A stretch of 64,000 nt of DNA, from the NCBI GenBank assembly GCA_026415355.1, contig JAOAHF010000001.1:1-64000 (forward strand), read 5' to 3'. Position numbers and translations under genes: made by a program. This stretch comes from Brevinematales bacterium (lineage in GTDB: Bacteria; Spirochaetota; Brevinematia; DTOW01). Positions 1 through 64,000 of this stretch are shown one piece after another (the first letter of the stretch is position 1; each line of letters begins with the position of its first letter). A model generated the notes under the pieces. The model was not told the origin of the DNA and ran no database searches. It saw only the letters and a program-made list of their open reading frames with translations.

Positions 1-1
1 T

Positions 2-1300
2 CCTATAACATTTGAAGCACCTGTTACGGGTCCTTACCAGATAGAGTTTAATGATGCTACACTTGCTTATACCATAAAATATGTTGGTAGCGTGCCAATA
101 ACTACGATAGTATTAAGATCCTTTGTCGGAGGAGCAAACTTTGTCGGAGTTTGCGGTAGTTATTCTCCACCTACGAGTGCTAATGATAACAACAATATAG
201 TTCCCGGTATGACTTGGTGGGGTAGTGGTCCTGCTACTGTAATGACATACAAAGGTACTGATAGTAGCGGTAGAAATATATGGGTCTGGACTTCTACTTC
301 GGTTCCTAGTGGTAGAAATATTGAATTTAAGTTCAGAAGGAATGGTGTAGATTGGACACCAGGTGATAATTACAAAGTTGTAGGAGGTCAATCAGTAGAT
401 ATAACTTATGACTGGGGTCTAACATCTAGTCAAGGTGCTCCTAATATGAATGATACAACACCACCGACTGTTAGTGTATCATATCCAGCAAGCAATCAGA
501 TGATAATGAACCAAACCAACATAACAATCTACGGTAGTGCCTCGGATGATAAAAGTGGCGTAAAAGAAGTGTTTATATCTATAAATGGATCTCCTTTCGT
601 CTTGGCTTCAGGAACAACAACTTGGAGCTATACAACTAATCTTTCAATAAATACGACTAACCTGTTAAGGGTATTCGCAAGAGATGTTTCAAACAATGCA
701 AGTTCTACTAATGCTATACCATTTACAATTACAAATATGCCATCCACCGGAATAACAGTCAAGTATTTTAACAACAGTTGGAGTAGTGTGAATATCCATC
801 ACAATATCAGTGGTAATTGGACTGCTCTTCCAGGTGAATCAATGGCTAGTGAAGGAAATGGTTGGTGGAGTAAGACAATAAACGGAACTTCTGAAACTTT
901 TGATTTCGTATTTAATAATGGCTCTCAGTGGGACAACAACATGAATAGAGACTACATCTCGAAAATATCGTATGGTAATCTGATACATGTAAGCAACGGA
1001 ATAGTTAATGTTGGAGGATTGTATACAGGAACTGCTCCTGTTAGTGTTAAAGTTAGATATTATAGACCTGATTGGACTACAGTCAAGATACACTACAATA
1101 ATGGTAGTACTTGGACTACTGCTCCAGGTGAGGATATGGTAAATGAGGGAGGTGGTTGGTGGAGTAAGACCATAAATGTCGTTGGTAATAACTACGCTGT
1201 AGTCTTTAATAATGGAAGTGGAACTTGGGATAACAACGGAGGACAGGACTACAAAGCAAATATTGCATTCACAAACGTAATAATAAGAGGAATTAAATAG
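2..1300 (+). CDS. Secreted starch-binding protein, 3' part (two CBM25 modules); 5' end outside window
   Basis: The frame is open to the first bases of the window, so this is the C-terminal part of a larger protein; the GTG at 92 is internal. It begins with a beta-sandwich-like stretch rich in Trp and aromatic residues, then a bacterial Ig-like domain (about 477-740), then two homologous modules at about 755-973 and 1043-1267. Each module has a Y-[FY]-x-x-x-W start, an IH[HY]N strand, PGE-x-M, GWWSKTIN and a FNNGS-x-WDNN end, the pattern of CBM25 starch-binding modules. The missing N-terminal part is probably a glycoside hydrolase such as an amylase or pullulanase, but that is inference. It acts outside the cell, holding the enzyme on granular starch. 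A GH13 amylase lies at the other end of the window. Confidence 0.8.
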   Translation, partial: PITFEAPVTGPYQIEFNDATLAYTIKYVGSVPITTIVLRSFVGGANFVGVCGSYSPPTSANDNNNIVPGMTWWGSGPATVMTYKGTDSSGRNIWVWTSTSVPSGRNIEFKFRRNGVDWTPGDNYKVVGGQSVDITYDWGLTSSQGAPNMNDTTPPTVSVSYPASNQMIMNQTNITIYGSASDDKSGVKEVFISINGSPFVLASGTTTWSYTTNLSINTTNLLRVFARDVSNNASSTNAIPFTITNMPSTGITVKYFNNSWSSVNIHHNISGNWTALPGESMASEGNGWWSKTINGTSETFDFVFNNGSQWDNNMNRDYISKISYGNLIHVSNGIVNVGGLYTGTAPVSVKVRYYRPDWTTVKIHYNNGSTWTTAPGEDMVNEGGGWWSKTINVVGNNYAVVFNNGSGTWDNNGGQDYKANIAFTNVIIRGIK

Positions 1301-1306
1301 AGAACA

Positions 1307-1326
1307 TAAGGGGGTATCCCCTCTTA
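1307..1326 (+). terminator. Rho-independent terminator of the starch-binding protein gene
   Basis: An eight-base-pair hairpin with one G-T pair (TAAGGGGG, loop TATC, CCCTCTTA) starts seven bases after the stop codon and is followed by a T-rich tract. Confidence 0.6.
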
Positions 1327-1374
1327 AGGTTTTAGATTTCATTTCAAGGTAAATGTAGAATTGTATGATGTTTA

Positions 1375-1403
1375 TTGAAAAATAAATTAGGTTTTGTTAT
1401 ACT
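1375..1403 (+). promoter_or_regulatory. Sigma-70 promoter for the 1425 gene
   Basis: TTGAAA (1375-1380), a 17-base spacer and TATACT (1398-1403) predict a start near 1410. That leaves a short leader containing AGGA seven bases before the ATG at 1425. Confidence 0.6.
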
Positions 1404-1424
1404 TCCATTCGGCAGGATGGTATT

Positions 1425-1943
1425 ATGAAATCTAATTTTGGTGTATTTTGTTTATTTCTATTTGTTATTGTTTCAGGTGGTTATGCTGTTGATATTGACA
1501 TAGTTTTGGGTATACCTTTTTATGAAGATGGAACTGGAGTTATAGTTGAAGTATTACCTAGAAGTAGTTTAAAAAGCTTGTTTGGTGTTAATGTGCCTGT
1601 TTATCTTAAGGGTGGGGTAGGGGGACAGTATGCTTTTGGATCTGATGGAGATTATGTTGTCAACCTTTTAAAGTTTAATTTGATAGTTGGTAGTGATTAT
1701 ATGTTTAGATTCAGTAAGATTAATTTCGGTATAGGTGTAGATTTAGGGATTTCGTATGGTGTTGGTTTTAGTGAGCTAGGTAGTATTGGAAGTATTGGAG
1801 TTGATGTAAGGCCTTCTTTTGGTATAAGCTATGATATTTCTGATAGATTTGGAGTATTTACTAGATTTGGTTATAATACAGGTATATACAATTTCTATCT
1901 GGGATATGTTTATTTTAACTTAGGGGTTTCTTTAGGTCTTTAG
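1425..1943 (+). CDS. Small exported barrel-like outer membrane protein, unknown function
   Basis: The 172-residue product has a signal peptide (Lys at position 2, hydrophobic to about residue 20, cleavage near GYA-VD). The mature part is rich in Gly, Tyr and Phe in alternating hydrophobic patterns and ends in short amphipathic strands closing with an LGVSLGL-type segment. This is what small 8-stranded outer membrane barrels look like, but no specific family was recognised. It is a single-gene unit with its own promoter. Its 3' end converges on the MlaF-type ATPase gene with about 95 bases between them. Function is not assigned. Confidence 0.7.
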   Translation: MKSNFGVFCLFLFVIVSGGYAVDIDIVLGIPFYEDGTGVIVEVLPRSSLKSLFGVNVPVYLKGGVGGQYAFGSDGDYVVNLLKFNLIVGSDYMFRFSKINFGIGVDLGISYGVGFSELGSIGSIGVDVRPSFGISYDISDRFGVFTRFGYNTGIYNFYLGYVYFNLGVSLGL

Positions 1944-2037
1944 GAGTGGTTACTGAAAATTGGTAGTTTGTGTTTGAGTAAATTGTTTGTTAATGTTACT
2001 ACTGGTATTTTGCTGTAATTTCAGGCATTTATGTATG

Positions 2038-2787
2038 TTATAATACTTTTATAGGTCCATTACTAATACCGCTTAGAAACTGTTTTGTGTATTCATTTCC
2101 ATTTGATATCATATCAAAAAGGTTGCCAAAGAATACAATACTTGCATTCTCAAGCATAATCACTTTGCCACCAATTTTCTTCATAACTTCGATATCATGT
2201 GTAACAACTACTATTGGTATGTTTAGATGGTTTTTGAGTTCTATTACGGATGATATAACGTAATCTGATGTTATTGGATCTAAGCCAGTTGTGGGTTCAT
2301 CGAGAAATAAGATTTTTGGGTATGTTGATATAGTTCTTGCTAAAGCAACTCTTTTTTTCATTCCGCCACTCAGTTCAGATGGCATTTTGTTGCCTACATT
2401 GGGTAATCCAACCATCTCCAAAACTTCTTTTGCTCTTTTTTTAGCGGTTTCTCCTGTTATGCCTCTTACATTTTCTAGAACAAAAAGTATATTTTCTTCA
2501 ACTGTAAGTGAATCAAACAATGCTCCGCTCTGAAACAGAAAACCAACTTCTCTCCAGAATTCCTCTAATTCTTTCTCACTAAGTGATGATACGTTGATAT
2601 CGTTAATATATACTCTACCTCTATCTGGTTCTAATAGTCTAACGATACTTTTTATGAGTACGCTTTTGCCCATTCCACTTCTTCCTATTATGAGTAACCT
2701 ATCATCTTCAATTGAGAATGAAATATCTCTAAGTACCAGGTTATTCCCAAAAGATTTATACAAATTTTCAACTTTTATAGTATTCAT
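2038..2787 (-). CDS. mlaF: ABC transporter ATPase, MlaF (phospholipid transport) type
   Basis: The 249-residue cytoplasmic ATPase has Walker A GRSGMGKS (35-42), a Q-loop in LFQSGALF (83-91), signature LSGGM (139-143), Walker B ILFLDEPT (159-166) and switch His197. The FQSGALF motif and the LSGGMKKRVALAR signature are typical of MlaF/Ttg2A ATPases, which with MlaE/MlaD move phospholipids between inner and outer membranes. No permease or MCE-domain gene is adjacent. It is the last gene of a three-gene minus-strand unit, four bases after the sigma factor gene, so it may be made under the same envelope-related control. The assignment to Mla rather than another importer of the Mkl class is likely but not proven. 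Confidence 0.75.
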   Translation of the reverse strand: MNTIKVENLYKSFGNNLVLRDISFSIEDDRLLIIGRSGMGKSVLIKSIVRLLEPDRGRVYINDINVSSLSEKELEEFWREVGFLFQSGALFDSLTVEENILFVLENVRGITGETAKKRAKEVLEMVGLPNVGNKMPSELSGGMKKRVALARTISTYPKILFLDEPTTGLDPITSDYVISSVIELKNHLNIPIVVVTHDIEVMKKIGGKVIMLENASIVFFGNLFDMISNGNEYTKQFLSGISNGPIKVL

Positions 2788-2791
2788 AATA

Positions 2792-3313
2792 CTACTTCCA
2801 GTGTTTTTTTATAATATCTAGTGCTTTTTGGATGATATTATAAACAGTTCTAGTGGAACATCCAAAAGTAGTTGAGATCTCTTCGGGTGAAAGATTTTGG
2901 TAGAATCTTAAGAAGATAACTTCTCTTTCTCTATCAGGTAACCTTAATACTATATCTCTTACTTGGTTGATAAGTTCAATTTCAAACTCGTAAGGATTTT
3001 TTGTATATGAAGTTATTCTATAATTTTCGTTTTGGTATTTGTGCTTTTTCAAAAAGTCGTAGGCTGTGTTCCTAACTATTGAGTAGAACCAAGGGAAAAA
3101 CTTTTTTCTAATGTCAAAACTGCCTATTCTTTTTATAACTTTTAGGAATACTTCTTGAACAAAATCTTCACAGTTTTCCCTATCTATACCCATTGTTCTG
3201 CCAAAATCATATACTAAGTTATGATATTTATTGTATAACAAGGTAAAAGCCTCTTTTTTGGCATTACCTTGTTTGGATAAAAATTCTTTTATGATATCTT
3301 CATCTGTGATCAT
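2792..3313 (-). CDS. ECF-family RNA polymerase sigma factor
   Basis: The 173-residue protein has the two-domain ECF layout. Region 2 is at about residues 22-90 (LLYNKYHNLVYDF, then EDFVQEVFLKV and a W-containing FFPWFYSIVRNTAYDFLK segment). Region 4 is at about 120-170, with LPDREREVIFLRFYQNLSPEEIS and a CSTRTVYNII recognition helix. No anti-sigma gene is next to it. It lies seven bases after a LysM lipoprotein gene and four bases before the MlaF-type ATPase gene, which suggests a role in cell-envelope homeostasis. It starts at ATG with no strong Shine-Dalgarno sequence beyond the coupling distance. Confidence 0.88.
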   Translation of the reverse strand: MITDEDIIKEFLSKQGNAKKEAFTLLYNKYHNLVYDFGRTMGIDRENCEDFVQEVFLKVIKRIGSFDIRKKFFPWFYSIVRNTAYDFLKKHKYQNENYRITSYTKNPYEFEIELINQVRDIVLRLPDREREVIFLRFYQNLSPEEISTTFGCSTRTVYNIIQKALDIIKKHWK

Positions 3314-3320
3314 CTGAAGT

Positions 3321-4655
3321 TTATTCTTCGGGTATTGGTGGTATTATTAGTTCTGTTCCTACTTCGATTATATCGGGGTCTGTTATTTTATCTTTGTTTA
3401 ATGTGAATATCTTTGGCCACCACCAATATTGTCCTCTGAATAATTTGCCTGCTATCCTTGATAGGAAGTCACCACTTTTGACAGAATATATGTTTTTAGA
3501 AGGTTGTTTGGCAAATTTTGCTTTTCTCTTTTCAATTTCTTTTTCTACGATGTTGAATTGGTTTAACTTTAGTGAATATACCTCAAGCAACTGATTTATT
3601 CTGTCTAGTTTTTCTAATGAATCTTCGTAGTTTGAGTTGTTGTAATCTTCCTGTGCTTGAGAGTATAGGACTTTGATTTCTTCTTTTATTGATGATAGTT
3701 CGGTTTCTAAAGAGTTCTTATAACTTTTGAGCTCTTGATCTGACATTTTTGAAACATCAATATTTTCTTGTTTTGGAGATGCTGCTTCTTCGTATACTAG
3801 CGCTATTTTGATTCCAGTGTTTTTTAGTGCGTTATATACTATTTCTTTTGAGCTTGCAAAGTATAAGAATTTTATTGAAATACTGTTTATTTTATACTCC
3901 TTAAGCTTTTTACCTGTGTTATCAAGTTCTTGTTCGTTTTTCTGTTTTAGTTTTTGGACTATTTCGTCTATTTTGGTGTTTGCCTCTCTTGATTTTTGGA
4001 TACTTTCGTCTAATTTGGCTTCGTTAAGTAAGTTTCTAGCTTCATTTATAGTTGCTTCAATTTCTTGGACTTCAGCTGATAACCATTTTGCTACTTTCTT
4101 TAATCTTTCCGTTCTTGATATTACTCTATTTAGCTCTGACCTGGCAGTATTCCATTTGTCCTTGAGTTCCTTTAAAGTTATTTCTACTTCTGATATAGTT
4201 TTTTGTGAATTGTTAAGAGATTCTACATAGTTTGAGGAGTTATAAAGTGAGATAGATAATGCATAAGAGTTTGTATAGTTATTATAACTCTCAGGATATA
4301 CAACATCCATTCTTAATGATTCTGCTTCTTTTAGTAGATTTTCTAATTTTGATAGACTTTCCTGAGCTTTTCTCATTCTAGTGTTTAATATTGCTCTTTC
4401 GGAATTTGTTATAGATATCAGTGCTTTTGTTTTGGCATCTTCGTTTTTACCTTGGTTGACTAGGTTCGTTGCGTCTATATAGTTTTTTTCTGCTGTTGTA
4501 AAGTCTTCTTTAGCAAAAACAGGCGCTTCTTCATTTTTTGCAATTTCTAGTTTTTCTTTAGCAAGTTCCAACTCTTTGTCTGGTCTAGGAGCAGGACATC
4601 CTAGCATTAAAAATATGAATATTACTGTTAAGCCTAAGTAGAAAACTCTTTTCAT
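3321..4655 (-). CDS. Coiled-coil lipoprotein with C-terminal LysM domain
   Basis: The 444-residue protein has a lipoprotein signal ending LMLGC (Cys20). Residues about 28-380 are almost wholly Lys/Glu-rich helix with heptad patterning (ELAKEKLEIAKNE, SKLENLLKEAESL). A LysM module follows at about 390-440 (YSVKSGDFLSRIAGKLF ... ADP/DPDIIEVGTELIIP). The LysM part should bind peptidoglycan and the lipid should anchor the protein in a membrane, so it probably tethers envelope layers. Its ATG is preceded by a very good AGGAGG. It leads a unit with the ECF sigma factor and MlaF-type ATPase genes. The function beyond envelope tethering is unknown. Confidence 0.8.
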   Translation of the reverse strand: MKRVFYLGLTVIFIFLMLGCPAPRPDKELELAKEKLEIAKNEEAPVFAKEDFTTAEKNYIDATNLVNQGKNEDAKTKALISITNSERAILNTRMRKAQESLSKLENLLKEAESLRMDVVYPESYNNYTNSYALSISLYNSSNYVESLNNSQKTISEVEITLKELKDKWNTARSELNRVISRTERLKKVAKWLSAEVQEIEATINEARNLLNEAKLDESIQKSREANTKIDEIVQKLKQKNEQELDNTGKKLKEYKINSISIKFLYFASSKEIVYNALKNTGIKIALVYEEAASPKQENIDVSKMSDQELKSYKNSLETELSSIKEEIKVLYSQAQEDYNNSNYEDSLEKLDRINQLLEVYSLKLNQFNIVEKEIEKRKAKFAKQPSKNIYSVKSGDFLSRIAGKLFRGQYWWWPKIFTLNKDKITDPDIIEVGTELIIPPIPEE

Positions 4656-4675
4656 AATCTCCTCCTACGAGAAAT

Positions 4676-4704
4676 AGTATAAAAAAATCTAATCCTCTTT
4701 TCTA
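4676..4704 (-). promoter_or_regulatory. Promoter for the LysM lipoprotein operon
   Basis: Read on the minus strand, TAGAAA (4704-4699), a 17-base spacer and TATACT (4681-4676) lie just upstream of the AGGAGG of the lipoprotein gene. Confidence 0.45.
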
Positions 4705-4927
4705 CTTGATTTCAAATTAATTAGTGGGTTTAGTATGTTGTTAATTTTGGGATTTTTTGTTTAGGTAGAGTGTTTGGTTTGATTGTAAAACTTTTGATTT
4801 GAGAGAAGGCCATTGGTTTACAAGTATAGCATTTATTTAGTTTGTAGTATTTTGGATATGAATTGAAGATTTATTTTATTGAAATTTATTTAGTACATAC
4901 TTTTAAATTCACATTTAGGAGGGTTTT

Positions 4928-5647
4928 ATGAAAAGATTGGTCTATGTAATGATACTCTTGATTGTAATTTCTTTTGCGAGTAGTTTGTATTCTCTTTCAA
5001 AGGATTTTGATCTTGCATCGACAGGTGGAACTGGTATAATAATGTATCCATCTTTAGATGTATCAAAGTCGTTTGAGATAGGAATAGGAGGACAAGTAGT
5101 TTTGTTGCCAGATGTTGTTTTTTCTCCTGCTTTGAGTATTGCATTTCAAGGCTTTAATTTAGGTGTTGCTGTTGATTACTCAACTTCTGGTGGAATTCTA
5201 CCTGTTATATTTTCAGCAAAGTATCAGATAGCATCTGGTATAGGGATATATGGTGATTTACAATGGTTTACTCAAGTTGATGACATAGCATTCTCATTGA
5301 TGCTACTTGGTGGTAATGGACTTTTTGGACTTAGCATAGGTGGTGGTTGGGATTTGACATTTGGTTTTGGAATGGCGTTTACTCCTAGATATGATTGGAA
5401 CTTGAATGTATTTTTCGGAGTACAGAAGTCTGTATATGCTGATATTTTATTTATTAGAGCAGAGTTGGCTAATTACTCTTATAGAATTTTCTACGATCCA
5501 TTCTTTGCTAACGATAGAAGAGGGGTGTTTAATCTAGGTTTAAACATCGTACCTGCTAAGTGGATAAGTATTGGTGTAAATGGACTTGATTTGTTAGATG
5601 CTAATAGAAGTTTAGCATTGTCTTTTGCTCTTAGATTCAACCCCTAA
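4928..5647 (+). CDS. Exported barrel-like outer membrane protein, unknown function
   Basis: The 239-residue product has a clear signal peptide (MKRL then a hydrophobic core, cleavage near SLYS-LS). The mature chain is made of alternating Gly/aromatic beta-strands and ends ALRFNP, a C-terminal strand with a penultimate aromatic-type pattern as in outer membrane barrels. AGGAGGG stands five bases before the ATG. It is divergent from the LysM lipoprotein operon across a 270-base gap. Its last 36 bases overlap the 3' end of pdxA on the other strand. No family could be named; porin-like or structural roles are both possible. Confidence 0.7.
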   Translation: MKRLVYVMILLIVISFASSLYSLSKDFDLASTGGTGIIMYPSLDVSKSFEIGIGGQVVLLPDVVFSPALSIAFQGFNLGVAVDYSTSGGILPVIFSAKYQIASGIGIYGDLQWFTQVDDIAFSLMLLGGNGLFGLSIGGGWDLTFGFGMAFTPRYDWNLNVFFGVQKSVYADILFIRAELANYSYRIFYDPFFANDRRGVFNLGLNIVPAKWISIGVNGLDLLDANRSLALSFALRFNP

Positions 5648-6574
5648 TGCATATCTTATGGCGTTAAGCATACTTATGTGATTAGCAATTCCTTTTCTTG
5701 CTATATTAAAAGCAGTCCCATGATCAGGACTGCTTCTCACAAAAGGTAATCCTAGTGTAACATTAATTCCGTCTTCGAAGTGTAATATCTTAAATCCTAT
5801 TAATCCTTGGTCATGGTACATACATATAAGACAATCCAATTTTTCCCTTTTGTACTCAACAAAAGCAGTATCAGGTGGTAGTGGACCTATGATTTCGAAG
5901 TCAAAAAGTTCTATAACATTTTTTATTATTTTTTCTTCTTTACCTATTTTTCCCCCCTCACCAGCATGAGGATTTAATCCGCAAATTCCAATCTTTATGT
6001 TTTCTCTATTTTCTAACTCTAATATCCATTTGTAAGCATTTTGTATAGTTGTTTTTAGTTTACCTTCGGATACATATTTGGGTACATCCTTTAGTGGAAT
6101 ATGTTCTGTTAAAAGTACTATTCTTAAATCGTTACTGTAGAAAGCCATGTTGTAGTTTTTTATGGTGAATTTGCTAGCATAGTACCCAGTATGACCTTTG
6201 AAGTTTGGTAGAATGGAAGAGATTCTTTCTTTTGATACTGGACTATTGACAACTCCTTTTATTTTTTTATTTTTCAAGAGATAAATAGAAGCGTCTATAC
6301 TTAAAAGTGATATCTTTGTTGAAATGTCTAGTGATAATTCATCAATGGTATTTATATCAACTCCTACATCAAAGACTTTTATACCTTCTTCTGATTTTTT
6401 TGCATAATTGACTAATTTCAAATTTATTCCGTAAAACTCAGCCCAACTTCTGAATAAGTTTATACTGCCTATAAGTATGATATTGCTTTTTTCTTCTTCA
6501 GATAGGTGTAGTAGTGATTTTATAAGTACTTCTGGCCCTACACCAAGAGGATCTCCTATGGTTATTCCTATCAT
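5612..6574 (-). CDS. pdxA: 4-hydroxythreonine-4-phosphate dehydrogenase
   Basis: This 320-residue cytoplasmic enzyme of the DXP-dependent vitamin B6 route oxidises 4-phosphohydroxy-L-threonine to the unstable precursor that PdxJ condenses. It opens with ITIGDPLGVGPE, contains GHTGYYAS (125-133), and has the three metal-binding histidines in TEHIPL (His158), NPHAGEGG (His203) and MYHDQGLIG (His254), plus the C-terminal SSPDHGTAF block. The length is typical. Its ATG overlaps the stop codon of cheY by one base, so translation is probably coupled. No other pyridoxine gene lies in the window. Confidence 0.95.
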   Translation of the reverse strand: MIGITIGDPLGVGPEVLIKSLLHLSEEEKSNIILIGSINLFRSWAEFYGINLKLVNYAKKSEEGIKVFDVGVDINTIDELSLDISTKISLLSIDASIYLLKNKKIKGVVNSPVSKERISSILPNFKGHTGYYASKFTIKNYNMAFYSNDLRIVLLTEHIPLKDVPKYVSEGKLKTTIQNAYKWILELENRENIKIGICGLNPHAGEGGKIGKEEKIIKNVIELFDFEIIGPLPPDTAFVEYKREKLDCLICMYHDQGLIGFKILHFEDGINVTLGLPFVRSSPDHGTAFNIARKGIANHISMLNAIRYALGVESKSKRQC

Positions 6575-6981
6575 TAAGCTCCAAGTATTGCTTTTAGCCT
6601 TTCGAGAACTTTTTGTCTGTCAAGAGGCTTGAGGATGAAACCTTTTGCTCCGTTCATTATGGCAGTCTTAACTATGTCCTCTCTTCCTAGTGCGGTAACC
6701 ATTATCACTTTAGCATTCTTATCGAATGATAGGATTTCCTTTAGTACCTGTAATCCATCGATGTCAGGCATAGTTATATCAAGTGTGACAAAATCAACAT
6801 TAGGATAGAATTCTTTGTACATCCTTATAGCATCTTCTCCCCTTGGAGCGTTACCGATAACTTCGATACCTGCAGACATTAGAATTTGGGTAATCTGTTT
6901 GAGTGTGAATGCAGAATCATCTACTACTAATGCTTTGTATTTACTACCATCGGGTTTTACTATATTTATTTGTTCTACCAT
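6574..6981 (-). CDS. cheY: Chemotaxis response regulator CheY
   Basis: This 135-residue single receiver domain has all functional residues: the acidic pair Asp21-Asp22, phospho-acceptor Asp68 in LDITMPD, Thr96 in VIMVTA and Lys118 in ILKPLD. Phosphorylated CheY binds the flagellar switch and changes rotation. The ten-residue extension before the first strand is usual for the CheY/TM0700-like group common in spirochaetes and thermophiles. It sits in an operon behind cheW, cheX and a pseudoreceiver gene, with pdxA coupled behind it. A Shine-Dalgarno GAGGAGGTT lies just upstream. Confidence 0.92.
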   Translation of the reverse strand: MVEQINIVKPDGSKYKALVVDDSAFTLKQITQILMSAGIEVIGNAPRGEDAIRMYKEFYPNVDFVTLDITMPDIDGLQVLKEILSFDKNAKVIMVTALGREDIVKTAIMNGAKGFILKPLDRQKVLERLKAILGA

Positions 6982-6996
6982 AATCTATAACCTCCT

Positions 6997-7695
6997 CTAG
7001 AAGCTTTTGACTGCTAAGAACTCATTTGGATATATTAAACTTTCGTCTATACCTTCTTCAACTAAAATGTTTTTGATTTTTTCTCTTAAGAGTACTATTC
7101 TTATATTGCTAGTATTACTTTGTAAAACTTCTTTCAATTTACCTAGTGTTTCTGGATTTAAATTAGATGAACTAATACCGTTTAGTGATATTATTACTTT
7201 TGTATTATTTTTTAATATTTCCTTAAGTTCTTTTATGATTTCTTCTTGGAAATATCCGAAAATATTGACAGTTATTATATCATTCACTTTTCTTGTATAT
7301 ATGGCAAATCCTTTTTTGATGTTTCTTTCGTTTATTTCTTCTTTTGATTGGTATTCTTTGAGGAGTTTGTTTAGTATTTCTAGATCAAATGGTTTTTTTA
7401 TGTATTTGTAGATTCCTAGTTTTAGAACTTCTAACAAGTCTGTGTAAGATTCATTATTACCCAACACGAATATAGCTTTGTTTGCATCTAGCTGTTTGAT
7501 TTTTGATATAGTTTCTTTTAAATATGAAGGAAATACATCCACTATTATGATATCGGCTTTTTTTACAAAGTCTGCTATGGTATCTTTAGAAACTTGATTA
7601 GAAGATAAAACACTACCACTAAACCCCTTCTTTTTGAGGAATGATAGTAAATTGTTACCGCTTATGGAAATACTACTTATTATTCCTACGTACAT
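6997..7695 (-). CDS. Pseudoreceiver protein with STAS-like C-terminal half
   Basis: The 232-residue protein has an N-terminal alpha/beta half (1-115) that follows the CheY fold, with IIIVDVFP around Asp53 and YIKKPFD around Lys100-101. The first strand reads YVGIISSIS and lacks the acidic metal-binding pair, so phosphorylation is doubtful. Residues about 125-232 (FAIYTRKVNDIITVNIFGYF ... TKVIISLNGISSSN) look like a STAS / anti-sigma-antagonist-type fold, with strand, helix, then KVIISLNG where such proteins have their conserved loop. It is one base from cheX and 15 bases from cheY, so a chemotaxis or motility role is likely. The STAS assignment is tentative. Confidence 0.65.
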   Translation of the reverse strand: MYVGIISSISISGNNLLSFLKKKGFSGSVLSSNQVSKDTIADFVKKADIIIVDVFPSYLKETISKIKQLDANKAIFVLGNNESYTDLLEVLKLGIYKYIKKPFDLEILNKLLKEYQSKEEINERNIKKGFAIYTRKVNDIITVNIFGYFQEEIIKELKEILKNNTKVIISLNGISSSNLNPETLGKLKEVLQSNTSNIRIVLLREKIKNILVEEGIDESLIYPNEFLAVKSF

Positions 7696-7696
7696 A

Positions 7697-8170
7697 CTAC
7701 GATTCTTTAAGTGCTATGTTTATATCAATTTGGCCTATTGGTGATATTACGGGAACTACTAAAGTTTCTATTTGTGGAGTGTCTATTTCGTAATCTTTTC
7801 CTATAATAACTGTTGGTGGAGTAAGAACAAATGTAAACCCTTTTTTATATAGTCTAGTTATTGCATTTCCTGTTATCATGTTCCCTAACTCGCTTAATGC
7901 TGACTTTTCATAGTCCCCTAGCTGCGAGATAGAGTTGATTTCAGAAGAGGTCATTATAGATACTACCTTGATTGCTGTTGTTTCGTCCATATCAATTATT
8001 ACTCTGCCATTTGCTGGTCCAGTAACGCCAACTATTATACTTACAGAGTGTGTGGGGGATGTACCTTTCTTAAGAAATAAGTCTCCTCTTTTTATTTGGT
8101 CTGTCTTTAGAATCTCAGAGAGAATTTCGAATGTTGCTTCTATAAATGGATTTATATATTCTATCCTCAT
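7697..8170 (-). CDS. cheX: CheX-type CheY-P phosphatase
   Basis: The 157-residue protein has the CheC/CheX/FliY fold. The catalytic E-x-x-N motif is present as SELGNMITGNA (Glu94, Asn97), preceded by the VGVTGPANGRVIIDM strand block near residues 47-61. CheX dephosphorylates CheY-P and is the phosphatase used by spirochaetes and Thermotogae in place of CheZ. It starts two bases after cheW ends and stops one base before the pseudoreceiver gene, in the same operon as cheY. Confidence 0.88.
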   Translation of the reverse strand: MRIEYINPFIEATFEILSEILKTDQIKRGDLFLKKGTSPTHSVSIIVGVTGPANGRVIIDMDETTAIKVVSIMTSSEINSISQLGDYEKSALSELGNMITGNAITRLYKKGFTFVLTPPTVIIGKDYEIDTPQIETLVVPVISPIGQIDINIALKES

Positions 8171-8172
8171 TA

Positions 8173-8643
8173 TTACCTCCTTGATAGTTTGTAAAAATCC
8201 TTATTTGTTTTATCGATGTACTTTATGATGTTTTGGATGTCTATGACACCTATTAAAGCATTGAACTCTTTTACGTCCACGAAAAATTTTATAAATCTAA
8301 GGTCTTTCCATATGTTTTCTGTATAGCTTTTTATATTTTCATCACTTGCATATATAACTTTGTAAAGTTTATCAACAAGTAAGCATAGTTTCTTGTCGTT
8401 AACTTTACATGTTATGATGTTTGTCAAAGTATTTCCTGTTATGTCTTGTTTAGTTCCAAACAAAATGTTTTTTAAGCTGAACACTGGTATTATTTCTCCC
8501 CTTATATTTACAAGTCCTACAGTAAAGCTAGGAACTTTAGGAATTATGAAAAATTCTTTGCTACTAATTATCTCAACAACATTATCGATTTCTATTCCGA
8601 AAAACTTATTATCTATACTAATAGGTATTAATGATAAAACCAT
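8173..8643 (-). CDS. cheW: Chemotaxis adaptor CheW
   Basis: This 156-residue CheW domain contains FGIEIDNVVEII near residues 14-25, PSFTVGLVNIRGEIIPVFSLK (the conserved V-G-L-x-N-x-R-G-x-I-x-P-V core, 38-58) and a C-terminal FIKFFVDVKEFNALIGVIDIQNII strand-helix. CheW links chemoreceptors to CheA. Neither cheA nor a receptor gene is in the window. It is the first gene of the cheW-cheX-pseudoreceiver-cheY-pdxA set; a 134-base gap separates it from dnaG upstream, where its promoter should lie. Confidence 0.85.
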   Translation of the reverse strand: MVLSLIPISIDNKFFGIEIDNVVEIISSKEFFIIPKVPSFTVGLVNIRGEIIPVFSLKNILFGTKQDITGNTLTNIITCKVNDKKLCLLVDKLYKVIYASDENIKSYTENIWKDLRFIKFFVDVKEFNALIGVIDIQNIIKYIDKTNKDFYKLSRR

Positions 8644-8777
8644 CTGATAGTTATTATGAAAGATGTTTCAATTAGTTTTCTACTGGAGATTACATCGAGG
8701 GGGCAAAGATGTTTAGAAGAATGTTGAGAAAAGATTACTCTCTTGTAAAGGATGAAAGTAAAGTTATAAAACGATAT

Positions 8778-10568
8778 TTAGTAACTTATTTTCTTAGTTT
8801 CTTTTATTTTTTTCTCTTCAATAGTTAGAAATTGTTTTTCTTCTAGTAATTCCTCGATAAGTTCCTGATCTGGTGAGGTTTTTGAAACTTTTTCTATGAT
8901 GCTCTGAAGTTCTTTTTTCTTTTCTCTTATTGTTTTTATTTTGTATAGTGTAAGCAAAAATTCAAAATCATCTTTTAGGTTTTCAGAAAAGGTCTTTATT
9001 ATTGAGGATGCTTTTGATTCAACTTCAGACTGAAGCAAGTAAAGAGTATTGATCTTATCGTCATCGATTTCTTCATTATTCAAATAGTTATCTAAGAAAC
9101 TTAGATAATTTCTTGAGGTTTCATCTTTTATATCTTGAATATCCACTTCTGCTTTTAGGTTTTCTAGTAGGGAGTTGTTTTTACTTATAAAGTATGAAAT
9201 TACAATTTCTAAGCTGGAACTAGGTAATTTTGAATATGATATTGAAATATTATCACTTATGATTTTCTGCTTCTGTTGATATTTTTCAAACTCTGATTTT
9301 ATTATAACTTCGCTAACTTTCATAACTTCAGCAATTTTTTTCAAGCCTTCTTCTTTATCGTAGATATTTTTTAGTAAAGATATAAAGTAAAACATTCTTG
9401 TTAAGAAAGACATTTTTATATTTTTATCTGATGTCCTTATTTGCTCTTTGTTTACTTCCAAGAAGAAATCAATTATGTTATAGGAGTATTTAGTTATAAG
9501 GTTTTGATCTATTGTTTCAGTTTTGTGTTCAAATGATGATATAAATTCATCAGGATCTTTATAAGGTGTTTTTACTATTTTTACTTCTAAATCTGAGTTA
9601 TTGATTATGAAAGGAATTGTTCTTTCAGTAGCATTTAGTCCGGCGCTATCATTATCAAAGAATAAATAAATCTCTTTTGCCATCTTTGAAATTAATCTTA
9701 GCTGCTCTAATGTAAGAGCAGATCCCATAACCCCACAACTATTTGTTATATTGTTCTTGTGAAGTGATATTACATCAAAATATCCTTCTACTAATATGAC
9801 TCTTCCTGTTTCTCTTATAGAATTTCTAGCGTGGTTTAGTCCGAAAAGAATGTTTCTTTTTTTGAATATTGGGGTTTCAGGTAAATTTAGATATTTTGCC
9901 TTTTCATCTTTAGATAACGTTCTACCAGCAAAACCTACAATCTCCCCATACTCATTCTCAATCGGTAATGTGATTCTATATCTAAACGTGTCTATTGGAC
10001 CACTACTTGTGTTAACAACTAGTCTTGACTCAAATATGGTGTCATCAGTAAAGAACTTCGATTTCAAAAACCTGTATAAGGTATCCTTTGAATTTGGAGC
10101 CATACCGAATTTAAACTTTTCGGCAGTTTTACTATCTACCTTTCTACTTTTTAGATATTTTATTCCTTCTTTTGATTTATCTCCTTTTGTTAGGTAAGAT
10201 GAAAAAAATTTCTGTGCTTCTATATTGATCTGTTTGAGATTTGAGATGAGTTTTGAACTTTTTGAACTTTTGGACAAAAACGAATCTATATCAACACCAT
10301 ATTCCATAGCTAATTTTTTAACTGCTTCCATAAACGATATTTTTTCAATTTCCATTACAAATGTGAATATATCACCACTTTTGCCACATCCAAAACAATG
10401 ATAAAATCCCTTCTCCGATGATACTGTAAAGGATGGGGTCTTGTCATTATGAAATGGACAGTTTGCTATGTAATTTTTCCCAGACTTTTTAAGGTTTATG
10501 TATCTGCCTATAACTTCTTCTATTCTTATTCTATTTCTTAATTCCAATATAGCTTCTTTTATGCTCAT
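8778..10568 (-). CDS. dnaG: DNA primase
   Basis: This 596-residue primase makes RNA primers for replication. The N-terminal CHC2 zinc finger has Cys37, His40, Cys58 and Cys61 (NCPFHNDKTPSF ... YHCFGCGKSGD). The catalytic core follows with GRTLSKDEKAKYLN and the TOPRIM motif VILVEGYFDVISLH, then FFDNDSAG with the metal-binding acidic residues. The C-terminal third is helical and Lys/Glu-rich, as expected for the DnaB-interacting domain. It starts at ATG five bases after hisH. There is no rpsU or rpoD partner, so the macromolecular-synthesis operon is not conserved here. Confidence 0.96.
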   Translation of the reverse strand: MSIKEAILELRNRIRIEEVIGRYINLKKSGKNYIANCPFHNDKTPSFTVSSEKGFYHCFGCGKSGDIFTFVMEIEKISFMEAVKKLAMEYGVDIDSFLSKSSKSSKLISNLKQINIEAQKFFSSYLTKGDKSKEGIKYLKSRKVDSKTAEKFKFGMAPNSKDTLYRFLKSKFFTDDTIFESRLVVNTSSGPIDTFRYRITLPIENEYGEIVGFAGRTLSKDEKAKYLNLPETPIFKKRNILFGLNHARNSIRETGRVILVEGYFDVISLHKNNITNSCGVMGSALTLEQLRLISKMAKEIYLFFDNDSAGLNATERTIPFIINNSDLEVKIVKTPYKDPDEFISSFEHKTETIDQNLITKYSYNIIDFFLEVNKEQIRTSDKNIKMSFLTRMFYFISLLKNIYDKEEGLKKIAEVMKVSEVIIKSEFEKYQQKQKIISDNISISYSKLPSSSLEIVISYFISKNNSLLENLKAEVDIQDIKDETSRNYLSFLDNYLNNEEIDDDKINTLYLLQSEVESKASSIIKTFSENLKDDFEFLLTLYKIKTIREKKKELQSIIEKVSKTSPDQELIEELLEEKQFLTIEEKKIKETKKISY

Positions 10569-10573
10569 AAAAA

Positions 10574-11191
10574 CTAAAATTCAAGTAAAAAGCGTTTTAA
10601 AACTTTCTCACCATTTTTATGACTTTTTTCGGGATGAAATTGGACAGCAAATACATTGTCGGCGAAAATGGATGATGTGAACACCTCTCCATTGTAGTTT
10701 GTAGTTGTGTTTATTATTGTGGTATCTTTGGGAATTGCATAATAAGAATGGACAAAGTAGAAAAATTTACCGTTATCTTCATTTCTAAAAAAATTAGATT
10801 CATTTACAATTTCTATTTGATTCCATCCTATGTGCGGTATAGGTTCTGCTTTGGAGAATTTAACAACTTCTCCTTTGAAAATTCCTATACCTTCGTAAGT
10901 TCCGTTTTCGTATCCTACTTCGAATAAAACTTGTAACCCTACACAAACACCCATAAATTTTTTGCCTTTTTTTATCCAATCCCTTACTAGTTTATCTATA
11001 CCTTTTTGTTTAAGATTCATTATAACATCACCAAAAGCTCCTACACCAGGTAATATTAGCTTATCTGCTTCTTTTAGAGTTTCAATATCAGAAGATACTA
11101 TAACTTGAATTCCAACACTCTGTCCGACCCTGATAATAGCATTAACCATACTTCTTATGTTGCCAGCTCCATAATCAATTACCGCTACCAT
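10574..11191 (-). CDS. hisH: Imidazole glycerol phosphate synthase, glutamine amidotransferase subunit
   Basis: The 205-residue class I glutaminase supplies ammonia to HisF in histidine synthesis. It opens with VAVIDYGAGN and has LPGVGAFGD, the nucleophile Cys83 in GVCVGLQ, PHIGWNQ, FVHSYY and the His186/Glu188 pair in QFHPEKS. All catalytic residues are present. The usual hisF, hisA and other his genes are absent from this window; its only operon neighbour is dnaG. It may therefore partner a distant HisF, or a HisF-like protein in surface-sugar modification. Confidence 0.93.
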   Translation of the reverse strand: MVAVIDYGAGNIRSMVNAIIRVGQSVGIQVIVSSDIETLKEADKLILPGVGAFGDVIMNLKQKGIDKLVRDWIKKGKKFMGVCVGLQVLFEVGYENGTYEGIGIFKGEVVKFSKAEPIPHIGWNQIEIVNESNFFRNEDNGKFFYFVHSYYAIPKDTTIINTTTNYNGEVFTSSIFADNVFAVQFHPEKSHKNGEKVLKRFLLEF

Positions 11192-11576
11192 AAGTTAATT
11201 ATAAAAATATAAAGCTTCAGCTTTATACAAACAATTACTTTTATCAATGGTACTTTACAGTTAATAAAAACATTCTTTTTAGTCACGTAAGAATTACTAG
11301 GAGGTCAGAAGATTAAGCAAAATTTTAGTATCAGATGGTAAATATAACATTAAGTACAAAAATGAGATCTTACAAAGGTATTCTATTGGTAGTTTGGATT
11401 TTTGAAGATTTTTGTTATTAGTCTGTTCGACAAAGTTTACGGACTGTCAAGAAAGCAGCTAAAACAAGTTTCACTTTTTCAAAGCATTTATCGTAAGTAA
11501 TGAAAAATTTCTGACTTGAAAAACTCAGAAAAAAATCCTACTATATTAATAGAAATTTATTTAGTGGAGGTTGTGT
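11192..11576. other. Intergenic region between hisH and the six-module lipoprotein gene
   Basis: This 385-base gap separates two divergent genes. A promoter for the downstream gene is at 11516-11544. An AGGAGG at about 11300 has no start codon at a useful distance. No RNA gene, coding remnant or long repeat could be seen. Confidence 0.5.
11516..11544 (+). promoter_or_regulatory. Candidate promoter for the 11577 lipoprotein gene
   Basis: TTGAAA (11516-11521), a 17-base spacer and TACTAT (11539-11544), about 33 bases before the ATG and upstream of GGAGG. Confidence 0.45.
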
Positions 11577-13559
11577 ATGGTTAGGGTAACTAGACTGATA
11601 GTTTCATTTACTTTGTTAGTGTTTCTCTTTGCTGGTGTATGGTTTTTGTATACAAGTTGTTCGCCTGCACCAGCTGGTAATCAAACAGATAGTATGACTC
11701 AGCAACAGCAGACTATTACCATATCGGGAAAGATAATCAACTATGTATCTAGTTGGAAGCCTTTTGCTACCAAAGATAATGTGAATTTCATATATGGTAC
11801 AGTTGCGAGTAGTGGAGAGCCCAGGGATTATTCTGTAAAAGTTCCTATAAACTGGGGGATTGCTACTGTTGGTATTTATAAAGATGACAATAATAATGGT
11901 TACGTTGATCCTGGCGAAAGTAAGATTACTAAACAAATTACTATTGGAACTGCCAATCTAACTGTTGGATTTGAGGTAGTGCCTATACTCACGGTTAGTG
12001 GAACACTTACGGGGTATCCATTACCTCAGTGGAAAGTTGTTGCTATTGTAGGTACTCAATACTATATATATGGTGTAGTTAATACTTCAACTTATTCATA
12101 CACTATCAATATAGCTTCGAATACTTATGTTTATAAAATAATTGCTTTTAAAGACAACAATAACAATGCTCAGTACGATTTTGGAGAAGCATTTGTTGAA
12201 AGTTCTTTGAATTCCTTTTATATAACGAATAATGTTACTCAGGATATTAATATACCTAACCTCCAAACTATGACATTAAAGGTAGGTATTAGCAACAATA
12301 TCTACGGTCTTAGAATAGGTGTTTATGCTTTTTCAAGTACAGGTAGTTATGTTGAAAAAACGCCTACAAACTTAATTAATTATGAACATACTATACAAAT
12401 TGATGGTTTTCCAGGAGGTAATGTAACTATAGGTTTATACTATGATATAAATAATAACAATTCTCTTGATAAAACAAATACTTTATATTCTCCAATACCT
12501 TTGAATTTGGAGGGTACTCTTGAGGTTACAAATGTATTTTTTGATGCTGTAACTGTTAATGTTCCCGTTAATCTAGTACCACATACGATAACAGGTAAAG
12601 TTGAATACATAAATGGTGCAAGTGGTTTTAAACCTGCTGTTAGTGCTGTTTCAAGTCAGTCATTATTTAGTTTATACTTGTTGTCCATTGGTAGTGTTGC
12701 TGGTAGTAGTTATGTTGTCAGATTCTACACTGTAACAAATATGACTAATACTGATATTGTGGTTAGTATGTTTAAGGATATAAATAACAATTCTTTGAAA
12801 GATCTTTCTGAACCTGCTGTGGAATGGTACTCTACAGGATTTTTTGGTGGTAGTTCATCAAACATAACAATCGATCCTGAGACACCTTCAACAAATACTG
12901 CTAACTTCCACATATTGAGAACATTGATTAATTTATCTTTGGTAGGTACTGATGCTAATCAATTTAAATTTTTAGACTTAGAGTATTTTATATCATTACT
13001 AGCAGGTAACGTTTACCAAGGTATAAATTTACCTCTAAACAACTACGAGTTGTATATCGATACAAATACTAATTTCAACTTTTTTATTATTATTGCTAAG
13101 GATGATAATAATAATGGTATTCTAGAATTACAAGGTTTTTCAGGGAGTTCGGAGTACGATACAACTGGATTTTATCATGTTATAATTTCCAACCAAACAA
13201 CTGTAAATTTGAATTATAATCTTGTGAAAGCTACAATTACTAATGTCATAAATGGTACTCCAAATTCAAGTTATAATCCATTCTTATTTGGTTGTGGATT
13301 GTTTGGAGATACTGGTCAAGGTTATATTTGCTCAACTAGGAAGGTTGAAGCTAATACTGTAGTTATAAACCTATATTCGACTAAGACATTGACAGGTGGT
13401 ATATTTAGCTGTAAGTTAGTTGATGACAATAACATAAACGGTGGTGACTTTTCAGATTTTTCTATTGCAACAAACACGGTAAATGGAACTGGGGAATATA
13501 GTCTGTTGTTTGTTGGTTCAGATGTTTTTACTAATGTGACTTGGTATTATACTAACTGA
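11577..13559 (+). CDS. Surface lipoprotein of six repeated modules with Asp/Asn-rich loops
   Basis: The 660-residue protein uses the ATG at 11577, because GGAGG lies six bases before it; an in-frame TTG six bases further up is poorer. The signal peptide ends LYTSC (Cys28), a relaxed lipobox of the spirochaetal kind. The rest is made of about six modules of 90-110 residues. Each ends with a D-x-N-N-N loop followed by hydrophobic then acidic residues (KDDNNNGYVDPGE, KDNNNNAQYDFGE, YDINNNNSLD, KDINNNSLKD, KDDNNNGIL, VDDNNINGGD). The loops resemble calcium-binding dockerin or EF-hand loops. The modules look like Ig/transthyretin-type surface domains. Function is unknown; adhesion or matrix binding is a guess. 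Confidence 0.75.
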   Translation: MVRVTRLIVSFTLLVFLFAGVWFLYTSCSPAPAGNQTDSMTQQQQTITISGKIINYVSSWKPFATKDNVNFIYGTVASSGEPRDYSVKVPINWGIATVGIYKDDNNNGYVDPGESKITKQITIGTANLTVGFEVVPILTVSGTLTGYPLPQWKVVAIVGTQYYIYGVVNTSTYSYTINIASNTYVYKIIAFKDNNNNAQYDFGEAFVESSLNSFYITNNVTQDINIPNLQTMTLKVGISNNIYGLRIGVYAFSSTGSYVEKTPTNLINYEHTIQIDGFPGGNVTIGLYYDINNNNSLDKTNTLYSPIPLNLEGTLEVTNVFFDAVTVNVPVNLVPHTITGKVEYINGASGFKPAVSAVSSQSLFSLYLLSIGSVAGSSYVVRFYTVTNMTNTDIVVSMFKDINNNSLKDLSEPAVEWYSTGFFGGSSSNITIDPETPSTNTANFHILRTLINLSLVGTDANQFKFLDLEYFISLLAGNVYQGINLPLNNYELYIDTNTNFNFFIIIAKDDNNNGILELQGFSGSSEYDTTGFYHVIISNQTTVNLNYNLVKATITNVINGTPNSSYNPFLFGCGLFGDTGQGYICSTRKVEANTVVINLYSTKTLTGGIFSCKLVDDNNINGGDFSDFSIATNTVNGTGEYSLLFVGSDVFTNVTWYYTN

Positions 13560-13564
13560 TATTA

Positions 13565-13586
13565 AAGGGAGCATCTATGCTCCCTT
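13565..13586 (+). terminator. Rho-independent terminator of the lipoprotein gene
   Basis: A near-perfect inverted repeat (AAGGGAGC, loop ATCTAT, GCTCCCTT) lies five bases after the stop codon and is followed by CTTATTTTT. Confidence 0.8.
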
Positions 13587-13733
13587 CTTATTTTTGGAAT
13601 CAAAATTTTAGTTACGTTATTTACATTTGTGGCAGCATTTTGTCATTCAAAAAAGTTTCAATCGGAATTCAGTATGTAATATTTTTTACTATGTTAGTTG
13701 GTTTTTGCATTTTTAGTTGATTACTCTGTTTTT

Positions 13734-15107
13734 CTATTTTTTTTCTCTTATAAGTAGATATAGAGCTGGCAAGCCTAATACAAAGTTTGAATACCATGCT
13801 CCGACTATTGGATTCATTTCTCCGTTTCTTATTGGTATTTCTGCTACGAATGTTAGGTATGTTTGGAGTAGTATTACTACTATACCGATTATAAGAGATC
13901 CACCTTTACCAGTTCTTACTTTTATCATTATACCGAAGACAAATCCAATAATTCCATAAACAATCGCTGATACGGGTATTGAAGTTTTTTTATGCTGTTC
14001 AAAAACGAAGATATTGTAGTTTACTATTTCCGGAGTTGTATTTATAGTTTTTATCTTTAGATTTAAATCTGAAATGTTAGATATTATTTTTTGCAAATCT
14101 CTATGACTTTTGTTTTTTGTATCATTATCTCTTAGAAGAGATGTTATGTAGATAGGTAGGAAGTATATTAGCTTCTTGTACTCTTCCATGATTTTTTGGT
14201 TCAGTATTTCTAGTTCCTTTAGTTTAGCTTTGACAAGATTTTGAGATGCTATATTGATTATTATTCTTTCTGTTTTATATCTTGACATCAATCTAGGTTG
14301 TTGTTCTGTATTGAATGATGGAATGTAAGATACTTCATAGTCTACCCTTAGTTCTGCTTCTTTGAACTGTGATGAAAAGATGCTACCATCGGATGATTTT
14401 TCAATATATGTTCCGTTATGAAGTAGTATAGTATAATATGGAGTATCTTCTGTTGATATTATTCTTCCTGTACTTGCTTTGATTATTCTTTCTGAGTTCT
14501 GTAGTTTTTGGTATATTTCAACTCCTTTCATGTCGCTACCTTGTATATCTTCAAATCCTATGTTGAAGTCTCCTATTTTTGGAAACTCTCCAGGACTTAT
14601 GTCGATGAATGGTTTTTCTATTCTCATTTTTATCATTGATCTTAGGTACATTTCATTGCCTTTTATTAATATCGTATCGAAGAATACATAGGTTAATCCT
14701 GCTACAAATATAGAGAATATAAGTACAGGTAAAAATAATCTAGTTTTTTTAATACCACTTGCTCGTAAAATTAGAATTTCTAAGTTGGTGGATAGCTTGT
14801 TAAATGTCAAGAGGGTTCCCATAATCATACCTGCGGGTATTGTTATTGCCATAGTAAATGGAAGACTGTAGAAAAATATACTTATGGTAGTCCAAAACTG
14901 TGCCCCTTTTTGTATGTATTGTATGTATATTAGATATATCTCTTTTATCCAGACTACTAGTGATATAACGAGGAATGAGAGGGTATAACTTACTGCTAAA
15001 TCTTTGTAAATCATTATGTCGTATCTTTTTATTGGTAGATACTTTGAACTTATGTGTTTAGAAAGTTTCTTGAGCAGGTTATTTGTGAATACTATTATTT
15101 TATCCAT
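13734..15107 (-). CDS. LptF/LptG-family lipopolysaccharide export permease
   Basis: The 457-residue membrane protein has the YjgP/YjgQ architecture. Three helices lie near the N-terminus (about 36-55, 70-100, 125-145) with the conserved SLPFTMAITIPAGMIMGTLL and NLEILILRASGI segments. A periplasmic beta-jellyroll follows (about 150-290), and three more helices are at about 370-455. Such permeases, with LptB, pull lipid A out of the inner membrane towards LptC/A. LpxA is encoded in the same window, in keeping with an LPS-type envelope. Only one member is here, so F or G cannot be decided. It is a lone minus-strand gene between convergent and divergent neighbours. Confidence 0.88.
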   Translation of the reverse strand: MDKIIVFTNNLLKKLSKHISSKYLPIKRYDIMIYKDLAVSYTLSFLVISLVVWIKEIYLIYIQYIQKGAQFWTTISIFFYSLPFTMAITIPAGMIMGTLLTFNKLSTNLEILILRASGIKKTRLFLPVLIFSIFVAGLTYVFFDTILIKGNEMYLRSMIKMRIEKPFIDISPGEFPKIGDFNIGFEDIQGSDMKGVEIYQKLQNSERIIKASTGRIISTEDTPYYTILLHNGTYIEKSSDGSIFSSQFKEAELRVDYEVSYIPSFNTEQQPRLMSRYKTERIIINIASQNLVKAKLKELEILNQKIMEEYKKLIYFLPIYITSLLRDNDTKNKSHRDLQKIISNISDLNLKIKTINTTPEIVNYNIFVFEQHKKTSIPVSAIVYGIIGFVFGIMIKVRTGKGGSLIIGIVVILLQTYLTFVAEIPIRNGEMNPIVGAWYSNFVLGLPALYLLIREKK

Positions 15108-15265
15108 TTTTTATAAACTTATTCTTTTTGAGTTTCTCTGCTAAACTCAAATTTTCTAATATTTCGGAGAATTTGGTAAGGGAAAATTTTGTAAATGTAA
15201 CTTTGGTAGAGTAATAGATTTTTAAATAGAAAAATGATAGGATAGTTTTTTAAAATTTATAGGAA

Positions 15266-16624
15266 ATGTCGGATTTTAGAGGTAAAAAAGTTTTTATTGA
15301 AACACTGGGGTGTGCTAAGAATGTAGTTGATTCTGAAAGAGTTTCTTATTTACTTGCTCAAAAAGGGGCTACTATAACTAATACTCCTGAAGAAGCGGAT
15401 ATTATTATGGTAAATACTTGTGGATTTATAGAGGATGCTAAACAAGAATCTATTGAATATATACTTTCATACGCAAAGATTAAGGAAGAAATAAACAGAA
15501 AGCGACCAAATGTACAAAAATTAGTCGTGTTTGGTTGTTTAGCGGAGAGATATAGAGATGAGTTGCTCAGGGAAATACCAGAGATAGATTACATATCTGG
15601 TGTAAGAGATTACTTAATGATGGTGGAAATGTTAGGTAGTGATAGTAAATCTAAAATTTTGGATACTTCTTTGGAGTACAGAGATATAGTTTTTGCTGAA
15701 AGAGATTTTAGAAGACTTGTGAATACTGATTTACCTTATGCTTATGTTAAGATATCTGAAGGGTGTAATCACACTTGTTCTTTTTGTGCTATACCCATTA
15801 TAAGGGGTAAGCAAAGAAGTAGAAGTATTGAAAGTTTGGAAGATGAAGTTAAATTTTTGGTTGATAACGGTATAAAAGAAATTATACTTGTATCTCAAGA
15901 TACGAGTAGTTATGGTATTGATTTGTATGGTAAACCAAAGTTATCTGAGCTTTTGTATAGACTAAGTAAGATACAAGGGGTAGAGTGGATAAGATTACAC
16001 TACCTATACCCTACAGAGGTTAGTGATGATATAATAGAGTCTATTGCATCAATTGATAAAGTTTGTAAGTATGTAGATATTCCGTTTCAGCATGCTAGCG
16101 ATAGAATTTTGAAACTTATGAGAAGGGGTGGTAGCAAAGAGGATTATATAAGGCTAATCAATAAATTGAGAAATAGAATAAGGGATGTTGCTATAAGAAG
16201 TACCTTTATAGTTGGTTTTCCCGGTGAGACTAAGGAAGATTTTGATGAGCTTAAAGAGTTTGTAGAGGATGTTAAATTTACATGGGTAGGTATTTTTTCA
16301 TATTCTAATGAGGAGAATACGTATGCTTATAGTATGGTAGATAATGTACCAAGGGCTACAAAAACAAGACGAAGAAATGCATTATTAAAACTTCAACAAT
16401 CTATAACTCAAAACAATTTGAAGAGAATGGTTGGCAAAGTTAAAAAGGTGTTGGTTGATGTTGTTTTAGATGACAATAACTATATAGCTAGGACAGAATA
16501 TAATTCTCCTGAAGTTGATGGTTCAGTTCATTTAGTTTCTTCAAAGAAACTTAAAAAGGGAGATTTTGTTGATGGTTTTATAGTTAAAGTAGTAGGATAT
16601 GATCTGTATGCAAGAACAGTATAG
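15266..16624 (+). CDS. rimO: Ribosomal protein S12 methylthiotransferase
   Basis: The 452-residue radical-SAM enzyme adds a methylthio group to Asp88 of S12. The N-terminal UPF0004 domain binds the auxiliary cluster with Cys16 (ETLGCAKN), Cys52 (NTCGF) and Cys91 (FGCLAERY). The radical-SAM cluster is Cys167, Cys171 and Cys174 (SEGCNHTCSFCAIP). A TRAM domain ends the chain. ETLGCAKNVVDSE at the start is diagnostic of RimO against MiaB or MtaB. The ATG has a weak AGGA. pgsA overlaps its 3' end by 26 bases, a pairing often seen in bacteria. Confidence 0.95.
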   Translation: MSDFRGKKVFIETLGCAKNVVDSERVSYLLAQKGATITNTPEEADIIMVNTCGFIEDAKQESIEYILSYAKIKEEINRKRPNVQKLVVFGCLAERYRDELLREIPEIDYISGVRDYLMMVEMLGSDSKSKILDTSLEYRDIVFAERDFRRLVNTDLPYAYVKISEGCNHTCSFCAIPIIRGKQRSRSIESLEDEVKFLVDNGIKEIILVSQDTSSYGIDLYGKPKLSELLYRLSKIQGVEWIRLHYLYPTEVSDDIIESIASIDKVCKYVDIPFQHASDRILKLMRRGGSKEDYIRLINKLRNRIRDVAIRSTFIVGFPGETKEDFDELKEFVEDVKFTWVGIFSYSNEENTYAYSMVDNVPRATKTRRRNALLKLQQSITQNNLKRMVGKVKKVLVDVVLDDNNYIARTEYNSPEVDGSVHLVSSKKLKKGDFVDGFIVKVVGYDLYARTV

Positions 16625-17228
16625 AGTTAAGATTTTCATAGTGAATGCTTTTACTTTATCTAGAATTTTGATATTACCAATAATATTTTGGTTAATAGTT
16701 AGTGGGGGTGTTGTTAATTTTTTTATATCTCTAATCCTTTTTATTTTGAGTGCCTTAACTGACGCTTTTGATGGTATTTTAGCAAGGAAGTACAATGTTG
16801 AGACTAAGTTTGGATTTATTCTTGATCCTATAGCTGACAAAATTTTGGTTTTAGGAACTTTACTTGCAATTTTGACAATAGACTACCTTATGATACCATT
16901 ATATTTCTTTTTTATCATATTGGTTAGAGACTTTATAGTTAGTTTACTTAAGCCTATTTCTGACAAAAAAGGTTTTCCAATTCCTACCACATTTTTTGCT
17001 AAGGTCAAAACTTCAACACAGTATGTATTAGTGGTATTCGTACAAATCTACCTTGTAATCGTCAATTTGGTTATTGATAAGCCTACGAAAGAACTGTTGT
17101 TTTCAAACTTAGGGATTTTTTCGTTATTTCCTTACTATTCCACACTTATTCTTGTATTGATTACAGTAGTTTCTGGTATTGAATACTTAGTATTGTTTAT
17201 CAAAGGAATATTTGGTAGGAAAGTCTAA
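16599..17228 (+). CDS. pgsA: CDP-diacylglycerol-glycerol-3-phosphate phosphatidyltransferase
   Basis: This integral membrane enzyme makes phosphatidylglycerophosphate. It carries the CDP-alcohol phosphotransferase motif D-A-F-D-G-I-L-A-R ... G ... D ... D (about residues 55-80; LTDAFDGILARK, then FGFILDPIADK). Five or six hydrophobic helices span the 209 residues, the typical number. The start is within rimO; the ATG at 16599 gives an LCMQEQ-type leader, while an ATG at 16608 in the same frame is an equal alternative. Translation is probably coupled to rimO. Confidence 0.9.
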   Translation: MICMQEQYRVKIFIVNAFTLSRILILPIIFWLIVSGGVVNFFISLILFILSALTDAFDGILARKYNVETKFGFILDPIADKILVLGTLLAILTIDYLMIPLYFFFIILVRDFIVSLLKPISDKKGFPIPTTFFAKVKTSTQYVLVVFVQIYLVIVNLVIDKPTKELLFSNLGIFSLFPYYSTLILVLITVVSGIEYLVLFIKGIFGRKV

Positions 17229-17356
17229 TTATGGAGATAGATTTAACAAGGTAAGATAGTTTTGTGAGTATTTTAGGAGATAAATTTAATTTTGAGTTTT
17301 TCTTATAGGACTTTAAACTTTAGTTTATATTCCGAAGATAATATTAGAGGTTTTTT

Positions 17357-17842
17357 ATGTGGGAGAAGGAATTAGTTGATATTCTTGAGGAAGAGAGAAA
17401 ACTTCTTGAGTTGATATTGGAGAGAGAATGTGAAAAGAGAGAAAAGCTATTATCTAGAAGTATTGAAAGTTTACCAGATATAAACCTTCAGGAAGATGAA
17501 ATATTCAAGGAATTAGATAGGTATGAGTTTATTAGAAATGAACTTACTAAGAGGATATCAAAAAAGCTTAACCTAGATGGGGAGGTAAACCTGTCTAGAA
17601 TAATAGAATTTGCTTCTAATCGAGATCATCTTATAGCTTTGAGAGATAGGATAATATCAATAATTTCTAACATAAGGGAAGTTTCTTTTGAGAATAGGAT
17701 TTTAATAGAGAGTTCCATGAGTGTATCGATGGCTGTTTTGGAGAAGATGATTTCTTGTAAAACGTTTCAGGAGAACTACAACAGTAGAGGACAAAAAGAA
17801 ATAACATCGGTAGACATAAACACTTATTCTACTATACTATAA
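17357..17842 (+). CDS. flgN: FlgN-like flagellar export chaperone
   Basis: This 161-residue, almost entirely helical, charged protein begins LVDILEEERKLLELILERE, the pattern of FlgN (an L-x-x-x-L-E-x-E-x-x-x-L repeat in the first helix), with a second helix pair at about 55-130. FlgN holds hook-associated proteins FlgK and FlgL before export. No other flagellar structural gene is adjacent, although a Maf-type protein gene and chemotaxis genes are in the window. The C-terminal 25 residues are Ser/Asn/Thr-rich and unstructured. Assignment rests on helix pattern and size, so it is moderate. AGAGG lies upstream of the ATG. Confidence 0.6.
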   Translation: MWEKELVDILEEERKLLELILERECEKREKLLSRSIESLPDINLQEDEIFKELDRYEFIRNELTKRISKKLNLDGEVNLSRIIEFASNRDHLIALRDRIISIISNIREVSFENRILIESSMSVSMAVLEKMISCKTFQENYNSRGQKEITSVDINTYSTIL

Positions 17843-17846
17843 TCTT

Positions 17847-18626
17847 TTAATCAAACCAGGATGGATCATATAAATATCTGAAACAATTTGGACACTGTAC
17901 AATATCTGCTTTATGCTTTATTTTTTCTATGATTACATAAGGTAATATTATGTTACATCCTGTACAATATTGGTATTCTTCCTTATATTTTTTAGTTTCG
18001 CCCAATTTACTAATAGGTACTATTGCTACACCGCTTTTCTTTTGGAGTATATTTGAGAAGTGTTGCGCTATATGTAAAGGAATTTTTGAGAGTTTCTCCT
18101 TTTGTATATCTTCTAATCTTTTTATTTCTTTTGAGACTTCTTTAGTTTCTTCTTCTAGTACTTTTTCGTCAGCTTGAAATTCTATTTTTAGATTTTCATA
18201 TCTCGTTTTTGTTTGGTTGTATCTATCTTCTATGTCGCTTATCTGTTGATCTATATCTCTAAGTTCTTCTGATATAGTACTTATTGTTGCTCTTATTGTA
18301 GTAATTTCTATGTTGTAGGACTCAATACTCCTCTGATTTCTTGCTATTTCTTCTTCTCTTTGCATTAGTTCAATTAGTCTTTCTTTGTTTGATGTTAGGT
18401 TATCATTTACAACTTGTTTTTGTATTAACAATTCTTTTTTCTTGCTTTCGTATTTTTGAAGGCTTCTTTGTAATCTAGATAATTCTCTTTTATAGCCGTC
18501 TATTTTTTGATATTTTTCTTCTAGGTTTTTTTTGTGCTGAGTTATGTTTGAATATATATTCTGAACTTGGATTAAGGTAGAGATAATATCCAAAACTTCT
18601 TGGGGAGTTATTTCTTTTACTCTCAT
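17847..18626 (-). CDS. Coiled-coil protein with C4 zinc ribbon (DUF164/CdsZ type)
   Basis: The 259-residue protein has a long antiparallel coiled coil (about residues 20-190) and a C-terminal zinc ribbon made by CTGC (about 223-226) and CPNC (about 248-251), ending in YDPSWFD. This is the layout of the zf-RING_7 / DUF164 family. The coiled-coil arms fold back and the ribbon is thought to bind nucleic acid or protein. It lies directly after three tRNA genes on the same strand and could be read from the tRNA promoter. Its exact cellular role is not established. Confidence 0.8.
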   Translation of the reverse strand: MRVKEITPQEVLDIISTLIQVQNIYSNITQHKKNLEEKYQKIDGYKRELSRLQRSLQKYESKKKELLIQKQVVNDNLTSNKERLIELMQREEEIARNQRSIESYNIEITTIRATISTISEELRDIDQQISDIEDRYNQTKTRYENLKIEFQADEKVLEEETKEVSKEIKRLEDIQKEKLSKIPLHIAQHFSNILQKKSGVAIVPISKLGETKKYKEEYQYCTGCNIILPYVIIEKIKHKADIVQCPNCFRYLYDPSWFD

Positions 18627-18642
18627 CTGTTTATACCTTATG

Positions 18643-18716
18643 TGGGCCCGGCAGGACTCGAACCTGCGACCCGCTGATTATGAGTCAGCTGCTCTAACCG
18701 ACTGAGCTACAGGCCC
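18643..18716 (-). tRNA. tRNA-Met (CAT anticodon), elongator type
   Basis: The cloverleaf is complete, with acceptor GGGCCTG paired to CGGGCCC and discriminator A. The anticodon stem GCTGA/TCAGC encloses CTCATAA. The anticodon stem lacks the three G-C pairs of initiator tRNA, so it is elongator Met (tRNA-Ile with lysidine is the alternative). CCA is not encoded. It is the third gene of a Tyr-Phe-Met cluster. Confidence 0.9.
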
Positions 18717-18722
18717 TTTGCT

Positions 18723-18795
18723 TGGGAAGGGGCGGAATCGAACCGCCGACGCAGGGCTTTTCAGGCCCTCGCTCTACCGACTGAGCTACCTCCCC
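18723..18795 (-). tRNA. tRNA-Phe (GAA anticodon)
   Basis: Acceptor GGGGAGG pairs with CCTTCCC (one G-T pair), and discriminator is A. The anticodon loop CTGAAAA sits in stem AGGGC/GCCCT; the T-loop is GTTCGATTC. CCA is not encoded. Confidence 0.93.
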
Positions 18796-18799
18796 ACAT

Positions 18800-18882
18800 T
18801 GGAGAGAGGAGGATTTGAACCTCCGAAGGCGTAAGCCAGTAGATTTACAGTCTACCCCCGTTGGCCGCTTGGGTATCTCTCC
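18800..18882 (-). tRNA. tRNA-Tyr (GTA anticodon)
   Basis: This class II tRNA has a long variable arm (TGGCTTACGCCTTC region). Acceptor GGAGAGA pairs with TCTCTCC, and the anticodon loop is CTGTAAA. It is the first gene of the cluster, with a strong promoter upstream. Confidence 0.93.
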
Positions 18883-18899
18883 AACCTAAAGCAACATAT

Positions 18900-18929
18900 A
18901 GTATAACAATTTTAATCATTTCTTGTCAA
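18900..18929 (-). promoter_or_regulatory. Promoter of the tRNA-Tyr-Phe-Met cluster
   Basis: On the minus strand TTGACA (18929-18924), an 18-base spacer and TATACT (18905-18900) stand about 17 bases before the mature tRNA-Tyr end. It is one of the closest matches to the sigma-70 consensus in the window. Confidence 0.75.
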
Positions 18930-19007
18930 CTTTAAACACTTCTTAGGATCCTAAAGTTTTGCTAAGCTTTGAAAATTGATATTTCTAAATTTTTTAAATA
19001 GTGACTT

Positions 19008-19036
19008 TTGAAATTTATTGTAGTATACTATATAGT
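19008..19036 (+). promoter_or_regulatory. Promoter for murJ
   Basis: TTGAAA (19008-19013), a 17-base spacer and TATAGT (19031-19036) place the transcript start near 19043, only about seven bases before the GTG of murJ, so the message would be nearly leaderless. Confidence 0.6.
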
Positions 19037-19049
19037 TTAAAATAGATTT

Positions 19050-20597
19050 GTGCTTTATTTTATAAACGTTATTGTTAATTCAAGTGGTACGCTTTTATCA
19101 AGAGGTCTTGGACTTTTTAAGAATATTCTTGTTAATTTCTACTTTGGTCTTGCTGATACTTTTTGGGGAGCTTTTCAGATAATAAACACATTTAGAGTTT
19201 TTGTTGGAGAGGGTGCTATAAACAATGTTTTTATACCTAATTATAAGAAACTTAAAGAATCTAATCAGGATTATCTTAAGTACTTTGTTTTGAAGTCATT
19301 TCTATTTGTATTTTTATTATCATGCTTATTTGTAATACTTCTAATCGTGCTTTCATATCCTATTTCAAAGTTAATTTTACCAGGTTTTAGCGAAGATAAA
19401 ATTCTTGAGACATCATTTCATATAATGATAATGTCTTCAGTTGTTTTAATGATTAGTGTTCAATCTTTTCTATCTGCTTTTCAAATTGCTAAGTTCAACA
19501 ATTTTTTTGGTTTTGCATACAGCCCTGTTATAGCTAATATCTTTACTATAGTGGTAATAGTACTTTTGAATGCTGTAGGTATATATTCTTTATCTTGGGC
19601 TGTTTTAGTGGGTGCTTTTGGAATGGTTTTATTTCAGATTTTGCTCCTTATAAGAAGAGTTGAGGTATATAGGCTTAGTCTTGATATTAGAGAAATTTTT
19701 AGAATTGATGATTATACAAAATCATTTGTGATGGGCTTTTTATCTATTATAGGTATTTCTATGATAACTCAGATGAATAGTCTTGTATCGAGATTTTTTA
19801 GTTCTTTTTACGAAGGTGTTGTCGCTGCTTCTACAAATGCTTATATACTTATGCAAGTTCCTATAGGTATTTTTTCAGTAGCTATATCTGTTGTAGGACT
19901 TAATTCTCTTTCAGATTACTTCTCAAAAAACAAGATTGAAGATTTTAGAAAATTCGCCTCGCAAAGTATTAGAGTGTTGAACTTGATAATTATACCAATA
20001 ACCATTTTTATGTTTGTTTTGAGTAAAGATGTGGTAAGAGTTGTGTATAGGGATATCTCTGGAATTATTTTGGGAGGTGTAGGTAAGTATTTAGATTCAG
20101 CACTTGATCTTACGCATGAGTTGTTTTCGGTATATTCTCTGTCAATCTACTTTTTGTCAATATCTTTACTACTGGTTAGAATAAGCTTCTCGAGGGGAAA
20201 TACGAAAATACCTATTCTTAGTTCAATAATAAACTTTGCAGTTAATTTGGTGGTTAATATGTTTGTATTTTTTGTTTTTAAGTCGTACGTTGGAATACCT
20301 TTAGCATTTTTGCTTGCTAATGTTATATCTTCGTTATATCTTTTTATAGTAGAGTATGATAGTATTAGTCACAAAAGCATAATTTTTTCTGAAATGTTTA
20401 GATTATCTTTGATATCACTAGTTTTATCCTTTTCTATCAAGTTTTTTTACTCTTTCGTTGATTTTTCGAATTATATAATTTCGTTGATTTTGATTTCTTC
20501 TGGCGGATTGATTTTCTTAATAGTATTTGCATTGTTAGGATATATTCTGAATATTAAAATCGTACATTACGTTTTGGATAGAGTTAGAAATCGGTAG
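19050..20597 (+). CDS. murJ: Lipid II flippase MurJ
   Basis: The 515-residue, 14-helix membrane protein of the MOP/MATE-like superfamily flips lipid II for peptidoglycan synthesis. The N-terminal region has SSGTLLSRGLGLFKNILVN and FWGAFQIINTFRVFVGEGAINNVFIPNY, the conserved block with the essential first-helix Arg residues and the F-G-A/F-x-P-x-Y segment. The start is GTG at 19050 with no Shine-Dalgarno sequence; the promoter position suggests a very short leader. It is a single gene converging on mrp. Confidence 0.92.
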   Translation: MLYFINVIVNSSGTLLSRGLGLFKNILVNFYFGLADTFWGAFQIINTFRVFVGEGAINNVFIPNYKKLKESNQDYLKYFVLKSFLFVFLLSCLFVILLIVLSYPISKLILPGFSEDKILETSFHIMIMSSVVLMISVQSFLSAFQIAKFNNFFGFAYSPVIANIFTIVVIVLLNAVGIYSLSWAVLVGAFGMVLFQILLLIRRVEVYRLSLDIREIFRIDDYTKSFVMGFLSIIGISMITQMNSLVSRFFSSFYEGVVAASTNAYILMQVPIGIFSVAISVVGLNSLSDYFSKNKIEDFRKFASQSIRVLNLIIIPITIFMFVLSKDVVRVVYRDISGIILGGVGKYLDSALDLTHELFSVYSLSIYFLSISLLLVRISFSRGNTKIPILSSIINFAVNLVVNMFVFFVFKSYVGIPLAFLLANVISSLYLFIVEYDSISHKSIIFSEMFRLSLISLVLSFSIKFFYSFVDFSNYIISLILISSGGLIFLIVFALLGYILNIKIVHYVLDRVRNR

Positions 20598-20626
20598 AAA
20601 TAATAAAAGTGAGGTCTAATTTCGCG

Positions 20627-21715
20627 TTAAGAAAGGGACTTTTTTATGGAATGAGTGCTTAATAACGAGGCAACTTTTGAAGCTAATGACATGTATATTC
20701 CTGATACGTAATGATTTTCGTCTTCAATTACTATTGGAGTACCCTTGTCACTATATTCTGCTACTTTTGGATCTAGAGGTATTTCTGAGAGTATTTCAAG
20801 TTTTTTGTTGTCGAGATAGTTATTTATATCTGCTTTGGGAAAAATGTAGTTTTTGGTTCCGCAATCTAAACAAACGTAATATGCCATATTTAAAACCATG
20901 CCTAGTATTGGTACTCCCATCTTTTCAAACATATTAACTCCTTTGACAGTATCTATTACAGCTACTAATTGTGGGGTTGAAACCATAACAATTCCTGATA
21001 TTGGTATATTTTGAGAAAGTGTTATTTGTATATCACCTGTTCCTGGCGGTAGGTCAAGTACTAGATAGTCAAGTTCTCCCCAGCCAACATCTTCAAATAG
21101 TTGTTTTACTGCAGTAGTTTGAATAGGTCCTCTCCATATTATTGGTGATGAGTTGTCTGTAAGTAACCCTACAGATAAAACTTTAATTCCATATATTTCT
21201 GGTGGTATGATTTTGGAATTTCTTATTTTGGGTTGTCCTACTAATCCTAGCATAAGAGGTATGTTAGGACCATGTAAATCGAGATCAAGTAGTCCTACCT
21301 TAGAACCATACTTAGCTAGAGAAAGTGCTAGATTAACTGAAACGGTTGATTTACCTACACCTCCTTTGCAGCTATAAACTGCGACTATATTTTTTACATC
21401 TTTTATATTTTCAAGATTTATTATTCTATTTACGGGAGTCTTGTAAGTTGGGTTTTCAGGTGCTCTAACAACTTTACTATTCATAGAAACACTAATTTTG
21501 TACTTATCTCCAAATCTTTCCTTTAAAACATAGTTAACATCTTCTTCAATTTTTGATTTAACAGGACATGCAGGTGTTGTTAATACTATTTCACATGTTA
21601 TCTCGTCTTCTTTGATGTCAATGTTTCCTACCATCCCCATCTTAACAATATCTACTCCTAAGTCAGGGTCTAGCACTTGTCTTAGTGTGGTTATAACATC
21701 TTCTTTGGTTACCAT
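20627..21715 (-). CDS. mrp: Mrp/ApbC-type iron-sulfur cluster carrier ATPase with MIP18 domain
   Basis: The 362-residue protein has an N-terminal MIP18 (DUF59) domain at about 1-80 with LDPDLGVDIVKMG and TTPACP. A deviant Walker A, CKGGVGKST (117-125), follows, then DLDLHGPNIPLMLG, the DLPPGTGD switch, and a late CLDC pair (about 283-286) that holds the bridging 4Fe-4S cluster in the dimer. It delivers clusters to target enzymes in the cytoplasm. AAGGAG precedes the ATG, and a promoter lies at 21747-21775. It is convergent with murJ. Confidence 0.92.
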   Translation of the reverse strand: MVTKEDVITTLRQVLDPDLGVDIVKMGMVGNIDIKEDEITCEIVLTTPACPVKSKIEEDVNYVLKERFGDKYKISVSMNSKVVRAPENPTYKTPVNRIINLENIKDVKNIVAVYSCKGGVGKSTVSVNLALSLAKYGSKVGLLDLDLHGPNIPLMLGLVGQPKIRNSKIIPPEIYGIKVLSVGLLTDNSSPIIWRGPIQTTAVKQLFEDVGWGELDYLVLDLPPGTGDIQITLSQNIPISGIVMVSTPQLVAVIDTVKGVNMFEKMGVPILGMVLNMAYYVCLDCGTKNYIFPKADINNYLDNKKLEILSEIPLDPKVAEYSDKGTPIVIEDENHYVSGIYMSLASKVASLLSTHSIKKSLS

Positions 21716-21746
21716 ATTGTTTCTCCTTGTCTAAATTTGTTTTATT

Positions 21747-21775
21747 ATATTAATAAAATTTGAACCATTTTTCAA
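21747..21775 (-). promoter_or_regulatory. Promoter for mrp
   Basis: On the minus strand TTGAAA (21775-21770), a 17-base spacer and TAATAT (21752-21747) lie just upstream of the mrp Shine-Dalgarno sequence. Confidence 0.55.
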
Positions 21776-21870
21776 ATAGAGTGATATTTCTTGTGATGTA
21801 CCGATAATTCTTGCTGGATTTGTAATAATTTTGGATATTTTGGCGACATTTTTCCAGAGAAGGGTAGAGT

Positions 21871-23883
21871 TTGATTTATAATTTGTGTATGAATTCATAC
21901 AGGATCGACATAATAAGAAAATTTCTGAATGATAAGAATCTATTAAGTAGTGATTTTGTTGAATTACTTGATAAGATGTTTGAAAAGCTTAGTGATGAAG
22001 ATCTTTATTATACTCTCAATCCTTATTATTCTTCTTTCTTTTCGCCTTTTGAATTTAGAGATATGCCAAAAGCTGTTGATAGAATAATCAAAAGTATTCG
22101 CAAAAATGAAAATATACTTATATTTGGAGATAAGGATGCTGATGGAGTTTTAGCAACTTTTATGTTGAAGAAATTTTTAGAAGACTTGAAGAAAAGGTTA
22201 GGTTCTGTTTCAGAGATATTTTACGAAGTTCCGGAGGGTAACGATGTTTATGGTATTATGCCTGAAGATGTTGAGGACTACTATGGTAAAGTTTCTTTAA
22301 TTATAACTGTTGATAATGGTATATCTGCTGTTGATGCAATTAGAAAAGCGAAAAAAATGGGTATAGATGTAATAATAACAGATCATCACGAGTTACACAA
22401 CAAGGATATATTCGATTATGCATATGCTGTTATAAATCCTAAAGTGGATAAAAAAGAAGGTGTGTATTTGTCTGGAACTGGTGTTGTATTTTTCTTGATA
22501 CTTGGATTGCTTATATATGAAGAGTATGGAGACGTAAGGTTGAGTTTTATATTTGATGTGGATGATAAGATTGAGATTGTAGATATCATAAATTTTGTTC
22601 CTAGAGTTAGGATATTTGACACACAGGAGATAAAAAAATACTCTTCCAAGAAGATTTTTGTTTTTATAGATGAAAAACATTTGAGTAGAACTCTCAAAAT
22701 TGTACCTAACTTAAATGAAATAACTTATCAATTTATATATCTTAGGAGAATATGTGAAAAGTTTAATGTGAAGTTTAGCAGTCTAGAAAACCTTTATGAA
22801 AGATATATGATACCAAACTTTTATGTCTATGGTCAAAGGTTTTCTAAGCTTATATTCATCTTACACATATTGGGGAATACTCGTATAAAGAGTTATATAG
22901 ATAACTTTAGTCCAATAGTTGGTTTATCTGTTTTATCTGACAGTATGCCTTTTATATCTTACAACAGATTTTTTATCAAGAATGCTGTAGAAAGGATATC
23001 AAAAATTGAAATTGACAGTATTAAGTATGTAGTTTCGAAGGTTATGAGTGATAATGCGGTTACTTATAGAAGTTTAGTTATGTTACTAGTTCCGTTTATA
23101 AACACTCCTGGTAGGATGGGACAGACTAAGAGAATTATTGAGCTACTTATAGAAGGGGATTTAAAAAAGATTGAAAGCCTTGTTTCAGAGATAAGCAAAT
23201 TAAACGATCATAGGAAAAAGGTGGTATCTGAGTTTATGAATGTTTTTTCAGAGAAAATAAAGTCCGAAAGAGTTTTTGTTGGAACTGATATAGACAAGGG
23301 GGTTATAAGTCTTATATCGACTAGAATATCAAGTGAAGTTAATTATCCTATTGTTGTTATGAGTAATGGTGGAAATGGAGATGTTTTTTCGGGATCTGCT
23401 AGGTTTAATAAGGGAGATGTGTTTTCCATTATTAAAATGCTTTCATCTCATCTTGAAAATTTTGGTGGTCATAAAAAAGCAGCAGGTTTTGTTATAATGA
23501 AAGATAAAATAAGTGACTTCATACAAGAGTTTATGAGAATAGATTATACAAAGTTTTACGATAAGCTAATTCCTTTGGTTAGGATAAGTATAAATTACTT
23601 CTATAAAAACTATTCAAGGCTTTTGTATTCAATAGAACCTATGAACGAGGAGTATAAACCTATTATTGAGGATGTAGTTGTTATAGAAGACTTTAGAAAG
23701 TTATATAATGCCTACCAAGTCAAAATAGGTGGTGATTGGTTTAACACAACAATTAACGAAGATTCAATTAGAGAGTTTGTTGGTAAAAGGGTGATAATTA
23801 TATATTCGTATGATATTAAGTTTGATGTTAGACTTCAGAAAGATATTTTTATCCCGAAAATTTTGGAGATAAAGGATGCTTGA
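21871..23883 (+). CDS. recJ: RecJ-family single-strand exonuclease (DHH/DHHA1)
   Basis: The 670-residue protein has the DHH phosphoesterase motifs in order: ILIFGDKDADG (motif I), LIITVDNGISA (motif II) and IITDHHE (motif III, DHH). The DHHA1 motif is present as FGGHKKAAGF near residue 530. RecJ degrades single-stranded DNA 5' to 3' in recombination and mismatch repair. The chain is longer than minimal RecJ because of an insertion around residues 225-320 between DHH and DHHA1. The start is uncertain: TTG at 21871 has AGGG six bases upstream, while ATG at 21889 in the same frame has no ribosome site. The next gene overlaps by eight bases. Confidence 0.85.
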   Translation: MIYNLCMNSYRIDIIRKFLNDKNLLSSDFVELLDKMFEKLSDEDLYYTLNPYYSSFFSPFEFRDMPKAVDRIIKSIRKNENILIFGDKDADGVLATFMLKKFLEDLKKRLGSVSEIFYEVPEGNDVYGIMPEDVEDYYGKVSLIITVDNGISAVDAIRKAKKMGIDVIITDHHELHNKDIFDYAYAVINPKVDKKEGVYLSGTGVVFFLILGLLIYEEYGDVRLSFIFDVDDKIEIVDIINFVPRVRIFDTQEIKKYSSKKIFVFIDEKHLSRTLKIVPNLNEITYQFIYLRRICEKFNVKFSSLENLYERYMIPNFYVYGQRFSKLIFILHILGNTRIKSYIDNFSPIVGLSVLSDSMPFISYNRFFIKNAVERISKIEIDSIKYVVSKVMSDNAVTYRSLVMLLVPFINTPGRMGQTKRIIELLIEGDLKKIESLVSEISKLNDHRKKVVSEFMNVFSEKIKSERVFVGTDIDKGVISLISTRISSEVNYPIVVMSNGGNGDVFSGSARFNKGDVFSIIKMLSSHLENFGGHKKAAGFVIMKDKISDFIQEFMRIDYTKFYDKLIPLVRISINYFYKNYSRLLYSIEPMNEEYKPIIEDVVVIEDFRKLYNAYQVKIGGDWFNTTINEDSIREFVGKRVIIIYSYDIKFDVRLQKDIFIPKILEIKDA

Positions 23884-25048
23884 TGAGGGTATCTTTGAAA
23901 GTCAAAAAATAACTGCTTTTTTGAAAAGATTGAGAACAATAAATGCGGTAATTGAGGTGATTTATCAAAATACAAAAACAAAGGCTTCGATAAGATATGT
24001 AGGTGATTATAGTTTTGAAGTTTATTGCCAAAATCCGATAGAGGTAAATGATCCTGTTATAGAATTAGAGTTGCCTTTTGAAAATAAAATTTACCATATA
24101 AAAACTGAAGTTTTGAATAGGAGAGACAATGTCTTGCTTCTTATGATGCCAACTAAAATAGATGTATGGACTAAAAGAAAGTTTCCGAGAAAAAATGTGT
24201 ATGGTAAGCTATTTATTAGTATTTCATTTATAAAGCCAATTGATTACTCTATGGTTTCTGAAAGAAATGAAATTCCCGATAAACTTAAAAATATAAAAGA
24301 TGAGCTTGATAAGGATGTACCTGATCTCAAGATTATAGTGAGTATGGTTCTAAAAGAAATAGAGAGTATTGCTGAGAAGTATGACTTCGTGTTTTACAAA
24401 AGAGGTATGACTTTGCCTTCATCTGCTTTAGTTAGCATGTACTTTAAAAAACCCCTTCTAGTTGAAGATACTTCAAATCTAGAGAGTTATATTACTGCAT
24501 ATGAAGGGTTTAACATAATAACCTATGGAGATTATATGAGGAAAATGTCTTGGAATGATGAAAAGGTTTTGGAACAAATAAAGAAACTGAGAGCAACATT
24601 TCTGGAACAGAATGTTAAAAGTTTTTTATGTATTCCTATAAGGGTTATAGATGACATAATAGGTTTTATATTTTGTAGAAATTCAAGTAGAATGTTTTCT
24701 ATAAAGGATGTTCTTTACATAAGTGCTTTAGGTGATGTAGTATCTGAAGCTTATGTTAAGAATAAAATTAATTCTCTTAAGAACACAGGAGAACTTCAGT
24801 TTCCTGTAATAGACATAAGTGCTGGTGGTGTTAGATTTGAGGTCGACGGTATAATAAGTAAATTGATTAAAGTTGGAGATTCAATTAGGATGTTTCTAAA
24901 TATAGAAGGTAGAAGTATTCAGACTATTTCAAAGGTACTTAGGATAGATACAACGAAGAATCTAAGAAAATTGTGGGTTGCTACTATGTTTACATTCATA
25001 GCACCTGATGATCAGCAATTTATATTATCATATACATCAAAAACTTAG
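23876..25048 (+). CDS. PilZ-domain protein split by a GAF-like insertion (DUF1577-like)
   Basis: The 390-residue protein carries the two c-di-GMP-binding motifs of PilZ far apart: RKFPR (Arg101, Arg105; RxxxR) and DISAGG (Asp313-Gly318; DxSxxG). A YcgR-N-like beta domain occupies residues 20-95. The approximately 200 residues between the motifs contain PLLVEDTSNLESY, FLCIPIRVIDDIIGFIFCRN and a following helix, which read like a GAF sensor domain. Spirochaetes have such PilZ proteins (DUF1577). It overlaps recJ by eight bases with a GGAGA ribosome site inside recJ. It probably senses c-di-GMP, and perhaps a second ligand, in control of motility. Confidence 0.75.
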   Translation: MLDEGIFESQKITAFLKRLRTINAVIEVIYQNTKTKASIRYVGDYSFEVYCQNPIEVNDPVIELELPFENKIYHIKTEVLNRRDNVLLLMMPTKIDVWTKRKFPRKNVYGKLFISISFIKPIDYSMVSERNEIPDKLKNIKDELDKDVPDLKIIVSMVLKEIESIAEKYDFVFYKRGMTLPSSALVSMYFKKPLLVEDTSNLESYITAYEGFNIITYGDYMRKMSWNDEKVLEQIKKLRATFLEQNVKSFLCIPIRVIDDIIGFIFCRNSSRMFSIKDVLYISALGDVVSEAYVKNKINSLKNTGELQFPVIDISAGGVRFEVDGIISKLIKVGDSIRMFLNIEGRSIQTISKVLRIDTTKNLRKLWVATMFTFIAPDDQQFILSYTSKT

Positions 25049-26817
<1,769 letters not shown>

Positions 26818-26827
26818 GGGGTAGAAT

Positions 26828-27019
26828 ATGCCTAAGGGCAATAAACCGAATACTTCAGCACAAAAAAGGTTTAAAATAACAGGTACTGGTAAAATCTTAA
26901 GAAGACAAGCAGGTATGAGACACCTTCTTTCTGATAAGTCAAGGAGAAGGAAAAGAAGGCTTAAAAAAGAAGTTGAGTTAACATACGGACAGGCAAAAAG
27001 GTTGAAGCACCTTCTCTAG
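26828..27019 (+). CDS. rpmI: Ribosomal protein bL35
   Basis: The 63-residue basic protein has the family signature: KPNTSAQKRFKITGTGKI at the start, then RRQAGMRHLLSDKSRRRKRRL. The length is normal. Its usual neighbours infC and rplT are absent; it lies ten bases behind eno and twelve bases before a RecQ-like gene, an unusual place for a large-subunit protein. GGGGT stands before the ATG. Confidence 0.96.
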   Translation: MPKGNKPNTSAQKRFKITGTGKILRRQAGMRHLLSDKSRRRKRRLKKEVELTYGQAKRLKHLL

Positions 27020-27031
27020 AATATATTCCTT

Positions 27032-28165
27032 GTGAATTATATAGTACCATCGGAGATTAGAAAATCAATAATAGGAGAGTTAGTTGATCTTAACTCTCCT
27101 ACTCTTATTATAACTCCTAGCTCGATTTCTGAAAATTTAACTTCGTTTCCTTTCAAAGTTTTGACTCCTAAAAATCTTACTCAATTCAAAGAAGATGCTA
27201 AAAACTTTAAGATAGTTATACTTGATCCTGAATTTTTTTACCCATTTTCACCTATATTTCGTAGTAGTATTAGGGGAGTCTTTGATTTTATAAAATCATC
27301 TACTTTCAAGGAAGTAATAACTGTTTCTTGCTCCTTGCCTGTTAAAACTATAAGGAAATTTTTAAGAGAAGTAAAAGGATCAACAAAAAGTGTAAGAGTA
27401 ATCACAGATTTCAACTTTGGAATCGATGTTAGATATTGTGATAGCAAACTAGATATACTTGAGTATTACTTGGGGAAATATGATGATTTACTTATTGTGT
27501 GCAGGGATTTAGATCAAGCAAATTTTATATACAACTTTGTTACACAGAGTGGTAAGAAAAGTTTTTTTATGAAATATACTGATTTTGATTTGAGGAAAGT
27601 GTTATTGACTAAGTACAAATCATGTGGAGGTATTTTTGTTATACCTTTTGAGTTTAAAGTTTTTTTGAAGGATTTGGAGTTTGAGAATGTAATTTACGTA
27701 AGGTTACCTAAAAGTATTCAAGAGTTTATTTTTGATACTATATACATTACTTCAAAGGGATATACTTTTTTGATATCTGATAAGGATGAGGAGATATTCT
27801 TAAAGAGAATAAAAAGATCCCTATTTTATAGGGATTATTATTTGGACTTTCTGAATTTTCTAGGTTTTAAGGGTGATAGAAAATTTTATTTGGAGAACTA
27901 TTTCCACTCAAGAATTAGTTTGAAAAGTGTTAAATACTGTGAAGATGATGTATGTAAATACTTGTCGGGTAGGTATATTAAGTATGAAGAAGCTGTTGAT
28001 ATGCTTATAGGCAAGGGGGATATGTATTTGAGTAGGGGATTTGGTATTTTTCGAGGAGTAGATAAAAGTGAGGTTAGAAGTAAAATAAACTTACTGATTA
28101 GTAATGGGCATTTAGGGCTTAAATATTTTTATGTTGATGGTAGTATCATTAAAAAGTTATACTAG
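27032..28165 (+). CDS. Degenerate RecQ-helicase-like protein without Walker A
   Basis: The 377-residue product starts at GTG. It resembles a shrunken RecQ. A first half (about 1-115) ends in VITVSCSLPVKTIRKFLREV where RecQ has the LTAT block, and IVILDPEFFYPF stands where DEAH(C) would be. A second half (about 150-260) matches the helicase C domain (DLLIVCRDLDQANFIYNF, then FENVIYVRLPKSIQEFIFD). A C-terminal segment (RKFYLENYF, then CEDDVCKYL) recalls the RecQ zinc-binding part. No nucleotide-binding P-loop can be seen, so it is unlikely to be an active helicase. It is read with eno and rpmI. Function unknown; the RecQ link is my inference from pattern. Confidence 0.5.
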   Translation: MNYIVPSEIRKSIIGELVDLNSPTLIITPSSISENLTSFPFKVLTPKNLTQFKEDAKNFKIVILDPEFFYPFSPIFRSSIRGVFDFIKSSTFKEVITVSCSLPVKTIRKFLREVKGSTKSVRVITDFNFGIDVRYCDSKLDILEYYLGKYDDLLIVCRDLDQANFIYNFVTQSGKKSFFMKYTDFDLRKVLLTKYKSCGGIFVIPFEFKVFLKDLEFENVIYVRLPKSIQEFIFDTIYITSKGYTFLISDKDEEIFLKRIKRSLFYRDYYLDFLNFLGFKGDRKFYLENYFHSRISLKSVKYCEDDVCKYLSGRYIKYEEAVDMLIGKGDMYLSRGFGIFRGVDKSEVRSKINLLISNGHLGLKYFYVDGSIIKKLY

Positions 28166-28166
28166 A

Positions 28167-28718
28167 CTATTTCTTTATTTCAACCAAAAATCTGGTAGTA
28201 CAGAAATAGTTAGCACCTGCATGATGTATAAGTATGATATCTTTTTCTTCTAATAACCAATGATCTGAAAAGAGATCTTCTTCAACAATTGCTCTTCTTG
28301 CTTCACCCATTATCATAGCGTGTTTTTGCATAGGTACTATAGATTTGACTATAAATTCAACATTAGCTACACAATTGTCGAGTATAGGCACTTGAGTATA
28401 CTTGCCTTTTGAAAATGGGATATTAAACTCTTTGAATTTATCTCTATCTCTTCCTGATACAGATCCTACTTTTTTTACGATGTCGAGTATTTCTGCTGTT
28501 GGAGTATTGAGTGCAAACTCACCTGATTTATCTATTAGTTCGAAGGTAAAGGAAGATTTATCGAGAGATATCATCACTAGTGGTGGTTCTTTCTCTACAG
28601 GAGTTATCCAAGCAACAGTTGATACATTTTTTATACCTCCGTATCCTACGCTTACTAATTGTACATTTCCTAAGTTAAATATTCTGCTTGTTAGATCTAT
28701 AGGTAATTCTTTCTTCAT
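28167..28718 (-). CDS. Flavin reductase-like (flavoredoxin family) protein
   Basis: The 183-residue protein has the FMN-binding split-barrel pattern: VQLVSVGYGG, VSTVAWITPVEKEPPLVMISL (the phosphate-contacting block, about 33-52), SGEFALNTP, and KVGSVSGRDRDKF, which is characteristic of this family. Members reduce FMN or act as flavin-carrying electron proteins. It starts 13 bases after clpP ends on the same strand and abuts the RecQ-like gene tail to tail. The physiological partner is not known. Confidence 0.85.
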   Translation of the reverse strand: MKKELPIDLTSRIFNLGNVQLVSVGYGGIKNVSTVAWITPVEKEPPLVMISLDKSSFTFELIDKSGEFALNTPTAEILDIVKKVGSVSGRDRDKFKEFNIPFSKGKYTQVPILDNCVANVEFIVKSIVPMQKHAMIMGEARRAIVEEDLFSDHWLLEEKDIILIHHAGANYFCTTRFLVEIKK

Positions 28719-28731
28719 ACATTTCTCCTAA

Positions 28732-29343
28732 TTATGTTCTTTTTGTTAGTATTTCATCAATTATTCCATATTCTCTTGCTTCTTCGGGAGACATATAGAA
28801 GTCTCTGTCAGTATCTTTTTTGACTCTTTCGATTGGTTGTCCTGTATGTTTGGCTAGTATTTGGTTTAATAAGTCCCTCATTCTCAAGATTTCTTTAGCT
28901 TGAATTTCAATATCTGTTGCTTGTCCTTGAGCTCCTCCTAGTGGCTGATGTATCATAATTCTTGAGTGTGGTAGAGCAAATCTTTTTCCTTTTGTTCCTG
29001 CAGAAAGTAATACTGCTGCCATGGATGCTGCTTGTCCTACACATATTGTAACTATGTCAGGTTTTATATATTGCATTGTATCGTATATGGCAAGTCCAGC
29101 TGTTACAAGTCCTCCGGGGCTGTTTATATAGAAATGTATGTCCTTGTCTGGATCTTCAGCTTCCAAAAAAAGAAGCTCTGCTACTATTATATTAGCTACA
29201 TCTTCAGTTATCTCTGAACCCAGAATTATTATTCTGTCTTTTAGTAGCCTTGAATATAAATCATATGCTCTTTCACCTTTACCTGTGTTTTCAATAACCA
29301 TGGGTATAAGATAAGATTTTTCTCTTATTGTGTTTCTCATCAA
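28732..29343 (-). CDS. clpP: ATP-dependent Clp protease proteolytic subunit
   Basis: The 203-residue serine peptidase forms the 14-mer chamber that works with ClpX or ClpA. The catalytic triad is Ser107 (GQAASMAA), His132 (IMIHQPLGG) and Asp181 (DTDRDFYMS). The N-terminal propeptide is short, as usual. A promoter lies at 29366-29394 and AGGAA precedes the ATG. clpX is not next to it, unlike in many bacteria. Co-transcribed with the flavin reductase-like gene. Confidence 0.97.
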
Positions 29344-29365
29344 TTCCTCCCCAATTCAGAATAAA

Positions 29366-29394
29366 AATATATAATAAATATCTATGTATTTCAA
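29366..29394 (-). promoter_or_regulatory. Promoter for clpP
   Basis: On the minus strand TTGAAA (29394-29389), a 17-base spacer and TATATT (29371-29366), about 23 bases before the ATG. Confidence 0.55.
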
Positions 29395-29514
29395 GTTAAT
29401 TTCCCTAGAAATGATTTCTTATGTTTGTGTTAGGTTTCTGATTGAAAATTAGATCAATTTAGTGTTGTTTTAGTTAGAAATCTTCGATTTTGTATATTAA
29501 TAATTACTACAACT

Positions 29515-30414
29515 ATGTTGGACCTTTTGATATCTCAGTTTTTTAACGGTGTAACACTTGGGGGTATATATGCTCTTATAGCGTTAGGTTATACAATGGT
29601 TTATGGAATTTTGTTTATGATAAATTTTGCTCACAGTGAAATTTTTATGTTAGGTGCGTATGTATCTCTTGGAGTTTTTATACTATTGTCTTCTCTTACT
29701 GCTGTGTTTGGAGTTGTGCTACCTTTAGCCGTTGTAGTTGCAGCGATTCTTGTTGGGGTAGTTGGGGTGGTTATAGAACTAGTTGCTTACAGACCTTTAA
29801 GGAATTCGCCTAGGCTTACACCACTTATAAGCGCTATTAGTGTTTCTATCATACTACAGAATATCGTTTTCATATTTGTGAGTAGTTATGCAATACCATA
29901 TAGCCAAATTGCTGATCTGTTTCCAAAGGGTAGTTTACTTGGTTTTGAATACAAAGGCCTTATAATTACTGGTATAACTTTAATTTTAATGTTAGTTTTA
30001 GCACTCTTCTTATCTAGAAGTAAGTTTGGCATAGCTATAAGGGCAACATCTCAAGATAGAAATACTGCTAGTTTAATGGGTATAAATGTGAATGTTGTTA
30101 TATCTCTTGTTTTCTTTATTGGTGCTTTTTTAGGAGCCGTAGGGGGATTCTTCTACGGAAGCTATTACTCAATGATAAGGTATGATATGGGTTTTATACC
30201 TGGTGTTAAGGCTTTTACTGCCGCAGTTGTTGGTGGAATAGGTAGTATTCCAGGAGCAGTTGTCGGGGGATTTTTGATAGGTATATTTGAAGTTTTTGCT
30301 GAAAGCTATATATCTTCGGCGTACAAAGATGTTATTGTTTATTCGATTCTTATTATTACTCTTCTAATCAAACCAGAGGGACTTTTAGGTGAAAAGCATG
30401 TTGATAAAATTTGA
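29515..30414 (+). CDS. livH: Branched-chain amino acid ABC transporter permease LivH
   Basis: The 299-residue membrane protein of the LivH class opens GVTLGGIYALIALGYTMVYGI then MINFAHSEIFMLGAYV, followed by the conserved ELVAYRPLRNSPRLTPLISAISVS and a late GGIGSIPGAVVGGFLIG turn with the coupling motif for the ATPase. About eight helices. The partner genes livM, livG, livF and the binding protein gene are absent from the window, so the transporter must be completed elsewhere. It is the first gene of a livH, GT26-like, mtnA unit. No good Shine-Dalgarno before the ATG. Confidence 0.93.
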   Translation: MLDLLISQFFNGVTLGGIYALIALGYTMVYGILFMINFAHSEIFMLGAYVSLGVFILLSSLTAVFGVVLPLAVVVAAILVGVVGVVIELVAYRPLRNSPRLTPLISAISVSIILQNIVFIFVSSYAIPYSQIADLFPKGSLLGFEYKGLIITGITLILMLVLALFLSRSKFGIAIRATSQDRNTASLMGINVNVVISLVFFIGAFLGAVGGFFYGSYYSMIRYDMGFIPGVKAFTAAVVGGIGSIPGAVVGGFLIGIFEVFAESYISSAYKDVIVYSILIITLLIKPEGLLGEKHVDKI

Positions 30415-30423
30415 GAGGTTGTT

Positions 30424-31140
30424 ATGAGAAGTAATGCTTGGCTAAGGAATGTCAGTTTTTTAACAGAAGAAGAAATATCAGAGATGGTATTTAGGAAGCT
30501 CCTGGATAAAAAGAATTTTACTCTACTGTTGCTTGATACAAATTTGTTGTACAGTTTTATTTTTGATAACGATTTTAATAAGTCTTTGCCTGAGAATACT
30601 ATAATAGTTCCTTCGACAAAGTTTTCAAAGTTTATTGTTTCAAGATTGTTAAATTCAAAGCCTACTGCTATTATCAGGGAGCCGTCTACTGTGTTTAAGT
30701 TGATAAGGAGTATATCAGATTACCACTACAGAATATTGATAATAGAAAGAAATGAGAAAATTGTATTAAAGTTCAAGAAAAATATTAAGTCTTCTTTAAG
30801 AGATTCTAGTCTTAACATAATAGGTATATATAATATATTCGGCTATAAAAATAGGAGCGAAAAAATGGAAACTATGAGAAAAATATTACCTGATTTAACA
30901 ATAGTAGGTACTAGCATTGTTAAGTTTGTAAAGTTTTTGAAGAAAGATAGTGATACTTATGGTGATAAAAAACTTTTAAAAGAATCTTCAATCATATTTT
31001 CAAGTAGAGGCGTTAAAGGAATAGCAGGGGTTGGAGGAATTTTACAGGTTTTGGTTGATTTGAGAAATTTTTTGAAGTCAATTCCTATTTTTTTGTGGCT
31101 TTTGAAAGAAGAAATTGCCAGATTATTAAGAGGTTTGTAA
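30424..31140 (+). CDS. Divergent WecG/TagA-type (GT26-like) protein, unknown function
   Basis: The 238-residue soluble protein has a core (about 95-170) reading HYRILIIERNEKIVLKFKKN, LNIIGIYNIFGY, KILPDLTIVGTSIVKFVKFL. The order resembles WecG/TagA/CpsF glycosyltransferases (strand with glycine-rich turn, IVG-x-x-x-G-Y-F, PD-x-x-x-VG-x-x-x-P-x-QE). The key PKQE motif and the DG-x-G start motif are not recognisable. It ends with an amphipathic helix and a short hydrophobic stretch (IPIFLWLL) like the membrane-edge tail of that family. It lies nine bases behind livH and one base before mtnA. Treat the family link as tentative and activity as doubtful. Confidence 0.5.
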   Translation: MRSNAWLRNVSFLTEEEISEMVFRKLLDKKNFTLLLLDTNLLYSFIFDNDFNKSLPENTIIVPSTKFSKFIVSRLLNSKPTAIIREPSTVFKLIRSISDYHYRILIIERNEKIVLKFKKNIKSSLRDSSLNIIGIYNIFGYKNRSEKMETMRKILPDLTIVGTSIVKFVKFLKKDSDTYGDKKLLKESSIIFSSRGVKGIAGVGGILQVLVDLRNFLKSIPIFLWLLKEEIARLLRGL

Positions 31141-31141
31141 G

Positions 31142-32152
31142 ATGGAAGTCATTAGGTACCATGATGGAGTTTTAACGCTACTTGATCAGAGGTATTTGCC
31201 TGAAGAAGAAAAGTACTTTGAATGTAGGACTGTTGAAGATGTGGTGTATGCTATAAAAGAGATGGTTGTTAGAGGTGCACCACTCATTGCTATTGCTGCG
31301 GGATATGGGGTTTGTGTGGGACTAAAACAATATAAGACGTTGAGTAAACTTGATTATATCTTGGGCTCTTTGAGACAAGCAAGACCAACAGCATATAATA
31401 TATTTAACATACTGGATAGACTTGAAAAAAAGTTAGAGTTATTACGCTCAAAAGATTTTGATACCGCTTTTAAACTTTTGGAAAAAGAAGCTAAAGGTAT
31501 TCACGAAGAAGATAAAAAGCTTTGTTTGAGAATAGCTGAAAATGGGCAAAATGTATTACCAATTAATGCAAATGTGATAACAATATGTAATACTGGTATG
31601 CTTGCTACAGGTGGTATTGGTACTGCTCTTGGAGTTATATATAAAGGCTTTTGGAGTGGTAAAGTAAGGCATGTTTATGCCCTTGAAACAAGGCCCTTAT
31701 TACAAGGAGCAAGACTTACTATGTATGAGCTTATGAAAAATAATGTACCTTCTACCTTAATTACGGATAGTATGATATCATTTCTATTTGCTAGTGAGAA
31801 AATAGATATAGCACTCGTAGGTGCTGATAGGATTGTAAAAAATGGTGATACAGCGAATAAGATAGGCACATTCAACTTGGCTGTAATTTGTAAACACTTT
31901 GGGATACCATTCTATGTTGTTGCTCCATATACTACTATTGATTTTAATCTGGAACGCGGAGATCAAATACCAATAGAGGAAAGAAGACCTGATGAAGTTA
32001 AGTACTTTAGACAGCAACTAATAGCTCCAGTAGATTCAAGAGTTTGGAATCCTTCATTTGATGTAACTCCATCTGATCTTATAACCGGTATAATAACAGA
32101 TAAGGGTATTTTCAATCCAAACGAAATATCAAAAATAGGTTCTCTCATATAA
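31142..32152 (+). CDS. mtnA: Methylthioribose-1-phosphate isomerase
   Basis: The 336-residue cytoplasmic enzyme of methionine salvage converts methylthioribose-1-phosphate to methylthioribulose-1-phosphate. It has VVRGAPLIAIAAGYG, catalytic Cys149 in TICNTGMLATGG, ETRPLLQGARLT, catalytic Asp229 in VGADRIVKNGDTANKIGT and the terminal PIEERRPDEV. This is the eIF2B-alpha-related fold of MtnA and not a true initiation factor. ATG lies one base after the previous gene. The 3' end overlaps the maf gene by 24 bases tail to tail. Other salvage genes are not nearby. Confidence 0.96.
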   Translation: MEVIRYHDGVLTLLDQRYLPEEEKYFECRTVEDVVYAIKEMVVRGAPLIAIAAGYGVCVGLKQYKTLSKLDYILGSLRQARPTAYNIFNILDRLEKKLELLRSKDFDTAFKLLEKEAKGIHEEDKKLCLRIAENGQNVLPINANVITICNTGMLATGGIGTALGVIYKGFWSGKVRHVYALETRPLLQGARLTMYELMKNNVPSTLITDSMISFLFASEKIDIALVGADRIVKNGDTANKIGTFNLAVICKHFGIPFYVVAPYTTIDFNLERGDQIPIEERRPDEVKYFRQQLIAPVDSRVWNPSFDVTPSDLITGIITDKGIFNPNEISKIGSLI

Positions 32153-33784
32153 ATTCTTTACATATAAAATATCTTCATTGAGTTTAGCGAGAAATTCTTT
32201 TTCGGTGTATTCCCTTAATAAAATGTTTTGTAATCCGATCTCAAACAGATATTTCAAAAATTCATTTTTTGTGAGAGTGTCAACTACACCATAAATGCCA
32301 TTTCCCTCGTATTTGTTAAATACTTCTTTGATTGATCTGTGTATGAATCTTATCACATTTTCATAACCTTGAATTATATCTATTGATATTAGATTTCTCT
32401 TTATGTTTTCTATTCTTTCCCTTCTAGAAGAGAAATATGATTGTTTGTTTATTTCCGAGTTGATGTTATTGTTATCTATTAAGTTACTAATTTCTGTGCT
32501 TGTATTTATGTTGCTAGATGTTTCGGATTGTATTTTAAGTCCATTACTTGATGTATTGATTAGTTTGATATTATTTGTAGTAACGTATTTTTCGATCCAT
32601 TCTTTGAAAGTTAACATTCTGGGATCTGTGAATACAGGAGTATTAGTTTTTGACAGTCTTAATATTAGTGGATATTTTGAGAGTATGTACCAGGGATCGT
32701 AAGTATTGAAGATGTTTGATGTTATAAACTTGCTGAGTTCGTAATAATTTCCTTTAGAGTATATTCTTAAGTTTGGGAAACAGAAGTCCCCCCCTATGAG
32801 TATTATATTTTTTGCACCTAGCTTGTTAGCAAGGTCGATTGAACTACATATTACAGATCCGCCAACTAGAATATCTCCTTTATCTAGATTAAAGTTATCT
32901 TTGAGTAATGTCCACACTTTCAAGGGTGAGTTAAACATGAATATGTTATTATAGGGAATAAATTTGTATATTATTGGAGGATAGAGAGTGTCTACAACAA
33001 ATAAAGTATTGGTATAATTTTTCTTGATTAAGTTGTATATTACATTTCTCATTTGAGGATCTACTGATACTACTATATCTGGTATTATACCCATCGAAAT
33101 AAGGTAACTAAAAGAGGTGTCAACCGATATAATTATTGAGTTTCTATACAAGTTTTTTAAGATATCTTTATTTTCATCGAGTGAAGGTCCTGCTCCTACA
33201 ACTACTACATCAAACTCATTAAAAGTTCCAAAAAGTAATTTAACAGGTTTGGCTTTTACAGAATTCTCAAAAGAAAGTATAAAATTCTTAAGCCATAGTC
33301 TCCCAAAGCGTATTAGTGTATTCCTGTTTATCTCTAGATTATGTATCGTTTCATTGATAATCTTTTCAAACATGTGTATTTCAAATAGGGATTTGTATTG
33401 AGGATTTATATAATAGTCAAAGTATCTTATATCGGAGAGTAATGATTTTAGTTTTTCAGTGGTTTCTACCAATTCTATTTTTATATTACTGTTACTCAAT
33501 AATCTTTTGAAATAAGGGTTTGATAAAACAGTTTCGTATATTTCTCTAAGTGGTTCTATAACTATTACAGTTTTGTCTGGGTTGTTTTTGGATATTTCAT
33601 AAGCTAGGTATGGATTACCGATTCCTGTGAGTAAAATTAGGTCATTTTTTATGTTTATCGATTTTGATACTTTTTCGGCTTCACCTAGGGGTGAATACCT
33701 TGATGATAGATATATCTCTCTTCTATCAAGTTTTACCTTTATTATAGGGTTGCCGTCTCTTGAGTTTTCTACTTTAACTTCCAT
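32129..33784 (-). CDS. Motility-associated factor glycosyltransferase (DUF115/Maf)
   Basis: The 551-residue protein has the DUF115 core: VVVVGAGPSLDENKDILKNL (about 195-214), SIIISVDTSFSYLI, GIIPDIVVSVDPQ and VGGSVICSSIDLANKLGAKNIILIGGDFCF. The N-terminal 190 residues hold a Rossmann-like region (DLILLTGIGNPYLAYEI). Maf proteins transfer nonulosonic acids or related sugars to flagellins and are common in spirochaetes and Campylobacter relatives. The C-terminal 150 residues are helical and variable. It is a single minus-strand gene. The substrate cannot be told from sequence. Confidence 0.85.
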   Translation of the reverse strand: MEVKVENSRDGNPIIKVKLDRREIYLSSRYSPLGEAEKVSKSINIKNDLILLTGIGNPYLAYEISKNNPDKTVIVIEPLREIYETVLSNPYFKRLLSNSNIKIELVETTEKLKSLLSDIRYFDYYINPQYKSLFEIHMFEKIINETIHNLEINRNTLIRFGRLWLKNFILSFENSVKAKPVKLLFGTFNEFDVVVVGAGPSLDENKDILKNLYRNSIIISVDTSFSYLISMGIIPDIVVSVDPQMRNVIYNLIKKNYTNTLFVVDTLYPPIIYKFIPYNNIFMFNSPLKVWTLLKDNFNLDKGDILVGGSVICSSIDLANKLGAKNIILIGGDFCFPNLRIYSKGNYYELSKFITSNIFNTYDPWYILSKYPLILRLSKTNTPVFTDPRMLTFKEWIEKYVTTNNIKLINTSSNGLKIQSETSSNINTSTEISNLIDNNNINSEINKQSYFSSRRERIENIKRNLISIDIIQGYENVIRFIHRSIKEVFNKYEGNGIYGVVDTLTKNEFLKYLFEIGLQNILLREYTEKEFLAKLNEDILYVKNLYERTYF

Positions 33785-34325
33785 AGTAGTTATGATTTTA
33801 TCCTAATTTGATCTTTACTATCAAAAATATGGATTTAACCTATGGTATTTCTTACATTTGATTGTTTTAATTAGGGAAATATTAGGAGTTTTTGTTTGGG
33901 AATGCTATTTATCTTTAGTAGTATGGAATGAACTCAAAATTAATAATTTTTGTTTTAAACATAAAAAAGTTCCTTTCTGAATCATCTAAAGACAGATGTG
34001 AAAAGTATTTTGTTAGAAGTTACGTTTTATGTTTAGTTGGATACTTATGATGTTAGTTATTTTACTTGCTTTTCATAAGAAAAGTGATACTTAGTACTTA
34101 TGTAAGGAAAAATGTTGATGAAGTTAGCTGCTTTAATGTGCCTTGGGTTATGTATTTGAGGTGGTTTAGTGTGATGAAAGCTATGACTGATGAGTTTAAA
34201 TACTTTTAGTAGATGCAAAGGTAGGTAAGGAAGCTTATGGTTAGCGTGGTATTTTATTATAAATTATTGAAAAAACTTTGAAAATGTTTATAATATTCTA
34301 AAAATAAAAGATACTCGGAGGGTAT
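33785..34325. other. Intergenic region between maf and the PEGA protein gene
   Basis: This 541-base gap lies between divergent genes. The last 60 bases hold a promoter (34267-34294) for the downstream gene. A plus-strand stretch free of stops (34057-34209) has no start codon near its beginning and no recognised product. I see no RNA gene. Confidence 0.45.
34267..34294 (+). promoter_or_regulatory. Promoter for the PEGA/barrel protein gene
   Basis: TTGAAA (34267-34272), a 16-base spacer and a perfect TATAAT (34289-34294) lie ahead of CGGAGGG, which serves the ATG at 34326. Confidence 0.65.
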
Positions 34326-37300
34326 ATGAAGGATGTAAAAGCAGTTACAAATTTAATCTTTTTAGTAGCAATTTTGTTTGTTTTGGGATTAGGATATGTT
34401 TCATTTGCTAATGTATTGATTGTGAGTGAATCTCCTATTAAGGGCAAAGTTCCTTTATCAGCAGAAGATACCGACTTTGTTAATACTCTTACCACATATG
34501 CTCTTAATGATTTATCTGATGTTTTGCCTTTTTCTTATATTGATGTTAGGGCATCTCAAGATTGGTATAATTCTATAGTTGACTTGATAAACGCAACTAA
34601 TACGAATGTGGTGATGGTAAAAGGTAAACCAAGTGTACCAAAACCATTACCTAAAATAAATATAACTGCTCTCAATCCAACAACTATTTCAACTCTAACT
34701 CGTGCTATATCGGATATAAAGGGTGTTATAGTGTCTTCGTATAGTGTTTCAGGTAATGTTGTAAAAGTAGTTATTCAGTATCTTGATCAGACAGGTAAAG
34801 TTATTAACAGGAAGAATATTGATATACCTATATCAACACTTAGGGATAGAGATACTGTTTTACTACAAGTTAAAGAAAATATTGTTGATTTACTCAACGC
34901 TTGGAAGTTTTATTACTACGATCCTAAGAGGACGGCAACAGTTAATATCTCGGTAAAACCATCTCCCAAGGATTTAAATATAACAGTTAGACCTGATAAC
35001 ATCCAACTCAAACCTGGTAAAAATACGATAAGTGAAGGTGAATATACTCTTATATTGTCTGCTTCGGGTTTTCAAACTATTGTTACGAATGTAGTTGTAC
35101 CAGCTGGTGGTAATATCAACCTTAGTTTTAGCCTAGTGCCTTCCGTTAAGATCGATAGTCCTGTGCCATCTGGTGGTGTGTATATAGATGCTAATGTAAA
35201 GGGTGTAAGTTTGATAATAGCAGAAGGTAATGTTGTTGGTACTACTCCTTTGTATACAAACCTTACAGAAGGTATAAAGAATGTTATATTCCAGCAGTCT
35301 CCTACTACATTACTAAAAACAGTTCAAATAGAAGTAAAACCTAATCAGCTTAATTACTACTTTGTGAACCTTGAGAGAGTTGGAGCAGGTGTTAATATTA
35401 TAGCAGATAATGGTGCATTTGTTGTTATAAATAGAAGGCTTGAAGGTGTGATAACAACAGGTAGCTACTCAAGAAGTTTGGGCAAAGGTATTCATACGAT
35501 AACTGTATTTAAGAATGGTTTTGAAGCATTCAGAACTAATGTTAATATAACATCTGACGAAAAAGTTACGTTGAGAGTTTCTCTTACGCCAAAGAAAGTA
35601 CCAGTGTTTATAGTTACTCCTCAAAGTAGAGAAGTTGTAGTATCGTATCAAGGTAAGAATGTTGGAGTTGTTCCATATACATTGAGACTTGAGCAAGGTC
35701 GAGAATCAAGAGTTGATATACTAGCTCAAGAGTTTGGTTTTAACAATTCGAGTTTTTCAGTTTTACCTTCAATGACGAGAATAAATACTATAGTTCAGAA
35801 TTTGTCACCTCTTTATGGAGATTTGTTAATACTTACTGATCCCATAGATGCTGTAGTTAAGGTAGATGGTAGGGTTATGGGTAAGACTGGATTAGATGGA
35901 CTTTTGTTAAGGAGTATCTCTGCGAGAAGATCATTTATATTCATCCAGAAAGAAGGTTATAAAGCTATTAAGACCAACTTTTATATACTACCTAACATCC
36001 AAAACTCTTTGTCTTATAAACTGAAGGAGGCACCGATTAAGTTATTCATTAATACCCTTCCTGTTCAAAATGTAAGTATATATATGAATGATGAATATTA
36101 TGGTGAAAATGATGGGGTTGTGAATGTTGAATTGGGTAATTTTGTTATGAAACTTCTGAAGAGAGGTTATAAAACGATATATACTAATGTTTCTTTCCCA
36201 GATAAGATTGATACCGTAATACCCTTGACATTTCAAATGGTTACAGGGTTAAGTGAAACTGAGGTTTTGGAACAGGTAAACAGTAATATTTCTATTATTG
36301 ACAGTTTAATAGCCAATGATAATTACCTAGATGCGTATAATTTGATTAAGGTTGCAAAAGATCAAATAGTCCTGTCAGGGTATACTAATAATTCTCAAGA
36401 ATTGCTGAAACTATATAATTTCGTCCTATCGAAAGAGAGACAAGTTTTACCTAAAGTTGAGTTTATACTTCTTTCTAAAGAAGCTGACGAAACTATTTCG
36501 AAAGTAGATTCCTTCTCGAAAGTTGGTGTATTTGACGAGAGCATAAAGATTATAACTAATTTTCTCAAAAAAGTTGATGCTTCAACACTTTTGGATGATA
36601 GTAAGTCTCAGATAAGATCTAGAGTCAGAGATAAATATAGAGAGATAGCGCTAAATGTATTGTATTCTAAAGTTTCAAATGCCATAGCTCAAGCGAATAG
36701 GTTAGTTTTGAGGGGTGAAAAGTCTGCTGCGGTAGGAATCTATGATGATACTGTTAAATCAATAGATGAATTTAAAGTTGATTTCCAAGAGGTTGAAAGT
36801 GAAGCAAACTTCTTGAGGGATAGTATTTTGTCAAACTATATACCTTTAGGTATTGAAGTTTTTAGTAACAAAGTTGAAATAACAATTATAACGGTTAATG
36901 ACCTTGAAAATAAGAAAAACTATTCTAATGCTATTGATATATTGTCTTCTGCGATAAAGGATATAAAGTTATCAAGGTTGTATTACTTAGATGAAATGAA
37001 GAGATTTGAAGCTAAGCTTAATGAGAGGTTTGAGGAATTAATTGGGAAAATATTTGAAGAGGAATTTGATATAAAGTCAATGATAAGAGAAGCTATAAGG
37101 TTAGCAAATCTAAAGGAATATGATTTGGCAATCAGAAAGTACAAGGAGATAATAGACTTTATAGATAGATCAAGATTTAAAGATAATCCATACGTTATTA
37201 AACTAAAAGATCAGATTATAACTGATATAGTTACACTTGAGCAAGAGAAGGGACGAGAAGAGGAAGAGAAAGCTAAAAGGCTTAAATTACAAGAGGAAAT

Positions 37301-37808
37301 AGAAAAGAAAAAGAAGGAATTGCCTTGGTGGGTTAGGATGACGAGAGCTTGGACTGGTGTAGGGCTTGAATTTTTTGGTACTTTACTTATACCTAACGGT
37401 ATGGATTTTTATACAACAAACATGAATATACCAGTAGGGACAAAAATACATGTTTCTTTCTTGCCTATACTTGGTCTTTCATTTGGTGGATATTATAATG
37501 TTAACTCTGATCAGGTTTCGCTAAGATCTGCGTATTTAAGGTATTCTGGTTTTGGGCAAATGGTCTTGAGGATACCAATAGTTAAACAATTCTCGCTGTT
37601 TGGTGCTTTTGGAGTAGGTTTGGGGCAACTTGTGAATGAGCCTCTAAAGTTTAGATTAGGACGAGACTATATCATGAATGCGGGTGTTGATCTCAAGTTT
37701 AGTTGGTTTGGTATTAGATTGTCTTACGATATGGCTTTCTATGATGACTTCACGAGAAATCAACTAGGTGGTAGTTTTGGTATAATACTCTGGGCTACTG
37801 AAGATTAG
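34326..37808 (+). CDS. Large exported PEGA-repeat protein with C-terminal barrel-like domain
   Basis: The 1160-residue protein has a signal peptide (hydrophobic about 8-28, cleavage near SFA-NV). Residues 30-185 form an alpha/beta domain. About six PEGA-type repeats follow (190-640), each with a value-V-x-[VI]-[ND]-G or equivalent strand, a short turn, and KRGYKT / KNGFEAF / QKEGYKA ends. Residues 650-1000 are long charged helices, some TPR-like (LANLKEYDLAIRKYKEIIDF). The last 150 residues (from WWVRMTRAWTGVG) are Gly/aromatic beta-strands resembling an outer membrane barrel. It probably anchors in the outer membrane and binds surface or peptidoglycan partners. No specific function is known. 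Confidence 0.75.
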   Translation: MKDVKAVTNLIFLVAILFVLGLGYVSFANVLIVSESPIKGKVPLSAEDTDFVNTLTTYALNDLSDVLPFSYIDVRASQDWYNSIVDLINATNTNVVMVKGKPSVPKPLPKINITALNPTTISTLTRAISDIKGVIVSSYSVSGNVVKVVIQYLDQTGKVINRKNIDIPISTLRDRDTVLLQVKENIVDLLNAWKFYYYDPKRTATVNISVKPSPKDLNITVRPDNIQLKPGKNTISEGEYTLILSASGFQTIVTNVVVPAGGNINLSFSLVPSVKIDSPVPSGGVYIDANVKGVSLIIAEGNVVGTTPLYTNLTEGIKNVIFQQSPTTLLKTVQIEVKPNQLNYYFVNLERVGAGVNIIADNGAFVVINRRLEGVITTGSYSRSLGKGIHTITVFKNGFEAFRTNVNITSDEKVTLRVSLTPKKVPVFIVTPQSREVVVSYQGKNVGVVPYTLRLEQGRESRVDILAQEFGFNNSSFSVLPSMTRINTIVQNLSPLYGDLLILTDPIDAVVKVDGRVMGKTGLDGLLLRSISARRSFIFIQKEGYKAIKTNFYILPNIQNSLSYKLKEAPIKLFINTLPVQNVSIYMNDEYYGENDGVVNVELGNFVMKLLKRGYKTIYTNVSFPDKIDTVIPLTFQMVTGLSETEVLEQVNSNISIIDSLIANDNYLDAYNLIKVAKDQIVLSGYTNNSQELLKLYNFVLSKERQVLPKVEFILLSKEADETISKVDSFSKVGVFDESIKIITNFLKKVDASTLLDDSKSQIRSRVRDKYREIALNVLYSKVSNAIAQANRLVLRGEKSAAVGIYDDTVKSIDEFKVDFQEVESEANFLRDSILSNYIPLGIEVFSNKVEITIITVNDLENKKNYSNAIDILSSAIKDIKLSRLYYLDEMKRFEAKLNERFEELIGKIFEEEFDIKSMIREAIRLANLKEYDLAIRKYKEIIDFIDRSRFKDNPYVIKLKDQIITDIVTLEQEKGREEEEKAKRLKLQEEIEKKKKELPWWVRMTRAWTGVGLEFFGTLLIPNGMDFYTTNMNIPVGTKIHVSFLPILGLSFGGYYNVNSDQVSLRSAYLRYSGFGQMVLRIPIVKQFSLFGAFGVGLGQLVNEPLKFRLGRDYIMNAGVDLKFSWFGIRLSYDMAFYDDFTRNQLGGSFGIILWATED

Positions 37809-37819
37809 TTTCGCTTTGA

Positions 37820-37836
37820 GGGGGTTTTTAACTCCC
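37820..37836 (+). terminator. Rho-independent terminator of the PEGA protein gene
   Basis: GGGGGTT, loop TTT, AACTCCC (one G-T pair), then TTTTGTTTT, eleven bases after the stop codon. It overlaps the 3' end of dnaX on the other strand. Confidence 0.75.
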
Positions 37837-39468
37837 TTTTGTTTTATTGTTTTTGGGATATTTGGGTTTCTGTTCTTGTGAAAAGACTTTAACTTCTTCT
37901 GCATTGAAGAAGGAAAGAACCATATTTTCAAGAGTGTTATTTTGGGGTTTTTGTGTTTGTTTTTGTGTTGATGATGAAGAGAGTTTTTGATCCGTTTGTT
38001 GTGCATCTATTATGACATCTTGAATACCTATTGCGGATTTTAGTTTTTGTTTTATTTTTTCAATATCCTTTTCTAACATGTCTTTAACGATACTGTTTGT
38101 CTTTATCTTGAGGATATTTTCGGATAATTCTAGTTTTATTTTTTTCTCTACTCCAGCAAACGAGTTTTCTGCTATTATTTGTTTTATTAACTCTTCGGTA
38201 GGCAGAGTTGTATCTATTTCTTCCATAAGTGCATCAACAGGATCAACAATTCCTGAGGTATTTGCCATTTCAGTGTTTTGTTGATGAATAAAATTAGATT
38301 TTATGAGATCTCTTATTTTTCTGACATCTTCCAAAAGTTTTGAAAGTGTAATTACATTATCAGGATTGACAATTCTAAACATAGAGTTTTCTAGATGAAA
38401 AAGTTCATTTATGGATGTTTTCATCTCTTGGTATGTTCTTATGAGAGTATTTTGTATGAATACAATGTCTTCCTTTTGGAATGAATCTTTGTAAGCTTCA
38501 ATTATCTTTATTTCTTCATCAAGTGCTTTTATAAGACTTTTGTCAATTCCAAATTCTTTTGCTATGAGTACATTTCTAAAGAATGTTATTAGTTCTTCTA
38601 CTAATTTTTTGAGATCGAATCCTTTGGACGATAGATCGTTTATTTTTCTAAGGAGTTTTGATAGTTCTTTTTTTGATATATAATCAACTATTTCTTGTAA
38701 ATGTGATGTATCGATTACTCCAAGAAGTTTGGATATTTCTTCGCCGTCAATATTTTGGAATGATTGTGGACTATAGATATTTTCACCTACATATGATATG
38801 ACCATATCGAATATACTTTCTGAGTCTCTCATTGAGCCGTTACCTGCTTTTGCTATTTTTACTAATATACTGTCTGGTATTTTGTACCCTTCTGCTTCTG
38901 ATATCTTCTTGAGTTGCTTGAATATGAGATCAACTGTTAAAGGTTTTAGGATAAAGTGCTGACATCTTGACCTTATGGTGGATTTGACTTTATAAGGTTC
39001 TGTTGTTGCGAATATGAATATGGTATGTGGAGGTGGTTCTTCTAGTGTTTTTAGTAGTGCGTTAAATGCTTCATCTGTCAACATATGTACTTCGTCTATG
39101 ATGTAGACCTTATATCTTGATTTTACGGGTACAAATTTAACTGCTTCTCGTATATTTCTTACATCGTCTATTTTTCTGTTAGATGCTCCATCTATTTCCA
39201 CTACATCGATAGATGTTCCTTCTTTTATCTCAAGGCAGTTTTCGCACTTACCACAAGGAGTTGGAGTTGGGCCATTAACGCAATTTAAAGATTTTGCTAA
39301 GATTCTAGCTAGGGTTGTTTTCCCAACGCCCCTAGGTCCTGAAAATAAGTATGCTTGACCTATCTTGCCTATCGAGATAGCACTTTTCAAAGCTTTTACC
39401 GTTTCATCTTGTCCTACTACTTCATCAAAAGATTGTGGTCTCCATTTTCTAGCAGTGGGTAATCCCAT
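37828..39468 (-). CDS. dnaX: DNA polymerase III subunit gamma/tau
   Basis: The 546-residue clamp-loader ATPase has Walker A GPRGVGKT (44-51), zinc ligands Cys63, Cys72, Cys75 and Cys78 (NCVNGPTPTPCGKCENC), a DEVHMLT Walker B and the SRC sensor in TIRSRCQHF. Domain III is helical; residues about 410-546 form the Gln/Lys-rich tau tail. No slippery A-run for a gamma frameshift is obvious. It begins one base after an anti-sigma-like gene on the same strand. recR and the ybaB homolog are not adjacent as they often are. Confidence 0.94.
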   Translation of the reverse strand: MGLPTARKWRPQSFDEVVGQDETVKALKSAISIGKIGQAYLFSGPRGVGKTTLARILAKSLNCVNGPTPTPCGKCENCLEIKEGTSIDVVEIDGASNRKIDDVRNIREAVKFVPVKSRYKVYIIDEVHMLTDEAFNALLKTLEEPPPHTIFIFATTEPYKVKSTIRSRCQHFILKPLTVDLIFKQLKKISEAEGYKIPDSILVKIAKAGNGSMRDSESIFDMVISYVGENIYSPQSFQNIDGEEISKLLGVIDTSHLQEIVDYISKKELSKLLRKINDLSSKGFDLKKLVEELITFFRNVLIAKEFGIDKSLIKALDEEIKIIEAYKDSFQKEDIVFIQNTLIRTYQEMKTSINELFHLENSMFRIVNPDNVITLSKLLEDVRKIRDLIKSNFIHQQNTEMANTSGIVDPVDALMEEIDTTLPTEELIKQIIAENSFAGVEKKIKLELSENILKIKTNSIVKDMLEKDIEKIKQKLKSAIGIQDVIIDAQQTDQKLSSSSTQKQTQKPQNNTLENMVLSFFNAEEVKVFSQEQKPKYPKNNKTKGS

Positions 39469-39469
39469 C

Positions 39470-40009
39470 TTACACCTCCATTTGTACTTCTAACATAATT
39501 TCTTCATCTTCATGTTTTACTATGTATTTGCCTTTTTTTATCCTAATATCTACACCACTTTTCCCTTTGGTTGATCTTATAATGTTATGGTGTTCGTCAA
39601 GGATAGTTATTTCTCCGTAGTTGTTTATTCTAGTGCTTAGTATTAGTTCATTAGCATCATATGAATCAACAAATATTTTCATTTTGTTTGATTCGTATAC
39701 TATCTCTTTTTTTGTTTGATAAATTGTTTCACCTCTAAATGCTAATCTTGTTCCATATCTTGTTCCACTGAGAGCATCTATTATTTCTAGCATTCCTTCC
39801 TTGAGCCTAAGTAATATTCTTCCGTATCTTAGTTCGTTTGATATTGGTTCAAATTTTGATAACTCCATCTTCATGATTGCCATTTTTGTTTCAACAAAAC
39901 TATCCGTGCAATCACTACACTCGTTGATGTGCTTTAAGAATTCATCTGATGGATTTTCTATGTTCTGTAGAAATGAAAAATATTCGTATTTCCCGCAGCC
40001 AAGTTTCAT
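39470..40009 (-). CDS. Anti-sigma-like zinc-finger protein, unknown function
   Basis: I place the start at the ATG at 40009 (179 residues) because a promoter with TATAAT seven bases ahead of it would give a leaderless message; a GTG at 40033 would lie upstream of the transcript. An N-terminal H-x3-C-x2-C motif (His27, Cys31, Cys34 in KHINECSDC) is that of zf-HC2 anti-sigma factors. The rest is mostly beta (FRGETIYQTKKEIVYESNKM, then MKIFVDSYDANELILSTRIN), a soluble domain without a transmembrane helix. It ends one base before dnaX. Which sigma factor it could bind is unknown; the ECF gene at 2792 lacks a neighbouring partner. Confidence 0.6.
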   Translation of the reverse strand: MKLGCGKYEYFSFLQNIENPSDEFLKHINECSDCTDSFVETKMAIMKMELSKFEPISNELRYGRILLRLKEGMLEIIDALSGTRYGTRLAFRGETIYQTKKEIVYESNKMKIFVDSYDANELILSTRINNYGEITILDEHHNIIRSTKGKSGVDIRIKKGKYIVKHEDEEIMLEVQMEV

Positions 40010-40015
40010 AAGTAT

Positions 40016-40044
40016 ATTATACTTATAAAACACTTCGCTGGCAA
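40016..40044 (-). promoter_or_regulatory. Promoter for the anti-sigma-like gene and dnaX
   Basis: On the minus strand TTGCCA (40044-40039), a 17-base spacer and TATAAT (40021-40016). The -10 box lies seven bases from the ATG at 40009, implying a leaderless transcript. Confidence 0.55.
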
Positions 40045-40150
40045 TTTTTGATTTCAGTAATTTTGCAGAAGTATTTTAAATACAATAGTAGCTTTGAGTT
40101 ATTGTCTTAATGGTTTTATACAGATTTTACTTTATCTATTGTCGACAAAT

Positions 40151-40179
40151 TTGACTCTATTAGTTTAAATTTCTATAGT
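40151..40179 (+). promoter_or_regulatory. Promoter for msrAB
   Basis: TTGACT (40151-40156), a 17-base spacer and TATAGT (40174-40179), then GAGGG at 40191 and ATG at 40200. Confidence 0.65.
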
Positions 40180-40199
40180 ATATTATTATTGAGGGCTAT

Positions 40200-41192
40200 A
40201 TGAATAAAGAAATTGCTACCCTTGCTGGTGGGTGTTTTTGGTGTTTAGAGGATGTATTTAGAGATATTGAAGGAGTTATAAGTGTTGTTTCTGGGTATTC
40301 GGGAGGAGATTTTGAATATCCAACTTACGAAGATGTCTGTACAGGTAAAACTGGACATAGAGAAGTGGTTCAGATAGCTTTTGATAGTGATGTTGTCTCT
40401 TACGAAGAGATCTTGGGAGTTTTTTGGATGAACATAGATCCAACTGATAGTGGTGGCCAATTTTCTGATAGAGGTGAGCAATACAGAACTGCAATATTTT
40501 ACCATAATGAACATCAAAAGGAGTTGGCAATAAAGACAAGAGAAATGATAGAAAATTCTAATATTTTTAGAAAACCTGTTGTTACTGAAATATTACCTTT
40601 CAAGAACTTTTATCCAGCTGAAGATTATCATCAAAATTTTTCAAGAGATAATCCTATAAGATACTGTATGTACAAGTATTTTTCTGGAAGAGAAAAGTTT
40701 ATAAAGACGCATTGGCAATATTCAAATCTTTTTAAGAAACCAAAACTTAAATTAGATCCTAGATTTTTAAAGAAAGATTTGTCTAAGTTGAATGATGAAG
40801 AGTACATGGTTACTCAAGAATGTCGTACTGAATTACCCTTTAGGAATAAGTATTGGAATAATAAAAGTGAAGGTATATATGTTGATGTAGTGTCGGGAGA
40901 GCCGCTTTTTGCTTCGGTACATAAGTTTGATTCGGGGACTGGGTGGCCTAGTTTCTACAAGCCGCTTGAAGAAGGTAATATTACATATCATATTGATACC
41001 AGTTATGGTATGATTAGAGTTGAGATAAGAAGTAAACATGGAAACTCGCATTTAGGACATGTTTTTGATGATGGACCTTATCCTACGGGTTTGCGATATT
41101 GTGTAAATTCTTGTGCATTAAGGTTTATACCCGTTGAGGATCTAGAAAAAGAAGGATATGGAGAGTATAAAAAACTGTTTAATCCGAAATAA
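40200..41192 (+). CDS. msrAB: Fused methionine sulfoxide reductase MsrA-MsrB
   Basis: The 330-residue fusion repairs both epimers of oxidised methionine. The MsrA half (about 4-160) has catalytic Cys12 in GGCFWCLED and the EDYHQNF motif. The MsrB half (about 185-325) has [22 protein letters not shown] and the catalytic Cys301 in RYCVNS. The CxxC zinc sites of many MsrB proteins are missing (VSGEPLF instead), so it is the zinc-free form. No signal peptide, so it acts in the cytoplasm. The 3' end overlaps lon by 14 bases tail to tail. Confidence 0.96.
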
Positions 41193-43722
41193 CTTTAACT
41201 TTACCTGCTTTTTGTTTTTTAATTTGCTTATCTTCGGAAGCTGATTTTTCAAATACTTTGCTTATGTCGTTTACAGGCTTTTCTTCCAATGCAATATTGA
41301 GTACGTCGTTCACATTTTTTACTGGTATTATTTCAAGGTCTTTTTTCTGCTCTTCTGGTATTTCATCGAGATCTTTTATGTTTTTTTCAGGGATGATAAC
41401 TTTTCTAATGCCATATCTTTTAGCTGCTAGTATTTTTTCTCTTATACCACCTACCGGTAAGATTAATCCTCTTAAAGACAATTCGCCTGTCATGGCAATA
41501 TTGTCTTTTACACGTTTTTGAGTTAACAATGATACAATTGATACGAGTAGTGTTATACCAGCCGAAGGGCCATCTTTAGGTATAGCACCTGAGGGTATGT
41601 GGATATGTAAATCGTATTCTTTAAATATATATGTGGGAATACCAAGATTTTGGGCATTGGATTTGATGTAGCTAAATGCTATTGATGCAGATTCTTTCAT
41701 AACGTTTCCAAGTGATCCTGTAAGTATTAAATTTCCTCTACCTTTCATTGCTATACTTTCTATGAACAGTATTTCTCCACCTACAGGGGTCCAGGCAAGC
41801 CCTATAGCAACTCCTGGCTTTTCTGTCATATCATTTATTTCAGGTATAAATTTCTCTGCTCCTAAATATTCTCTTACTTTTTGTTCGTCAATTATTATTT
41901 CTTGGTCTTTTGAGTACGTATTGTTGTTTTTAACTATTTCTGTTGCGATTGATCTCATTATTGATCCAATATTTCTCTCGAGTTCTCTTACCCCTGCTTC
42001 TTTTGTATAGTCATTTATAACTTTTCCTAATCCTTTGTCGGTTATGGTGATTTTGTATTCTTCTAAGCCGTTTTCCTTTTGTTGTCTAGGTATTATATAG
42101 TTAATTGCTATCATTTTCTTTTCATGTTCAGTATATCCTGGTATATTTATAACTTCCATTCTATCCAGTAGTGGCCATGGTATAGTGTTAAGTGAATTTG
42201 CTGTTGTTATAAACAAAACCCTTGATAGGTCGTAAGGTATCTCTAGATAATGATCGCTAAAAGCGTTATTCTGCTCAGGATCGAGTACTTCAAGTAATGC
42301 TGATGCTGGATCACCTCTAAAGTCGGAAGCTAATTTGTCTATTTCATCAAGCATGAAAACAGGATTTGAAGATCCTGCTTTCTTTAGGCCTTGTATTATT
42401 CTACCTGGTAGAGCTCCCACATAGGTTCTCCTATGTCCTCTTATTTCAGCTTCGTCTCTAACTCCACCTAGCGAGATTCTTATAAATTTTCTACCTAATG
42501 CTTTGGCTATTGATCTACCTAAAGAGGTTTTACCGACACCTGGTGGACCGTAGAAGCATAGTATAGGTCCTTTGACACTACCACCCTTAAGTTTCATAAC
42601 CGATAGATATTCAAGTATTCGTTTCTTTACCTTTTCAAGGTCATAGTGATCTTCGTTTAATACTTTCTCGGCATAACTTATGTCAAGGTTGTCTTCTGTA
42701 TATTCGTTCCAAGGTAAATCAAGTATTAAATCGACGTAGTTTCTAGTTACAGTGTATTCTGGCGACATTACCGGTATTTTTGAAAGTCTATCTATTTGTT
42801 CAGTAGCAACTTTCTTGGCTTCTTCACTCATCTTTTTCTTTTCTAGTTTGTTTCTTAACTCTTGAATGTCTTTTTCTTGATCACTAAGTTCACCGAGTTC
42901 TTTTTGGATTGTTTTTAGTTGTTGTCTTAAGAAATACTCTTTTTGTGCCTTTTCTACATCACTTTTTACTTTTTCTTGTATCTCTTTGCTGATTTTGGCT
43001 AACTCCAAATCTCTACCTAGGTGGTTTACTATTGATTTTAGTAATTCTTTCAACGAGTTTTCTTCTAGCATTTTTTGTTTTTCTTCTATTGTTGCGTTTA
43101 CTCCTGAGGCTACAAAATATGCTAGTATGTCAGGTTGATCAATGTTTTGTATAATCATTTCTGCGTCAGGTGGGGTCTCAGGTACGAGATGAATAAGAGA
43201 TATTGCCATGTCTTTTATAGTCTTTACGTAAACCTCGATATTGTTATCTTTAGTTATTTCCATCTCTAAGTATTCAACATTTGCTCTTATGTATGGGTCA
43301 TAACTTTCTATTTCAACTATTTTAAACCTTTTTTCGGATCTAACAACAACATTTATACTACCATCTGGTGATCTGAATACCTTGAATATATTTGCCAAAA
43401 CACCAACAGTGTACATGTCATCAGCTTTTGGATCTTCAACATCTTTGGATTTCTGGGTTACAAAACCTACTATTTTATCCTTTACAAGTGCTTCTTCAAT
43501 AGCATTTAATGAGCGTTTTCTACCTATAGAGAGTGGAGTTACTATCCCTGGAAATAGAACCATGTTTCTCAGTGGTACTATGGGGATAGTTTTCGGATAA
43601 CTTTTGTTTGACTTGTTTTGGTTTTCATCATTCTCTAGAAGGTTTCCTATGTTGTTGTCTATTTCACTGTTATCATAAGGATTATTTAAAGCAAATATTC
43701 TATTTATAATATCCATATTCAT
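41179..43722 (-). CDS. lon: ATP-dependent protease Lon
   Basis: The 847-residue protease has an N-terminal substrate domain (about 40-250), a coiled-coil region, AAA module with Walker A GPPGVGKT and LDEIDKL, and a C-terminal Ser-Lys peptidase with Ser720 (KDGPSAG) and Lys763 ([14 protein letters not shown]), spaced 43 residues as in E. coli Lon. The first 35 residues, Asn/Asp-rich, are an extension beyond the usual start. It begins four bases after an hsp20 gene, so the two are co-transcribed and probably respond together to heat or misfolded proteins. Confidence 0.97.
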
Positions 43723-43726
43723 AACC

Positions 43727-44092
43727 TCAGCTTTTCTTTATTGTTATAACTAAAAGACCATCTTTAAGGTCTGCTTTTATATTTTTTTCATTTATGTCTC
43801 CAACTTCTACTAATTTTTCGAAATATCCATAGCTTATTTCCATTTGGTGTATTTTAACTCTGTTTTCGTTGTGTATTTCTTTTCGTACTCCAGATATCCT
43901 TAAAAAACCATCTTTTAGAGTTATGTCAACATCATTTTTGTCGACTCCAGGAATTTCTACGATAATGATAAACTTATCTATGAATTCGTATATGTCAGTA
44001 TGAGGTATCCAGTGTACGTTAGGTCTGACAACGTTATAATTTCCCATTCCTAGAAACATTTTGAAAAACTCTATATCTCTTCCCATAACCAC
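43727..44092 (-). CDS. Small heat-shock protein Hsp20
   Basis: The 121-residue alpha-crystallin-type chaperone has a core with FIIIVEIPGVDKNDVDITLKD, then FLRISGVRKE, and a final DLKDGLLVITIKKS carrying the A-x-x-x-G-x-L motif. The C-terminal I-x-I extension is short. It binds unfolding proteins and prevents aggregation. It lies between the receiver-PilZ gene (eight bases) and lon (four bases). Confidence 0.93.
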   Translation of the reverse strand: MVMGRDIEFFKMFLGMGNYNVVRPNVHWIPHTDIYEFIDKFIIIVEIPGVDKNDVDITLKDGFLRISGVRKEIHNENRVKIHQMEISYGYFEKLVEVGDINEKNIKADLKDGLLVITIKKS

Positions 44093-44100
44093 ACCTGCTC

Positions 44101-44832
44101 TTACTGTCTAAAACTATTTGATAAAACTTGGTTGCTATATGTTGCTTCTATTATGCTGTGGTAAATAAATTCCGAAAGTCTTATGAGCTGTTTATAGTCA
44201 AGACCGAAAAACTTAAATCCGCAGAACAATCTATCTCTTCTTACCAGGAATATCTTTGTTTTTATGACTATGTTGCCGAATATCACCTCACAGGGGTATG
44301 ATTTATTATTTATAAACATATTTGCCTCTTCTTCTGTACTAAAGTTGGCACTTACTCCACCTGCACTTATATCAAATATCTTACCTTCAATGATTTTATT
44401 AGGCAAGATTTCTACTTTCAAGATACCGTAATCAACTTTTACTCTGTAGTGTTTTCTCTTATCATCATCTACTAAAGGTAGTGTTTGTAATATTTCATAG
44501 ATTCTTTCGGATATATCTTCTGTTTTTAGAGAACTGTCAACTATACCTATTATTCCTTTTGATAGGAATTCTTTTAATTTTGATATTTCTTTCTCAGAGG
44601 TTATTAAGATTAAATGTTTTTTTAATAAGGTTATTTTATCAATTATTTCAGAAATATTGTAAGAGTTAAGTTTTTTAATTCCGTCAAAGTCTAAAATAAA
44701 AACGTCAAAATTTTTATTATTGTCAATGCTATCAGGGAATATGTGGTTGACATAATATCCTTTTGATATTAAAACAATACCTATAACCCTTGAGAGTACT
44801 ACACTTCCTGAAACTATACCTACTTTAACCAT
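44101..44832 (-). CDS. Receiver-PilZ protein
   Basis: The ATG at 44832 gives 243 residues and matches the start of the paralogue at 61480; an in-frame TTG at 44868 would add twelve residues. Residues 1-115 have a CheY-like fold with a possible acceptor Asp48 (FILDFD), but the acidic pair of the first strand is missing. The PilZ domain (about 123-225) has RKHYR (Arg126, Arg130) and DISAGG (154-159), both c-di-GMP-binding motifs. It probably links c-di-GMP to motility or surface traits. It lies between rpiA and hsp20. Confidence 0.78.
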   Translation of the reverse strand: MVKVGIVSGSVVLSRVIGIVLISKGYYVNHIFPDSIDNNKNFDVFILDFDGIKKLNSYNISEIIDKITLLKKHLILITSEKEISKLKEFLSKGIIGIVDSSLKTEDISERIYEILQTLPLVDDDKRKHYRVKVDYGILKVEILPNKIIEGKIFDISAGGVSANFSTEEEANMFINNKSYPCEVIFGNIVIKTKIFLVRRDRLFCGFKFFGLDYKQLIRLSEFIYHSIIEATYSNQVLSNSFRQ

Positions 44833-44870
44833 AGTTAATAATATAAAGAAGTGGGATTGTTTAATCAAGT

Positions 44871-45551
44871 CTATATGAATCTATACCAACCTGTTTCTGT
44901 ACCGACTATTATAGTAGAAAATTTTGTGAATATACCGTTTTCAATTATACCAGGTATACTCTTAAGCCATTTTTCAGTTTCTCTGGGGTTTTCAAGTTTC
45001 ATATAGCATTCAAGTAAGAAGTTTCCGTTGTCACTTACTACAGGACCTAGCTTACCTTTACCAACTCTTAGTACGGGGTTATAGTCTTTCAACTCTCTCA
45101 TAACTATTGGTGCTGCGAATGGTAAAACTTCCATGTTTACAATACCTTCTAGTACACCGTCAACTATTTTAGTTTCATCAACTATCACTATAAACTCGTT
45201 TGCGTTGTAGTCAATTATCTTTTCTCTTGTTAATGCTCCACCTCCGCCTTTAAGGAGTGCTTGTTTATTTGCTTTATCTGCTCCATCTATTGCTATATCT
45301 ATTCTATCAACTGCATCTGTATCTGTAACTAAGATACCGTTTTGTATAGCGAGCATTCTAGAAGCATAAGATGTTGTGACACATACTACATCAAGACCGT
45401 CTCTTACTCTTTCTCCCAAGAGTTTAATGAATTCTTGAACTGTAGTACCGCTACCTAGGCCAACAATCATCCCGTTTTTTATATACTCGAGTGCTGCTTT
45501 GGAAGCATTTATCTTAGGTAAAGATGATGAAGATATCATGTGTTTATCCAT
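44871..45551 (-). CDS. rpiA: Ribose-5-phosphate isomerase A
   Basis: The 226-residue enzyme of the pentose phosphate pathway interconverts ribose-5-phosphate and ribulose-5-phosphate. It has VGLGSGTTVQEF, IDIAIDGADKAN with the catalytic Asp residues, LLKGGGGALTREK with the active-site Glu and Lys region, and FIVIVDETKIV. The length is standard. It is six bases behind nusG, an unusual neighbour. Confidence 0.95.
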   Translation of the reverse strand: MDKHMISSSSLPKINASKAALEYIKNGMIVGLGSGTTVQEFIKLLGERVRDGLDVVCVTTSYASRMLAIQNGILVTDTDAVDRIDIAIDGADKANKQALLKGGGGALTREKIIDYNANEFIVIVDETKIVDGVLEGIVNMEVLPFAAPIVMRELKDYNPVLRVGKGKLGPVVSDNGNFLLECYMKLENPRETEKWLKSIPGIIENGIFTKFSTIIVGTETGWYRFI

Positions 45552-45557
45552 ATGGAT

Positions 45558-46148
45558 TTATATTCTTTCTGCTTGATCAAAATTAACGTTTAATGGAGTT
45601 TCTCTGTTAAATATTGTGACATTGACTTTAAGTTTATATTTATCAGGATATACCTCAACAACAGTTCCGACGAGTCCTTTGAAAGGCCCATCTATTATTC
45701 TTACTTGGTTGCCTACTTCGAATGAAGATGATAAATCAACAAATGCTCTGCTCTTGAATTCACCAGTCCTTTCAAATATAGATCTCACTTCTTCTATTGA
45801 TAGAGGTTTTGGAGGGACTTTGAAAGAACTTACACCTGTTTTGTCTTTTTGAGATCCTAGGAAACCTATGACTCCACGGATGTTTTTTATAGTCCTTAGA
45901 AAATATTCCAAGCTTTTTTCTTCCGTAGGAAGATCCAACTCCATTAGTACGTATCCTGGAAATATTCTTTGTTGCTTGATTATTTTCTTGTCATTTTTTC
46001 CTTTGGTTTCGATATTTTCAGTTAGTATTTTAATGTTAGCTATAATTCTCCTTATATTTTCATCTTTTTCAGAGATACTTTTTATCTTCTCGACTACGCT
46101 TTTTTCAAATCCTGAGATAGTATGTAGTACGTACCAGGCTCTACTCAT
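45558..46148 (-). CDS. nusG: Transcription antitermination factor NusG
   Basis: The 196-residue protein has an N-terminal NGN domain (AWYVLHTISGFEKSVVEKI ... RIFPGYVLMELDLP, then VIGFLG) and a C-terminal KOW domain (VGNQVRIIDGPFKGLVGTVVEVYP). It binds RNA polymerase beta' and couples it to Rho or ribosomes. Twelve bases behind secE as in most bacteria, but rplK, rplA and rpoB do not follow; rpiA does. Confidence 0.96.
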   Translation of the reverse strand: MSRAWYVLHTISGFEKSVVEKIKSISEKDENIRRIIANIKILTENIETKGKNDKKIIKQQRIFPGYVLMELDLPTEEKSLEYFLRTIKNIRGVIGFLGSQKDKTGVSSFKVPPKPLSIEEVRSIFERTGEFKSRAFVDLSSSFEVGNQVRIIDGPFKGLVGTVVEVYPDKYKLKVNVTIFNRETPLNVNFDQAERI

Positions 46149-46160
46149 AAATTTTACCCT

Positions 46161-46343
46161 TTACTTAAGAATGAGACCAACTATTGTTGAGGAGATAAAA
46201 TCAACAATTCCTAGTATTATTGAAAGTATTATTATAAAGACTATTACGACCCATGAAGATGATATAACCTCTTCTTTTGGTGGCCAAGAAACCTTCTTCA
46301 TTTCTTCAGCTACATCTTTAAAAAACTTTACTATTGTCTTCAT
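46161..46343 (-). CDS. secE: Preprotein translocase subunit SecE
   Basis: This 60-residue protein, one-helix form, has FFKDVAEEMKKVSWPPKEEV followed by one membrane helix (about 31-52). I choose the ATG at 46343; longer in-frame readings run into the tRNA-Trp gene and lack a family-like start. It stabilises SecY in the inner membrane. The tRNA-Trp, secE, nusG order is very common. Confidence 0.93.
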   Translation of the reverse strand: MKTIVKFFKDVAEEMKKVSWPPKEEVISSSWVVIVFIIILSIILGIVDFISSTIVGLILK

Positions 46344-46367
46344 ACAAGAATCCTTACCTTTTGTATT

Positions 46368-46442
46368 CAGGCCTGGTGGGGCTCGAACCCACAACCTCCG
46401 GATTTGGAGTCCGGCGCTCTGGCCAATTAGAGCTACAGGCCT
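46368..46442 (-). tRNA. tRNA-Trp (CCA anticodon)
   Basis: Acceptor AGGCCTG pairs with CAGGCCT, discriminator G. Anticodon loop CTCCAAA in stem CCGGA/TCCGG; T-loop GTTCGAGCC. It stands 24 bases before secE and five bases after tRNA-Leu, and all should be one transcript. Confidence 0.95.
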
Positions 46443-46446
46443 AGAA

Positions 46447-46529
46447 TGGGGATGGAGGGACTCGAACCCTCACGGGCTTTCACCCAGGGGATTTTAAGTC
46501 CCCCGCGTCTGCCATTCCGCCACACCCCC
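46447..46529 (-). tRNA. tRNA-Leu (TAA anticodon)
   Basis: This class II tRNA has a long variable arm (TGGGTGAAAGCCCGT). Acceptor GGGGGTG pairs with CATCCCC (one G-T pair); the anticodon loop is CTTAAAA. A strong promoter lies ten bases upstream. Confidence 0.94.
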
Positions 46530-46539
46530 AAGCAAAATT

Positions 46540-46569
46540 ATTATATATAACATCAACATGACATTTCAA
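46540..46569 (-). promoter_or_regulatory. Promoter of the tRNA-Leu, tRNA-Trp, secE, nusG operon
   Basis: On the minus strand TTGAAA (46569-46564), an 18-base spacer and a perfect TATAAT (46545-46540), with transcription expected a few bases before the mature tRNA-Leu. Confidence 0.75.
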
Positions 46570-46818
46570 ACTCTGAAGTAGCTATCAATTAAAATCTAAA
46601 TTCTTTAGGACAAAATTCAAAATAAATTTGTATAAATCTGTGTAGTTTTATAAAAGTATCACAGGATATAATTTATGGCCTACTCAAAGTTTTGTATTTT
46701 TGTTATCATGCTTCCAGATTAATACAGGTGGGTCTTGTCTAAATTTCACTAACCTATTTCGTAGATGAAATAGTAATTTGTGTGGTATTTACGTTTTATT
46801 TTTAAGTATGAAAATAAA

Positions 46819-46846
46819 TTGTATTAATCGCTGACAGTCTTATAAA
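46819..46846 (+). promoter_or_regulatory. Promoter for lpxA
   Basis: TTGTAT (46819-46824), a 16-base spacer and TATAAA (46841-46846), then GGAG ahead of the ATG at 46870. The rest of the 46530-46869 gap contains nothing else I can name. Confidence 0.5.
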
Positions 46847-46869
46847 CTAAAAGTCGTTGGAGTAGTAGT

Positions 46870-47676
46870 ATGCCAAGAGTTCATCATACAGCAATAATTG
46901 AAGGTGAAGTAGAGATCGGGTCTGAGGTGGAAATTGGACCTAATGTTGTTATAAAAGGTAATGTTAAAATAGGGGATGGTACTACTATAGATGCTGGTAG
47001 CTGTATATATGGGAATGTTTTGATAGGTATTGGAAACAGAATAGGACCTTATACAATAATAGGTACTTCTCCTCAAGATCTTAAGTATGGTGGTGAGGAA
47101 GTTGGACCTATAGAAATAGGTAATCACAATACAATAAGAGAATTTGTTACTATACATAAACCTACTTCAAAGGATAGCAGGACTAAAGTTGGTGATAAAT
47201 GCTTGATCATGGTTGGTTCACATATAGCTCATGATGTAATTGTTGGGAATGAGGTTGTTTTGGTGAATAATTGTCAGCTTGCGGGTTTTTCTGTAGTAGA
47301 AGATGGGGCATTTATTTCAGCTCTTATAGGATTACATCAGCACACTAGGATTGGTAAATACGTTATGGTAGGTGCTTTAACAAAGGTTACTCAAGATATA
47401 CCTCCTTTTACTATGGCTGTTGGAATACCAGCAGAAGTAGTTGGTATAAATTCTGTGGGACTTAGAAGAAGAAGTTTTAGCCCAGAAGAAAGAAACAGAA
47501 TAAAAGAAGCATATAGGATAATATACAAATCGGAATACACAATAAGAGAAGCTAGTCAGAAAATACTCGAATTATTTCCAAACGATGCAAATATAGAGTA
47601 TATATCCAAATTCATACAGTCTTCTAAAAGAGGTATAGTCAAAGGATTTAGAAGAGAAGAAGGAATTATTGAATAG
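46870..47676 (+). CDS. lpxA: UDP-N-acetylglucosamine acyltransferase
   Basis: The 268-residue left-handed beta-helix enzyme is made of hexapeptide repeats (IEGEVE, IGSEVE, IGPNVV, IKGNVK, IGDGTT). It carries out the first step of lipid A synthesis. It has QDLKYGGEE (69-77), catalytic His121 in GSHIAHDVIVGN, and the IGLHQHTRIG loop that measures acyl length. The C-terminal helical domain is normal. Other lpx genes (fabZ, lpxB, lpxD) are not neighbours. Its presence implies that this organism makes lipid A, unlike Treponema and Borrelia but like Leptospira. Confidence 0.94.
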   Translation: MPRVHHTAIIEGEVEIGSEVEIGPNVVIKGNVKIGDGTTIDAGSCIYGNVLIGIGNRIGPYTIIGTSPQDLKYGGEEVGPIEIGNHNTIREFVTIHKPTSKDSRTKVGDKCLIMVGSHIAHDVIVGNEVVLVNNCQLAGFSVVEDGAFISALIGLHQHTRIGKYVMVGALTKVTQDIPPFTMAVGIPAEVVGINSVGLRRRSFSPEERNRIKEAYRIIYKSEYTIREASQKILELFPNDANIEYISKFIQSSKRGIVKGFRREEGIIE

Positions 47677-47901
47677 CATGTTGAGATTGAAAGTGAATCT
47701 GTAAATATTAATCTAATGTACTTCGATAGATGAAGATAAATAGGATATTGATTTGCGTTGCGTGAGACATAAAATTTGTGTATCAGTGTAAAACATCAAA
47801 CTTTGCTAAATATCGGCATCAGGTGTTATAAACAAAGATATCCGGAACTTATCTTCTTTGGTAAAGCAAGATGAATGTCTAAACTTTACTATTTCAATAT
47901 C

Positions 47902-48121
47902 TTAACTGCCTACGATGAGTAGTGAAGCGAGTTTTGAGAGATAAGGTAGATGTCCTACAATTATGATTTTATCCTCAATTTCAAGTCTTTTAGCCCAACT
48001 TGGAGGATCATCAAGAAGAGACAAACCTTTTTCCTATATCTCTTAAGTGTTTCTCAGGATCCTTGACCTCTGATTTTGCTTCTACATGCTGAGTTAGGAA
48101 TATTAACTTACTCATACTCAT
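47902..48121 (-). pseudogene. Remnant of a SixA-type phosphohistidine phosphatase gene
   Basis: On the minus strand two separate reading frames give the two ends of a SixA protein. From the ATG at 48115 or 48121 comes KLIFLTQHVEAKSEVKDPEK, matching the family start with its catalytic His (the usual HGEAKSEEEDP). After a TGA and a frame change comes DDPPSWAKRLEIEDKIIIV, then GHLPYLSKLASLLI, the conserved end with the second His. Around 55 residues in the middle are missing. No intact copy is in the window. The gene is dead in this strain unless the sequence has errors. Confidence 0.75.
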
Positions 48122-48234
48122 ATATATTTACATATACTTTCAAAACTAAAAATTCTACAAGCTGTTTAAATTTGGTATATTATAAAATAAACTTTTGACA
48201 GATCTTTCGGATTATTTCAAGTTAAAATAACATA

Positions 48235-48825
48235 CTATACATCCTTTTCCATCCTATAAAAACAGAAGGTATACTCATTAATCTTAACTGGCTTTGTATG
48301 AGCTCTTTACTTTTCATAAAGTCTTGAAGCTACATTATTTTCAACGCTCGTCTAGAATAACTTTACTTAGTATAATTGGAAACATATTTTAGCATTTCTC
48401 TTCCTATACTTTTCCCTCCGTATTCTGGAAAAACAGATATATTACTTAGGTATATGCTATTTTTAGGTATAGGTAAAAGAATATTAAGATATTTTCATAA
48501 AGTAGAGGTATTTTTAGAAATATTTTCGGTCTCATATTAGTTAGGATTTTTCGTCCCGTCGTTAAATTTTGGTAAAGAAAATCCTTTTGTGAAAATAAAA
48601 TCATTACTCCAACAATTTGTTCTTTTTAAGGGTAGCTTATGTGTTTTTGTGACTGTAGAGTGTTACCTTAGCTAGGGGTAAATCTTTTATAATGTTTCTC
48701 GCATCATTTCCAAACATGACTTCAAAGGACTATTGGGAACTCATAATGGTAAGATCAAAAACTTTATAACTGATCTCAAGTAAGGTGTTTTTCGAAAAAT
48801 CACTAAACCTTACAACGTTAAGCAT
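48235..48825 (-). pseudogene. Decayed GNAT-family acetyltransferase gene
   Basis: Translated fragments on the minus strand, in order but in different frames, rebuild a GNAT protein of about 190 residues. They are MLNVVRFSDFSKNTLLEISY, a FGNDARNIIKDLPL part, VGVMILFSQKDF, IYLSNISVFPEYGGKSIGRE (the acetyl-CoA-binding R/Q-x-x-G-x-G/A block in altered form), VILDER, VENNVASRLYEK, and a FCFYRMEKDV end. In-frame stops at 48730-48732 and 48637-48639 and several shifts destroy it. It directly follows tRNA-Cys in position and the sixA remnant in direction. Confidence 0.75.
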
Positions 48826-48970
48826 GTAAGTAATTATCTAAATAGTATAAACATACATTCAAGAATGAATATTTGGGATTACCAAACTGTTAAAATTCTG
48901 TCGGTTTCACAATTAGTAGAAATCAAGATGTACTATGATTTAAAATGGAATTAGGTAAGTTTGTAGTTTT

Positions 48971-49044
48971 GGGGATGTAGCCAAGGGGCCTAAGGCGGCG
49001 GTCTGCAAAACCGCTATTCGTCGGTTCAAATCCGACCATCCCCT
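48971..49044 (+). tRNA. tRNA-Cys (GCA anticodon)
   Basis: Acceptor GGGGATG pairs with CATCCCC and the discriminator is T, as is general for Cys tRNAs. Anticodon loop CTGCAAA lies in stem GCGGT/ACCGC. Its last two bases overlap the stop codon of the TPR protein gene on the opposite strand. Confidence 0.93.
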
Positions 49045-52000
49045 ATTTGCCAAGTTTGGCTCTTGCTATATATTTCCTCGCTTGTTCATTGCTTGGGTCT
49101 ATATCAAGAATTTTCTGCCAGTTTTCTATTGCCTTACTTATGTTTCCTTTCCTATACTCTTCAACTCCTTTTGACATAAGAGATGCTATTTCTCTCTGTA
49201 TCTTTTCGGTATCTCTTAAGATGATAGAATTATACTTTATCCTAGCGTCATTAAGAAGGTTTCTGGCATTCGTGTTGTTAGGATCATCATCTAATACCAA
49301 AAGCAATATTCTGATTGCTTCTTTGTAGTTACCTGAATTATAAGCATTTCTGCCGAGAGTAAAATTCTTAGAAATTCTGTCATTCAATCTACTCTGTGCT
49401 AGGGATAATTTGATTTTTGCATCAGCATCGTCAGGGAAATATTTAAGTATTGCTTTTAATCTATTAATTGCTTTTTTGTAATCTTCTCTCTTTATAAGAT
49501 CATCTGCTTCGTTTCTTAATGTAGAAACTTTTGCATATAACTTCTCGAGAATGCTTTCTTTCAAACTCTGTAGATTAGGGTCTTTAGGATTTAAAGCCAA
49601 AAGATCATCTATTATGTCTAATGCATCTGAATATTCTCCTACTTGGAATAGATTTCTTACTTCGTTAAGGTCATCTTTTATTTTTTGTATGGTTTCAATC
49701 ATGAATTTATAAAGTGGATTATCTGGTGATATCTTTGAAAGTGTATTATAATCTTCGAGTGCTTTGTTATATTCTCCTAGTCTAAAATTGTTGTCTGCTT
49801 GATCTAATATATCTTTTTCAATCATCTTTAGTTTATTATTAACTTCTGTTAAGAGTAGCTTGATTTCAGAGGAATTTGGATTATTTTTAAGTGCAATTTC
49901 AAGTAGTTGTTTTGATTTGAGGTATTCACCTTTCTCGTAAGCTTTTTTACCTTCTATGAAGCTTGTATTTTTCTCAAGGTTAAATTCTTCTTCTGCGTTC
50001 TTTATGTAATTATCAATAATAGATATATCATCCCCTAAGGATAAAAATCTGTTTCTTGACTCCTTGAGTTTTGAAATACCTTCATTGTAGTTTTTTCTTC
50101 TAATTTCTTTTAGTCCTGTGCTTAGTAATAAGTTTGCTTCGTCTCTTAACTGTGTTTCTTTAGCTTTTGTTTCAATTTCTTTTATTCTTTTACTTATTTC
50201 TGAATTGTTTGGATCAATTTTTAAAGCTTCTTGTAAAACTTTTTTAGCACCTTCGTAGTCGTAGTTTACCAGTAATGCATCTGCTTCTCTTATTTTTTCT
50301 TCTATTCTTCTGCTTAACTCTATTTGATTAAGTTTTTGTTTCGAGTCATTGTAGTAAATTTTTATTTTAGGAAATCTCCTATCGTCCTCTGGTACGAAAC
50401 TTACAAGTTCGTCAAATATGTTGAAAGATTTTTTATATTCTCCGTTTTCGTACGCTTTTAATCCTTCGGAGTATTGGTTATCTACATAAGCGTCAAATAT
50501 TTTTTTAGCTTGATTGTATATTTCGATAGCCTGTTTGTTTGTTGGTTCAAGTTTGATAACGGTATTTATAGTTTTTATAGCATTTGTAAAGTCTCCGCTT
50601 TTTAGAAGTTCTTTGGCGTTTGCTATCTTTATATCTATATTAGCTTTAAGTTCTGTTATTTTAGAATCTACTTTTTGCTTGAGTATGACTGCTTCAGGTA
50701 GATCTTTCAAAAGTGATATAGCGGTATTCCATTTGGATATGGCAGATGGTATTTTGCCGTTGATGAAAAGTTCATCTCCTTCACTTTCCAGTTTCTTAGC
50801 TTCAGCCCTTATCGTTTCAGTTGTATTGCTTAATTCAATTTTAGCGATTTCATTGTTTCTGTAAAATCTGATTGCTTCTCTAAATTTGGATATAGCTTCC
50901 CAGTATTTTCCTTCGCTTTTTAGTTTTAAACCTTCAGCCACGAGAGAATCTGATCTTGATTTATTTTCTTGTATCTTTGAGGATGCTTCAATTTCACTTA
51001 ATGTTTTCTTAATCGCATCTTCAGCATCTTTGTTTTGAGGGTAAATTTCTAGTGCTTTATTGAAAAGTTCAAGTGCTTTGTTGAAGTTATGGACTGAAAA
51101 TTCTTTCATACCTTGCGAGTATAGTGAGTAAGACAAAGATTTTCTCTGCTCAAGTTCGAGTTTCTTGGTGGTTTCTGTTTGTATTCTGTCGTCTATCTCC
51201 TTGGATAAGTTTATTGAAGGTTCGTGAAATGGATTTAAATCAAGATTTCTATTTATAACTTTTTTAGCTTCTATAAGCTCGTTATTTGAATATAAATTTA
51301 GGGCCTCTCTGTAGTTTTTGTTAATCTCTTCTGATACTATAGCTTCAATTTGCTTTATTCCGTCGTTTGCTTCTTTGTTATAGGGATTTATCTCAAGTAC
51401 TTTTTTGTATTCTTTAATTGCTTCTCCATATTTGCTTTGTAATCTTAGAATGTTTGCTCTTGTTAATAGGGTTTTTATGTATTCTTGTTGTTCTTTAGTT
51501 AATATTTCGTTACTTTCAAGCCAAAGCATAAGTTTTCTTTTGTATATTATTGCTACTTCATTTGATGGATTTATACGTAATGCTTTATCGAAATATTTGT
51601 TTGCATTTGTAAAGTTACCTTTTTCGAATTCCACAATACCTCTTTCGACTTCTTCCTTGTCAGGAGATATACCTACAATTTGATTGATTGTTGCTTCGTT
51701 GAATACTAAATAGAGTGAAGGTACTAAATCTAGATATTGTTGACTACTATCGTGACTTATATTTCCTATTGATATTGGTGAACTGAAAAATGTCAAAACA
51801 AGAGAGAAAGACCATCCCTTGTTATCAATACCAAAAGATAGTTTAAAGTTATCAAGTACTTCTGAATTTAAGCCTACCCCGTATCTGAAATTATTGTAAC
51901 TATTTACTTGAAACTTTGTAGTTACAGAAGTCAGATAAGTGTATGAAATATATGGGTAGATAACTAGGTATTTATAAATATTTTTGTCTTTGCTGAATAG

Positions 52001-52663
52001 TGATAGAAGATAGTATCTAATACCTAATTTAGAACTGAAGCCTAAAGATGTACTTTCTAGTAATCCACCGATGAAAAAAAGTTGAGATAGAGATATGTCA
52101 ACATTGTAGTATGTTTTTAAGGTAGCACCTATTAGTGGTATGAAGTATCCCTCAAGTATGTATGAATCGTAATAAAAGATGCCAGTTGGAAAGGAGTATA
52201 TGTCTAGTGATCCTAAAATAGATATTCCCAAATCGATATTTCCGAATTCGTATAACAAAATATTACTTAATTTTGTTCCTATACCAAGTAGTATGAAATT
52301 TTGGTTGTAATTACCTAGGTAATTGAAATCTTTACTGTATACTTCTGATTGACTGTTCAGAGATGATAAACCTAATAGGATAGGATATCCTAAAATGTTG
52401 ATGTGTCCCGATATAGAGAATATAGTTTCTGTTGCAAAGTTTCCTAGAAATAACCCTAGAGAGTAGTTATTAGGTATGTTGAATGATTGTGGAGCATTGA
52501 AAAGGGAGAATGAATAACTGTTAAAAGGAGTGAAAACAACAGAAATTCCTTCACTGCTTGGAGTTAATATTTCTTGATATTTTGGAGTATTGTATGATAG
52601 TAGTTTGTCGTTTAGAATGAAAAGAAGTATAAAAACTGTGAGGAGAAATACCTTTTTTACCAT
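49043..52663 (-). CDS. Giant exported protein: N-terminal barrel-like domain plus TPR array
   Basis: The 1206-residue protein has a signal peptide (MVKKVF, hydrophobic to about residue 23). Residues about 30-310 are Gly/Ser/aromatic beta-strands like a PorV-type or other outer membrane barrel. From about 335 to the end there are at least ten TPR-like repeats, with characteristic ends such as FEKGNFTNANKYFDKALRIN, YGEAIKEYKKVLEINPYN, ALELFNKALEIYPQN, YKKAINRLKAILKYFPDDA and KAIENWQKILDIDPSNEQA. The layout suggests an outer membrane anchor with a periplasmic TPR scaffold for protein complexes. The specific partner is unknown. The 5' end is divergent from the crtQ-like gene across a 200-base gap. 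Confidence 0.78.
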   Translation of the reverse strand: MVKKVFLLTVFILLFILNDKLLSYNTPKYQEILTPSSEGISVVFTPFNSYSFSLFNAPQSFNIPNNYSLGLFLGNFATETIFSISGHINILGYPILLGLSSLNSQSEVYSKDFNYLGNYNQNFILLGIGTKLSNILLYEFGNIDLGISILGSLDIYSFPTGIFYYDSYILEGYFIPLIGATLKTYYNVDISLSQLFFIGGLLESTSLGFSSKLGIRYYLLSLFSKDKNIYKYLVIYPYISYTYLTSVTTKFQVNSYNNFRYGVGLNSEVLDNFKLSFGIDNKGWSFSLVLTFFSSPISIGNISHDSSQQYLDLVPSLYLVFNEATINQIVGISPDKEEVERGIVEFEKGNFTNANKYFDKALRINPSNEVAIIYKRKLMLWLESNEILTKEQQEYIKTLLTRANILRLQSKYGEAIKEYKKVLEINPYNKEANDGIKQIEAIVSEEINKNYREALNLYSNNELIEAKKVINRNLDLNPFHEPSINLSKEIDDRIQTETTKKLELEQRKSLSYSLYSQGMKEFSVHNFNKALELFNKALEIYPQNKDAEDAIKKTLSEIEASSKIQENKSRSDSLVAEGLKLKSEGKYWEAISKFREAIRFYRNNEIAKIELSNTTETIRAEAKKLESEGDELFINGKIPSAISKWNTAISLLKDLPEAVILKQKVDSKITELKANIDIKIANAKELLKSGDFTNAIKTINTVIKLEPTNKQAIEIYNQAKKIFDAYVDNQYSEGLKAYENGEYKKSFNIFDELVSFVPEDDRRFPKIKIYYNDSKQKLNQIELSRRIEEKIREADALLVNYDYEGAKKVLQEALKIDPNNSEISKRIKEIETKAKETQLRDEANLLLSTGLKEIRRKNYNEGISKLKESRNRFLSLGDDISIIDNYIKNAEEEFNLEKNTSFIEGKKAYEKGEYLKSKQLLEIALKNNPNSSEIKLLLTEVNNKLKMIEKDILDQADNNFRLGEYNKALEDYNTLSKISPDNPLYKFMIETIQKIKDDLNEVRNLFQVGEYSDALDIIDDLLALNPKDPNLQSLKESILEKLYAKVSTLRNEADDLIKREDYKKAINRLKAILKYFPDDADAKIKLSLAQSRLNDRISKNFTLGRNAYNSGNYKEAIRILLLVLDDDPNNTNARNLLNDARIKYNSIILRDTEKIQREIASLMSKGVEEYRKGNISKAIENWQKILDIDPSNEQARKYIARAKLGK

Positions 52664-52862
52664 AACATAAATATAATAAACGATATTCGGAATAATAAGT
52701 AAATAAAATTCTAAAGTTTGTACTATGTGTAATGTTATAATTTTAAATGTGTATTTTTTGATTGTTTGGTTTTTTTACTTTTGGTTAGCTCAAGGAATTT
52801 TTTTATAGTTAGCAGCTTAATTTGTTGAAATTCATGGAATCGATGTATATTTATACATAGTA

Positions 52863-53969
52863 ATGGAGATGGTTTTTGTATTATTTTTAGTTGGTAGTGT
52901 TTTAGGTCTTGTTATCTCGTTAGTGGTATTGTTCAGGTTTATTAATTTCTTTTACAGAAAAATTGATTTTGACAGAATCAGGGTTGATAAGAAAGATATT
53001 TCTGTGATAATACCAGCTAGGAATGAGGAGAATAGGATTACAAGACTTTTGAAAATTCTGGTTAGTGAGGGGTTTAAAGAGATTATAGTAGTTGATGATG
53101 ACTCTGAAGATAACACTTACGAAGTATCAAAATCTTTTGGGGTTAAAGTTTTAAAAGTCAAGGAATTCTATTCTGAATTGAGTGGTAAGAGTATAGCTTG
53201 TTATGTAGGAGCAAGTAAGTCAAGTGGAGAGTATTTGCTTTTTTTAGATGCTGATGTTTTTTTCTCAGATGGTGCTTTTGATTATGTGTTATCGAATGTT
53301 CCGAAAGATGGACTTTTAACGATACAACCTTATCACTTAACATTAAGTTTCTATGAAAAACTCTCTATGTACTTTAACATAATAGCAATAGTAGGTTTAA
53401 GTGTAGGTAGATTTTGTTGTCCCTTTAATACTAAGGGAGGATATTTTGGTCCATTCCTAATTGTTAAAAGGAACGATTATTTTAGAGTAGGGGGACATTT
53501 ATCTGTTTTTGATAGGGTAGTTGAGGATATTGAGCTTGGTAAGAGGTTTGAGAATAACAACATAAAAATATATTCAATCCCCAATAACAAACTTGTTTTT
53601 TTTCGTATGTATGGAGATGGGGTAAAAAATCTCATTGATGGTTGGACTAAGAATATGTCTCTCGGTGCTAAATCAACTGATCTTTGGAATCTGATTTTGA
53701 TTTTTGGCTTAATTGCTTTTGTTGTAAATATAACGATATATGGATTTCTGTCTATTTTTTTAGGGCAATTTGAATATTTTGCTTTTATGTATCTTACTTA
53801 CAGTTTTATTATGTTTTTAGTTTCTAGGAAAGTTGGTAATTTTGAATTTTTCTCTTGGATTTCTGTAGTTTTTGGGTGGTTTTTTTTGTTTATACTTATA
53901 AGATCGTTTTACTTTCTCAAGACAGGTAGGAAGGTTAAGTGGAGAGGTAGAGAGGTAGTGATAAGATGA
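52863..53969 (+). CDS. CrtQ-like family 2 glycosyltransferase
   Basis: The 368-residue membrane-associated GT2 protein has an N-terminal helix (about 1-30), ISVIIPARNEENRI (46-59), VVDDDSEDNT (76-85), DAD metal motif (129-131), ED at 221-222 in VVEDIELGKRF, and a WTKNMSLGA segment. Two or three C-terminal helices follow. The pattern is closest to CrtQ, which glucosylates 4,4'-diaponeurosporenoate in staphyloxanthin synthesis. It overlaps the next gene by four bases (ATGA). crtM, crtN and crtP are not in the window, so the sugar acceptor may be another lipid or a carotenoid made elsewhere. Confidence 0.75.
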   Translation: MEMVFVLFLVGSVLGLVISLVVLFRFINFFYRKIDFDRIRVDKKDISVIIPARNEENRITRLLKILVSEGFKEIIVVDDDSEDNTYEVSKSFGVKVLKVKEFYSELSGKSIACYVGASKSSGEYLLFLDADVFFSDGAFDYVLSNVPKDGLLTIQPYHLTLSFYEKLSMYFNIIAIVGLSVGRFCCPFNTKGGYFGPFLIVKRNDYFRVGGHLSVFDRVVEDIELGKRFENNNIKIYSIPNNKLVFFRMYGDGVKNLIDGWTKNMSLGAKSTDLWNLILIFGLIAFVVNITIYGFLSIFLGQFEYFAFMYLTYSFIMFLVSRKVGNFEFFSWISVVFGWFFLFILIRSFYFLKTGRKVKWRGREVVIR

Positions 53970-54454
53970 ATTTTGATATATGGTTTTTAGTATTTATGAT
54001 TATTGTTAATTCTGTTTTTTGGATTTCTGTTCACTTTTTTTCAGGGTATTTAGTACACTTCATTCCGAAATCTTTCTATACTGGTAATAATCCCTTGTTT
54101 AAGGAAAGGTTTTGGGAGTTTAATGGTAAGTTATATGAGAAAGTGTTTTTGATAAAGCTCTGGAAGGATAGGTTGCCAGAAGCAGGAGAATTGCTGAGTA
54201 TAAATCCATTTAATAAGAAGAAATTTCTATCGAGAGATAAGGAGTATATTTCAAGGTTTATCACAGAAACTTGTAGAGCTGAACTATCTCATTTATTACC
54301 TTTTCTTTTCTTACCTATAAGTTTTGTATGGAATAATTTTATTGAAGCGATGGTAGTTATGGTACTTTATTGTGTAGTTGCGAATATACCTTTTGTTATG
54401 ATTCAGAGGTACAACAGGATAAGACTTTCTAAACTTAATAGAAAGAGTTTTTGA
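53966..54454 (+). CDS. CrtO-like glycolipid acyltransferase
   Basis: The 162-residue membrane protein has helices at about 5-25 and 108-150. The middle carries KLWKDRLPEAGELLS then RFITETCRAELSH and a closing IQRYNRIRLSKL, which match CrtO (glycosyl-4,4'-diaponeurosporenoate acyltransferase), where ETCRAEL-x-H is the signature. It would esterify the sugar placed by the preceding glycosyltransferase. Its ATG overlaps the crtQ-like stop codon, so the two are translationally coupled. recG follows 22 bases later. Confidence 0.75.
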   Translation: MNFDIWFLVFMIIVNSVFWISVHFFSGYLVHFIPKSFYTGNNPLFKERFWEFNGKLYEKVFLIKLWKDRLPEAGELLSINPFNKKKFLSRDKEYISRFITETCRAELSHLLPFLFLPISFVWNNFIEAMVVMVLYCVVANIPFVMIQRYNRIRLSKLNRKSF

Positions 54455-54476
54455 AATATTTTTAAAATCAGATAAT

Positions 54477-56597
54477 ATGCTTCTTGAGGAAACGAAAAAG
54501 ATACATATAAAAGATCTTAAAATAAGATCATTAACTACTGCTAGGAAGAAATTGCTATATAGGCTTAAGTTATACACAGTTTTTGATGTATTAACGTACT
54601 TTCCTATTAGGTATGAAGATAGAACAGAACTAAAAAATTTTTCAGATATAATGAGAGATATATACAAGTCTTTGAATGGTAAAGTTAATGGTACTGTGAT
54701 AGCTGAGGTTATAGATTATGAGTATGTGAAGGTTAGTGATAGAAAAATATTGAAAATTATAGTAACTGATGGTGAAATAAAAGCAGAGCTTGTTTGTTAC
54801 AATAGGGAATTTTTAGCGAATGTTTTGAAGGTAGGGGTTAGGTATATAATAACAGGGATTTGGGAGTACAAGTATAATAGATTACAGAGTGCTACTTTTG
54901 ATTATGCTGAACTTGGTAACCAAGGGTACAAGAAGGATGAATTTGGAGTTGTTTTACCTATATATTCATCAACGGAGGGTGTTAGGCAAAGAACTGTAAG
55001 GAAAACTATACATATCATAGTTGATGAGTTTGCAGATAAGATAGATGATGAATTGCCGGAGTATGTAATGGAAGGTAGAAATCTTATGTCTTTAGGTAAA
55101 GTTATAAAGATACTACACAAACCTCAAAAGATGGAACATATAAGCATTGCTAGAAGGAACTTTGTATATTATGAATTTATGAAGATGAACTTAGTTATAG
55201 AGTATAGTAGGGTTGAAGAAAAGAAAGTGGATAAAGGTAGTAGGTACAGATCGACAAAGTTGGCAGATGAATTTGTGTCTTCACTACCTTTTGAACTTAC
55301 AAGTGCGCAGATTAGAGTTATTGAAGAGATAAAGAGAGATATGTTATCAAACAAGGTTATGCATAGACTTATACAGGGGGATGTAGGATCGGGTAAGACT
55401 ATAGTTGGTTTGTATGCTATGCTTGTTGCTGTGGATAATGGTTATCAAAGTGCTCTTATGGTACCAACCGAGGTTTTAGCAGTACAACATTACATAAACA
55501 TATCAAACTTACTTAGCAAGTTTGCTAAATATCACAACATAAATGTGAGAATTTTGAAAGGTGGATTATCGAGTCAGACTAGAAGACTACTAAACTTTGA
55601 AATGGAGTATGGAAGATCTCATATAGTAATAGGAACTCATGCTTTGTTTCAAGATGATGTAGTTTTTAAGAATCTTGGGCTTGTTGTAATAGATGAACAG
55701 CACAGATTTGGTGTTGAGCAGAGAGCAAAATTGGTAAATAAAGGATTTCATCCTGATGTCCTTGTTATGACTGCTACACCTATACCTAGGACTTTGACTA
55801 TGACACTTTATGGAAATCTTGATTTGAGCGTTATAGATGAAATGCCGTATGGTAGGAAAAAAATAATTACAAATTGGTATAAGGATATTGATACAAGACT
55901 GGTTTACGAGAAGGTTAGAGAGGAGCTAAAAAAAGGTTTCAAAGCGTATTTCATTTATCCCATAATAGAGGATAGTGAGGATCTGACGGATCTTAAATCT
56001 TTAGTTGAGGCGTATGAACATTTGTCAAATGATGTATTTCCAGAATATAAAGTTGGTATGCTTCACGGTAAGATGACACCCGAAGAAAAGTACGAAGTTA
56101 TGGATAAGTTTAAGAAGGGTGAAATTAATATACTAGCATCAACTACAGTCATAGAAGTGGGTATAGATGTTCCTGATGCTACTGTTATAGTTATAGAAGG
56201 GGCTGAAAGATTTGGTTTATCTCAGTTACATCAATTGCGTGGTAGAGTAGGTAGAAGTTCTTTCCAGTCTTACTGTTACCTTATAACATCAGATAGAATT
56301 TCCCAAGAAGCAGTTGAAAGGATGAAAGCTATGGTTAAATGCGAAGATGGTTTTGCAATATCCGAAATTGATTTAAGATTAAGAGGCCCTGGAGAATTAC
56401 TTGGATATCAGCAATCAGGTATTCCTGAGTTTATCCTGGCGGATTTAATAAAAGATGAAGATATTTTGAAACTTACAAAAGAAGATGCTCGTAAGATATT
56501 ATCAAAAGATCCAGATCTTTCCGATCCTAAAAATCAGAAAATAAAGTCTTTAGTCCAGAAAGAAAAGCAGAGAATATTTGTTGTTAAATCCGGATAG
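54477..56597 (+). CDS. recG: ATP-dependent DNA helicase RecG
   Basis: The 706-residue SF2 helicase rewinds stalled forks. The N-terminal wedge domain (OB fold, about 65-150) carries NGTVIAEVIDYEYVKV. Walker A is GDVGSGKT (301-308), DEQHRFG is the DEXH box, TATPIPRT follows, then STTVIEVGIDVPDATVIVIEGAERFGLSQLHQLRGRVGR split across motifs IV to VI. The C-terminal TRG-like RGPGELLGYQQSG block is present. ATG stands in AATATG with no strong ribosome site; it may be coupled to the crtO-like gene upstream. Confidence 0.97.
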   Translation: MLLEETKKIHIKDLKIRSLTTARKKLLYRLKLYTVFDVLTYFPIRYEDRTELKNFSDIMRDIYKSLNGKVNGTVIAEVIDYEYVKVSDRKILKIIVTDGEIKAELVCYNREFLANVLKVGVRYIITGIWEYKYNRLQSATFDYAELGNQGYKKDEFGVVLPIYSSTEGVRQRTVRKTIHIIVDEFADKIDDELPEYVMEGRNLMSLGKVIKILHKPQKMEHISIARRNFVYYEFMKMNLVIEYSRVEEKKVDKGSRYRSTKLADEFVSSLPFELTSAQIRVIEEIKRDMLSNKVMHRLIQGDVGSGKTIVGLYAMLVAVDNGYQSALMVPTEVLAVQHYINISNLLSKFAKYHNINVRILKGGLSSQTRRLLNFEMEYGRSHIVIGTHALFQDDVVFKNLGLVVIDEQHRFGVEQRAKLVNKGFHPDVLVMTATPIPRTLTMTLYGNLDLSVIDEMPYGRKKIITNWYKDIDTRLVYEKVREELKKGFKAYFIYPIIEDSEDLTDLKSLVEAYEHLSNDVFPEYKVGMLHGKMTPEEKYEVMDKFKKGEINILASTTVIEVGIDVPDATVIVIEGAERFGLSQLHQLRGRVGRSSFQSYCYLITSDRISQEAVERMKAMVKCEDGFAISEIDLRLRGPGELLGYQQSGIPEFILADLIKDEDILKLTKEDARKILSKDPDLSDPKNQKIKSLVQKEKQRIFVVKSG

Positions 56598-56619
56598 TTT
56601 GTTGTTTTTTGACAACAAA
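56598..56619 (+). repeat. Inverted repeat after recG, possible weak terminator
   Basis: TTTGTTGT, loop TTTTTG, ACAACAAA form an eight-pair AT-rich hairpin beginning directly after the recG stop codon. No T-run follows on the plus strand, so termination would be weak. The rest of the gap holds TTGAAA at 56689 and TATAAA at 56714 (19-base spacer) as a possible promoter for the sigma gene. Confidence 0.35.
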
Positions 56620-56737
56620 ATCGTTGTAGGCTACTAGTACTATATGCAAGAAACCTTTTTTTAGAAGAGATTTTAATCTTGTGTTGTTTTGAAAAGTTGG
56701 CATACTCTTTGATTATAAAGTAAAGAGGAGGAAATTT

Positions 56738-57508
56738 ATGGAAAGGTATGAGGTAAGAAATGTACTTCTTAAGTATTTGTCTAAAGATATAGCGAAGACT
56801 AAAGTAATTGAAGAAGATTTAATTACTATAATCAGGGCAAAGAAAGGTGATAGGGAAGCCATTAGGAAAATTATAGAGAATAATATAAGGTTTGTGGTAA
56901 AACTTGCCTCAAATTTTAGAGTACAAAATGATGTTTTTATGGATCTTATAAGTGAAGGATGTCTTGGAATAATGCGAGCTATAAAGAATTATGATATTTC
57001 GAAGGGTGTTAAATTTAGTTCTTATGCAAACATATGGATTAAACATTATATTTTGTCATATCTTTCATCGAATTCAGTAGTTAAACTACCAGCTAGAAAG
57101 AAAAAAATGGTAAAATCGCTTAGTGTTAACAATAGTTTTGTTGGAGTTGAAGAGAGTCTTGTAGAGTATAATATGTCTGTTGAAGAATATCAAAACATGA
57201 TGTCGTTGAATAACATAATGTTTTTTTCTGATATTTCTGATGAGAGTGTTATAACTAATAAGAGAAATCAAGTTGATGAAAAGATAGAATTCAATCATTT
57301 GGTGAGTATTATCAACGAGAAAGTTTCGAAATTGAGTCCCAAGGAGCAGTTTATAATAGAGCATAGATATGGTCTTAATAACAAAGAGGTAAAAAGGTTA
57401 GTTGATATAGCAAGAATATTTAAGTCAACGCCTGAAGGTATAAGATACATAGAGCAAAAGGCATTAAGTAAGTTAAGAGTGATGTTAGAAAAAGAAAGTA
57501 TTATTTAA
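56738..57508 (+). CDS. Alternative sigma-70 family factor (regions 2-4)
   Basis: The 256-residue protein lacks region 1.1. Region 2 is AIRKIIENNIRFVVKLASNF, DLISEGCLGIMRAIKNYD, KFSSYANIWIKHYILSYL (about 40-110). Region 3 is weak and contains LPARKKKMVKSL. Region 4.2 is FKSTPEGIRYIEQKALSKLR near the end, preceded by LSPKEQFIIEHRYGL. It fits an RpoH/RpoS/WhiG-sized secondary sigma factor rather than RpoD. GAGGAGG precedes the ATG. The 3' end overlaps dcd by eight bases tail to tail. Its regulon cannot be told. Confidence 0.85.
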   Translation: MERYEVRNVLLKYLSKDIAKTKVIEEDLITIIRAKKGDREAIRKIIENNIRFVVKLASNFRVQNDVFMDLISEGCLGIMRAIKNYDISKGVKFSSYANIWIKHYILSYLSSNSVVKLPARKKKMVKSLSVNNSFVGVEESLVEYNMSVEEYQNMMSLNNIMFFSDISDESVITNKRNQVDEKIEFNHLVSIINEKVSKLSPKEQFIIEHRYGLNNKEVKRLVDIARIFKSTPEGIRYIEQKALSKLRVMLEKESII

Positions 57509-58022
57509 ACTCTTCGTAAATTTTACTTATTATTATATCTTTACTCTGTGAGTATTTACCTCTGTAGACTTTATCAATTTCGCCTGTGACTTCGCAATAG
57601 TATATTTGACATATTTCAACAAAGGGGTATACAACAACCGGTTTTATTACGGATATTTCTAATGTCCAGTATCCTTCAAAGCCTACATCTCCAAATCCTG
57701 CTGTAGCATGTATTGATATACCTAATCTTGCTATACTTGATCTTCCTTCTATCATCGGGACAAAGTTTTTTGTTATTGTATATTCAAAAGTTCTACCTAG
57801 ATAGAGATTTCCTGGTTCGAGTAATAATCCTTCTTCGGGAATGATAACTTTTTGGTAATTGGATGGTTTTCTCATATCTAGTTTTTCATCTGTTAATACA
57901 AGTAGCTCGTTATGGAGTCTTAAGTTGTATGAGTTCGGATTTAGATATTTTTCATCAAATGGTTCGATGATTATATTACCTTTTTTTATTTCTTCTAGTA
58001 TCTTTTTTGAAGTGAGTATCAT
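57501..58022 (-). CDS. dcd: dCTP deaminase
   Basis: The 173-residue trimeric nucleotide enzyme of the dUTPase superfamily opens MILTSKKILEEI and has LNPNSYNLRL, EGRSSIARLGIS (92-103) with Arg94/Ser95/Ser96, then HATAGFGDVGFEG with the catalytic Glu116 and GYWTLEI. It makes dUTP (or, in bifunctional forms, dUMP) from dCTP for thymidylate synthesis. Whether it is also a dUTPase cannot be decided from sequence. Single gene, minus strand. Confidence 0.93.
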   Translation of the reverse strand: MILTSKKILEEIKKGNIIIEPFDEKYLNPNSYNLRLHNELLVLTDEKLDMRKPSNYQKVIIPEEGLLLEPGNLYLGRTFEYTITKNFVPMIEGRSSIARLGISIHATAGFGDVGFEGYWTLEISVIKPVVVYPFVEICQIYYCEVTGEIDKVYRGKYSQSKDIIISKIYEEFK

Positions 58023-58124
58023 AGTGCCAAATTATAAATAAGATTGTTTTATGATTAAAAATAAACTGATTTTCGTGTTATTTGAAGATTTAGTTTTTAG
58101 TAATTGAGTTAGATTTGAGTTGGA

Positions 58125-59651
58125 TTATGAGTATAAAATTTTGTCTAGCACTCTATGCTGAATTGCTTCAGCTATATGGCTTTCTTTTATGTCTTGAGTT
58201 TCATCAAGATCTGCTATAGTTCTTGCTATTTTAAGTATTTTGTGATATGATCTCATACTTATTTTGAATTTCGATATAACTACTTCTAATAATTTTTTTG
58301 AGGAGTTTGATACTCTACATATTTCTTCTATGTATGTTGAGGGTATTTTAGAGTTTGTTTTTATGTTAAGTTTTAGTTTTGAGAACCTGTTGTGTTGAAT
58401 TTCTCTTGCTTTTAATATTCTTGATTTTATTTGTTTTGAGCTATAGTGTCCATTAGTTTTTTCTGATATTTCACTGAATTTAACTCTTGGTACTTCGATG
58501 TGCATATCTATTCTATCGATGAGAGGTGTGCTAATTTTGTTTAGTATTCTTATGATATCGGTTGATGAGTATATACTATCGGTATTATCTTTTGCGACGT
58601 TCATTGCGGCTACAAACATAAAATTTGCGGGGAAGATCACACTACCTTCTGCTCTTGATATAGTTATAAAGCCTTCTTCTAAGGGTTGTCTCATTACCTG
58701 TAACACATTTGATTTGAATTCTTGTAGTTCATCAAGAAACAGAACTCCGTTGTGTGCTAGGCTTACTTCTCCTGGTTTTGGTATTCTGCCACCGCCTATT
58801 ATTGAAATATCCGACGATGTGTGATGTGGTGCTCTAAATGGTCTTTCGGATATTATACCTTTTTCTCCTAGCATACCTGCTATGCTATAGATTTTTGTTG
58901 TTTCGATTATTTCTTTCATTTCCATTTCTGGCATTATGGTAGGTATTCTTCTTGCTAACATTGTTTTTCCTCCACCTGGTCCTCCTAGCATGAGTATGTT
59001 ATGACCTCCTGCTACTGCTATTTCTATAGCTCTCTTAGCATGATATTGTCCTTTAACATCAGAAAAATCTACATCAAAGTTATGATTTTTGTATATCTCT
59101 ATACCATCTTTTAATGTGCTTGTGCTATTTTCACCACCAATAAATTCTACAACATCTTTTAGGGTTTTTACGGGTAGGATATTTATGTACTCCGATACTA
59201 TTATACATTCGTTTTTATTTTCTTCGGGTACAAAGACATTTTTAAAACCATTTTCAATAGCGAACAGAACTGCAGGTAGGATTCCTTTTGTGTACTTTAG
59301 TTTTCCATCTAGTGATAATTCGCCTATAAAAATAGTGTTGTTGATATCAATAATTCCGCTATCTGATACTTGTTTTGAACCGATTAATATTCCAAGTGCA
59401 AGAGATAGGTCAAGTATTGATCCTTCTTTTCTAAGGTATGCAGGTGCTAGATTTATGAGAATCCTTTTCAAAGGAAAGGTATATCCTGAATTTAGTATAG
59501 CACTTCTTACTCTTTCTTTGGATTCTTTTACTGTAGTGTCAGGAAGCCCCACTATATCAAAACTTGGAACTTTAGTTTCGATATCAACTTCGACTTCAAC
59601 TAAAGATACATTTAATCCGACAAAGGAAACCGAATAAACTTTATTAACCAT
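58125..59651 (-). CDS. comM: ComM/YifB-type Mg-chelatase-like AAA+ ATPase
   Basis: The 508-residue protein has the ComM layout. The N-terminal Lon-protease-like ChlI domain has VDIETKVPSFDIVGLPDTTVK, then LNLAPAYLRKEGS. The AAA+ core has Walker A GGPGGGKT (223-230), the FRAPHHTSSD block and a LDELQEF Walker B. The C-terminal Mg-chelatase part begins RIDMHIEVPRV and has RSYHKILKIARTIADL. ComM acts as a branch-migration helicase in natural transformation; whether this organism is competent is unknown. TGGAGGT precedes the ATG. Confidence 0.93.
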   Translation of the reverse strand: MVNKVYSVSFVGLNVSLVEVEVDIETKVPSFDIVGLPDTTVKESKERVRSAILNSGYTFPLKRILINLAPAYLRKEGSILDLSLALGILIGSKQVSDSGIIDINNTIFIGELSLDGKLKYTKGILPAVLFAIENGFKNVFVPEENKNECIIVSEYINILPVKTLKDVVEFIGGENSTSTLKDGIEIYKNHNFDVDFSDVKGQYHAKRAIEIAVAGGHNILMLGGPGGGKTMLARRIPTIMPEMEMKEIIETTKIYSIAGMLGEKGIISERPFRAPHHTSSDISIIGGGRIPKPGEVSLAHNGVLFLDELQEFKSNVLQVMRQPLEEGFITISRAEGSVIFPANFMFVAAMNVAKDNTDSIYSSTDIIRILNKISTPLIDRIDMHIEVPRVKFSEISEKTNGHYSSKQIKSRILKAREIQHNRFSKLKLNIKTNSKIPSTYIEEICRVSNSSKKLLEVVISKFKISMRSYHKILKIARTIADLDETQDIKESHIAEAIQHRVLDKILYS

Positions 59652-59977
59652 AATGATACCTCCAGTTGTCTATTATTCATTAAACATTAAAAGTTTTCAT
59701 TTTGTTACAAAAATTTACTTGGGTTATTTTTGCTTATGGTGTTTGTGATAGTGATTTTGGATGTACTTACGTTTGACTTGGAATTTAAATTCCTAAAAAG
59801 GTGAGTAAAAACCACAGTAAAAATATAAAATATTTTGGTATTTAGGGATGTAGTTTTGGGAGGCTTTTGATTAATAGAATTTTGCCTAATTTGTTAGGTC
59901 CTGCTTAAAGCTGAAAAGTTTGTTTCTTGTCAAGGAGTGTATTTATCTATTATGATAATAATCGTGGAGGAAGTAGT
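59652..59977. other. Intergenic region between comM and pepA
   Basis: This 326-base divergent spacer must hold the promoters for both genes. No clear gene, RNA or strong promoter pair was found. Confidence 0.35.
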
Positions 59978-61474
59978 ATGGATGTATTTGTAAAGTCTTT
60001 TAAAGATTTTGTAAGTCAGGAAGCAGATGCTTTAGTTGTGTTTTCTTTTGAAAATGAAGATATAAAGAAAGTTATCAATCCTACTATAACTAGATTGGTT
60101 AATGAGGTTATAAAATCAGAAGGTTTCAACTCAAAAATCGGTGAAGTTGTTGTGATACCTAAGCCAGCTTTGCCAAAAAACGTAAGATTTAAAAAAATAA
60201 TAGTCATAGGTGCTGAAAAAAGAGATAAGTTTAACACTGAAACTATTAGGAAACTAGGTAGCGTGATTTCTAAGAATGCTTCTAAATATAATTATAGCTC
60301 TGTCTTGATTTATGCTAATTGGTTTAGCAAGGGGGTGAACAGAAGTAGTGATAAATCACTTCCTTTTAAAGCATTGATTGAAGGACTACTTTTAGGTACA
60401 TATAAATTTGAGGAATTTATTTCAAAAAAGGAAAGCGATAAGAAAACTAGTTTAGAAAAAGCTTATGTTTTGAAACCAAATTTAGATATAGATTTTGATA
60501 GAATTGCTGATAGGGTTAAAGTGGTTGTTGATGGAGTATTTTTGGCAAGAAAGCTTCAGAACTTGCCTTCAAATGTTGCTACTCCTACTTATATTTCTCA
60601 GATTGCAAAGATGGAATGTGAAAAAGTTGGTGTAAAGGTTAAAATTATAGATAAAAAAGAAGCTGAGGAGATGGGTATGAATTTGTATCTTGCTGTTGCT
60701 AGAGGAAGTGAAGAGGAACCAAAATTTGTTATCATGGAATATGAAGGAGGTGGAGACAAATGGTATGGACTTCTGGGGAAAGGTATAACTTTTGATACAG
60801 GTGGTATTTCTCTAAAACCATCTGATAGAATGGAAGAAATGAAATTTGATATGAGCGGTGCAGCAGCAGTTATAGCAACTATGGTAACAATAGCTAAATT
60901 AAAGCTTAACGTTAATGTAGTTGGTATAACTCCTCTTACTGAAAATATGCCGAGCGGTAAAGCGACAAAACCAGGAGATATTGTCAAGAGTATGGGAGGA
61001 ATATTTGTTGAAATAGTAAATACCGATGCGGAAGGTAGACTTATCCTAGCTGATGCTCTTGAGTATGTTAAGAAGTATAAGCCTGATTTCGTAATAGATA
61101 TTGCCACGCTTACAGGTGCTTGTGTTGTGGCTCTAGGTCATGAAGCAGCAGGACTTATGGGAAATGATGAAAAGTTAAAGCAACTAATAAAAGAATCTTC
61201 AGAAAGAACTTCTGAAAGAGTTTGGGAATTGCCTCTATGGGAAGATTACGACGAGTATATTAAAAGTAATTTTGCAGATGTGAAAAATGTAGGTAATAGA
61301 TACGCTGGTGCTATAACTGCAGCAGTATTTATGAAAAAGTTTGTTGATTATCCATGGGCTCATCTGGATATAGCTGGTGTTGCATACACTGATAAGGAAA
61401 AATTTTATATATCGAAAGGGGGTACAGGTTTTGGTGTAAGATTGTTTGTAGATATGTTTGAAAGAATTAAATAA
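59978..61474 (+). CDS. pepA: Leucyl aminopeptidase PepA (M17)
   Basis: The 498-residue two-metal peptidase starts at the ATG at 59978, since GGAGG lies seven bases before it; an earlier in-frame TTG at 59927 has none. Metal ligands are Lys268, Asp273, Asp291, Asp350 and Glu352; catalytic residues are Lys280 and Arg354. The M17 signature NTDAEGRL and the FDTGGISLKP block are complete. It removes N-terminal residues from peptides in the cytoplasm. Family members can also bind DNA. The receiver-PilZ gene follows five bases later. Confidence 0.96.
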   Translation: MDVFVKSFKDFVSQEADALVVFSFENEDIKKVINPTITRLVNEVIKSEGFNSKIGEVVVIPKPALPKNVRFKKIIVIGAEKRDKFNTETIRKLGSVISKNASKYNYSSVLIYANWFSKGVNRSSDKSLPFKALIEGLLLGTYKFEEFISKKESDKKTSLEKAYVLKPNLDIDFDRIADRVKVVVDGVFLARKLQNLPSNVATPTYISQIAKMECEKVGVKVKIIDKKEAEEMGMNLYLAVARGSEEEPKFVIMEYEGGGDKWYGLLGKGITFDTGGISLKPSDRMEEMKFDMSGAAAVIATMVTIAKLKLNVNVVGITPLTENMPSGKATKPGDIVKSMGGIFVEIVNTDAEGRLILADALEYVKKYKPDFVIDIATLTGACVVALGHEAAGLMGNDEKLKQLIKESSERTSERVWELPLWEDYDEYIKSNFADVKNVGNRYAGAITAAVFMKKFVDYPWAHLDIAGVAYTDKEKFYISKGGTGFGVRLFVDMFERIK

Positions 61475-61479
61475 TTTGT

Positions 61480-62184
61480 ATGAAAGTATTGCTAATATCA
61501 CCTTCTAGGATTGTTAGAGATGCTTTTATTTCTGAACTTATACCAAGAGGCATAGAAATACTGTGGTGTGAAAATATATCGGAAATCTTAAAAAAACTCG
61601 GTGATAAAATAACTAGTGTTGATGTTGTAGTAGTTGAAGTTATAAGCAAGTACGACGTTGTGAGTTTCCTAGATGCAATAAAAGCTCTAAATGTAAGAGC
61701 TGCGATTGTCTTGTATATAGACATACATAGTCAAGCTGAAGTGTATGAGTATCTAAAACTAGGTGTTATGGGTTTTTTACAGAAGCCACTCAAAACTGGT
61801 ATCATCTTTAATGTGCTATCCAAAGCATATCAAAACTTCAAAGGTGCTCCCCCAGAAAGAAAAGTTGTTCGTGTCCAACTAAATGAAGGTGAAGGTACTG
61901 TTGATTTTACCCTTTCATCAGGTGTTAGAGTCATCGGTAGTATATCTGATTTGAGTATTGGTGGATTGGCTTTTTCTTATTCTTTAAAGTATGAAGATAA
62001 ACTAGTACCAAGCGATGAAGTCTTTGAAATAAGAATAGTGTTGCGAAATGAAGATACTTATGTGAAAGGTAAATTAAAAGCTAAAATACCGGAGAAACAC
62101 TTAGCAGTTTTGGTTTTTACAGAACTAAATGTTGATGCAATACATAAGATATCTAAGTTTATATTTTATAAAACCTCTATTTAA
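61480..62184 (+). CDS. Pseudoreceiver-PilZ protein
   Basis: The 234-residue protein has an N-terminal CheY-like domain (1-118) with Glu53 where the phospho-Asp should be, so it is probably locked or signal-free. Lys102 of the FLQKPLK turn is kept. The PilZ domain (about 125-230) has RKVVR (Arg127, Arg131) and DLSIGG (157-162), so c-di-GMP binding is expected. It resembles the protein at 44101 in layout. It is co-transcribed with pepA. Confidence 0.78.
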   Translation: MKVLLISPSRIVRDAFISELIPRGIEILWCENISEILKKLGDKITSVDVVVVEVISKYDVVSFLDAIKALNVRAAIVLYIDIHSQAEVYEYLKLGVMGFLQKPLKTGIIFNVLSKAYQNFKGAPPERKVVRVQLNEGEGTVDFTLSSGVRVIGSISDLSIGGLAFSYSLKYEDKLVPSDEVFEIRIVLRNEDTYVKGKLKAKIPEKHLAVLVFTELNVDAIHKISKFIFYKTSI

Positions 62185-62532
62185 CAGCATGTTTTGGAAT
62201 AATTACAGCAGTCTTCAAAGTAATAAATTCGTATGAACTTTAAATATAGCTTACTGATTTTTTACCTCCAATTTTTTATTGTTGCACCATTGTGCACAAA
62301 ATAAAGAGGTTATTAGTGCAGATTTGGTGCAATTTTAATATCTTTTTTGTTGATTATCCTTTTACTTATTTGTTTTACTATATGTTTAGGTTATGTAACC
62401 AAAATATTTTGGTTTTTTATTAGTAATATTTTGTTCTTGACACAGTTTTTAATTTGAGAAGTTTTTAATATTTATGGCATGTTATTTGTATGAAATTAGT
62501 TTGTGATCCCTGTTGGGATCAGGAGGTAGATT
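62185..62532. other. Leader and promoter region of the amylase gene
   Basis: This 348-base, very AT-rich stretch has TTGACA at 62437 but no -10 box at the right distance. A hairpin next to the ribosome site is listed separately. No gene is seen in it. Confidence 0.4.
62505..62520 (+). promoter_or_regulatory. Hairpin directly before the amylase ribosome-binding site
   Basis: A perfect six-pair stem (GATCCC, loop TGTT, GGGATC) ends on the base before AGGAGG (62521-62526), which is six bases ahead of the ATG at 62533. It could stabilise the mRNA 5' end or gate ribosome access. Confidence 0.55.
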
Positions 62533-63888
62533 ATGAAGAAGTTTAGTTTAGTGATGCTAATGCTAGTGATGTTGATGTCGCTAGCATTGGTTTATGATGT
62601 TAGTGCTTGGAGAGTATTCCAAGCATTCTACTGGGATGTTCCAAATGGATGGTATACAACTGTTCAAGGTAAAGTTGCTGAGCTTGCTGCTGATAAAATT
62701 GAGGTTATATATCTTCCACCTCCATCTAAGGCAATGAATGGTGGTTATTCAATGGGTTATGATCCTTATGATTATTATGATTTAGGTCAATACAATCAAA
62801 AGGGGACCGTTGCTACGAGGTTTGGTACTCAATCTCAGTTAAGAAGTTTAATATCAAGCATAAAGTCTTATGGTATGAAAGCTATGGCAGATATAGTTTT
62901 AAATCACAGAGCTGGAGGGGATTCTCAGTATAATCCTTTTACTGGAGGTAATACTTGGACTGATTTTTCTAAAGTTGCTAGTGGTAGATTTAAGATGAGT
63001 TATTGGGATTTCCATCCTAATGATATTCATAGTAGTGATAGTGGGGTATTTGGAGGATATCCTGATGTATGTCATGATAAGACTTATGTTAAAACCAACA
63101 TAATAGCGTGGCTTAACTGGCTAAGAAATAGTGCTAATGCTGGATTTGACTTCTGGAGACTTGACTATACAAAAGGGTTTGCACCTTGGGTAGCTGCTTA
63201 TATATATGATAATACAGGGCAACCATTCATAGTAGGAGAGTATTGGGATGGTAATAGAGATACTCTTGCTTGGTGGGTTGATAGTGCGAATAGAGCAAAT
63301 GTTAAGACATTTGACTTTTCTTTGTTGTATGTTCTTAGAGATATGGCTTTGGGTAATGGCTATTATGATATGAGAGGGTTACAGTTTGCCGGACTTGTAG
63401 GTATTAGGCCTACTAAAGCTGTTACGTTTGTTGCAAATCATGACACTGATCCAATAATACAGAATAAGATGATGGCCTATGCATACATACTAACTGCGGA
63501 AGGAGATCCGACAGTTTGGTGGAAAGATTATTATGACTACGGGCTTGCTAGAAGGGGTACTGCTAGAGGTATTCAACAGTTATTATGGGTTCATTGGAGA
63601 CTTGCTGGTGGATCAACAACTATTCTATATGCTGATAACGATCTATACATAGCACAAAGAAATGGTTATGGTTCCAATCCAGGGCTTGTGATAGTGATAA
63701 ATGATAATGGAGTACAATGGAAAGGAGCAAGAGTTAAGACAAAGTGGGCCAATACTGAACTAAATGTCTATGCTTGGGATGGAAAAGATACTGCGAGACC
63801 TCAAAATAAATGGACTGATGGAAGTGGTTATACAGATCTTTGGGCTGCACCTTACGGATATGCAGTCTACGCTCCTGCGGGTTATTAA
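62533..63888 (+). CDS. Secreted alpha-amylase, GH13 archaeal (GH13_7-like) type
   Basis: The 451-residue enzyme has a signal peptide (MKKFSLVML ... DVSA-W, about 25 residues). It cleaves alpha-1,4 bonds in starch outside the cell. The GH13 motifs are DIVLNH (120-125), the nucleophile Asp211 with Arg209 (WRLDYTKG), acid/base Glu236 (VGEYWDG) and the stabiliser Asp304 (VANHDTD). VFQAFYWDVP, KAMNGGYSMGYDPYDYYDLG, NQKGTV-x-TRFG, TWTDFSKVASG and GGYPDVCHDK are nearly those of Pyrococcus/Thermococcus amylases. Domain C follows from about 355. Strong AGGAGG. A terminator lies nine bases past the stop codon, so it is a one-gene unit. Confidence 0.95.
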   Translation: MKKFSLVMLMLVMLMSLALVYDVSAWRVFQAFYWDVPNGWYTTVQGKVAELAADKIEVIYLPPPSKAMNGGYSMGYDPYDYYDLGQYNQKGTVATRFGTQSQLRSLISSIKSYGMKAMADIVLNHRAGGDSQYNPFTGGNTWTDFSKVASGRFKMSYWDFHPNDIHSSDSGVFGGYPDVCHDKTYVKTNIIAWLNWLRNSANAGFDFWRLDYTKGFAPWVAAYIYDNTGQPFIVGEYWDGNRDTLAWWVDSANRANVKTFDFSLLYVLRDMALGNGYYDMRGLQFAGLVGIRPTKAVTFVANHDTDPIIQNKMMAYAYILTAEGDPTVWWKDYYDYGLARRGTARGIQQLLWVHWRLAGGSTTILYADNDLYIAQRNGYGSNPGLVIVINDNGVQWKGARVKTKWANTELNVYAWDGKDTARPQNKWTDGSGYTDLWAAPYGYAVYAPAGY

Positions 63889-63896
63889 GTTTGTTT

Positions 63897-63920
63897 AAGG
63901 GGACGTTTCTTCGTCCCCTT
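63897..63920 (+). terminator. Rho-independent terminator of the amylase gene
   Basis: A nine-pair perfect stem (AAGGGGACG, loop TTTCTT, CGTCCCCTT) is followed by ATTCTTC. The last 80 bases of the window hold no gene. Confidence 0.7.
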
Positions 63921-64000
63921 ATTCTTCAACTCGATTGTGTATTTCAATTTTTTTATGTTTCTCTTAAACAGGGGTATAGCATTTTTTATGTTACTGTTTT

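Follow-up and report, generated by a model that had tools for sequence, protein, structure and literature searches.

A CrtQ-like glycosyltransferase and a CrtO-family protein in a Brevinematales genome with an unlinked carotenoid operon, and close relatives in genomes without carotenoid genes

CrtO of staphylococci has been assigned as the acyltransferase of staphyloxanthin (PMC8502411); no non-carotenoid role of CrtO was found in the open-access literature. In Planococcus, CrtM, CrtN and CruF give rise to a 5-hydroxy C30 carotenoid that is glucosylated by a glycosyltransferase of the same cluster, and an uncharacterised acyltransferase gene adjoins this cluster (PMC8502411). Proteins of the CrtO family are annotated as 'glycosyl-4,4'-diaponeurosporenoate acyltransferase', which would predict a staphyloxanthin-like pigment in genomes that are unable to make carotenoids.

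We analysed a gene pair of this type in a window of 64,000 nucleotides from a Brevinematales genome. The first gene (52863..53969, plus strand) encodes a GT2 glycosyltransferase (GT) of 368 residues, of the CrtQ/CrtO-partner family (PF00535, 69.8 bits), and the second (53966..54454, plus strand) a predicted membrane acyltransferase of the CrtO family, 162 residues in length. As a preliminary description of this DNA had reported, both open reading frames lie on the same strand and overlap by four bases, in an ATGA stop/start (53966..53969, plus strand). The same overlap is seen in the pairs of a second genome of the genus (G003) and of Calescibacterium nevadense (L067), and suggests translational coupling. 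recG starts 22 bases 3' of the CrtO gene; directly upstream, a TPR-repeat protein of 1206 residues is encoded divergently on the minus strand (49043-52663).

Membership of the small protein in the CrtO family, also claimed in the preliminary description, is far beyond chance, the PF18927 match (109 bits, E 2e-31, cut-off 27.3) spanning model positions 3-122 of 123. Both of the sequence motifs named there are present. The ETCRAELSH signature (residues 101-109; 54266..54292, plus strand) is the candidate active site, and the 13 positions invariant in 44 aligned CrtO proteins include E101, T102, C103, R104, E106 and H109; the QRYNRIRL motif (residues 147-154; 54404..54427, plus strand) stands eight residues before the C-terminus, with R148 and R151 invariant and Q147, N150 and R153 conserved in at least 90% of the same proteins. 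The AF2 model (pLDDT 92.7, pTM 0.87) consists largely of long helices, at residues 5-32, 92-121 and 127-160. A structure search of the PDB with this model returned nothing matching (best E 2.7), and a profile search yielded nothing beyond weak matches to transporters (E 0.17 or worse).

The glycosyltransferase has, besides PF00535, a weak profile match to PF13506/GT21. Its DAD (DxD) metal/nucleotide-sugar motif occupies residues 129-131 (53247..53255, plus strand), D129 and D131 being invariant in the clade to which the pair belongs and conserved in at least 90% of 22 GTs. An ED motif at residues 221-222 (53523..53528, plus strand), which we take to be the catalytic base from what is known of GT2 enzymes, is likewise invariant in the clade, as are G260, W261, K263 and N264 of the GWTKN motif at residues 260-264 (53640..53654, plus strand). 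The AF2 model (pLDDT 94.4) shows an N-terminal helix, a GT-A domain and three C-terminal membrane helices, and its best fold neighbours in the PDB are a mannosyltransferase (PcManGT) and the hyaluronan and cellulose synthases, which are membrane GT2 enzymes. No NCBIfam equivalog model reached its cut-off for the GT or for CrtO, and none named CrtQ was among the matches. An apparent linkage in the class between the GT and phytoene synthase (PSY), drawn from GT2 homologues of 108-136 bits in the carotenogenic genomes G005, G006 and G015, was discarded when the tree placed these homologues outside the CrtQ family (100/100).

The locus shares several features with the staphylococcal crtOPQMN operons, from which the comparison proteins were taken. 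It too joins a GT2 enzyme to a PF18927 protein with common motifs; the GT is 32% identical to CrtQ of Staphylococcus equorum over 338 residues and CrtO 32% identical to staphylococcal CrtO over 150 residues, and the GT falls with staphylococcal CrtQ in a group of 29 rows (100/100), in a tree that set this group against three other GT2 proteins only. Unlike those operons, however, the window has a CrtO of a separate clade, the pair is unlinked to crtM or crtN, no crtP was found, and the genome has cruF. Staphylococcal CrtO and CrtQ both lie outside the clade of the pair, CrtO of S. equorum and S. warneri grouping with an Enterococcus protein (L075).

The preliminary description had stated that none of crtM, crtN and crtP is near the pair. 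This is correct locally, but not genome-wide: a search of the window genome (G000; 1.76 Mb in 80 contigs, 97% complete) returned an operon of three overlapping genes, crtI/N - cruF - crtM/B, at the start of contig C8 (C8:150-3242), the pair being on contig C1. The operon encodes a desaturase of the crtI/N family (TIGR02734, crtI_fam, 384 bits, cut-off 238), a Caroten_synth protein resembling CruF (PF04240, 124.8 bits; none of the NCBIfam CruF models reaches its cut-off) and a phytoene/dehydrosqualene synthase (SQS_PSY; PF00494, 185 bits) that scores alike against the C30 and C40 types (CrtM 154 bits, phytoene synthase 152 bits). CruF-type enzymes hydrate the end of acyclic carotenoids. Only one crtI_fam gene exceeds the cut-off genome-wide, and therefore no CrtP was found; a second PF01593 match is, by inspection, a UDP-galactopyranose-mutase-like open reading frame. 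A complete crtMNP set elsewhere in the genome, with carotenoids present, had been named in advance as evidence against the original proposal, and the C8 operon largely provides such a set, crtP excepted. A carotenoid acceptor is therefore available in this organism, and the pair does not stand outside carotenogenesis.

In gene set, the genome resembles the glucosyl-carotenoid pathway of Planococcus with its genes scattered. As in the crtM-crtNa-crtNb-cruF-GT-acyltransferase cluster of P. maritimus iso-3 (PMC8502411), a synthase, a desaturase, a CruF hydratase, a GT and an acyltransferase-like gene occur in one genome. In contrast to that cluster, they lie at two loci and only one crtI/N gene is over the cut-off; the likeness was judged by gene set.

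Two genomes of the genus have both pair and operon, and two have neither. G003 has the pair together with crtI/N, cruF and crtM/B on one contig, the pair 75 kb from the operon, and its proteins are 53% (GT), 68% (CrtO), 79% (CrtN), 55% (CruF) and 64% (PSY) identical to those of the window genome; neither the pair nor the operon was found in G001 and G002. The pair lies beside ribH (recognised by eye from the sequence) in G003 and beside recG in the window genome, while in G002 (L176:966-1657, G002:C188) ribH directly adjoins recG, the site of the pair being empty or deleted. This fits an ancestral order ribH - pair - recG; G002 would have lost the pair by deletion or would not yet have acquired it. 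A RecG tree leaves the genus unresolved. In RecG identity, G001 and G002 are nearest to one another (77%), and because they look like sisters by this measure, their joint absence of pair and operon may be a single event.

When 85,000 species genomes were scanned with an alignment of CrtO, 71 loci emerged. A CrtQ-like GT is adjacent at 26 of these, and 16 of the 26 have a crtN-like gene close by. The clade of the pair comprises the window genome, G003, G022, C. nevadense, RSWP19 (L068, G004, of the same family as the window genome), Leptospiraceae SKW199 (L069, G073), UBA6089 (L070) and WOR-3 UBA5631 (L071); in the order of G022, no further member was found. Its support was 99/99 for CrtO and 98/94 for the GT, and after staphylococcal proteins were added to the trees it was recovered as a CrtO clade of eight (100/98) and a GT clade of six (100/99), the GT of L071 becoming unplaced in their presence. 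RSWP19 enters the CrtO tree only, since its GT is truncated by a contig end and remains as a fragment.

Only two of the eight clade genomes, the window genome and G003, contain PSY. The six others, which share the clade and mostly the same compact two-gene layout with the window pair (L068 by CrtO only; the GT of L071 is on the opposite strand), differ from it in that neither PSY nor crtI_fam was found over cut-off in their genomes. These six include the nearest relatives L067, L068 and L069, and completeness is 96% for G022, 97% for SKW199 and 82% for RSWP19. The preliminary description had proposed a survey of genomes that carry the pair without carotenoid genes, and such genomes thus form most of the clade. 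Because six members lack PSY and crtI, the enzymes there must accept another substrate; in some of the close relatives, at least, the pair would thus act on a lipid that is not a C30/C40 terpenoid. Six further loci that are PSY-negative with an adjacent crtN (L076, L077, L080, L085, L090 and L118) were left out of the carotenoid-free tally because the synthase may sit on missing contigs.

A sample of 345 genomes from the phylum gave a different perspective. CrtO is present in 28 of them; seven have an adjacent CrtQ-like GT, four of these being PSY-positive, and the other 21 have neither such a neighbour nor PSY. PSY thus occurs in four of the seven genomes with a GT-paired CrtO versus 64 of the 338 others (Fisher p 0.03, kinship ignored). 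A pooled count of CrtO against PSY in the phylum was rejected as it mixes the two kinds.

CrtO also occurs with other partners. In Sporolactobacillus, all eight loci (L093, L104, L105, L109, L110, L120, L122 and L124) have CrtO followed by a GT28 of the MGDG_synth family and by LPG_synthase_TM, and no PSY was found in the six genomes tested. Judged by gene order, this would be a glycolipid acylation operon, apparently undescribed. It is like the window pair in that a PF18927 protein adjoins a lipid glycosyltransferase, and unlike it in the partner (GT28, not GT2), the CrtO subclade and the lack of PSY. Six loci of spirochaete family f22 (L041, L047, L049, L052, L058 and L060) have the order GT8 - PlsC-type acyltransferase - CrtO, and none of their genomes is among the PSY-positive ones; their CrtO proteins, too, belong to subclades other than that of the window. 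Because GT2, GT28 and GT8-PlsC partners all occur, also in PSY-free genomes, the simplest role common to all CrtO proteins would be that of a general O-acyltransferase for the sugars of glycolipids, acting with whichever glycosyltransferase is present, carotenoids being one acceptor among several.

Whatever the acceptor, a two-step mechanism of glycosylation and acylation is in our judgement probable, with good support from homology. The GT2 enzyme would move a hexose from a nucleotide sugar onto the hydroxyl of a membrane lipid, and the CrtO-type membrane acyltransferase would then esterify that sugar with a fatty acid to give an acylated lipid glycoside, the reactions, sugar and acyl donor all being deduced from sequence. 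In the window organism, the acceptor would be an acyclic carotenoid, hydroxylated at position 1 and supplied by the unlinked C8 operon, and the product a carotenoid 1-glycoside ester, not staphyloxanthin, no crtP having been found. We give roughly even chances to a carotenoid being the physiological acceptor here, with the 1-glycoside ester the likeliest product because the pathway appears Planococcus-like with scattered genes. A hydroxylated carotenoid is placed slightly ahead of another lipid because an acceptor of the right kind is made by this genome and the pattern within the genus agrees, while the pattern across the clade shows that the enzymes are not tied to carotenoids. Against a carotenoid acceptor, the pair is unlinked to the operon in both the window genome and G003, as would be expected if it decorated a non-carotenoid membrane lipid (diacylglycerol or another lipid alcohol, for example) in this organism too, forming an acylated glycolipid next to a coincidental carotenoid operon. 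The six carotenoid-free clade members, two of them in genomes 96-97% complete, point the same way, as does CrtO in the GT28 and GT8-PlsC operons; nevertheless, the four genomes of the genus have both pair and operon or neither, GT2-paired CrtO is carotenoid-adjacent at 16 of 26 loci, and the GT28 and GT8 partners go with other subclades of CrtO and are not GT2 enzymes. We regard a non-carotenoid acceptor in this organism as a serious possibility, if not the one that we expect.

A pathway of the staphyloxanthin type, in which the acceptor is a carotenoid carboxylate and the product a glycosyl ester as in Staphylococcus, would account for the homology to CrtQ and CrtO and for the crtM/B- and crtN/I-like genes in the genome. 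It is very improbable, given that the single crtI_fam gene over cut-off leaves no CrtP, that cruF is present instead and would supply a hydroxyl and not a carboxyl, and that the window CrtO falls outside the staphylococcal clade. Equally hard to credit is that the small protein is no acyltransferase at all but an accessory membrane subunit, such as a flippase or a GT cofactor, that travels with glycosyltransferases. Its predicted fold is like that of no solved enzyme, its partners are GTs of three unrelated types and its catalytic residues are candidates only, all of which would suit such a subunit; but the staphylococcal homologue has been assigned as an acyltransferase (PMC8502411), and the invariant E, R and H residues would suit catalysis.

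At the level of the family, the evidence bears on the suggestion in the preliminary description that the pair is a general lipid-decoration module misnamed after its Staphylococcus relatives. The suggestion gains from the carotenoid-free majority of the clade and from the GT28 and GT8-PlsC partners, but its premise that the carotenoid pathway is missing fails for this organism. Tentatively, and with some doubt, the clade of the pair in Spirochaetota, Calescibacteriota and WOR-3 may be viewed as a carotenoid-independent acylated-glycolipid system, and PF18927 as a general family of glycolipid sugar acyltransferases with an unsolved fold, named after one specialised member. If CrtO is such a general acyltransferase, working with GT2, GT28 or GT8, it becomes a candidate for the synthesis of acylated glycolipids in several phyla, and would also be an enzyme with a predicted fold unlike any solved structure. 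Gene names derived from staphyloxanthin are probably too narrow, because most close relatives of the pair sit in bacteria unable to make carotenoids.

Several other loci merit description. On a plasmid of Picosynechococcus sp. PCC 7003 (L195:5850-7435), overlapping GT2 and CrtO genes have no crt genes beside them, and CrtO is annotated as a hypothetical protein. Staphyloxanthin-like clusters, with CrtN-type genes, GT2, CrtO and, by inspection, an aldehyde-dehydrogenase-like open reading frame, occur in Latescibacterota (L076), Fermentibacterota (L090) and Acidobacteriaceae (L108); the genomes of the first two have no PF00494 match. The WOR-3 locus (L071:5140-11556), in a genome without PSY, contains an SDR-like open reading frame, two FAD oxidoreductases with a weak resemblance to CrtN (about 62 bits), CrtO and the opposite-strand GT. 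A frameshift splits the GT gene of SKW199. In this Leptospiraceae genome of family f32 (L069:9782-10503), CrtO and the end of the GT gene are 94.7% identical in DNA sequence to the corresponding segment of RSWP19, of family f1 (L068:1-719), pointing to recent horizontal transfer.
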